A stretch of DNA of 39,033 bases from positions 1 through 39,033 of the forward strand of contig JAJYIM010000019.1 of assembly GCA_021790115.1 (NCBI GenBank). The letters run 5' to 3'. The first letter of the stretch is position 1. Each line of letters opens with the position of its first letter. The notes beneath the pieces are model-generated. The model ran no database searches and was not told the DNA's origin. It saw only the letters and a program-made list of their open reading frames with translations. Of this stretch, positions 1-39,033 are shown one piece after another. Origin of the DNA: Actinomycetes bacterium (GTDB lineage: Bacteria; Actinomycetota; Thermoleophilia; BMS3ABIN01). The translations under genes were made by a program, and so were the position numbers.

Positions 1-128
1 GGACGCAGGAGTAAAAAGCCCGCAGTCGTACCCGCTGCGGTACGTCGAGGACTTTTTGCTCCGAGGACGCCGCCCATCGACTTTGCAGCCGGCCGCAGCA
101 GAATGCGTCTACCGGGATAAGCTCTTAG
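1..128. repeat. Second copy of the element core, truncated by the window start, with a different right arm
   Basis: 1-104 matches 32657-32760 with 3 mismatches by eye; right arm GCCGCAGCAGAATGCGTCTACCGGGATAAGCTCTTAG differs from the other copy but matches 37245-37281. Confidence 0.85.
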
Positions 129-131
129 CTT

Positions 132-1067
132 TCAGGACTCACGCACAGCCGCCAGAATCTCACTGCCGCCGTTTGCGTACACCCTCTTGGCCAGCGTCTC
201 GCCCAACTGCTCGGCTTCTGCAGCCGGCCCTTCGATGTAGTCGCGCACGGCGCTGGCGCCGTCGAGGGAACCAAGGTAGGCGCTCAGCGACAGCCTGCCG
301 CCCTCTACCCGGCCGTGGGCGCCAATCGGCACCTGGCAGCCGCCCTCCAGCCATCGCATCAGCGCCCGCTCGGCGCGCACGCAGGCCGCCGCCGCCTCGT
401 CATTGTGAACACGGATCAGCTGGCTGACAGGGGCATCATCCCTGCGCACTTCGATGGCGATCACGCCCTGTCCCACCGCCGGCAACAGCTCGTCGAGGGA
501 AAAATAAAACGCGATCCGCTTATCTTTCTCAAGCCTCTTTACGCCTGCCGCCGCCAGAATGGTGCCGTCAAGGCCCTGCTCTGATATTTTCCTGATCCTG
601 GTATCAACATTTCCTCTTATGTCAACGATATTCAGGTCGGGCCGCAGCGAGAGCAGCTGTGAGCGGCGCCGCAGGCTGCTGGTGCCAATCTTGCCACCGG
701 CAGGAATCCCCTTAAGGCTGCCGGCGCTGCCGACAAAGATGTCGCGGGGGTCCTCGCGGCTACCGAAAGCGCCAACAATGAGGCCGTCAGGCAAAACCGT
801 GGGCAGGTCCTTGGCGCTGTGCACGGCCATATCAATCTCGCCTTCAAGCAGGGCTGTCTCGATTTCCTTGACAAAAAGGCCCCTGTCGCCGATCCCGGCC
901 AGGGGCGAGTCCAGGATCTTGTCGCCGGAGGTGGTTATTTTCCTGATCTTGACCGAAAGGTCAATATTGTTTCTTTGCAGCGTCCAGGCCACCTGACGCG
1001 CCTGAAACATGGCCAACTCACTGCCGCGGGTGCCAATCACCACACCCCTGGCGCTCTCAGTGCTCAT
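132..1067 (-). CDS. hemC: Hydroxymethylbilane synthase (porphobilinogen deaminase)
   Basis: 311-aa ORF; VVIGTRGSELAMFQARQV N-terminus, KDLPTVLPDGL, GTSSLRRRSQL and GGCQVPIGAHG motifs typical of HemC. Confidence 0.96.
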   Translation of the reverse strand: MSTESARGVVIGTRGSELAMFQARQVAWTLQRNNIDLSVKIRKITTSGDKILDSPLAGIGDRGLFVKEIETALLEGEIDMAVHSAKDLPTVLPDGLIVGAFGSREDPRDIFVGSAGSLKGIPAGGKIGTSSLRRRSQLLSLRPDLNIVDIRGNVDTRIRKISEQGLDGTILAAAGVKRLEKDKRIAFYFSLDELLPAVGQGVIAIEVRRDDAPVSQLIRVHNDEAAAACVRAERALMRWLEGGCQVPIGAHGRVEGGRLSLSAYLGSLDGASAVRDYIEGPAAEAEQLGETLAKRVYANGGSEILAAVRES

Positions 1068-2382
1068 CTTTCTCCAAGTGATGCAGCTGCCGGGCGCCTT
1101 CTGCTGTTTTTTTATGTCCGTTCAATTTAAACAGGCGCCGCATTGATTCCACGTACAGGTAACCGCCACGCTCATTTGAGGCCCGCTTCAGCTCAACCGT
1201 GGGCTCGTGCAATATTTTGTTGACGATGCCGGCGGCCATCGCTTCGATGCGGTTCCTGTCCTTTTCAGAGAGGTTACCGTCAAACCTGGCCAAGGCCTTC
1301 GCCACTTCCGCCTGCCTGACCGCCTCGGCCATTTCCCGCAGCGCCGTGATTGTCGGCACCACATCCAGGCTCGCAAGCCACTGGCTGAAATTCTCCACTT
1401 CCTGATTAATAATTTTCTCCGCCTTTTCCGCTTCCTTGGCGCGGGCGACGGCATTCGCCCGGGCCATCTCGTTCAAATCATCAATATCAAACAGGAAGGC
1501 GTTGTTGACATCGTTGACGCCGGGGTCGATGTCACGGGGAACCGCGATATCAATAAAGAAAATCGGCAGATTGTGGCGGCGGCGCAGAGCGCGCTCGACC
1601 TCGCCCTTGCGCAGGACATAGTGGGGCGAGCCGGTCGAGCTGATGACGATATCGGCCAGCGGCAGGTAATCAACCAGGTCGTCATAGGGGATGGCTTTGC
1701 CATGGAACTTGTCCGCCAGCGCTTCGGCGCGGCTGAGCGTGCGGTTGCCCACCAGGATTGTGGCGATCCCCTGGGAAAGCAGGTGGGTGGCAGTCAGTTC
1801 GCTCATCTTGCCGGCGCCCAGCAACAGGACCGCCTTTCCTCCCAGATCCTCAAACACTTTTTTGGCCATCTCCACAGCCACAGATGACACCGAAACAGGA
1901 TTCTCGCCAATCGCGGTTTCGGTCCGGATGCGTTTGCCCACTTCCAGCGCATGCCGGAACAGCCGGTTTAAAAGAACGCTGGTGCTTTCCTGTTTGTGCG
2001 CCAGGCGGTAGGCGTCCTTGATCTGCCCCATGATCTGGGCTTCGCCGACAACCATGGAGTCAAGGCTGCCGGCCACCCGGTAGAGATGGCGCACGGCGCC
2101 ATCCCCCTCGTGAAAATATGAACACTCTTCCAGTCCATCAACAGGGACTTCGCCAATCAGCGCCAGCGACGCCAGGATTTCCTTTTGGCCGGCCTCCGGC
2201 CGCGCGGCCACTACATACACCTCCGTGCGGTTGCAAGTGGAAAGCGGAACTATCTCCAGCACACCATTTCCGTCAAGGAGCCGTCGCGAGAGCGCCCCGC
2301 ACTTCTCCTCGCTTAAGGAAACCTTTTCGCGCAGCTCGACGGGAGCTGTCTTGTGGTTTATGCCAAGTACCGCGAGATGCAT
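1057..2382 (-). CDS. hemA: Glutamyl-tRNA reductase
   Basis: 441-aa ORF; LGINHKTAPVELREK, STCNRTEVY, GEAQIMGQIKDAY, GAGKMSELTA motifs; overlaps hemC by 11 nt. Confidence 0.96.
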   Translation of the reverse strand: MHLAVLGINHKTAPVELREKVSLSEEKCGALSRRLLDGNGVLEIVPLSTCNRTEVYVVAARPEAGQKEILASLALIGEVPVDGLEECSYFHEGDGAVRHLYRVAGSLDSMVVGEAQIMGQIKDAYRLAHKQESTSVLLNRLFRHALEVGKRIRTETAIGENPVSVSSVAVEMAKKVFEDLGGKAVLLLGAGKMSELTATHLLSQGIATILVGNRTLSRAEALADKFHGKAIPYDDLVDYLPLADIVISSTGSPHYVLRKGEVERALRRRHNLPIFFIDIAVPRDIDPGVNDVNNAFLFDIDDLNEMARANAVARAKEAEKAEKIINQEVENFSQWLASLDVVPTITALREMAEAVRQAEVAKALARFDGNLSEKDRNRIEAMAAGIVNKILHEPTVELKRASNERGGYLYVESMRRLFKLNGHKKTAEGARQLHHLEKDEH

Positions 2383-2990
2383 TTGTCGATCTCCGCCTGG
2401 GCGGCTGTGTCGCCGCCGGCTTTAAGCGCCGCGGCCAGGTCCAGCGCCGCCAGCTCGGTCAGGCACTTCTGCTTTTCTTCCTTGTTGTGAATTTGGCTCA
2501 GAACCCGCCGGCGCGCCTTTCCCCACAGCTCCAGCGCCCGGCCCCACTGCTCCGGAAACTGCTCCTGAAGCTGCCGCCGCAGCCGCCGGGAAAGGGCCGG
2601 CAGCTCCCCGCCGGTGGATACGGAAATCATCAGCTCTCCGCGCCGGATGACTGAGGGAACGTAAAAATTGCACTGCCCGGGCTTGTCAACCATGTTAAGC
2701 AGCATGTGCCTGCCGCGCGCTTCTTCCTCTACAGCGCGGTTGGTGGTGTCGTCGTCGGTTGCGGCAATCGCCAGGAAGGCGCCACCCAAGTCGCCCCAGC
2801 GGTAAGGACGGGCCACATATTCAAACCGTCCATGCAGCCCGGTAAACCCATCATCAAGCACGGGAGCAATCACCTTTACCTCAGCTTCGCACTCCAGCAG
2901 GCTTTCAGTTTTGCGCAGCGCCACCCGGCCGCCGCCGACGATCACGCAAAGGCGGCCGCCTACCTTGAGGTTGACAGGATAAAGAGCCAT
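2358..2990 (-). CDS. Precorrin-2 dehydrogenase / sirohydrochlorin ferrochelatase-like (siroheme synthase, CysG N-terminal type)
   Basis: 210 aa; YPVNLKVGGRLCVIVGGGRVALRKTESLLE, ATDDDTTNRAV, NMVDKPGQCNFYVPSVIRRGELMISVSTGGELPALSRRLR. Confidence 0.92.
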   Translation of the reverse strand: MALYPVNLKVGGRLCVIVGGGRVALRKTESLLECEAEVKVIAPVLDDGFTGLHGRFEYVARPYRWGDLGGAFLAIAATDDDTTNRAVEEEARGRHMLLNMVDKPGQCNFYVPSVIRRGELMISVSTGGELPALSRRLRRQLQEQFPEQWGRALELWGKARRRVLSQIHNKEEKQKCLTELAALDLAAALKAGGDTAAQAEIDKCISRYLA

Positions 2991-2999
2991 CGACCCTTC

Positions 3000-4061
3000 C
3001 TAGGCAGAAGCATAGGTATGAAGACCCGACAGCAGGTAGTTAACTCCAAGGTAGGTAAATAGCACAATAACTATGCCGAGCACGGCAATCACAGCAGAGT
3101 GGCGCCCCCGCCATCCCCAGGTTAGCCGGGTATGGAGATAGGCGCCGTAAAACAGCCAGGTAATCAGCGACCAGGTCTCCTTGGGATCCCAGGACCAGTA
3201 ACGCCCCCATGCCTTGTCGGCCCAGATGGCGCCGGTGATGATGCCAATCGTGACCATCGGGAAACCAAAAGCGATCGCCCTGTAGCTGACCTCGTCCAGA
3301 ACGTCAAGCGAAGGCAGGCGCCTGGCAAACCCCGGCTTGGAAGCGCCTTTGCCGGCCAGAAACCCGAGCAAGACGCCAATCGCCAGGCCGATGCCGCCGC
3401 CGCCAATGATTTTGATGATATCGGTGCCGGAATACTGGTTTGAGTGCTCCTTGGTGACCGGGTCGACGATGTCCAGCGGATGGGCCCAGACCCCGAAGCC
3501 CAGCCAGAGGCCGACAGCGAGGCCAAGCACAGAGAACATGATTACAAAGGCGATCACCACATTCTGGTAATGCTTTTTGAGCAGGTGCTCCTGGATGATA
3601 TAGAAGAATCCCGCCCCGAACGCCAGGGCAAAGAAACCATAGGAAAGCATGGCGATCGATACGTGAATCCAGAGCCAGTAGCTCTGCAGGGCCGGCACCA
3701 GCGGGTTGGGCCCCTTGTTCAGCACCAGGGCGATGCTGGCAATGATAAAGGCGGTCGGGACCACGACGGCGCCGGCCGCCCGGATCGCGTATATCCTCTC
3801 CATGATCAGGTAAAAAAGAACAATGCCCCAGCTAAACACGGCCAGCGACTCATACGAGTCGGACATGGGGGCGTGGCCTGAATCAACCCACCGGAATATC
3901 AGCGCCATCGTATGGGCAAACAGGCCCAGCACCAGCAGCATTGTCCCCAACTGGCCGGCCTTCTGGCTGTTTGAGATCAGATGCCAGATATATACGCCGC
4001 TGGCCACCAGGTACGTAAGAACAGTGACTATAAATAAGATTTCCTCAAGCTTAACTATCAT
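3000..4061 (-). CDS. Cytochrome c biogenesis protein CcsA/ResC family (CcsB-type)
   Basis: 353-aa multi-TM protein with the heme-handling motif WGRYWSWDPKETWSLITWLFYGAYLHTR; adjacent to a ResB homologue. Confidence 0.94.
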   Translation of the reverse strand: MIVKLEEILFIVTVLTYLVASGVYIWHLISNSQKAGQLGTMLLVLGLFAHTMALIFRWVDSGHAPMSDSYESLAVFSWGIVLFYLIMERIYAIRAAGAVVVPTAFIIASIALVLNKGPNPLVPALQSYWLWIHVSIAMLSYGFFALAFGAGFFYIIQEHLLKKHYQNVVIAFVIMFSVLGLAVGLWLGFGVWAHPLDIVDPVTKEHSNQYSGTDIIKIIGGGGIGLAIGVLLGFLAGKGASKPGFARRLPSLDVLDEVSYRAIAFGFPMVTIGIITGAIWADKAWGRYWSWDPKETWSLITWLFYGAYLHTRLTWGWRGRHSAVIAVLGIVIVLFTYLGVNYLLSGLHTYASA

Positions 4062-5250
4062 CTGCCCCGGCCTCCTGCCCTATTCTCAATTTAATGTCAG
4101 CGGTTATGCGTTCAAAGTCGCGCTTGAATCCCAGCTTGGACCGGTTTGTCCGGCCACCGATCAGCAACCGGCCTGACTTGCCCAGCTTCAGCCAGATCCG
4201 CCGGTGCGGGAAATAAAGAGCCAGCGTGATTGACCCCATCATCAGAAAGGCGCCGATGTAAACCAGCGTCTTGCCAGGGTAGTGATTCACTTCCAGGATT
4301 GACACCACGGTCCCGTCGCTGGATTGATTAAAGCTGGCCTGATAAAAATTGATGCCATTAAGTTCAAGCGGGTCATTGACCTGAATTGTCTTCCTTTGGA
4401 TTGATTTCCCGTTTTGGAAAATCTCCAGGTCGGTGGAATACAGCGACGGACGCAGGTCAAAAGGCTGGCCGACGATATTGCCGCCGTCATTGATGTCCCT
4501 GACCACGGTCCCGTCCATCAGCTGCCTGACCTGCACGGTGCGGCCGTCATCAAGCAAGGCCTTGCCGACGAATTGCATATCGAAACGATGGTTCTCAACC
4601 TGCATATTTGAGTGGGGGACATTGACAAGCTGCCCATTTGGAACCGAAAGCGTGTAGTCGAAACCAAAGAGGCCGCCCAGGACGGCGCCGGCGGCGATCA
4701 GTAAAAAACTCAAATGAAAAGAGACGGAGGCCAGGCCGGAGAAACGGCCCTTCTGCGCCAGCATCGACCCTGTCTTGCCTGTTTTAATGCGGTAATGGCG
4801 CCGGCGCAATACTTCGGCGGCGGCCGCTACGCTGCTGCCGCCGGCAAAGGACTCCGCCAGCGGCTGGTTGGCAACAAAAGCATCCTTGACGTCAATGCGG
4901 GGCTTGAAGACATGTTTGACGGTCGTGGGCAGCCGGTTAAAGATGCAGGCAGACAGGCTGAGGACAAGCAGGCCGAGTACAGACAGAAACCACCACGAAT
5001 AGTACATGTTGAAAAGACCAAGCGTGTTGTAAAAATCATATAAGGGGCTTTTGGGCCAGTCCGAATTTAAGACATCCTGTCCTTGCGGCAGGATGGTTCC
5101 GATGATCGAGAGAATGGCGATGACAAACAGCAGCGTCAGCGCCAGCTTCATGGAAATCAGAAAATGGAAAATCCTTTTCCCCGCGGAAAGCTGGGGTTTC
5201 GAGGCTTTCTTGGGCAGAGCAGCTATATTTTCAGAATTTGCTTCTTGCAA
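4051..5250 (-). CDS. resB: Cytochrome c biogenesis protein ResB
   Basis: ResB-like: FLISMKLALTLLFVIAILSIIGTILPQG, SWWFLSVLGLLVLSLSACIFNRLP, DPLELNGINFYQASF. The ORF is open to 5445 but upstream sequence is non-conserved; TTG at 5250 or ATG at 5151 are plausible starts. Confidence 0.85.
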   Translation of the reverse strand: MQEANSENIAALPKKASKPQLSAGKRIFHFLISMKLALTLLFVIAILSIIGTILPQGQDVLNSDWPKSPLYDFYNTLGLFNMYYSWWFLSVLGLLVLSLSACIFNRLPTTVKHVFKPRIDVKDAFVANQPLAESFAGGSSVAAAAEVLRRRHYRIKTGKTGSMLAQKGRFSGLASVSFHLSFLLIAAGAVLGGLFGFDYTLSVPNGQLVNVPHSNMQVENHRFDMQFVGKALLDDGRTVQVRQLMDGTVVRDINDGGNIVGQPFDLRPSLYSTDLEIFQNGKSIQRKTIQVNDPLELNGINFYQASFNQSSDGTVVSILEVNHYPGKTLVYIGAFLMMGSITLALYFPHRRIWLKLGKSGRLLIGGRTNRSKLGFKRDFERITADIKLRIGQEAGADDS

Positions 5251-5651
5251 GGAGCTAACCGGGAACGGGCGCCCGCAAGTAAGAGGCGCGGCGCCGCCAG
5301 CCGGCGGCACGGGACGGTGCACGCACATCTGCCAGTGACAACGGAGGAATCTCACGCAGCGAACGCTGCGCCGTATTCCAGGAAGCACAAAAACCTGCTG
5401 CCATAAATGTAAACCCGTGACGCTTGGATGAACAATGTTCCCCACCCGGCCGCGGCAGTTTCCTTTCTGGCGCTGCGGCTGCGAACCCTTGTCCGGCGGT
5501 TCTTCCCAAGAACTTGAGGAATAATAGAACCTTGATTATTATGCGCTTCATCTTGCTGAAATTCAAATGCAGTTTCCCGCTTGGGCAGGCGGCTGGTGAT
5601 ACCTGCCCGGGTAAATAAACCGGACGGGCCCTAACGCCGTCGAGCCCGGCG

Positions 5652-6164
5652 CTATTCAACAAAATATTTCATGCTGATTTTTTTAAATTCGCGGCTGCTG
5701 AAAAGAAGCTCATAAATTCCGACTCCTACCTCCCCGGACAGCCGGGCGGCAACCCGCTCGCATTCCTCAGCGCTGGCGCCATGAATCATGGCGAACAGGT
5801 TAAAATTCCATTTTTCCGCCCGGGGGCGTTGGTAACAGTGGCTGACTTCATCGGCTGCGGAAAGCGCCCGCCCGACTTCTTCGGCGCGCTCTTCCGGCAC
5901 GTCCCAAGCGCTCATGGCATTGGCGGTGTAACCCAGGCGCTGGTGCCGCACCATCGCCCCAAACCGGCGGATAGTTCCATTCTGCTTCCACTGCGCCACT
6001 GTGGCAAGGACTTCTTCCGGCGCCATCTCCGCCTCAGCCGCAACAGCGGCAAACGGTCGCGGAGACAGAGGAATGCTCTCTTGCAAGAGCCTCACGAGCC
6101 GTTGCTGCCGCCCGCTTAAACTCTTGTCATCATTTATTATGCCATTATTCGGATTCATCATCAC
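5652..6164 (-). CDS. ahbB: Siroheme decarboxylase subunit, AhbB-like (Lrp/AsnC family)
   Basis: 170 aa; GTIRRFGAMVRHQRLGYTANAMSAWDVPEE, VSHCYQRPRAEKWNFNLFAMIHG signatures; next to an AhbA-like gene. Confidence 0.88.
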   Translation of the reverse strand: MMMNPNNGIINDDKSLSGRQQRLVRLLQESIPLSPRPFAAVAAEAEMAPEEVLATVAQWKQNGTIRRFGAMVRHQRLGYTANAMSAWDVPEERAEEVGRALSAADEVSHCYQRPRAEKWNFNLFAMIHGASAEECERVAARLSGEVGVGIYELLFSSREFKKISMKYFVE

Positions 6165-6167
6165 CGT

Positions 6168-6623
6168 TTATTCATCAATCACCGGCAAGTCAACCTGAAT
6201 TTTAAACAGCCGCGTCGCCGGCAGGTCCAGGATGGGCCCAACGCCGGCGGCATCCTCAATCTCGCTGAGTATCTCCCGGATGCGGGCGCGGCTGGGGGCA
6301 ATCAGCGTAAACCAGACATTGTAATAGTGGTTGCGCTCATAATTATGCGTGACGTTGTGGTAGGAATTGATCGCCGCGACCGCGGCCGCGAGTTTTTCCG
6401 GCGGCACGTGCGCGGCGCAGAGGGTGCTGGTGTAACCAAGCCGGCGCGAGTCAAAGGACGCTCCCAGGCGGCGGATCTCGCCCGATTCCATGATGGCCCC
6501 GATCCGCCCGATCACTTCGTCCTCGCCGATGCCAAGTTTATCGCCGATGACGGCGTAGGGGCGGTCGGTGATGGGAAAATCCGCCTGTATTAAAGTTATC
6601 AGCTTTTTGTCGGTTTCATCCAT
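6168..6623 (-). CDS. ahbA: Siroheme decarboxylase subunit, AhbA-like (Lrp/AsnC family)
   Basis: 151 aa; GEIRRLGASFDSRRLGYTSTLCAAHVP, YHNVTHNYERNHYYNVWFTLIA. Confidence 0.88.
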   Translation of the reverse strand: MDETDKKLITLIQADFPITDRPYAVIGDKLGIGEDEVIGRIGAIMESGEIRRLGASFDSRRLGYTSTLCAAHVPPEKLAAAVAAINSYHNVTHNYERNHYYNVWFTLIAPSRARIREILSEIEDAAGVGPILDLPATRLFKIQVDLPVIDE

Positions 6624-6677
6624 GGCTAAGTTTCGAGTTTCAAGTCCCTTCGTTCATGTTTGGCCTGGAGCCTCGAG

Positions 6678-7829
6678 CTATTTCTTCCTCGCCTTTGGCT
6701 CATAGATGCAGTACGGCTCTTCTGCGAGGTAGTCCCCAGTCACTTCGTATGCGCGGGCGCGGCAGCCCCCGCAAAAGCGGCGGTACTCGCAGTAGCCGCA
6801 CCGGCCGTGATAGCCGTCCAGGTCCCGCATCTGCTTAAATACCGGCGAGTTAAGCCAGACATCGCCAAAAGTTTGCCTGTTTAAATCGCCGCAGCTAACG
6901 TCAAGGAAGCCGCAGATTCTGACCTCCCCCCGGTAAGAGATAAAGCAAAAACCCTGGCCGCCGAGGCAGCCCTTGCTGACGGCGTCCATGCCGTGCGTCT
7001 CTACCGTGACTTTCTCGCCGTCCGCATGGGCGCGCTGCCGCAATATCCGGTAATAATGAGGGGCGCAGGTAGGTTTGAAATTAAGCGGCAGCTTGCCCCG
7101 CTGGTCATAGACCCAGTTGAGCGTCTCCTCGTACTGTTCCGGGGAAAGTTCCTGATCGGCCAGTTCCTTGCCCCGCCCGGTCGGCACCAGCAGAAAAGGG
7201 TGGAAGGCTACCGCCCCCAGGTCAATCGCCAGTCTGAGAATATCCGGCAGCTCGGCTAAGTTTACTTTTGTCACAGTTGTGTTAATCTGGAATTCAATTC
7301 CCGCCTTTTTGGCCGCCTCGATTCCTCTCATAACTTCATCGAAGGCCCCGCCCACCCGGCGAAAATCGTCGTGCGTTTTGGCGGTGGCGCCGTCAATGCT
7401 GAGCGAGATGCGGTCAATTCCTGCTTCCTTGAGCCGCTTGGCGCTCTGCTGGTCAAGGAGCGTGCCACAGGGCGACATCACCATTTTCAGGCCTTTCTCC
7501 GTCCCGTAACTGGCAATCTCATAAACGCTTTCGCGCATCATCGGATCGCCGCCGGTAAGGATTACAATCGGCCGGCCCGTTTCCGCAATCTCATCAATCA
7601 CGCGAAAACATTTTTCGGTGGAAAGCTCGCCGGGGTAAGGCCCCTTGTCGGCGGCGGCGCGGCAGTGGCGACAGGAGAGATTGCACCGGCGGGTGACTTC
7701 CCAGGCAACTAGGCGGATGGTAGATGGTGGATGGTAGATGGTAGACTTTGAATGGTCTTTGGATCTTTGAAAATGAGCTGCCATATCTGCCATGTAATTC
7801 TGTAAAAAGCCTGTTTGATGCTTACTCAA
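6678..7829 (-). CDS. ahbD: Radical SAM heme synthase, AhbD-like (Fe-coproporphyrin III oxidative decarboxylase)
   Basis: CNLSCRHC radical SAM motif, C-terminal SPASM-like cysteines (GCLGGQGFCFISYRGEVRICGF; CGYCEYRRFCGGCRARAYEVTGD), TGRGKEL, FKPTCAPHYYRI; in an ahb cluster. Start (TTG 7829, ATG 7793 or ATG 7784) uncertain. Confidence 0.87.
   Translation of the reverse strand: MSKHQTGFLQNYMADMAAHFQRSKDHSKSTIYHPPSTIRLVAWEVTRRCNLSCRHCRAAADKGPYPGELSTEKCFRVIDEIAETGRPIVILTGGDPMMRESVYEIASYGTEKGLKMVMSPCGTLLDQQSAKRLKEAGIDRISLSIDGATAKTHDDFRRVGGAFDEVMRGIEAAKKAGIEFQINTTVTKVNLAELPDILRLAIDLGAVAFHPFLLVPTGRGKELADQELSPEQYEETLNWVYDQRGKLPLNFKPTCAPHYYRILRQRAHADGEKVTVETHGMDAVSKGCLGGQGFCFISYRGEVRICGFLDVSCGDLNRQTFGDVWLNSPVFKQMRDLDGYHGRCGYCEYRRFCGGCRARAYEVTGDYLAEEPYCIYEPKARKK
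7713..7745. repeat. GATGGTRGATGGT repeat within the 5' part of the ahbD ORF
   Basis: gcggatggtagatggtggatggtagatggtaga, translated on the minus strand as STIYHPPSTIR. Confidence 0.8.
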
Positions 7830-7912
7830 GATTTCCCGGCTGGGTGGGCCATTTGCCCACTCGCCCCGAAAGGCTTATCCAGTATCTGCCATCCGCCATC
7901 TAGCATTCGCTT

Positions 7913-9109
7913 TTAGATCTCCTCATCTGTGAGATAGCAGGCGGGGTCGGGCGCCCAGGGGTCGTTGTAAACCAGGTCGGCGCGCACGCGCAGGGCGCCG
8001 CCGCAGGCGCCAAACCATTTACACTGCCGGCAACGGCCGTGAATGTGGCCGGCGCGGTCCTTCAGCCCCGCCATCAGCGGGTCGGACGTGTCCATCCAGA
8101 TCTCGCTAAAGGGACGCTCGCGCACATTGCCAAAGCTGTAATGCATCCAGAACTGGTCCGGGTGCACGTTTCCCTTAAAGTCAATGTCGCCAAAGCCGAC
8201 GCCGGAGCTGTACATGCCGCCGCCGTTCCACTCCAGCAGCCGCATCACCGCCTGGGCGCGCTCTGGCGCTTCAGCGAGCAGCTTCATGTAGAGGTAAATG
8301 CCGTCCACGTGATTATCGACGGTGAGAATGTCCTTCTCCAGGCCGCGGTCATGCATATCCTTGGTGCGCGCCAGAATGATGTCCAGGGCGTCGCGGGTTT
8401 CTGCGTGGGTGAGGTCATCGCTCTCCTTGCCCCGGCCCGAATAGACAAGATGGTAGAAACATGCCCGGTCGATCCCCTCCGCCTCGATGAAATCAAAGAT
8501 CCGGTTCAGGTCAGTGTAATTGTGGCGTGTCAGCGTCAGGCGCAGGCCCACCCGTTGCCCCGCCTCCTTGCAGTTGCGGAAACCGCCCATTGCCTTGGCG
8601 AACGCGCCTTTTTGCCCGCGGAAAGCGTCATTGATGTCACCAATGCCGTCCAGGCTGATGCCGACATAAGTGAAACCGAGGTCCTTGATCCGCCGTGCCA
8701 CTTCTGGGGTAATCAGGGTTCCGTTGGTTGAAAGTGTGGGCCGGATGCCGAGCGTGACCGCGTGCCCGGCCAGCTCGAACAGGTCCTTGCGCATCAGCGG
8801 CTCGCCGCCGGAAAAAAGCAGCGCCGGGATCTGGAAGCGGGCCAGGTCCTCGATCAGCGCCCTGCCTTCTTCGGTGCTGAGCTCGCCCTCGTACTTCCTG
8901 GCCTCTGAATCCGTGTAACAATGAACGCATTTGAGGTTGCAGGTGCGGCTGGTGTTCCAGGCGACCACCGGGCGGCGCTCGGCCGCGGACCTGGGCCGCC
9001 GCGGAATATAGGGCGCGCCCGACATCTCCTTCCCCTTGTGCCCACGCCCGTAGCGGAGGGAGTCCGCGGGGGTATCACGGTCGCAATAAAGACGGGTGAT
9101 GTCAATCAT
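7913..9109 (-). CDS. ahbC: Radical SAM 12,18-didecarboxysiroheme deacetylase, AhbC-like
   Basis: N-terminus MIDITRLYCDRDTPADSLRYGR, VAWNTSRTCNLKCVHCYTDSEA, SPASM-like C-terminus CRQCKWFGACGGALRVRA; in an ahb cluster. Confidence 0.87.
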   Translation of the reverse strand: MIDITRLYCDRDTPADSLRYGRGHKGKEMSGAPYIPRRPRSAAERRPVVAWNTSRTCNLKCVHCYTDSEARKYEGELSTEEGRALIEDLARFQIPALLFSGGEPLMRKDLFELAGHAVTLGIRPTLSTNGTLITPEVARRIKDLGFTYVGISLDGIGDINDAFRGQKGAFAKAMGGFRNCKEAGQRVGLRLTLTRHNYTDLNRIFDFIEAEGIDRACFYHLVYSGRGKESDDLTHAETRDALDIILARTKDMHDRGLEKDILTVDNHVDGIYLYMKLLAEAPERAQAVMRLLEWNGGGMYSSGVGFGDIDFKGNVHPDQFWMHYSFGNVRERPFSEIWMDTSDPLMAGLKDRAGHIHGRCRQCKWFGACGGALRVRADLVYNDPWAPDPACYLTDEEI

Positions 9110-9151
9110 GCCATATCTTTCTCAAAATCCGGGCCGGGCCACTGCCCGCGG

Positions 9152-10696
9152 CTAACTGCCGCCGCCGGCCCAGGCGGTGAGCGCCTGCACCAGCCCCGGG
9201 ATCGTAAACTTCTCCGCCACGATATCGACGCGCAGGCCCAGCTCTTTAGCAGTGCCTGCGGTTACCGGCCCAATGCAAGCAATGGCCAAACCCGCGGGGA
9301 GGCTGGCAAAGTCCAGCCCGTTGAGGAGCTTCACGAAGTTTTTAACCGTAGATGAGCTTGTAAAAGTAATGATATCAATTTCTCCGGCGGACAGCATACG
9401 TTTCATTTCATCCACGCCGGCTTCTTCCAGAACTGTCTCGTAAGCGGTGACAACTTCTACTTCGGCGCCGGCCGCCGCCAGCCGCTCCGGCAGCACTTCC
9501 CGCGCTTCCCGGGCCCGGGGAATGAGCACGCGCCTGCCTTTCACACCAAGCTTGAGCAGCCCCTCAACGACCGCCTCGGCGCGGTACTCGGAAGGAACAA
9601 AGTCCGGCTTCAGCCCGCGGCGCTTTAGCGCCGCCGCCGTCGCCGGGCCGATGGCTCCCAGGCGCATCCCTTTCAGGTCACGGACATCGCCCTGACGCTC
9701 CAGGCGCTGGAAAAACTTGTCCACGCCATTGACGCTCGTAAATAAAATCCAGTCAAAGGCAGGCCCGCCGGCCGTCATCAGCCTGCCGATAGCGGCGTCA
9801 AGCTCCGCGCAACCATCTGCCGGCGGCGCCACCCTGATGGTGGGAAACTCGACCGGCAGCGCCCCCGCATCCGCCAGCGCCCGCACCAGGTCGCTGGCCT
9901 GACCGCGCGAGCGGGTGACCACAATGCGCCGCCCAAACAGCGGCCGGTTTTCAAACCAGCGCAGCTGGCTGCGCAGCGACACAACCTCGCCAACAATAGT
10001 GATCGCGGGCGCCTGAAAACCTCTTTCCCTGACCAGCTCAACAATATTTGCCAACGTGCCCGTCAGCGTTTCCTGCCTGGCGGTAGTGCCCCAGCGGACC
10101 AGCGCCACAGGTGTTGCTGCGGGGCGCCCGTGCTCCACCAGGTTCTCAACAATGTAAGGCAGATTCTTGACTCCCATCAGGAAAACCAGGGTGCCCACTC
10201 CGGTTGATATTTTATCCCATCTGATTGTGGATTCGGCCTTGGCGGGATCTTCGTGGCCGGTAATAAAAGCAACATCAGTTGTCAAGCCGCGGTGGGTCAC
10301 CGGAATGCCGGCATAGGCGGGAACGGCATAAGCCGAGGAAATGCCGGGAACGACCGCGAAAGAAACTCCGGCCTGGCGAAGCGCCAGCGCCTCTTCGCCG
10401 CCGCGGCCAAAAATAAAGGAGTCGCCGCCCTTCAGCCGCGCCACCACCTTGCCGGCCAGGCCTTTGTCCACCAGCAGCTTGTTGATATCTTCCTGCTGCA
10501 TGGTATGGTCGCCGCCCTGCTTGCCTACGTAGATCATCTCTGCTTTGGGACCGGCGTAACCAAGCAAATCCTTGCTGGCCAGGTAATCGTAAACAACGAC
10601 GTCGGCCGCCTGGAGGCATTCGACCCCCCTGAGCGTAAACAGCCCGGGGTCGCCGGGCCCGGCGCCGATCAAAAAAACTTTACCGGCTGGTTTCAT
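9152..10696 (-). CDS. cobA-hemD: Uroporphyrinogen-III C-methyltransferase / uroporphyrinogen-III synthase fusion (CobA-HemD)
   Basis: 514 aa; [57 protein letters not shown] (SUMT), then HemD-like half ...[25 protein letters not shown]...[10 protein letters not shown]. Confidence 0.94.
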
Positions 10697-10714
10697 AAAC
10701 TCCCATTTCTTTGT

Positions 10715-11371
10715 TCAGGGACAGAGTTTTAGTATCTCATCCGGCTTTTCGAAATAGAAGTCCGGCTCCAGCTCCTTCAGGCGCTGGGGCGGGAAGATGC
10801 CCCAGCCGACGGCGGCCGTCCGGACGCCGGCGGCCTGCCCGGCTTTAATGTCAAAGGGGCTGTCGCCAATATAAATTGTCTCACCCGGGGCTGCGGCCAG
10901 GCGGCGCATGGCCAGCATCAGCGGCTGCGGATGCGGCTTGTGGAAATCGGTGTCGTCGGCCGAGACCACCGTGTCAAAGTAATCCTCGACGGGAATGGAG
11001 CGAAACGCCATATTGACGGTGTCGCGGCTCTTGGAGGTAACAACTGCCAGGCGGGCACCCCTTTGGCTCAGCGCTCCCAGGAGATCCCCCACCCCCGGGT
11101 AAGGCCGGATAAGCTCGTCATGGTGGCTGTGGTTGAAGCGGCGGTAAGTCTCGTACAACTGCTTGGCCTTCTCGGCGCCCAACTGCTCCATCTGCGTCAT
11201 CAGCGGCTGCCCGACATTGGCCATCAATATCTCGTCAGGCAGCTGCCGCCCCAGCACCTCGCGGCTGGCGTGCCGGAACGACTCCCGGATCAGGTCGATG
11301 GTATCAACGATGGTGCCGTCCAGATCAAAAAGAAACGCGCGAAAACACTTGTCGGCAAGATTCAAAAACAC
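10715..11371 (-). CDS. HAD-family hydrolase, phosphoglycolate phosphatase/PpaX-like
   Basis: FLFDLDGTIVDTIDLI, VVTSKSRDTVN, YIGDSPFDIKAGQAAGVRTAAVGWG. Confidence 0.9.
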   Translation of the reverse strand: MFLNLADKCFRAFLFDLDGTIVDTIDLIRESFRHASREVLGRQLPDEILMANVGQPLMTQMEQLGAEKAKQLYETYRRFNHSHHDELIRPYPGVGDLLGALSQRGARLAVVTSKSRDTVNMAFRSIPVEDYFDTVVSADDTDFHKPHPQPLMLAMRRLAAAPGETIYIGDSPFDIKAGQAAGVRTAAVGWGIFPPQRLKELEPDFYFEKPDEILKLCP

Positions 11372-11372
11372 C

Positions 11373-12194
11373 TCAAATTGCTTCTGATCCGTCCGCGACC
11401 AGCCCGTTTAAGTCCCAGTCGCGAATGATCTCCATCCCCGTCAGGTTGGTGAGGGCAAAATGAATCGGCGTCACTGATATTTTTTTCTGGCTGAGGGCAT
11501 GGAAATCAGTGCCTTCCTCCTCGTGATAGGACGGGTCGTCTCCATAAATAAGAAAGCGGCGGCCCCCCGCCGGGCCGGTTCCTCCCGTTTCTTCCACCAG
11601 CTGGTCCCTGTAAATGCGCTTTCCCAAACGGGTAACCTCGGCGCCTTTAAGCTCCCCGCCCGGCAGGTTGGGAGCATTGACATTAAGCAAAATTGTGCCG
11701 GGAAAGCGGTTCTCCTCGATCTTCCTCGCCATCCGGGCCGTAAACGCCGCCACAGGCTCAAAGCAGAAACGGCCCTCGCCGGCGGACGACCGCCAGCCGC
11801 CCGGGCGCTCTATGGAAACGGCGATAGCCGGCAGGCCCAGCATGATGCCCTCAAACGCGGCGGCCACGGTGCCAGAATAGGTAATGTCGTCGCCCAGATT
11901 CGGCCCCAGGTTAATGCCGGAAACAACGATATCCGGCTGCCATCCCAGAAAGCCGAGCGCCGCCAGGCGGACGCAGTCAACGGGGGTGCCGTCAACAGAA
12001 AAGCCGCTGCTGCCATCCGGAAACGGCGTCTCAACGACATTCAGCGACTGTCCCACGGTGATGCTGCGGCCAATGGCGCTGCGGTTCTGGTCCGGCGCGA
12101 TTACCGCAACCCGGCCGCATCCATCCAGCGCCTGCTTGACGGCAAACAGGCCGGCCGAATCAATTCCGTCATCATTTGTTACAAGTATTCGCAA
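11373..12194 (-). CDS. surE: 5'/3'-nucleotidase SurE
   Basis: MRILVTNDDGIDSAGL, APDQNRSAIGRSITV, VDGTPVDCVRLA, VVSGINLGPNLGDDITYSGTVAAAFEG. Confidence 0.96.
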   Translation of the reverse strand: MRILVTNDDGIDSAGLFAVKQALDGCGRVAVIAPDQNRSAIGRSITVGQSLNVVETPFPDGSSGFSVDGTPVDCVRLAALGFLGWQPDIVVSGINLGPNLGDDITYSGTVAAAFEGIMLGLPAIAVSIERPGGWRSSAGEGRFCFEPVAAFTARMARKIEENRFPGTILLNVNAPNLPGGELKGAEVTRLGKRIYRDQLVEETGGTGPAGGRRFLIYGDDPSYHEEEGTDFHALSQKKISVTPIHFALTNLTGMEIIRDWDLNGLVADGSEAI

Positions 12195-12206
12195 GGGGCT
12201 ATCGCC

Positions 12207-12467
12207 TTAAGAACCGGCGGCCGCCTTCTTCTTGGGCTCCTTGCTTTTCTTTTTTGGCTTCTCTTCAGACGTACTCTTGGGTGGGGAACGCTCGCCGTAA
12301 TCAGTTGAATAAAACCCACTGCCCTTGAAATGAACGGCAACGGGATGAAAGAGGCGGGTGACCCGGGCTCCGCATTTCTCACATTTTCTGACAGCGTCTT
12401 CGGAAACGCTCTGCAGCTTCTCAAACTGGTGCCCGCACTTGAGGCACCGGTATTCATAAATAGGCAA
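12207..12467 (-). CDS. FmdB/CxxC_CxxC_SSSS-family zinc ribbon protein
   Basis: LPIYEYRCLKCGHQFEKLQSVSEDAVRKCEKCGARVTRLFHPVAVHFKGSGFYSTDYG with Lys-rich tail; TTG start at 12467 fits the family N-terminus (ORF open to 12494). Confidence 0.88.
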   Translation of the reverse strand: MPIYEYRCLKCGHQFEKLQSVSEDAVRKCEKCGARVTRLFHPVAVHFKGSGFYSTDYGERSPPKSTSEEKPKKKSKEPKKKAAAGS

Positions 12468-12848
12468 CTTGTAGTCAATCCTCCTTTCGCGCAACGGACC
12501 AGGCTGAATAATTAAGCGGCGGGGAAATGGCCTGCCGGATAAAACTAGTCAGGCTCCAAGCCAACGTTGAAATTATACACTAATCGAGTTGCGAGTTCCG
12601 AGTTTTGGCTTTTGCCGCCGGCCGCCGCAGCACATGCCTATCGAAACAGGCATCCGCGCCAGGGGGTTCTTTTAGGCCGGCGTCGAATAAAAAACAACAG
12701 AGCGGGAATAGTGATAGGCGACGCGGTTTTTGCGGTGGCAAACAGTGCCTTGAATATAGTAAGATTCTCACGGAATTTGCCTGCAGCTTGCGCCGGCATG
12801 TCTGGAAGGAAACTTCAAGGCCTTTCAACCTTGGCAAATAATTGATAT

Positions 12849-14033
12849 ATGAAAGTTGCACTCGTATCTGAGTATTATTATCCCCTGCTCGGAGGCATTA
12901 CCGAGCACGTGCACAACCTTGCCGGCGCCCTGAGCAAGCGGGGTCACGATGTTACCGTGATCACACATAATCTCAAGCCGCGGAAGCACCATCATTATCC
13001 GCACGGGCCCGCGGCCTTCTCCGTGGTCAGATTCGGGAAAGGCATTCCCATTTACTCGAACGGCTCGATTGCCCGCATCACGGTAGGCAAGCGGCTGGGT
13101 TCTGACCTGGGCAGCTTTTTTGAGCAGGAGCAATTTGATGTCATTCACGCCCACTCGCCGCTGACGCCCATTTTGCCGGTGGTCGCCTTGCGGAAATCGA
13201 ACGCCCCTGTGACAGTGGGCACTTTCCACACTTACTTTGACCGCAGCCGCGGCTATTCCTGGCTGCAAAAAAAGGCCGCCCGGCACATGGAGATGATGGA
13301 CGCAAAGATTGTGGTTTCCCAGGCATGCGTGGAAGCGCTGTCGCGCTACTTCAACACCGATTACAACATTATCCCCAACGGCGTCGATCCTGATTATTTC
13401 AGCCCCGATGCGCGCGGAATTCCCGCCTTTGACGACGGCAAGCTCAACATCCTGTTTGTGGGCCGTTTTGATCCCCGCAACGGGCTGCGCACCATGATAG
13501 AAGCATTCAAGATTGTCAAGTCAAGCTTTGATAACTGCCGCCTGATTGTTGTTGGCGACGGGCCACTCAGGCCCTATTACCGCTCGCTTGTCAGCAAGAA
13601 GCTGGCAGAAGACATTCACTTTGCGGGGCTGGTCAACGGCGGCCGGCCGCATTATTATTCATCCGCTGACATCTTCTGCAGCCCCTGCACCAAGGCGTCT
13701 TTTGGGGTAGTGCTGCTGGAGGCGATGTCGTCGGCCAAGCCAATTGTCGCATCAGATATCAACGGCTACCGCATGGTGATGGAAGACGGCAAGCAGGGGC
13801 TCCTGGCTGGGGAAAACGAGCCGGCGGCCTTTGCCGAGGCCCTGCTCAGGCTTCTGAAGGACCCCGATTTGCGCCTGCGCATGGGCAGCGCGGGGCGGGA
13901 CACTGTGCTGGCCAAATACTCCTGGGAGCTCGTTGCCGCCCAGGTTGAGGCGCTTTATCTGAAGCTGCAAAACCGCGGTGCGGAATGCGAAACTGCGGCT
14001 GCCGCCGGCGAAATGGCCTGCGCCCTTCAGTGA
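12849..14033 (+). CDS. GT4-family glycosyltransferase
   Basis: MKVALVSEYYYPLLGGITEHVHNLAGALSKRGHDVTVIT; FVGRFDPRNGL; GVVLLEAMSSAKPIVASDINGY. Confidence 0.93.
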   Translation: MKVALVSEYYYPLLGGITEHVHNLAGALSKRGHDVTVITHNLKPRKHHHYPHGPAAFSVVRFGKGIPIYSNGSIARITVGKRLGSDLGSFFEQEQFDVIHAHSPLTPILPVVALRKSNAPVTVGTFHTYFDRSRGYSWLQKKAARHMEMMDAKIVVSQACVEALSRYFNTDYNIIPNGVDPDYFSPDARGIPAFDDGKLNILFVGRFDPRNGLRTMIEAFKIVKSSFDNCRLIVVGDGPLRPYYRSLVSKKLAEDIHFAGLVNGGRPHYYSSADIFCSPCTKASFGVVLLEAMSSAKPIVASDINGYRMVMEDGKQGLLAGENEPAAFAEALLRLLKDPDLRLRMGSAGRDTVLAKYSWELVAAQVEALYLKLQNRGAECETAAAAGEMACALQ

Positions 14034-14851
14034 CTAAAAAAGAGGCCCTGACGGCGCTCGCCTCCCTGGCCGGCGGGGCGGCCCTGGCCCAGTCCGGCGC
14101 CGCCCGCCTGCTTTGGAAAAGAGGACGCCGCCGGCCGGCGGCAGTGACGCTTGCCGCGGGCGGAGTTGCCGACGCCTTGTTTCTGTACTCCTTCCTCGTG
14201 CCAAATTTTCCGCTGGGGGGGCGTGTGTTTTACCGCGGCAAGCTGGACGGAAACTCAGTAGCGCTGACATTCGACGACGGGCCCCGCCCCCCGTTTACCG
14301 GACAGGTTCTCGACGTGCTGAAGCAGGAAGGAGTGCGGGCCACTTTTTTCGTGCTCGGTGAGAATGCGCTGCGCTATCCGGAAGCGGTCAAGCGAATGGA
14401 AGCTGAAGGCCACCGGGTGGCAAGCCACGGCATGGATCACGACATTCTCATGTGGGCCCGCCCGTGGCAAGCCAGGCTGCAACTGGCGGTGGCTTCCCAG
14501 GCGCTTGCAGCGGCAGGCGTTAAAGACCCGGCGCCTCTGTTTCGCGCTCCGCATGGCTGGCTGAGCCCGGCTGCCCACCGGGCCGCAACTGGCGCCGGCT
14601 ACCGCGTTGTCGGCTGGACCAAGGGAGTCTGGGATACGGCAGCACCGGGAACAGACAAAATCGTCTCCCGGACTACCGAGGTGCTCCGGCCGGGGAGCAT
14701 CCTGCTCCTTCACGACGGCTGGCGCGGCTTCCAGGAAGAAGACCGCTCGCAAACGGTGGCGGCGCTGCCAGGCATTATCAGCCTCGCCCGCCGCCGCGGC
14801 CTCGACTTTGTCACCGTGGAAGAAATGATGCACGAGGCAGGTCCCCGTTGA
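14030..14851 (+). CDS. Polysaccharide deacetylase (NodB domain, CE4 family)
   Basis: VALTFDDGPRPPFTGQVLDVLKQEGVRATFFVLGENA, ASHGMDHD, FRAPHGW, ILLLHDGW. GTG start at 14030 overlaps the upstream stop; the 13985 ATG is probably not used. Confidence 0.92.
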   Translation: MTKKEALTALASLAGGAALAQSGAARLLWKRGRRRPAAVTLAAGGVADALFLYSFLVPNFPLGGRVFYRGKLDGNSVALTFDDGPRPPFTGQVLDVLKQEGVRATFFVLGENALRYPEAVKRMEAEGHRVASHGMDHDILMWARPWQARLQLAVASQALAAAGVKDPAPLFRAPHGWLSPAAHRAATGAGYRVVGWTKGVWDTAAPGTDKIVSRTTEVLRPGSILLLHDGWRGFQEEDRSQTVAALPGIISLARRRGLDFVTVEEMMHEAGPR

Positions 14852-15951
14852 ATTCGATAAAGAAAGTGATCCGGTTCTGGGCCCGCCACTGGCTGCTTGT
14901 GATCCTGGTGGCGATACTCGCCTATGCCCTTTGGCAACGGGTGAATTACAGGGAGCTTTTGTCAACGTTCGCCGGTGTCTCCTGGATCTTTGTCGGGCTG
15001 GCCATTCTTGCCAATCTGGCCTCGATCTTGCTCAAGGTCGCCAGTTGGAAAATCATCTTTGATTTCAGCTTCAGGAGCGTGCGGGGGTGCTGGCGCGACC
15101 TGACCTCATCACTAATGATCGGCTTTTTGGTCAACGCGCTGGTGCCGGCGCGCATGGGTGAGCTGGCGCGGGCCTACGTCATCAGCCGCCGCCAAACACT
15201 GAACGGCCACCAGGTTTCCCGCTCGACCGTGTTTGGCACTATCGTCCTGGAGCGCGTTTTTGACGGCTTCGCGCTGGCGATGATCATCATTTACGGGATA
15301 ACGCGGATGGACTTGCCGGGCTGGGCGGACCGGGGCGCCATCGTGCTGCTGGCGGTCGCGATTTTCTTTGCCGGGGCCCTGGTTCTGCTGGAAGCAAAGC
15401 GGGAAAGCATCGTCCAAAGCGCCGCCGCCGCCGAGGCAAATTACCGGGAGCATCACCCCTGGCGAAAAAAGCAGATGGCGCGCCTGAAAGGGGTGCTGGC
15501 GCGTTTTAGCGAAGGCCAGCAGGTGCTGCGCAGCCCCGGCCGGGTCATTGCGATCCTCTGCACGACCACGGCTTCATGGATGTCGCAGCTGACCGCGGTC
15601 TATCTGTCGCTGAACGCTTTCCACCTGGGGTTTACCGGTTTTCTGGGAGCTTTGCTTTTGCTCATCCTGATCAACGTGGCCGGAGCCCTGCCGGCAACTC
15701 CGGGCAACATCGGCATCTTTCAGCTGGCAACCGTGATACCGCTAACCATCACTTACGGGTCGGCGCCCGCGGGCCAGCAATGCCTCCCGGATATTAAATG
15801 CATCAGCGAATCCACGGCGCTGGCCTTCTCCATCGGCTTGCAGGCAATCGAGGGATCGATCGGCCTGGGCGTGGGCAGCGCCTTCCTGCTCAGGGAAGGA
15901 CTAAACCTCAAACAGGTCAAGCGCGAGAGCATCAGGAAAATCGAGGAGTAG
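14848..15951 (+). CDS. Lysylphosphatidylglycerol synthase TM region / UPF0104 family membrane protein
   Basis: Multi-TM protein with FLVNALVPARMGELARAYVISRR, TIVLERVFDGFALA, NVAGALPATPGNIGIFQLA; TTG start overlaps the upstream TGA. Confidence 0.88.
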   Translation: MNSIKKVIRFWARHWLLVILVAILAYALWQRVNYRELLSTFAGVSWIFVGLAILANLASILLKVASWKIIFDFSFRSVRGCWRDLTSSLMIGFLVNALVPARMGELARAYVISRRQTLNGHQVSRSTVFGTIVLERVFDGFALAMIIIYGITRMDLPGWADRGAIVLLAVAIFFAGALVLLEAKRESIVQSAAAAEANYREHHPWRKKQMARLKGVLARFSEGQQVLRSPGRVIAILCTTTASWMSQLTAVYLSLNAFHLGFTGFLGALLLLILINVAGALPATPGNIGIFQLATVIPLTITYGSAPAGQQCLPDIKCISESTALAFSIGLQAIEGSIGLGVGSAFLLREGLNLKQVKRESIRKIEE

Positions 15952-15972
15952 CTTCAACCAGAGCCATTTCTA

Positions 15973-16027
15973 AGAATCTACCTCAAAAGACAGTCCGCAG
16001 CAGAATATACCTTTTGAGATAGATTCT
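15973..16027. repeat. Short inverted-repeat element (deletion-like form of the 32601-32781 family)
   Basis: AGAATCTACCTCAAAAGACAGTCCGCAGCAGAATATACCTTTTGAGATAGATTCT; ends are inverted repeats and match the ends of the 181-bp copy. Confidence 0.85.
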
Positions 16028-16187
16028 AAAGGATATTTGCCAAGATGCGCCAAATCACATACTATCACTTAACCCCATGCGCGGTTAAATGCACACAAAA
16101 AAGGGAAGTTTCTTTTTCAGTTACAGTTCCGAAACCGTCAAAAGCTTCTTTTATGCTGCCGGTTAATGCAGAACAGAAAAAAAGTCT

Positions 16188-17159
16188 ATGCGCGTAGGCA
16201 TCCCCAGATCGCTGCTTTATTATAAATACCTTCCTTTCTGGAAAACGTTCCTCACCGGGCTGGGGCTGGAAGTGGAAACATCTCCCATGACCAACAAGAA
16301 GATTCTCTCCAGCGGGGTCAAGATCGCTGAGAACGAGCTTTGCGTTCCGGTCAAGGCTTTTTACGGACACTGCGCCGCGCTTAAGGACAAAGTCGACGCC
16401 CTGTTTGTGCCACGGGTAGTCTCCGTTGAGGAGAGGGCCTACACTTGCCCGAAGTTCCTCGGCCTGCCGGACATGATTGCCGCCGCCGCGGACAGCATGG
16501 GCCTGCCGCCACTGCTGACGCCGAAACTAAATCAGCGTGAAAAGCCGAGCGAGTTCAAATGGCAGCTGATCAATTTTGCCCGCCGGGAGTTCGGCCTGGG
16601 AAGGCTGGATGCGGTGGCGGCGCTGGAGACGGCCAAGCTGGCCCAGCGCCGCTACCAGGACAGCCTCGCCGCGGGCCGCAAGCCTGTTGATCTGCTTCCG
16701 TTAAGCAGGCTCAACCGGCCCCGCCGGCGGCCGGCGCGGACCGGCGCCCGGCGCGTGGGGCTATTGGGCCATCCTTACAATATTTATGACGGCTACATCA
16801 CCCAGAACCTGATTGCCCGCCTCGAGGAGATGGGCGTTGACCTGATCGTGCCGGAAATGACTGACCACCACATTTTGATGAAAGCAGCAACGGACGTCCC
16901 CAAGCAGCTATACTGGAGCTATGAGAAAGAGATCATGGGCGCCATTAACCACTGGACGGAAACGGGGCAGGTGGACGGAGTCATTTACGTGCTTGCGTTC
17001 GCCTGCGGGCCCGATTCCCTCATCCAGGTCCTGATTGAGCACCGCGCCCGTGCGCATAAGGTGCCGCTGATGTCCCTCACTATCGACGAGCATAGCGGCG
17101 AAGCCGGACTTGTCACCCGCATCGAGGCGTTCGTGGACATGCTGATGAGGAAAAAGTAG
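16188..17159 (+). CDS. Acyl-CoA dehydratase activase-related protein (DUF2229-like)
   Basis: MRVGIPRSLLYYKYLPFWKTFLTGLGLEVETSPMTNKKI, VSVEERAYTCPKFLGLPDMI; followed by further activase homologues. Confidence 0.85.
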   Translation: MRVGIPRSLLYYKYLPFWKTFLTGLGLEVETSPMTNKKILSSGVKIAENELCVPVKAFYGHCAALKDKVDALFVPRVVSVEERAYTCPKFLGLPDMIAAAADSMGLPPLLTPKLNQREKPSEFKWQLINFARREFGLGRLDAVAALETAKLAQRRYQDSLAAGRKPVDLLPLSRLNRPRRRPARTGARRVGLLGHPYNIYDGYITQNLIARLEEMGVDLIVPEMTDHHILMKAATDVPKQLYWSYEKEIMGAINHWTETGQVDGVIYVLAFACGPDSLIQVLIEHRARAHKVPLMSLTIDEHSGEAGLVTRIEAFVDMLMRKK

Positions 17160-17170
17160 GCGGCCGTGGC

Positions 17171-18352
17171 ATGAGGCCTCCGGACCAGATCAAAATCACT
17201 ACCCCGCACATGGGCAACCTGCACTTGCTTCTGGATGACCTGTTTGGCCGTCTCGGGGTTGAGTACATCAAGCCGCCCCGGTCCTCGACCAAAACGCTCC
17301 AGCTCGGCATTAAGCACAGCCCTGAGTTTGCCTGCCTGCCGCTTAAGATCAACATGGGCAATTTCATCCAGGCGCTGGACAAGGGGGCAAACACGATCGC
17401 GATGGCCGGCGGCCACGGGCCCTGCCGCTTCGGCTACTACGGCATTGTCGAAGAGCGCATCCTGCGCGACCTGGGCTACGAGTTCGACTTTTTGATGCTG
17501 GAGCCTTTCAGCGATGGCGCCTGGGCTTTCTACAAGAGCTTTGCGTCACTGTCGGCAGGGCTAAGCATCCGCCGCCTCTGGAAAATCCTGCAAGTCTCTT
17601 TTGCCAAGGGCCGCGCTTTTGACCGGCTGCGCAAGCGGGCGTTGATGGTGCGGGCTTATGAGGCAAACCACGGCGACACCGGCCGGGCGCTGAAAGAGGC
17701 TGAGAAAATCATGGCCGGCGCCGGAACGGCGCCCGAGATAGAAGCGGCGGCGGCGGCTTCCCTGAGGCTGATTGACTCCGTTGACCAGGACCGGGAGCGC
17801 GACGTGCTTAAGGTCGGCATCGTCGGCGAATTTTACCTGTTGCTGGAACCGTTCAGCAATTTTGATCTGGAGGAGATTCTTGGCAACATGGGCGTTTACC
17901 TGGAAAGATGCGTCTGGGTAACAGACTGGATCGCTCCCCGCAGGGATAACAAGATTTTTGGCTATCCCAAGCAGATGATCGAGGAAAAGGCGGCGCCTTT
18001 TTTAAGCCATAATGTCGGCGGCGAGGGCCGCGAGACGATTGGCAGCACTGTGCTGTTTGCCGAGCGCGGCTTTGACGGCGTCGTCCAGTTGCTGCCCTTT
18101 GGCTGCATGCCGGAAAACATCGCCACCAGCATCCTGCCAAAAGTTCAACAAAAGCATGATATTCCCGTGCTGACGCTGACGTTTGACGAGCAGACAGGCC
18201 GCGCCGGCATGGTTACCCGGCTGGAGGCGTTTGTTGACCTGCTCCGGGCGCGGCGGGGAGGCCGCCGGATAATAGCGGCGCCGGAACCGGCGCCTGACCG
18301 GAACAGCTGCGCCGCTTGTGAAAGAAAGCACGTTTCCAGCTGCCGGTTTTAA
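17171..18352 (+). CDS. CoA-protein-activase-like protein (acyl-CoA dehydratase activase-associated)
   Basis: KHSPEFACLPLKINMGNFIQALDKGANTIAMAGGHGPCRFGYYG, LPFGCMPENIATSILPKVQ, TFDEQTGRAGMVTRLEAFVDLL. Confidence 0.85.
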   Translation: MRPPDQIKITTPHMGNLHLLLDDLFGRLGVEYIKPPRSSTKTLQLGIKHSPEFACLPLKINMGNFIQALDKGANTIAMAGGHGPCRFGYYGIVEERILRDLGYEFDFLMLEPFSDGAWAFYKSFASLSAGLSIRRLWKILQVSFAKGRAFDRLRKRALMVRAYEANHGDTGRALKEAEKIMAGAGTAPEIEAAAAASLRLIDSVDQDRERDVLKVGIVGEFYLLLEPFSNFDLEEILGNMGVYLERCVWVTDWIAPRRDNKIFGYPKQMIEEKAAPFLSHNVGGEGRETIGSTVLFAERGFDGVVQLLPFGCMPENIATSILPKVQQKHDIPVLTLTFDEQTGRAGMVTRLEAFVDLLRARRGGRRIIAAPEPAPDRNSCAACERKHVSSCRF

Positions 18353-18429
18353 TTTCTGGTTAGAACCAAACCAGAAGCCAACCAGCAACTGAAAACTCGC
18401 AACTGGAAAATAACTAGTGGAGGCTTTCA

Positions 18430-19440
18430 ATGGCATCAACCTCATCTGGCACGACTGCTTATCTCGGCATTGACGTCGGCTCCGTGAGCACAAACCTGGT
18501 CATCCTGGACGAGCATGCCCGCGTCCTGGGCGCCATATACCGGCGCACCCAGGGACAGCCGATCAAGGCTGTCCAGGAAGGACTCAGGGAGCTCACCGCG
18601 GTGATAGCAGATCAGGATGTGGAGATTCGCGGCGTCGGTACGACCGGCAGCGCCCGCCACCTGACCGGGGTGATCGTCGGCGCCGACACCGTCAAGAACG
18701 AGATTACCGCCCATGCGGTCGCTGCATCGCAAGTAGTCCCAGATGTCAATACCGTGCTTGAGATCGGCGGCCAGGACTCAAAACTGATCATCCTCCGCGA
18801 CGGCGTGGTCACTGATTTTGCCATGAACTCGGTCTGCGCCGCCGGCACCGGCTCCTTCCTCGACCACCAGTCAACACGGCTGGGGATACCGATCGAGGAG
18901 TTCGGCGATTATGCCCTCCGGTCCGATAGCCCGGCCCACATCGCCGGCCGCTGCTCGGTTTTTGCCGAGTCAGACATGATTCACAAGCAGCAGGTGGGAG
19001 CCAGGGTGGAAGATATTATCTATGGACTTTGCCACGCCCTGGCCCGCAATTACCTGAACAATCTTTCCAAGAGCAAGGAACTGCTGGAGCCGATGGTGTT
19101 CCAGGGAGGCGTTGCCGCTAACGCCGGCATGAAGCGCGCCTTTGAGACCGAACTGGGAGTGGAAGTGGTCGTCCCGGCGTATCACCATGTCATGGGAGCG
19201 ATAGGCAGCGCCATCCTGGCGCTGGAGCTTGAGCTGGCGGCGGGGGAAACAAACTTCAAGGGGTTCGAGGTGACCGGCCTCAACTATGAGACCTCGACGT
19301 TTGTCTGCGATGGCTGTTCCAATACTTGCGAGGTGGTGCGGATCAAGGTCGAAGGCAAGACGCTGGCCCGCTGGGGCGGCCGCTGCGGCAAATGGGAGCT
19401 TCAGGACGGGGCGGCCAGGAAAACCAGGGCGAAAGTCTAA
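18430..19440 (+). CDS. BadF/BadG/BcrA/BcrD/HgdC-type ATPase (acyl-CoA dehydratase activase)
   Basis: YLGIDVGSVSTNLVIL, GVGTTGSARHLTG, EIGGQDSKLIIL, MNSVCAAGTGSFLDHQSTRL, AGRCSVFAESDMIHKQQ. Confidence 0.93.
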   Translation: MASTSSGTTAYLGIDVGSVSTNLVILDEHARVLGAIYRRTQGQPIKAVQEGLRELTAVIADQDVEIRGVGTTGSARHLTGVIVGADTVKNEITAHAVAASQVVPDVNTVLEIGGQDSKLIILRDGVVTDFAMNSVCAAGTGSFLDHQSTRLGIPIEEFGDYALRSDSPAHIAGRCSVFAESDMIHKQQVGARVEDIIYGLCHALARNYLNNLSKSKELLEPMVFQGGVAANAGMKRAFETELGVEVVVPAYHHVMGAIGSAILALELELAAGETNFKGFEVTGLNYETSTFVCDGCSNTCEVVRIKVEGKTLARWGGRCGKWELQDGAARKTRAKV

Positions 19441-19465
19441 AGTCTAAGGTTTCGGGTTTCGGGTT

Positions 19466-19498
19466 AATCCAAAATCCAGAATCCACCATCCGCTTTTA
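19466..19498. repeat. GGATNNTGGAT-type repeat abutting the stop codon of 19496-20005
   Basis: Minus strand TAAAAGCGGATGGTGGATTCTGGATTTTGGATTA. Confidence 0.8.
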
Positions 19499-20005
19499 CG
19501 CATTTCTTTGCCAGGCGCCGTAAGCTGCGGCTGCCATCCACAGCAGCTTCCAGATGCCATCGACGGCCACAACGTAATCAACCGTTGGCGAAGACAGCCC
19601 GTAAGCCGCAAACCCTCTCAAAAAGAACGGAAACAGGACCCCCAGGACCGCGCAGCCGGCGGCCCAAGCGGCCAGGCGGGAATCGTGGAAGCGGCCGCTG
19701 GCGCGTGAAACCGCTTCGCCAACCCCGGCTCCCAGGCCAAAAGCGATGATGATGGCAAAAAAACTGAGCGCGGAAACAAACAAGCCGAACAGGTAGCCGC
19801 CAATGACGGCTGCCGCCAAGCCAATGATGACCGACAAGGCCAGCCGGTCCCGTTTCAGCCTCACCAGCGCGGCGCGGGGCATCCTGGCGCAGCGCGGGCA
19901 CTTGGCCGCCACAGGCGTCTGCACCATGCAGTCGGGGCAAATCGGATCGCCGCAGGCGCTGCAGGTCACCAGGGTCTCAACGGCGGGATGGTTAACACAA
20001 TACAT
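19496..20005 (-). CDS. B-box-like zinc finger N-terminus plus multi-TM membrane protein
   Basis: MYCVNHPAVETLVTCSACGDPICPDCMVQTPVAAKCPRCARM followed by several hydrophobic segments. Confidence 0.75.
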   Translation of the reverse strand: MYCVNHPAVETLVTCSACGDPICPDCMVQTPVAAKCPRCARMPRAALVRLKRDRLALSVIIGLAAAVIGGYLFGLFVSALSFFAIIIAFGLGAGVGEAVSRASGRFHDSRLAAWAAGCAVLGVLFPFFLRGFAAYGLSSPTVDYVVAVDGIWKLLWMAAAAYGAWQRNA

Positions 20006-20028
20006 ATTGACAGTTTAGCAAAGAAAGG

Positions 20029-20072
20029 GGCAGGGGCGCAGCCTGCTTGGCCAAGCAGGCTGCGCCCCTGCC
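20029..20072 (-). terminator. Perfect 44-bp palindrome, probable trxA terminator
   Basis: GGCAGGGGCGCAGCCTGCTTGG / CCAAGCAGGCTGCGCCCCTGCC, 22-bp perfect arms with no spacer, 3' of trxA; followed on the minus strand by T-rich CCTTTCTTTGC. Confidence 0.7.
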
Positions 20073-20077
20073 GTCTC

Positions 20078-20413
20078 TTATATTTCTTCCCCCAAATCAA
20101 GCTCCCGGATCAATGATTCCTTGGGGAGAGCGCCAACAACTTGTTTGGCAACTTCTCCTTTTTTAAACAAAATCACCGTCGGAATGCTCATGATGTCATA
20201 CTTTGTCGCCGTCTCGCGGTTGGCGTCGACATTAAGCTTCACAACCTTCAGTCGCCCCGAAAACTCGGCCGCCAGCTCCTCCAGCACGGGAGCAACCATG
20301 CGGCAAGGGGCGCACCATTCTGCCCAAAAATCAACGAGAACAGGGACGCTGGACTGGATTACCTCAGCGTCGAAATCGGCGTCTGTCACCTCCGTCAGAT
20401 CATTTGCCGACAT
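20078..20413 (-). CDS. trxA: Thioredoxin
   Basis: [63 protein letters not shown]. Confidence 0.97.
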
Positions 20414-20594
20414 TTAACACCTCCCTTCCTGTAATTTCCTCCCCGCCCGGCAAGCCAAGTGGGGGCCGCACAGACGTACGTAAGTAACGCGGCAAGGCTG
20501 CCGCCGCGGATAGTATCGTTCAACAACCCCAACCGCCTGTTCCTCCAGGGCGCATGCCGGCTGGGCTGCCCGGGTGTTGTTCCCGGCCGGCCGG

Positions 20595-21965
<1,371 letters not shown>

Positions 21966-22790
21966 TCATTTTTTTGCCTGCTGGTAATATTCCTCCTGGC
22001 GCCCGGCCGGCAACCGGCTGAAATCTTCACCGCCTGCCGCCGCCAGGGAAACGGCTGTTTCCACCCGTTCCTGAAACCGGCGGGCGGCGCTTCTTAAGGC
22101 CAGCTCGGGATCGACATCCAGCTTGCGGGCGAGGTTGACAACCGCGAAGATCAGATCGCCAACCTCGTGATAGGCGCCGGAGCCGGGGCCGCGTTTATTG
22201 CCGGGCTCGCCTGCCGCAGGCGGCTCGGCCGCCAGCTCGTCTTTTAGCTCGCGAATCTCCTCGTCAACCTTGGCAAAGACGGGCGCCGCTGCGTCCCAAT
22301 CAAACCCCACTGCCGCAGCCCGCCCCTGCAGCCGCCTGGCGTAAAGCAGCGCCGGCAGCGAGGCCGGCGTGTCGTGGAATATTCCCTGGCGGCCTTCCCG
22401 TTCGCGCTTGATTTCTTCCCAGCGGTTTACCACCTCCGCCGCCGAGCCGGCGCTTTCGGCGCCAAACACATGCGGGTGGCGAAGCACCAGCTTGTCAATG
22501 ACAGCCTGCGCAACCTCGACCGGGCCACCCCAGCCACGCTCCTGCGCCAGGGAAGAGAGGAAAAACACGTGGTAAAGCAGGTCTCCCAGCTCGCCGGCGA
22601 CGCCGGCGCCGTTGCCGGCATGGGCGGCATCAATCAGCTCGTAGGTCTCCTCGAGGGTGTATCCGACAATGTCATCAACGCCCTGCTCGCGGTCCCAGGG
22701 GCACTCGCGCCGGAGCCGGCGCACCAGCCTGTCCAGCTCAAGCAGGGTTTCCGCGAGTTGCTCTTCTGGCGGGGATTCTGAAGCCGGCAA
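21966..22790 (-). CDS. mazG: Nucleoside triphosphate pyrophosphohydrolase MazG
   Basis: LVRRLRRECPWDREQGVDDIVGYTLEETYELIDAAHAGNGAGVAGELGDLLYHVFFLSSLA. Confidence 0.95.
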   Translation of the reverse strand: MPASESPPEEQLAETLLELDRLVRRLRRECPWDREQGVDDIVGYTLEETYELIDAAHAGNGAGVAGELGDLLYHVFFLSSLAQERGWGGPVEVAQAVIDKLVLRHPHVFGAESAGSAAEVVNRWEEIKREREGRQGIFHDTPASLPALLYARRLQGRAAAVGFDWDAAAPVFAKVDEEIRELKDELAAEPPAAGEPGNKRGPGSGAYHEVGDLIFAVVNLARKLDVDPELALRSAARRFQERVETAVSLAAAGGEDFSRLPAGRQEEYYQQAKK

Positions 22791-22805
22791 ACTCAGCCTC
22801 CGGCG

Positions 22806-23816
22806 CTACGGCTGCGTGGGGGAGCCCGCCGGCGCAGCGCCCACCTTCTGGGTGGCGGCAGGCTCATAACCGGCCGAATAACTGATGCTGTAATGGGCGC
22901 GCGTGCTGGCCAGCCAATTGTCAAAAACACTTCTCTGCTGCTCCAGCAGCAGGCTTCGCTTGAGATCGTCCTTGACCTGGCCGAACGGCTGTAAGCCCGG
23001 AGGCGTTACCGAGTCCACCCGGATGATGTGCCAGCCGAACTGGGTTTTTACCGGGCCGGACGTCTGCCCGGGGCCCAGCTTGTCCATCGCCTGCTCGAAT
23101 TCGGGCGCCAGGCCGCTGTTCTGGCTGGGAACGTCGCCCAGGTCGCCGCCATTGTCCTTGGTGCTCGCGTCCGTGGAATACTGCTTGGCCAGCGCCGCAA
23201 AATCGGCGCCGTGGTCAAGCTGGTCCTTGATCTTCTGGGCGGTCGCCTGATCAGCGACGAGAATGTGGCGCACATGCCGCGTCTCCGGCTTGTTGAAGGT
23301 CCCGTCTGTTTTGTGCTGGTTATAGTAAGCCTGCGCCTCGGCGTCAGTGACCTGCGGCACGCTCTTGGTAACGGCTGCAAACAGCTTCTGGAAGTATAGA
23401 TTATCCCTTAACATGTCTCTCAGCTGGTCCGTGCTGACGCCGGCGCCGCTCATTTTGCTCTTCAGCTTGTCGGCGCCGCCGGCGGCCTGCTGCTGCTGGT
23501 TGTAGGCTGTGTTGATCTCGGCGTCGCTGACGCTGATGCCCCGCTTCTGCGCCTCGGCATCGATGATTTTCTGCACCACGAGGACGTCAGTCATCTGTTT
23601 CTCCACGGATTTGTACTGATCGGAGTTTGGATCACCCGCCTGCGGGCCCAGGTTGAATTTTATTTCCCGGTCAAGCTCGGATTTGGTTATGTTCTGGCCG
23701 TTGACGCTGGCGACGACAGCGTCGCCGCCGCAGCCTGCCCAAATGATGATCAGGGCCAGCGCCAGCATTGCCGCCGCCATGATTTTGACAATTGACGCTG
23801 TTCTTGTCACAAGCAC
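22806..23816 (-). CDS. Parvulin-type peptidylprolyl isomerase lipoprotein (SurA/PrsA-like)
   Basis: Lipobox-like IIWAGCGG; parvulin block ETRHVRHILVADQATAQKIKDQL...GGDLGDVPSQNSG...GPVKTQFGWHIIRVD. Confidence 0.92.
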   Translation of the reverse strand: MLVTRTASIVKIMAAAMLALALIIIWAGCGGDAVVASVNGQNITKSELDREIKFNLGPQAGDPNSDQYKSVEKQMTDVLVVQKIIDAEAQKRGISVSDAEINTAYNQQQQAAGGADKLKSKMSGAGVSTDQLRDMLRDNLYFQKLFAAVTKSVPQVTDAEAQAYYNQHKTDGTFNKPETRHVRHILVADQATAQKIKDQLDHGADFAALAKQYSTDASTKDNGGDLGDVPSQNSGLAPEFEQAMDKLGPGQTSGPVKTQFGWHIIRVDSVTPPGLQPFGQVKDDLKRSLLLEQQRSVFDNWLASTRAHYSISYSAGYEPAATQKVGAAPAGSPTQP

Positions 23817-23846
23817 CTCTCCAATTCCTGCAGGCTCCCGGCGCTC

Positions 23847-24920
23847 TTAAGGTGAGGGAGCGGTTGCCGCCGGGGCAGGATTCGCTCCGGCCGCGGGGGC
23901 GGGACCCGTTCCGGCCGCGGGGGCGGCGCCGGTGCCTGCCGGGACTGCTGCCGGCGTGGAAATTGTCGGGTTGTACTGGTCCGCGTAAGTAATCGTGTAG
24001 TTTTTCTTGACGCCGTCAAGCCATTTCAAAAACGCCTGCTGCTGATTGTTTTGCAGCAACTGGCTCTTGATCTGGTCCTTGGCCTCGGCAAATGTCATCT
24101 GGCCGGCCGGCGAGATGGACAGCACCTGGATAATGTGCCAGCCGAACTGGGTATGCACCGGCCCGGAGATCTGGCCCGGGCCCAGCTTGTCCATCGCCTG
24201 CTCGAATTCAGCCACGAAGCCGCTGTTCTGGCTGGGAACGTCGCCCAGGTCGCCGCCCTTGTCCTTGTTGCTCGTGTCGGTGGAATACTGCTTGGCCAGC
24301 GCCGCGAAATCGGCGCCGTGGTCAAGCTGGTCCTTGATCTTCTGGGCGGTCGCCTGATCGGCAACGAGGATGTGGCGCACGTGCCGCGTCTCCGGCTTCT
24401 GGAACTGCGGGCTGGATTTGTTCTGGTTGTAGTAGGCCTGCGCTTGGGCGTCGCTGACCTGTGGCGTATTCTTGGTTACCTGGCTAAACACCTTCTGGTA
24501 CAGCAGTCCCTTGCGGACATTGTCCTTCAGGTGGTCAAGCGACATGTTCTGCTGCGCCAGCGCCTGCTGAAACTGCTGGTCGCCGCCGGCTGACTGCTTG
24601 ATCTGGTTGATCTGCTTGTTGACCTCGTCGTCACTGACAGTGATGCCCATCTTGTCGGCCTCAAACCAGATGACTTCCTCGGTAACCAGCTCTCCGACAA
24701 CCTGTTTCTCGAACTGAGTGTACTCGGCAGTGCCCTGTTGCGGAAATCCTCCCTGGGAGCCGTACTGCGCCTTTAAGTCCGCAATCTTGTTGTCCAGGTC
24801 CTCTTTGGTGATTACCTTATCGTTGACCTCCGCCACCGCGCTTTTCGGCAGGCCGCCGCAGCCGGCCCAGATGACGGCCGCCGACAGGATTACAGCAACA
24901 AAAAACAGTTTCTTTATCAT
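23847..24920 (-). CDS. Parvulin-type peptidylprolyl isomerase lipoprotein (SurA/PrsA-like), paralogue of the preceding gene
   Basis: VIWAGCGG lipobox; ETRHVRHILVADQATAQKIKDQLDHGADFAALAKQYSTD...GPVHTQFGWHIIQV; Ala/Pro-rich C-terminus. Confidence 0.92.
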   Translation of the reverse strand: MIKKLFFVAVILSAAVIWAGCGGLPKSAVAEVNDKVITKEDLDNKIADLKAQYGSQGGFPQQGTAEYTQFEKQVVGELVTEEVIWFEADKMGITVSDDEVNKQINQIKQSAGGDQQFQQALAQQNMSLDHLKDNVRKGLLYQKVFSQVTKNTPQVSDAQAQAYYNQNKSSPQFQKPETRHVRHILVADQATAQKIKDQLDHGADFAALAKQYSTDTSNKDKGGDLGDVPSQNSGFVAEFEQAMDKLGPGQISGPVHTQFGWHIIQVLSISPAGQMTFAEAKDQIKSQLLQNNQQQAFLKWLDGVKKNYTITYADQYNPTISTPAAVPAGTGAAPAAGTGPAPAAGANPAPAATAPSP

Positions 24921-24938
24921 TAACGATCTCCCCTGTGG

Positions 24939-27900
24939 CTAGAGCTTTGATACGGGTGTAAAAAGACTATCAATTATAGCATCAAGCGCTTGCTTTACAA
25001 CAGAAACGGCCTCTTCCGCCTGCGCTTCGGGCCACACCACCAGCATTAGCTTCAGCGGATAGTAGGCAATCCTGAAGCCGGTTCCTTCCAGCGCCGCCCT
25101 CTGGCCGGCGTCAAGCTTTAGACCGCCAAGCTGGAGGCGGCCGCGCCGCAGCGACAGCGATGCCGCGCCGATAACAGCGGCGCGAAGGCGAATCGCCTGC
25201 ATATCAACGAGATTATACACCACCGGCGGAGGCTCGCCGAAGCGGTCCCGCAGCTCAGACTTAAGCTCTGTTAACTGCCCTTCGTCGCGGGCGGCGGCAA
25301 TGCGGTGATGGATATCGATCCTGGCAGCTTCAAAGGGAATGTAGTCCGCCGGGATGAAAGCGTCCAGATCGATGTCAAGCCTGACGATTCTGAGGTCTTC
25401 TACCGGCCTGCTTTGCAAGGCAGCAACGGCGCTTTTGATCAAATCACAATACATGTCAAAACCGACTGCCGCCACATGGCCCGACTGCTCCTGGCCGAGC
25501 AGATTGCCGGCGCCGCGAATCTCCAGGTCGCGCATGGCGATCCGGAATCCGGCGCCCAGCTCCGTATAATCGCTGAGGGTGGAAAGCCGCGCCATCGCTT
25601 CGGGCGTCGGCGCCTCTTCAGCCGGGTAGAACAAGTAGGCGTGCGCCGGCACCGCAGAGCGGCCGATGCGGCCGCGGATCTGATAAAGCTGCGCCAAGCC
25701 CAGCCGCTGGGCCTGGTCCACGATCAGGGTATTGACGCTGGGGATGTCCAGGCCGCTCTCGATAATGGAGGTGCAAACCAGCACGTCCGCCTCCCGTCCC
25801 AGGAAAGAGGCCATCACCGCCTCCAGCCGCGCTTCCGGCATCTGCCCGTGGGCCACCAGGAAGCGCACCTGCGGGAAAAGCGCCCTCAGCTCATTGGCCC
25901 TGGCGTCGATTGTCTCCACGCGGTTGTGCAGAAAGAAGGCCTGACCGCCGCGTCCGACCTCCCTTTTGATCGCCTCCCCCACCAGATCCTGGTCATAAAC
26001 GCCGACAAATGTGCGGATCGGATTGCGCCCCGGCGGCGGCGTCTCCATGATGCTGATGTCGCGGAGGCCGGACAGCGACATTTGCAGCGTGCGGGGGATC
26101 GGAGTTGCCGACAGGCTGAGAACATCGACCTTGAGCCGCAGTTGCCGCAGCGCCTCTTTTTGGCTGACGCCAAACCTCTGCTCCTCGTCAATAATGACCA
26201 GTCCCAGCCGCTGGGGCTGAACGTCAGTTGAAAGCAGCCTGTGCGTGCCAATCAGGACATCGGTCCTGCCGCCGCGAAAATCTGCGGCAATCCGGCGGCT
26301 CTGGGCCGGCGACCGGAACCGGGAGATCATTTCCACGTTTACGGGGAACTCGCGAAAGCGTTCGTTAAAAGTGTTAAAGTGCTGCAGGGCGAGGATGGTG
26401 GTAGGCGCCAGCAGTAGCACCTGCCTGCCCTGGGAGGCCGCCTTAAATGCGGCTCTCAGCGCCACCTCTGTCTTGCCATAGCCGACATCGCCGCAGATGA
26501 GCCGGTCCATCGGCTGCGGTGACTCCATGTCATCCTTAACGTCTGTGATGGCCGCCGCCTGATCATCAGTCTCCGTGAAAGGAAAATCCGCCTCCAGCTC
26601 CAGCTGCCACTCGTTGTCGGGCGCAAAGGCATGGCCGGACAGGCTTTGCCGGACGGCATACAGCTCAAGCAGCTCGCCCGCCATCTCGCGGGCGGCGCTG
26701 CGGGCGCGCGCCCGCGCCAGCTCCCAGGCGCGGCCGCCCAGCTTGTTTAAAGGAGGCGCTCCGGCGCCGGCTCCCACGTAGCGCGAAACCCTCGAGATTT
26801 GCTCCTGGGGCACGTACAGCCTGTCATCGCCTTTGAAACGCAGGAGCAGGTAGTCCCTGGTGACGCCGGCGACCGTCCTGGTCTGGATGGAATCAAAAAT
26901 GCCGATGCCGTGGTCCTGGTGGACGACGAAGTCGCTCGCGGTCAGGTCGCGGAAGGCGAGCACCGCCCGCCCGCCCAGGGCCTGCTGCTGGCCACGGGCG
27001 GCGCGCCGTGCTTTAAGCAGCGCCCTCTCTGGAACCACAGCCAGCTTCAGTTGCCGGCTGATAAAGCCCGCCGGCGGCGGCGACACTCTCAGCCAGGCCC
27101 CGGGGCTCTCCGGGCAGGGCTCCCCCGCAGCCATGAGCGTTGCCTTGCCCGCCAGCCCGTGGGCGGCGCGCCTGGCGGCGCCCTCCGCGGGGAAACAAAC
27201 AAAAACACGGTAACCGTCTGAGGCAAGCCGCTCAAGCACCCGGCCGGCCTCGTCCACTTTGCGCGGTCCAAAATCAATGCCTGAAACTGAAAACATGTGT
27301 GGCTGATCCGCAGGCAGGCTCTCCAGGGTCAGGCGGCCGGCGGCGCCTAGCCGGCTTTCCAGCTGCTGCGGGCTCAGATAAAAAGCAGCAGCTTTTTCAT
27401 CTCCCAGTTGGTCCGCTGCCTCTTCCCAAAACGACATGATCGAGTCTGCCGCAAGGCCGGGATCCACACGGCAAAGCCAGGGAGCCTTCTCCCCGGCCAG
27501 CGGTCCGCCGCCGGCGGCCGGCTCCGGCTCAGCAGCGGCAAAAATTGTAACTTCTTCTTCATCTGCCAGCGACCTCTGCGTATAAGGAGAGAAACGGCGG
27601 ATGGACTCGAGTTCGTCTCCCCAGAACTCCAGCCGCAAAGGGGCGGCGGCGTCTGTGGGAAACAAATCAATGATGCCGCCCCTGACTGAAAACTGGCCCG
27701 GGTCCTCCACCTGGTCCAGGCGCTCATAGCCCAGCTCCGCCAGCCGCCTGAGGACAAAATCAAACTCCGCGCCCGATGACAGGGCTATCACGAGCGGCTG
27801 CGGCCATGCGCCCGCGTCAAGCTCCCGCTCCTGCAGGGCCGCGATATCGGCGACGACAATGCCAGGCGCCGTTGCGCCGAGGCTTAGGAGCGCCGCATGG

Positions 27901-28199
27901 CGGGACCCGACCGCCTGCTTTGACGGCGCCAGGCCGCTGCCGCGGGCCGCTCCCTGGGACGGCAAGCGCCTTACCGGCGCACCGGCATAAACGCGCAGCT
28001 CTGCGGCCAGCCGCACCGCTGCGGCCGCATCGGGCGCAGCCACCAGCAGCGGTCCTGCCGGCCGGACATCGCCGGCCAGCGCCGCCAGCAAGTACCCCTG
28101 GAAGGACGGGGCCGCATGAGCCCGGGCATTGCCCGCCCTCAGCGCCGCTGCCAGCCGTTGATATTGTTCATCAGGCCTAATGTAATCGGTGATTGGCAT
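24939..28199 (-). CDS. mfd: Transcription-repair coupling factor
   Basis: SDFVVHQDHGIGIF (RNAP-interacting domain), GDVGYGKTEVALRAAFKA Walker A, VIIDEEQRFGV, ATPIPRTL; ORF open to 28316 but MPITDYIRPDEQYQRL at 28199 is the better start. Confidence 0.96.
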   Translation of the reverse strand: MPITDYIRPDEQYQRLAAALRAGNARAHAAPSFQGYLLAALAGDVRPAGPLLVAAPDAAAAVRLAAELRVYAGAPVRRLPSQGAARGSGLAPSKQAVGSRHAALLSLGATAPGIVVADIAALQERELDAGAWPQPLVIALSSGAEFDFVLRRLAELGYERLDQVEDPGQFSVRGGIIDLFPTDAAAPLRLEFWGDELESIRRFSPYTQRSLADEEEVTIFAAAEPEPAAGGGPLAGEKAPWLCRVDPGLAADSIMSFWEEAADQLGDEKAAAFYLSPQQLESRLGAAGRLTLESLPADQPHMFSVSGIDFGPRKVDEAGRVLERLASDGYRVFVCFPAEGAARRAAHGLAGKATLMAAGEPCPESPGAWLRVSPPPAGFISRQLKLAVVPERALLKARRAARGQQQALGGRAVLAFRDLTASDFVVHQDHGIGIFDSIQTRTVAGVTRDYLLLRFKGDDRLYVPQEQISRVSRYVGAGAGAPPLNKLGGRAWELARARARSAAREMAGELLELYAVRQSLSGHAFAPDNEWQLELEADFPFTETDDQAAAITDVKDDMESPQPMDRLICGDVGYGKTEVALRAAFKAASQGRQVLLLAPTTILALQHFNTFNERFREFPVNVEMISRFRSPAQSRRIAADFRGGRTDVLIGTHRLLSTDVQPQRLGLVIIDEEQRFGVSQKEALRQLRLKVDVLSLSATPIPRTLQMSLSGLRDISIMETPPPGRNPIRTFVGVYDQDLVGEAIKREVGRGGQAFFLHNRVETIDARANELRALFPQVRFLVAHGQMPEARLEAVMASFLGREADVLVCTSIIESGLDIPSVNTLIVDQAQRLGLAQLYQIRGRIGRSAVPAHAYLFYPAEEAPTPEAMARLSTLSDYTELGAGFRIAMRDLEIRGAGNLLGQEQSGHVAAVGFDMYCDLIKSAVAALQSRPVEDLRIVRLDIDLDAFIPADYIPFEAARIDIHHRIAAARDEGQLTELKSELRDRFGEPPPVVYNLVDMQAIRLRAAVIGAASLSLRRGRLQLGGLKLDAGQRAALEGTGFRIAYYPLKLMLVVWPEAQAEEAVSVVKQALDAIIDSLFTPVSKL

Positions 28200-28349
28200 G
28201 GAAAAGAACCAGATGCTGGATTCCGGGTGCCGGCTGCCGGATAACCCAAAACCAGAAAGCCCAAACCCTGAACATACTTGACGTGTGGTAGATAGTTGAT
28301 ATAGTGTTTCCACCACGCAAAACCGGGAACAGGAAACCGGCTGCAGGTT

Positions 28350-28928
28350 TTATTCTGGCCGGCCCCGGCGCTGGTTGCAACGGTCCATGGCTGCCTCTAT
28401 CCCTTCCCGGATAATGGCATCCACACATTCCACCGCCTTATCAACAGCGGCCTCAAGGCCTGTCTCCTCTTTGTCAAAAGGAGAGAGCACAAAATCGCTG
28501 ACATCGGCCGGGGCGGCGGCGGGGCGGCCAATGCCGACCCTGACGCGGTTAAAGCCAGCCGAGCCCAGGCTGGCGCAAATGCTTTCCAGGCCCTTGTGGC
28601 CGCCACTGCCTCCCCCTCTCCTGACTCTGACAACGCCGAGGGGGAAATCGAGGTCATCGTGCACGACGGTGATGCTCTTGGGGGAAATGTGCTTGCCGGC
28701 GGCAGCCTCGGCAACGGCGTCGCCGGAACGGTTCATGTAGGTAAGGGGAAAGAGCACGGCCACATGCTGGCCGCCGGCGGCGCCTTCGCAGTAGCGGCCT
28801 CCATAGCGCCGGCGCAGGCGCACCAGCCCCTGAGCCCGGCGGAAATGCTCCGCCACCATAAAGCCGACGTTATGACGGGTGCCCGCGTACTCCTCACCCG
28901 GATTCCCCAGGCCGACAACTAGATGCAT
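28350..28928 (-). CDS. pth: Peptidyl-tRNA hydrolase
   Basis: MHLVVGLGNPGEEYAGTRHNVGFMVAE, YMNRSG, VVHDDLDFPLGVVRVRRGGGSGGHKGLESI. Confidence 0.97.
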   Translation of the reverse strand: MHLVVGLGNPGEEYAGTRHNVGFMVAEHFRRAQGLVRLRRRYGGRYCEGAAGGQHVAVLFPLTYMNRSGDAVAEAAAGKHISPKSITVVHDDLDFPLGVVRVRRGGGSGGHKGLESICASLGSAGFNRVRVGIGRPAAAPADVSDFVLSPFDKEETGLEAAVDKAVECVDAIIREGIEAAMDRCNQRRGRPE

Positions 28929-28934
28929 TCCATT

Positions 28935-29600
28935 TTATGTTTCTGCGCCGCCTTCCGCCGCCGGTGCTTCTTCAGCCTCGGCTCCTTCTTCTGCGGCGGC
29001 TTCTTCTTCAGCTTCCTCCGCGGCTGCCTCTTCCTTAACGATCGTAGGCGGAATGACGCTGGCGACCTGGGAGTCAGGATCATTTAGAATTTCCACCCGG
29101 GGCGGAATTGGAATGTCACCAACCTTGACTGAGTCACCAATCTGCATTTGCTCAACATCATAATGGACGCCTTCCGGGATATCGCCGGGCAGGCAGCGAA
29201 TATGGAGCTCGCGCAGCGAGTGATCAAGGACGCCGCCCTCGCGGACGCCGGCAGCGCTGCCAACCAGCTCCAAGCGGACGGTGGCCTCGACCGGCTGATC
29301 CATCCGTACTTCCATAAAGTCCACATGCAGCAGCCCTCTGCCGACGGGATCGTTCTGATATTCCTTCAGGATTACCGGGTGCTCTTTTTTCTTGCCCTCG
29401 AAAGTAAGTGAAATGATGGCGCTTCCGCCTTCGCGCCCGAGCGCCTTTTTTAATGATTTCGCCTCAACGGCCAGGGGGACGCTGCTGTTGCCGCCGCCGT
29501 AGAGCACCCCGGGGATCCAGCCGCTCTGGCGCAGGCGTCTTGACTCGGAGCTGCCGAAACTCTGGCGCTCCTTGACTTTAAGCTCAACTTTTTTCATTAA
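28935..29600 (-). CDS. rplY: 50S ribosomal protein L25/general stress protein Ctc
   Basis: MKKVELKVKERQSFGSSESRRLRQSGWIPGVLYGGG; acidic Ala/Glu-rich C-terminal tail. ORF open to 29615; internal ATG at 29600 is the likely start. Confidence 0.94.
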   Translation of the reverse strand, partial: LMKKVELKVKERQSFGSSESRRLRQSGWIPGVLYGGGNSSVPLAVEAKSLKKALGREGGSAIISLTFEGKKKEHPVILKEYQNDPVGRGLLHVDFMEVRMDQPVEATVRLELVGSAAGVREGGVLDHSLRELHIRCLPGDIPEGVHYDVEQMQIGDSVKVGDIPIPPRVEILNDPDSQVASVIPPTIVKEEAAAEEAEEEAAAEEGAEAEEAPAAEGGAET

Positions 29601-29619
29601 ACCTCGCTTCCGCAATCAG

Positions 29620-30615
29620 CTAAAACAGCTGGTCATCGCCCTCGAACAGCCGGCTGACAGATTCATCCAGAAACACACTCTGAATTGTGTCCGCCAGCGT
29701 GGATGCCGTTGACAGAACTTTTATTTTGCCGTTCTTTTTGCCGGGATTCAAGGGAAGCGTGTCCGTGACCACCACTTCGGCAACGGGCGCTTCCTGCAGC
29801 CGCTGATAGGCAGAGCCCGACAATACGGGATGCGTGCAGGTGGCGTAAACCTCGCGGGCGCCCTGGTCCGTCAGCACCTTGGCGCCGGCAGCGATCGTGC
29901 CGGCCGTATCAATCATGTCGTCAACCATGACCGCCAGCTTGCCTTTGACATCGCCGATCACCTCCATGATCTCGGCGACGTTATGGCTGGGACGGGTCTT
30001 GGTAAGAATGGCCAAGTCGACGCCGTCGCCGAGCTTCTCCGCAAACTTCTTGGCCCGCTTGACGCCGCCAACGTCCGGCGACACCACCACCAACTGCTCC
30101 TGCGGAATCTGCTTCAGCCGGAAGTGGCCTGCCAGGATGGACAGCGCCGTCATATGATCAACCGGTATGTCAAAAAAGCCCTGAACCTGGCCTTGATGCA
30201 GGTCCATAGTCAAAACACGGTCGGCGCCGGCCACCTGCAGCAGGTCGGCCACCAGCTTGGCGCTGATCGGCTCGCGGCCGGCCGATTTCTTGTCCTGGCG
30301 GCAGTAGCCCATCCAGGGCATGACGGCGGTGATCCTTCTGGCCGAGGCCAGCCTCGCCGCCTGCACCATGATCAGCAGCTCCATCAGGTTATCGTTGACA
30401 GGGCTGCCGGTTGACTGAATCAGAAACACGTCGCTGCCGCGCACATTCTCTTTGTAGCGGACGTAAATCTCGCCGTTGCTAAACGTTTTTGTCTCGATAT
30501 CGCCCAGCTTGATATGAAGATTTTCTGCAATCTTTTCACCGAGGCCGGGCACGCTGCGGCCACAGAAAAGCATCAGCCGCTTGCTCTTTTGTGCCAGAAT
30601 GCTGCTGGGAGTCAT
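29620..30615 (-). CDS. prs: Ribose-phosphate pyrophosphokinase
   Basis: ENVRGSDVFLIQSTGSPVNDNLMELLIMVQAARLASARRITAVMPWMGYCRQDKK, VDDMIDTAGTIAAGAKVL. Confidence 0.97.
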   Translation of the reverse strand: MTPSSILAQKSKRLMLFCGRSVPGLGEKIAENLHIKLGDIETKTFSNGEIYVRYKENVRGSDVFLIQSTGSPVNDNLMELLIMVQAARLASARRITAVMPWMGYCRQDKKSAGREPISAKLVADLLQVAGADRVLTMDLHQGQVQGFFDIPVDHMTALSILAGHFRLKQIPQEQLVVVSPDVGGVKRAKKFAEKLGDGVDLAILTKTRPSHNVAEIMEVIGDVKGKLAVMVDDMIDTAGTIAAGAKVLTDQGAREVYATCTHPVLSGSAYQRLQEAPVAEVVVTDTLPLNPGKKNGKIKVLSTASTLADTIQSVFLDESVSRLFEGDDQLF

Positions 30616-30621
30616 GGTAAA

Positions 30622-30775
30622 GCGGGTGGTGGATTCTGGATTTTGGATTCTGGATTTAACCGAAAACCAAAAAACCTGGAGTCAGAAAAAGCGGATGGTG
30701 GATTCTGGATTCTGGATTCTGGAAAACCTAAAATTCGGTTGCAGGATGGTGGATGATGGATGGTGGATGACATGA
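30622..30775. repeat. Intergenic array of degenerate GGATNNTGGAT repeats
   Basis: Direct reading: ggtggattctggattttggattctggattt...gcggatggtggattctggattctggattctgg...ggatggtggatgatggatggtggatga between prs and glmU. Confidence 0.9.
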
Positions 30776-32191
30776 CTAGTCCTTCTCCTCCCTGGAAGCA
30801 AATTTTTCCCTGGCGTAGCCTTCAATATTTTTCTGCTTGGCGCGGGCAATTCCCAGCGCCTCCGCCGGGACATCGCCGGTTATCACCGAACCGGCGCCGG
30901 TCATGGCCCCGTCTCCCACCGCAACGGGCGCAACAAAAACCGTATCGGCGCCCGTGTGAACACCGCTGCCGACCACGGTGCGGAACTTGCTGAGACCATC
31001 ATAATTGGCAGTAATATTGCCGGCGCCTATATTGGTGCGGCTGCCTATCTCAGCATCGCCAATATAACTTAAGTGAGGAACCTTGGCTGCCTCTCCCACG
31101 ACGCTATTCTTGATCTCAACGAAAGTCCCGACTTTGGCTGCCTGAAGCAGCCTGGCTCCAGGCCTTAAATAGGCAAAGGGGCCCACGCTGCAGCCGCTGG
31201 CGATTTTCGCCCCCAAGACGTATGAGGCGACCAGCGTCACGCCGTCATCAATGACGGAATCCGCGACCCTGGCGGCGGGTCCAATAACGCAGTCCTCACC
31301 AATCTGGGTATTGCCGGCCAGCATCGTCATCGGCTCCAGTAGCGTATCCCGGCCAATTTTAACATCCGCCTCAACGTAGGTGCACGAAGGATCCCTCACC
31401 GTCACCCCCTCGATCATGTGACGGTCCAGAATGCGCCGCTGCATCACCCGCTCCGCTGCGGCCAGGTCTTTGCGCGAATTCACTCCCAGCACTACGGCCG
31501 GGTCATCTATTTCATGCGCCAGGACGGCCTGCCCATCAGAGGCAAGAATCTCTACCACATCGGTGAGATAAAATTCCCCCTGGGAGTTCCCCGTCTCCAA
31601 CTGCTCCAGGGCCGGCCAGAGCGCACCAGCGTTAAAAATATAAACACCGGCGTTTATCTCACAAATATTCTTTTCTGCCAAGTTAGCGTCGCGCTCTTCA
31701 ACAATCCTTGCCACCCGGCCGTCGGCGTCGCGGCAGATGCGGCCGTAGCCTGAGGGATCGCCCGCCTCAACTGTCAGCATTGTGCAGGCGGGCAAAGCCT
31801 GCCGGTGGGCGTTTAACAAGCCTTGCAGCGCTGCCGCAGTGATCAGGGGCGCATCCCCGTTCATCACCAGCAAGTCGCCCGCAAACCATTCCAGGGCCGC
31901 TGCCGTGGCCCTCAACGCGTCGCCGGTGCCCAACTGCTGCGCCTGCAGGACTGCTTCTGTATTTTGAGGCAGCACCTGGTGCACGGCGTCGGCAAGATCG
32001 GGCGCCAACACCACCAGGAACCGCTGCGGCGACACCGCCTGGGCTGCGCCGCTTACCCAGGAAATCATTGGCCGGCCGCAGATGCGGTGAAGCACCTTGG
32101 CGGTCTTTGATTTCATGCGCGTGCCCAAACCCGCCGCCAGAATGACGACGGCCAGAGCCTGCCCGGGCCCTTCGTTTTCAGCAGCTTCCAT
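30776..32191 (-). CDS. glmU: Bifunctional UDP-N-acetylglucosamine pyrophosphorylase / glucosamine-1-phosphate N-acetyltransferase
   Basis: AVVILAAGLGTRMKSKTAKVLHRICGRPMISW; left-handed beta-helix C-terminus with EIKNSVVGEAAKVPHLSYIGDAEIGSRTNIGAGNITANYDG. Confidence 0.97.
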   Translation of the reverse strand: MEAAENEGPGQALAVVILAAGLGTRMKSKTAKVLHRICGRPMISWVSGAAQAVSPQRFLVVLAPDLADAVHQVLPQNTEAVLQAQQLGTGDALRATAAALEWFAGDLLVMNGDAPLITAAALQGLLNAHRQALPACTMLTVEAGDPSGYGRICRDADGRVARIVEERDANLAEKNICEINAGVYIFNAGALWPALEQLETGNSQGEFYLTDVVEILASDGQAVLAHEIDDPAVVLGVNSRKDLAAAERVMQRRILDRHMIEGVTVRDPSCTYVEADVKIGRDTLLEPMTMLAGNTQIGEDCVIGPAARVADSVIDDGVTLVASYVLGAKIASGCSVGPFAYLRPGARLLQAAKVGTFVEIKNSVVGEAAKVPHLSYIGDAEIGSRTNIGAGNITANYDGLSKFRTVVGSGVHTGADTVFVAPVAVGDGAMTGAGSVITGDVPAEALGIARAKQKNIEGYAREKFASREEKD

Positions 32192-32274
32192 AAAAAAGAC
32201 TCTCCAGAGACAGGGATTGTTGACGTCCCTGGAATAAACAGGCGTTTAGAGTTTATCCCAAGCTTTTCCTATTT

Positions 32275-32332
32275 AGAATCTATCTCAAAAGGCATATCCT
32301 GCTGCTACGAACAGCCTCTTAAGATGGATTCT
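32275..32332. repeat. Short inverted-repeat element, same family as 15973-16027
   Basis: AGAATCTATCTCAAAAGGCATATCC...AGCCTCTTAAGATGGATTCT; imperfect terminal inverted repeats. Confidence 0.75.
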
Positions 32333-32426
32333 AAGCGTATTCTACTGCGGCCCTCGCAAAGAATAACCTGCCGGGATAGGCTCTCAGGAAAAAACCTGCC
32401 CCCGCCCGCGGTCAAATCATCCTGGC

Positions 32427-32497
32427 TGGGGCGGGAGGATTCGAACCTCCGAATCACGGGACCAAAACCCGTTGCCTTACCACTTGGCTACGCCCCA
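32427..32497 (-). tRNA. tRNA-Gln (anticodon UUG)
   Basis: Minus strand TGGGGCGTAGCCAAGTGGTAAGGCAACGGGTTTTGGTCCCGTGATTCGGAGGTTCGAATCCTCCCGCCCCA: 7-bp acceptor, D-arm, anticodon loop TTTTGGT, TTCGAAT T-loop. Confidence 0.95.
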
Positions 32498-32530
32498 ATG
32501 GCAGCCAGCGAAGGCCGGAAAAGTATAGCA

Positions 32531-32599
32531 TAAAAGCGGATGGTGGATGATGGATTTTGGATGCTGGGAAAACCAAAAACCGGGATTTGAATGATGGAT
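32531..32599. repeat. GGATNNTGGAT-type intergenic repeat
   Basis: taaaagcggatggtggatgatggattttggatgctgggaaaaccaaaaaccgggatttgaatgatgg. Confidence 0.85.
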
Positions 32600-32600
32600 T

Positions 32601-32781
32601 AGAATCTATCTCAAAAGGCAGTTCGCAGCGAGGCCGAGCGAAAAGGCGATGGGCAAGGACGCAGGAGTAAAAAGCCCGCAGTCGTACCCGCTGCGGTACG
32701 TCGAGGGCTTTTTGCTCCGAGGACGCCGCCCATCGCCTTCGCAGCCGGCCGCAGCAGAATATGCCTTCTGAGATAGATTCT
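32601..32781. repeat. 181-bp MITE/REP-like inverted-repeat element
   Basis: 20-nt terminal inverted repeats AGAATCTATCTCAAAAGGCA / TGCCTTCTGAGATAGATTCT (19/20) around nested hairpin arms AAGGCGATGGGC/GCCCATCGCCTT and GAGTAAAAAGCCC/GGGCTTTTTGCTC; no ORF resembling a transposase. Confidence 0.88.
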
Positions 32782-32879
32782 TAGAGAAAAAGGGAGGAAC
32801 CAGACCAAATGGGACGGTGACAACGGTAGCAATGGTTTAAGAGAGATTATCAACCATCCACCATCAAGCATCCGCTTTA

Positions 32880-33302
32880 TTACGCTGCCCTGCCTTTGCG
32901 GGCGTGGTTGGCGGCGTTTATTTCCGGGGGCAACATGCGGCGGAGAAACTTACCCGATTCCCCGGGCAGCGATCCGGTCAGCGCGGCCAGGACCGAGACC
33001 GCAGCCCGCTGAGCGCTGCGGGATGAACGGTACCGCCCCGCCTGCTGCACCCTCAAGACGAAGTGCAGCGTGCCGGCCTTGGGGCCATAAAGCCTGCTCG
33101 CCGCCGTCTTGAACTCCAAAGGGGCGAAGCTCCAGAGCTGGGAAGCATCCTGGGGCAAGCTCCTGCGCACCGTTTCAGACGCCGTCGCAGGCAGCCATGA
33201 CTTGATGGTTGCAAACACGGAGCATACAGCCCTGCTGGCCTCCCTCTCGGAGCTGTACTCGCCTTTCTGCTTGACCAGCCTGAGAAAACCCAACTCATTC
33301 AT
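32880..33302 (-). CDS. DUF2267-like protein (two repeats)
   Basis: MNELGFLRLVKQKGEYSSEREASRAVCSVFATIKSWLPATASETVRRSLPQDASQLW and a second similar repeat; ORF open to 33377 but ATG at 33302 avoids ispE overlap. Confidence 0.6.
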   Translation of the reverse strand: MNELGFLRLVKQKGEYSSEREASRAVCSVFATIKSWLPATASETVRRSLPQDASQLWSFAPLEFKTAASRLYGPKAGTLHFVLRVQQAGRYRSSRSAQRAAVSVLAALTGSLPGESGKFLRRMLPPEINAANHARKGRAA

Positions 33303-33348
33303 CACGCTCACGCTTTCGATACGCCCACCTTTTGTTTTAGCCGATTCC

Positions 33349-34401
33349 CTACCGGCAAAACTTGTAGATGAAAGCATACCCTTTTGAAAGAATTTTAAAA
33401 TCGGGGAAAACGCCGAGATCGCCGGGAGAACTCCCTGAAGATGGAAAATTCCGGGTGTCTGCGCAGGCTAAAAGCATGTGCCTGCCGTTCTGTTTGTGTT
33501 TGCACAGGCTGAATGCCTGTGCCGCCTGTGTCAACGGCCTGGCAACCCAAACGCGGTCAAAGGAGCGGCGCAACCGCTCCGCTGCCGCGCGGGCCTGGCC
33601 TTCATTCGGAAACAGGCCAAAAACCGACGGCCCGCTGCCGCTCATCAGAACTGCCGGGGAGCCTGCTTCCTTGAGCAATTGCTTATTTTTGACAATGTCA
33701 TCGCAAATCGAGGTTGCCGCAGGCTCCAGGTCGTTTTGCAAAACCCGGCAGAGGGACTCAAAGCTTTCCAGGGCAGCGACCGCGTCGTTTAGCTCCTGGC
33801 TGCGCCTGATAAAGTCTTCTTTATTGCCGCCGCCCATGGCGTCGAACTGGTGGTAAACACGCGCCGTAGATAACCCAAGGCCGGGCGAGAGCAAAACGAT
33901 CCAGTGCTCCGGCATCCTGCCCGCGGCCTTCAGGATCTCACCCGCTCCCTCTGCCAACTGGGCCCCCTGCCTTAAAAAAAAGGGCACGTCGGCTCCTACG
34001 GAGAAAGCCAGCGCCGCCAGGTCCGCCTCACTGACATTCAGGCTGAATGTTGATATAAACAGCTTCAGCGCCGCGGCGGCGTCAGAGCTGCCGCCCCCCA
34101 GGCCGGCGGCCACGGGTATCTCCTTGCTGAGCCCAATCTCCACGTCCAGCCCGGCGCCCGTGATTTTTTCCAGGGCCAGCGCTGCTTTGACCACCGTGTT
34201 TTCCGCGGCGGGGATGCCGGCCCCGGCAAGCTTGACGCCGCCGCGGCCGGGACGCACGCTAATCGTGTCAAAGACAGAAACCGGCTCCATCAGGGAGCAA
34301 ACCGGATGATAGCCGTCGGCGCGGCGGGGGCCAACAGTCAGATTTAAGTTTATCTTGGCCGGCGCTAGCATCCGGGCCGGATTTTCATGCCGGCCGCTCA
34401 T
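33349..34401 (-). CDS. ispE: 4-diphosphocytidyl-2-C-methyl-D-erythritol kinase
   Basis: LAPAKINLNLTVGPRRADGYHPVCSLMEPVS, KEIPVAAGLGGGSSDAAAAL, AVLMSGSGPSVFGLF; unusual ~60-aa C-terminal tail. Confidence 0.94.
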   Translation of the reverse strand: MSGRHENPARMLAPAKINLNLTVGPRRADGYHPVCSLMEPVSVFDTISVRPGRGGVKLAGAGIPAAENTVVKAALALEKITGAGLDVEIGLSKEIPVAAGLGGGSSDAAAALKLFISTFSLNVSEADLAALAFSVGADVPFFLRQGAQLAEGAGEILKAAGRMPEHWIVLLSPGLGLSTARVYHQFDAMGGGNKEDFIRRSQELNDAVAALESFESLCRVLQNDLEPAATSICDDIVKNKQLLKEAGSPAVLMSGSGPSVFGLFPNEGQARAAAERLRRSFDRVWVARPLTQAAQAFSLCKHKQNGRHMLLACADTRNFPSSGSSPGDLGVFPDFKILSKGYAFIYKFCR

Positions 34402-34422
34402 GATCTTTTCACTTGAGCCGTG

Positions 34423-35325
34423 TCAGGCTCCGCCAGTGGAGTCCCCATGGTCAACGAGCCCTTCCGTAATCAACCGGGCCAGCCGCTCGTGCTGGCAGGG
34501 TGAAAGCTGCCCCGCCCTCGCGTTTGGCTCAAGCCCCATGTGCCCGAGCAGCAGCTCCACAAGACGCTTTCTTTCTTCCGGCTGCATATTCCCCAGAGTT
34601 CGCGGCAGGCGGTCTGCATCCACGGAAGCAAGGCTGTTGGCCAGGGTTTTCCGCCGGTGGCTGAAGCAGCCGTATACTACCTTCCTGACCGCGGAAAAAT
34701 GGGAGCCGGTGTAGCCCGCGCCGGGACGGCGGCGGAAAACAACCAGGCTGGATCTCACCCGTGGCCGGGGATAAAAAACTGTTTCCGGCACCGGCCGGAC
34801 GGCAATTTTCTCCGCCAGTAACTGCACCATCACGGAGACGCCGCCGTAGGCGGCCGTGCCGGGGCGGGCAAACAGGCGTCCGCCAATCTCCTTCTGCACC
34901 ATCAGGCACCATAATTTCATTCCGGGAAGCTCCTCCAGGCTTTTCATCACCAGCGGCGCCGCCACATTATAAGGGAGGTTGGCTACGAATTTGGAGGGGG
35001 GCGGAGCAAGGCTGCCGAAAGAAAGCTTAAGGGCATCAGCTTCGTCAAGCCGGAAATTGGCGCGGCCGCCAAACTCCTGCCTAAGCATCGCCGCCAGCCT
35101 GGAGTCAACTTCAACGGCATGAACAAAGCCGCAGCGCTTCAGAAGCCTTTCGGTGAGAACCCCGGCGCCCGGCCCAACCTCCAGGACTACGTCAGCCGCA
35201 GACAGGGCCGCCAGCCGCTCGATCACATCGAGGATATTTGCGTCAATCAGAAAGTTCTGGCCCAGGTGCCGGGCCGGCGTGACGCCGCTTAACCGCAGCC
35301 GCTTTAAGGGAGACAGGCCCTGCAT
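34423..35325 (-). CDS. rsmA: 16S rRNA (adenine1518-N6/adenine1519-N6)-dimethyltransferase
   Basis: LGQNFLIDANILDVIERLAALSAADVVLEVGPGAGVLTERLL, VANLPYNVAAPLVMK, FYPRPRVRSSLVVF. Confidence 0.96.
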   Translation of the reverse strand: MQGLSPLKRLRLSGVTPARHLGQNFLIDANILDVIERLAALSAADVVLEVGPGAGVLTERLLKRCGFVHAVEVDSRLAAMLRQEFGGRANFRLDEADALKLSFGSLAPPPSKFVANLPYNVAAPLVMKSLEELPGMKLWCLMVQKEIGGRLFARPGTAAYGGVSVMVQLLAEKIAVRPVPETVFYPRPRVRSSLVVFRRRPGAGYTGSHFSAVRKVVYGCFSHRRKTLANSLASVDADRLPRTLGNMQPEERKRLVELLLGHMGLEPNARAGQLSPCQHERLARLITEGLVDHGDSTGGA

Positions 35326-35469
35326 CCAAATGCGGAATGCGGATTTTGGATTTTGAAATCAGAAAGCAAAAGAGCGGCCGGTTTTTTAAACAGGTTTGCG
35401 TTTTTCATTCCATGCCGCGACCAAAATTTGTTTAATCCGGCATCCGGAATCCAATATCCGGAATCCAAT

Positions 35470-36183
35470 TTATTGTATTTCCAGATGCCGCACCGCTATC
35501 AGCCTGATCGTCTCGGCGCAATCGGCGGCGCGGTCGGCGACCTCCTCCAGCCGCTCGATGATCGCTTTCAGTTGATGAAACGTTTTAAAGTCGGTATCCA
35601 TCTCGTACAGGATGCTGTAGATCTTGACATAGATATCATCCACCTCGCCCTCGATGCCGTCGACCTCTTCCGCCAGCGCCTCGGCCTCCCTCATGTTAGG
35701 ACGCATTGTCAGGATGGCGTCGCGCAGCTTGCGCACCGCCTTCAGGTCGGTGGCGGCCATTTCCTCCAGCAGATGGTTAACCTCGGCAGGAAGGTCAAAA
35801 CGGCGCATGACGATGCGGTCGGCGGCGCCGGTGGCGTAATTGGCGACCCGGTCCAGCCCGACGACCAGCCGGAAAAGGTCGGCGCGGCTGATAGGGAAGA
35901 AGCCGGCCGAGGCGAGACTGGCCAGAATAGAGCGTTTCATAATGTCGGCCCTGCTTTCCAGCTGGTCCAGCTCGGCGGCGGCCTCACCCATTGCCTGGGC
36001 GGCGTCGGCGCAGTAGAACTTGACCACGTCCAGGAGGCGCTCGGTGATCGTCACCACCAGGTCAACCATCTTCAGAACCTGGTCAAGCGTGCGCTGCTCG
36101 CTGGCCATGCCGAGATCCCTGACTGTGCCCTCAACAGAAGCGCCGCTGAGCGCCATTTTTAACTTCTTTAGGAAAGCAGCCAT
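35470..36183 (-). CDS. DUF47 / PhoU-like phosphate transport regulator
   Basis: 237 aa, helical; LLDVVKFYCADAAQAMGEAAAELDQLESRADIMKR...YEMDTDFKTFHQLKAIIERLEEVADRAADCAETIRLIAVRHLE; next to pit. Confidence 0.88.
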   Translation of the reverse strand: MAAFLKKLKMALSGASVEGTVRDLGMASEQRTLDQVLKMVDLVVTITERLLDVVKFYCADAAQAMGEAAAELDQLESRADIMKRSILASLASAGFFPISRADLFRLVVGLDRVANYATGAADRIVMRRFDLPAEVNHLLEEMAATDLKAVRKLRDAILTMRPNMREAEALAEEVDGIEGEVDDIYVKIYSILYEMDTDFKTFHQLKAIIERLEEVADRAADCAETIRLIAVRHLEIQ

Positions 36184-36184
36184 G

Positions 36185-37201
36185 TCACTTACCCGGAATC
36201 ATTGACAACAAATAATAGGCCAGTGCAGCAACTCCCGCGCAAAACGGAAAAGTGACCAGCCACGCCAAAATTATATCACGGAACGTGCGCCATCCTACAG
36301 AGCCGAGCCCCGTGGCCAGGCCGGTTCCGGTAACCGCCGAGGTTACCACATGCGTGGTGGAAACGGGCAGCCCCAGCCTGGAACCAAGAAAGATAACAGC
36401 CGCGGCGCCGGTTTCTGCAGAAAATCCATGCACCGGGTGCAGCGTCGTGATCCGTTCACCCAGGGTTCTAACCAGGCGGTAGGAAAGAACGCTCAGGTAA
36501 GTGCCAACCGCCATTGCGCAGGCAAAGGTAATGATCACCCAGACCGGCACGCGGATCTCGCTATATCCGTAATGCGCCGCCAGGAACAGGGCGACGATAC
36601 CCATGGTTTTAGTGGCGTCGTTCGACCCGTGCGAAAAAGAGACAAAGCTGGAAGAGAAAACCTGCATTTTCCTGTAAACGGAGTCTGACCGCTCCAGATC
36701 AATTTTTATCATTCTCAGCAGCCGGCGGGAGGCCATCATCAGCAGGAAGCCGACTACCATGCCAATTAGCGGTGAGAAGATCAAAGCCGCCACTACCTGC
36801 GTCAGCTTAAACCATTTCACGCCGCCGACGCCTAGGGCCATGACGCCGGAACCAAGCAGTCCCCCCACCAGCGCATGCGATGAGCTGACGGGCAGCCCCC
36901 AAAACCAGGTGAGAATGTCCCATAAAAGAGCGCCGATCATGGCGGCAGTGACCAAACGCGCCATCAGACTGGCGTCGGTCTGGCTGAAGTTAATCACGCC
37001 GCCGATTGTCTTGGCCACCTGGATGCCGAGAAATGGCCCGATGAAGTTAAACGCGGCCGAGATCAAGATGGCGGTGTGCGGCTTGAGCGCCTTCGTGTAA
37101 ATGACGGTTGAGACAGCGTTACATCCATCATGGAATCCGTTCATGAGGTCGAAGGCAATCGCGGCGGCTACAACCAGGGAAAGGAGGTAAGTGCTGTTCA
37201 C
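36185..37201 (-). CDS. pit: Inorganic phosphate transporter (PiT family)
   Basis: AIAFDLMNGFHDGCNAVSTVIYT, PVSSSHALVGGLLGSG, SFSHGSNDATKTMGIVAL, GLPVSTTHVVTSAVTGTGLA. Confidence 0.95.
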   Translation of the reverse strand: MNSTYLLSLVVAAAIAFDLMNGFHDGCNAVSTVIYTKALKPHTAILISAAFNFIGPFLGIQVAKTIGGVINFSQTDASLMARLVTAAMIGALLWDILTWFWGLPVSSSHALVGGLLGSGVMALGVGGVKWFKLTQVVAALIFSPLIGMVVGFLLMMASRRLLRMIKIDLERSDSVYRKMQVFSSSFVSFSHGSNDATKTMGIVALFLAAHYGYSEIRVPVWVIITFACAMAVGTYLSVLSYRLVRTLGERITTLHPVHGFSAETGAAAVIFLGSRLGLPVSTTHVVTSAVTGTGLATGLGSVGWRTFRDIILAWLVTFPFCAGVAALAYYLLSMIPGK

Positions 37202-37244
37202 GGCCTTTTTTTATCACGCGCCGGGCAGGGCTGCAACCCGGGCA

Positions 37245-37281
37245 GCCGCAGCAGAATGCGCCTACCGGGACAAGCTCTTAG
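37245..37281. repeat. Isolated right-arm copy of the element at 1-128
   Basis: GCCGCAGCAGAATGCGCCTACCGGGACAAGCTCTTAG, 35/37 match to 92-128. Confidence 0.75.
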
Positions 37282-37318
37282 AATCCACCAGGGCGGGCTC
37301 CTGGATAACCAGGACCGT

Positions 37319-37951
37319 TCAGGATTCCTGCCGGCCCCGGCGCAGGTTCCGGAGGTGGCGCCTGACATACCAGATCAGGCCGGCCGCGATGAAGGCGACA
37401 ATGAAAATATCAGCTTTGTGGAAATAGCCGCCCACCGTGTCCCAGTTCTGGCCGAGCTTGAAACCAATATAAGCCAGCAGCAAAGACCAGGGAAGCGCCC
37501 CCAGCAGCGTGTAGGCGCTGAAAGTGGAGAGCCGCATGCGGCTGATCCCCGCCGGAAAGGAGATGAACGTCCTCACAACCGGCAGCAGCCTGGTGAAAAA
37601 GACGGTGCTCTTGCCGTAACGGGAAAACCAGTGGTCGGCGACGTCCAGGTCATGCTGTGAAAGCAGCAGGTAGCGGCCGTATCTTTCCACCAGCGGCCGG
37701 CCGCCGCGGGCGCCGACCCAGTAGGCAAGCAGCGAGCCGGCCAGGTTGCCGAGGGCGCCTGCTACCGCCGCCAGCGCCAGCTCCAGCTCGCCCTTGGAAG
37801 CCAGATAGCCGGCAAACGGCATGATAACCTCGGACGGCAGCGGCACGCAGGCAGATTCAATCGCCATTGCCAGAAATACGCCAAAGTAGCTAAGCGTAGA
37901 GATAACATGGATAACAAAATTCGCGGTTGATTCAATGATAAGCAGGAACAT
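37319..37951 (-). CDS. DedA-family membrane protein
   Basis: YFGVFLAMAIESACVPLPSEVIMPFAGYLASKG, GNLAGSLLAYWVGARGG, TRLLPVVRTFISFPAGISRM; ORF open to 38011 but ATG at 37951 is the better start. Confidence 0.92.
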   Translation of the reverse strand: MFLLIIESTANFVIHVISTLSYFGVFLAMAIESACVPLPSEVIMPFAGYLASKGELELALAAVAGALGNLAGSLLAYWVGARGGRPLVERYGRYLLLSQHDLDVADHWFSRYGKSTVFFTRLLPVVRTFISFPAGISRMRLSTFSAYTLLGALPWSLLLAYIGFKLGQNWDTVGGYFHKADIFIVAFIAAGLIWYVRRHLRNLRRGRQES

Positions 37952-38009
37952 CAGCTTAAGCTTACAGGCTTGAAAGGGGGAAGTAAAACCGCGACCGCCT
38001 GACGTTCCC

Positions 38010-38042
38010 ATGCAGGGGCGGCCCTCCGGGCCGCCCCTGCAT
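38010..38042 (-). terminator. Perfect 15-bp-arm hairpin 3' of the small peptide gene
   Basis: ATGCAGGGGCGGCCC-TCC-GGGCCGCCCCTGCAT; no clear U-tract, so function is uncertain. Confidence 0.5.
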
Positions 38043-38062
38043 TTCTACTGCGTTTCCGCGCC

Positions 38063-38194
38063 TTACGGAGCCGGAGCCGGTGGAACCGTCACGCTGCACG
38101 ACCAGTTGGCGCACTGGAAGGTAAGGTCCTTCAGGTTCTCGTGCTTCACCAGTTCGGGCTTGGCGTAGGGCTCCCGCGTTTCCTTTTTCTTCAT
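38063..38194 (-). CDS. Putative RiPP precursor peptide (43 aa)
   Basis: MKKKETREPYAKPELVKHENLKDLTFQCANWSCSVTVPPAPAP; SD-like AGAGGAGA upstream of ATG 38194; YxxPxL...LT leader motif. ORF open to 38272. Confidence 0.7.
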   Translation of the reverse strand: MKKKETREPYAKPELVKHENLKDLTFQCANWSCSVTVPPAPAP

Positions 38195-38244
38195 TGCGGT
38201 TTCTCCTCTGTTCATTGCCATTTTGCCTGATCCCTGGTCAGCGC

Positions 38245-39033
38245 TTAGGGATACGTGTACGAGTTCCCGCACTCATCCTGGGCGCTGCCGGTCATGTCAG
38301 TATGCCAACTGCCTACACCCACGGGGACGTTGTACTTGATCGTCACCGTGGCCGAGCCGCCCGTGGCGATATTTACCGCCGTTGAAGGCACGCCCGAGTT
38401 AACGGTAACGCCGTTGGTGTTGGTGCTGCTGGTAATCCGGACACCGACGGCGTTCGGGCTGGTTGCCCCGTTGCTGATCGTCCAGTCAACAGACAGGATG
38501 CCAGCGTCGTAATCAGACAGGTTGTACCAGTAGGCGTGCGGCAGCGACATCGAGAGTATCGGCTTGGTGCACGTCCAGGTCGTGAAGCTGATCGGCGTGC
38601 TTGAGCTGAGCGCCTGGTTGTTATAGACGGTCAGGGTGCCGGTATAGGTGACTCCCGGATGCAGGCCGGTCAGGTTCTCGGTGTCGCTGGCGTGCAGGAT
38701 GGTGTTGTTTGTGTGCACGCTGGAGCTGTCAGAGCCGGTCAGGTCGATCTTGGTGGTGGCCGGCTGGTCTGTCGTCCTGCTGACGGTCGCGGTCGTATCG
38801 CCGGTGGCCGCGGCGCTATGGCTGCTGATCGTCGGCGCGGTGGTGTTCATTTCCGCGCCCAGGTTATAGGAGCCATAGATCTTGTTGCAGCCGTTGTTGG
38901 CACCGCTGCACTGGGCGGTGACCGCATCGAGCGGGTAGCTTACGCCCGTATCCGGCTGTTCCTGGCCCACCGACAGGGTGTTGTTGTAGTAGGGAACGCC
39001 GCTGTGGATATAACCGCCGGCGGTGGTTGTATA
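38245..39033 (-). CDS. Large surface/secreted protein with Fn3-like region (5' end outside the window)
   Basis: Frame stays open from the stop at 38245 through the window end; TAPTISSHSAAATGDTTATVSRTTDQPATTKIDLTG...LTGLHPGVTYTGTLTVYNNQALSSSTPISFTT is fibronectin-III/purple-phosphatase-N-like; Thr/Ser-rich. Confidence 0.75.
   Translation of the reverse strand, partial: YTTTAGGYIHSGVPYYNNTLSVGQEQPDTGVSYPLDAVTAQCSGANNGCNKIYGSYNLGAEMNTTAPTISSHSAAATGDTTATVSRTTDQPATTKIDLTGSDSSSVHTNNTILHASDTENLTGLHPGVTYTGTLTVYNNQALSSSTPISFTTWTCTKPILSMSLPHAYWYNLSDYDAGILSVDWTISNGATSPNAVGVRITSSTNTNGVTVNSGVPSTAVNIATGGSATVTIKYNVPVGVGSWHTDMTGSAQDECGNSYTYP

Follow-up and report, generated by a model that had tools for sequence, protein, structure and literature searches.

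The window, i.e., the whole stretch of 39,033 nucleotides which was analysed, is the complete contig C16 of a genome of 1.81 Mb in 63 contigs, and position 39033 is the contig end. Close to this end lies a small gene on the minus strand, from an ATG at 38194–38192 to a TAA at 38065–38063 (Table 1). A preliminary description of this DNA had reported an open reading frame for 43 amino acids with a good Shine-Dalgarno sequence; coordinates, ribosome binding site and translation were all verified, the latter being identical to the peptide given there. The hairpin directly behind the stop codon was calculated for a stretch of 76 nt (minimum free energy −43.3 kcal/mol, z −4.8); its role as a terminator can only be presumed, since a clear T run is lacking. 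Upstream, a larger open reading frame stops 50 nt before the ATG of the small gene. Its sister genes start with hydrophobic, signal-peptide-like N-termini.

Table 1. Features at the end of contig C16 (positions of the window).
Feature	Position	Strand	Basis or remark
Precursor gene (RiPP), 43 aa, coordinates with stop codon	38063..38194	-	translation, paralogues, dN/dS
Shine-Dalgarno sequence, AGAGGAGA	38202..38209	-	7 nt 5' of precursor ATG
Leader, residues 1-26 (boundary predicted), MKKKETREPYAKPELVKHENLKDLTF	38117..38194	-	alignment A4, NCBIfam lasso_leader_L3
Core, residues 27-43 (boundary predicted), QCANWSCSVTVPPAPAP	38066..38116	-	alignment A4
Hairpin, 15-bp stem, terminator-like	38010..38042	-	directly 3' of precursor stop
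Open ORF, 3' part of large-protein gene, 262 aa visible	38245..39033	-	cut by contig end
CTD (conserved C-terminal domain) of ~105 aa, an Ig-like beta sandwich which ends ...GNSYTYP	38248..38565	-	

An operon entering from beyond position 39033 had been assumed in the preliminary description, possibly with modifying enzymes. The open frame for a secreted protein is consistent with the operon, but a surface protein occupies the place just upstream, and enzymes, if at all, would act in trans. Because the contig ends there, the region beyond was read through the paralogous loci of the precursor. Synteny was judged from the retrieved locus stretches; the genomes are fragmented, and contigs often break at precursor loci. 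Within the window, no gene resembling a maturation enzyme was found, in agreement with the earlier observation. Searches of phage and plasmid collections gave no match, and a PADLOC scan of four proteins gave no match to a defence system. An imperfect palindromic repeat of ~180 bp (75% self-complementary, copies 92–98% alike) is dispersed in the genome, with copies at 32601–32781 and 1–104 of the window, and at L014:3292-3478, L024:8316-8498 and L013:11916-12095. The contig begins with one of these copies, and another touches a precursor gene; the repeat is a probable cause of assembly breaks and could be a MITE-like element.

The peptide had been regarded as an orphan, which was contradicted by a search with the 43 residues: 12 paralogues were present in the source genome (E down to 1e-27), and an alignment-based search yielded 5–12 copies in each of the 19 genomes examined of this uncultured actinobacterial order, which represent one family and seven genera. 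Public genome records contained 18 loci of the family, nearly all from named actinobacterial MAGs, e.g., Thermoleophilia B_ACT_02, Actinomycetes DBS2-1.bin96, FK3.bin172 and BMS3Abin01. Almost without variation, the members show the leader consensus Y-x-K-P-x-L-x-x-H-x-N-x-x-x-x-T and the core consensus C-x-x-W-[QS]-C-S-V-x-V-P. Invariant residues in alignment A4 were Y10, P13, N20 and T25 of the leader and C28, W31, C33, S34, V35, V37 and P38 of the core; homologous short frames with leader Tyr, Pro and Thr and both Cys conserved, which the preliminary description had proposed to look for, do therefore exist. Among 54 distinct genes, pS was 0.52 and pN 0.19, and most invariant positions use several synonymous codons; the family is under purifying selection (dN/dS about 0.25), and the frame at 38194–38063 is a genuine gene, far beyond chance. 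The core is nearly constant in most copies, both within a genome and over the seven genera. Few copies are degenerate or divergent: on C12 and C30, the end of the core is missing or the copy is cut by the contig end, and C22:86559 has a different tail. The suggestion of an undescribed family was supported, since a literature search, whose reach excluded most subscription journals, returned no description of it. Assignment to the Ogr/Delta zinc fingers was rejected, as the Pfam match (Ogr_Delta, E 0.0016) was below the cut-off and driven by the spacing of the Cys residues.

When about 400 genomes of Actinomycetota were scanned, the core was restricted to members of the order, and four genomes of family f11 matched the precursor in the leader only. 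Members of f11 contain short open reading frames (L113, L114, L115, L116, L122), in some genomes in several copies, with the leader Y[EQS]KPEL.E[HY]ENL..[VI]T[KR]G followed by short variable cores; these are a separate lasso- or LPP-like family of the same phylum.

The leader had been described as a lasso-type leader recognised by a RiPP recognition element (RRE), and this was corroborated: Tyr10, Pro13, Leu15 and Thr25 fit the spacing of lasso leaders, with Glu19 at the usual Gly position, and the motif YxxPx[LVI]...T occurs here together with a lasso-like PqqD, whose binding is predicted. Some sister copies scored close to the cut-off (19 bits) of NCBIfam NF033521 (lasso_leader_L3) or slightly exceeded it; this model spans the leader alone, and the copy in the window gave no score. 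Among solved structures, the leader matched the TfuA lasso leader alone, and weakly (E 0.38). The boundary between leader and core was set after Phe26 on the assumption of a lasso-type Thr at −2, and the cleavage site is predicted on that basis. As previously noted, the core contains two Cys residues (both invariant) and would be incapable of forming a lasso, because no aligned member has Asp or Glu at core positions 7–9.

The domain which terminates the upstream protein was modelled as an Ig-like sandwich (AlphaFold2, pLDDT 96). Foldseek retrieved generic beta sandwiches only, and neither Pfam nor a sequence search of the PDB gave a significant relative. The window copy was the best match of the CTD profile among the 19 genomes (E 3.7e-45), the sequence itself being part of the profile. 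Forty-four of 53 evaluable precursors start 9–96 nt behind a gene ending in this domain, for which the chance expectation is well under 1%; the pairing of 83% should be taken as an estimate, since score was one of the criteria by which loci had been selected. The CTD was situated not more than 10 residues from the C-terminus in 67 of 67 proteins, whose N-terminal parts vary (NosD-type beta helix, rhodanese, Ig-like) and have signal-peptide-like starts. It was detected in the five sampled genomes of the order and in none of 293 other sampled Actinomycetota; thus, CTD and core-bearing precursor have the same range, i.e., this order alone among the sampled orders of Actinomycetota. In the source genome, a CTD-bearing protein also adjoins the enzyme operon described below (L024:10465-11850).

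The CTD profile detected 11–38 domains per genome, which means that many have no precursor; of the CTD proteins inspected in the source genome, about half were not followed by one. Unpaired CTD proteins and lone precursors, e.g., behind a LOG-family-like gene, indicate that the CTD is not sufficient for pairing. The solitary precursor behind the LOG-family-like gene was present in four genomes (L013:14883-15704, L034, L036, L059), unpaired yet conserved in position. On the CTD tree, paired and unpaired proteins interleave with 9 changes, compared to a mean of 21 in shuffled data. Pairing is therefore clustered, and part of it reflects shared ancestry; it is inherited as a unit, yet has been repeatedly gained or lost.

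Antimicrobial and signalling roles are common among RiPPs, and the surface proteins could be incidental neighbours of such a peptide. This appears highly improbable, considering the near-constancy of the core, which is not diversified, the position of 44 of 53 precursors behind one kind of secreted protein, and the lack of a recognisable immunity or transporter gene adjoining the precursor.

Candidates for maturation enzymes were found elsewhere in the genomes. PqqD proteins, counted with PF05402 (RREs outside this model could exist), occurred in 19 of 19 genomes of the order, thus in all 13 good ones, and a B2 protein (Transglut_core3) in 16, including 12 of the 13 good ones; B2 was missing from the two least complete genomes (69% and 78%) and from G014, which still carries HprK-PqqD. 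The source genome encodes three PqqD proteins. The one on C58 (L024:9609-9908) has as neighbours an HprK-like kinase and a B2 protein of the Transglut_core3 type, that on C39 a radical SAM/SPASM protein, and that on C57 a P-loop protein and a glycosyltransferase. The C57 genes form a second RiPP-like locus (L025:4-1817, and about 2035), which contains an open reading frame for 35 aa, MEGKTKEAYESPVIEEIDLEESFSFGMPPVASPFI, with a YxxP motif of its own. The arrangement found throughout the order is that of HprK and PqqD, mostly joined by B2 and by a DUF2079 membrane protein, with glycosyltransferases nearby; in seven genomes the HprK-linked PqqD is the sole PqqD. In G011, B2-DUF2079 and HprK-PqqD are split by about 20 kb of other genes. 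In two loci (L087 of G011 and L090 of G014), HprK-PqqD is followed by an NTP_transf_5 nucleotidyltransferase, a type of gene known also from LPP loci (see below).

The B2 protein scored above the cut-off of NCBIfam lasso_biosyn_B2, and the nearest model for PqqD was lasso_PqqD_Bac, although below its cut-off. In the PDB, the RRE profile retrieved TbiB1, PbaB1, TfuB1 and LppB. Putative catalytic residues of B2 (Cys81 and His130) were invariant in the aligned members, as were the P-loop GxSGSGKST and an Asp-Asp of the HprK-like protein. The structure model of B2 was mediocre (pLDDT 73), and a fold search was faintly transglutaminase-like. The gene following B2 was first suspected to encode a cyclase; Pfam identified it as a DUF2079 membrane protein, for which a GT-C-type glycosyltransferase fold would be expected.

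A true lasso peptide, with its cyclase encoded elsewhere in the genome, would explain the leader as well as the lasso-type PqqD and B2, and two to five Asn_synthase matches are present in every genome. Its probability is nevertheless next to nil: the core has no acceptor for a macrolactam, no lasso cyclase was seen beside B1/B2 in the operon loci, and none of the Asn_synthase matches lies beside operon genes. Those tested in G003 exceeded the cut-off for asparagine synthase, with 220–342 bits against 525 bits required for a lasso cyclase, and two of them adjoin a Wzx-like flippase. A lasso peptide was rejected as the product.

The preliminary description had considered a thioether, a disulfide or another class of modification. 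A thioether or carbon crosslink, introduced by the PqqD-linked radical SAM/SPASM enzyme on the two Cys or on Trp, would be compatible with the PqqD and radical SAM pair of the source genome (L023:7893-9344) and with the invariant Cys, Trp, Cys and Ser of the core. This pair is located near a contig end (C39) and is patchy across the order. Matches at 1e-20 were obtained in 11 of 19 genomes; the other eight have none, yet all carry 5–10 precursors, and identities of at least 50% occurred in six genomes only, one of them with a fragment of 47 residues. A cognate radical SAM/SPASM enzyme wherever precursors occur, as expected for sactipeptides or ranthipeptides, was not found. The enzyme could modify just a subset; as the modification common to the family a thioether is very unlikely and was dropped, whereas a disulfide between the two Cys is possible.

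The HprK-like kinase, PqqD and B2 could also serve another substrate, the short frame encoding a small protein free of modification, with a Cys disulfide or a bound metal, which is co-translated with the surface protein. Operon and precursors are in fact unlinked, the weak zinc-finger-like match would fit, and the pairing with secreted proteins is the strongest signal. This explanation is unlikely: the RRE motif, of no use to an ordinary small protein, is kept with invariant Tyr, Pro, Asn and Thr, the peptide is devoid of a secretion signal, and in the retrieved HprK-PqqD-B2 loci no other YxxP-type short frame was seen. The last observation makes the dispersed precursors the obvious substrate. 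No precursor of the family is located inside the enzyme operon, so that the assignment of enzymes to substrate is based on the leader match, co-occurrence and elimination; on these grounds, the dispersed precursors are probably matured in trans by a single enzyme set whose genes lie in another part of the genome.

The closest described pathway is that of the linear polyphosphorylated peptides (LPP), which were described as restricted to Bacillota (PMC13381572). There, an RRE presents the leader, the HprK-like LppK polyphosphorylates Ser3 of the core, a peptidase cuts, and the products are linear, no cyclase being involved (PMC13381572). An HprK-like kinase and a discrete RRE in the absence of a cyclase, features of LPP membership, are found here as well. 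The leaders share YxxPx[VL][LV]xH...T, with Tyr, Pro and a hydrophobic pair, followed by His (Tyr+8) and Thr (Tyr+15); the start of the core, ECSNWQ ([EQ]C[SAP]NW in the family), resembles AQSNWK (AQSNW). Linkage to glycosyltransferase loci and an expected linear product are further similarities. The core has one invariant Ser as a candidate site of phosphorylation. Differences are the phylum, the B2 cysteine peptidase in place of the SpI-type LppS, the NTP transferase seen in only two operon loci, and the precursors, which are dispersed in 5–12 copies, paired with surface proteins and equipped with a short, conserved two-Cys core, whereas the C-termini of LPP are highly variable. Visual inspection of the operon loci revealed no equivalent of the MsbA-like exporter of LPP, and a dedicated exporter was not found. 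In view of this and of the replacement of SpI, we do not assign the peptide to LPP. Phosphorylated lasso peptides of the paeninodin type likewise have an HprK-like kinase, B1 (PqqD) and B2, and their RRE PbaB1 was among the PDB matches; here, however, the leader has Tyr instead of the Trp favoured by paeninodin RREs, and lasso cyclase and acceptor residue are lacking.

Thus, it seems reasonably probable that the gene encodes an LPP-like linear RiPP, related to lasso peptides, with many dispersed precursor genes, one enzyme set acting in trans and a surface protein as partner. Cleavage of the leader and phosphorylation are suggested by the widespread enzyme set, which consists of the HprK-like kinase, PqqD and, in most genomes, B2. 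The discrete PqqD-type RRE would bind the leader at YxKPxL...T, and the HprK-like kinase would phosphorylate the core, most likely at the invariant Ser of C-S-V; judging from the genes, the peptide is probably phosphorylated. The B2 cysteine peptidase could then cleave one residue past Thr and release [E/Q]CxxW[QS]CSVxVPxxP. Since there is neither a lasso cyclase nor an acceptor residue, the product should be linear, or closed solely by a disulfide between Cys2 and Cys7. It would exit the cell and cooperate with the secreted product of the adjacent upstream gene, probably by docking to the conserved Ig-like domain at the C-terminus of that protein. In this way, every surface protein would come with a separate copy of one short peptide. 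In a more specific version, which is rather unlikely, the CTD would serve for sorting or attachment, and the mature peptide would be its dedicated stoichiometric ligand or covalent adduct. The RiPP would then be a structural or anchoring element of the cell surface instead of a secreted metabolite, and the link would be built by the kinase together with the GT-C-like DUF2079 protein.

RiPP precursors are usually encoded as one to few genes beside their enzymes, and their cores are variable. In contrast, a near-constant core is repeated here genome-wide, each copy usually with a different surface protein of the same terminal domain, and one enzyme set probably serves all copies. The location of such precursors behind secreted proteins ending in a conserved Ig-like domain (44 of 53) is new here. 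RiPP searches which are confined to the neighbourhoods of enzymes would overlook families of this kind. If the proposed pathway is correct, a cell-surface role, with the CTD as a concrete partner, would be indicated for a lasso-derived RiPP without cyclase. A lead on the function of two other groups found in polysaccharide loci, the LPP and the paeninodin peptides, could also be gained.
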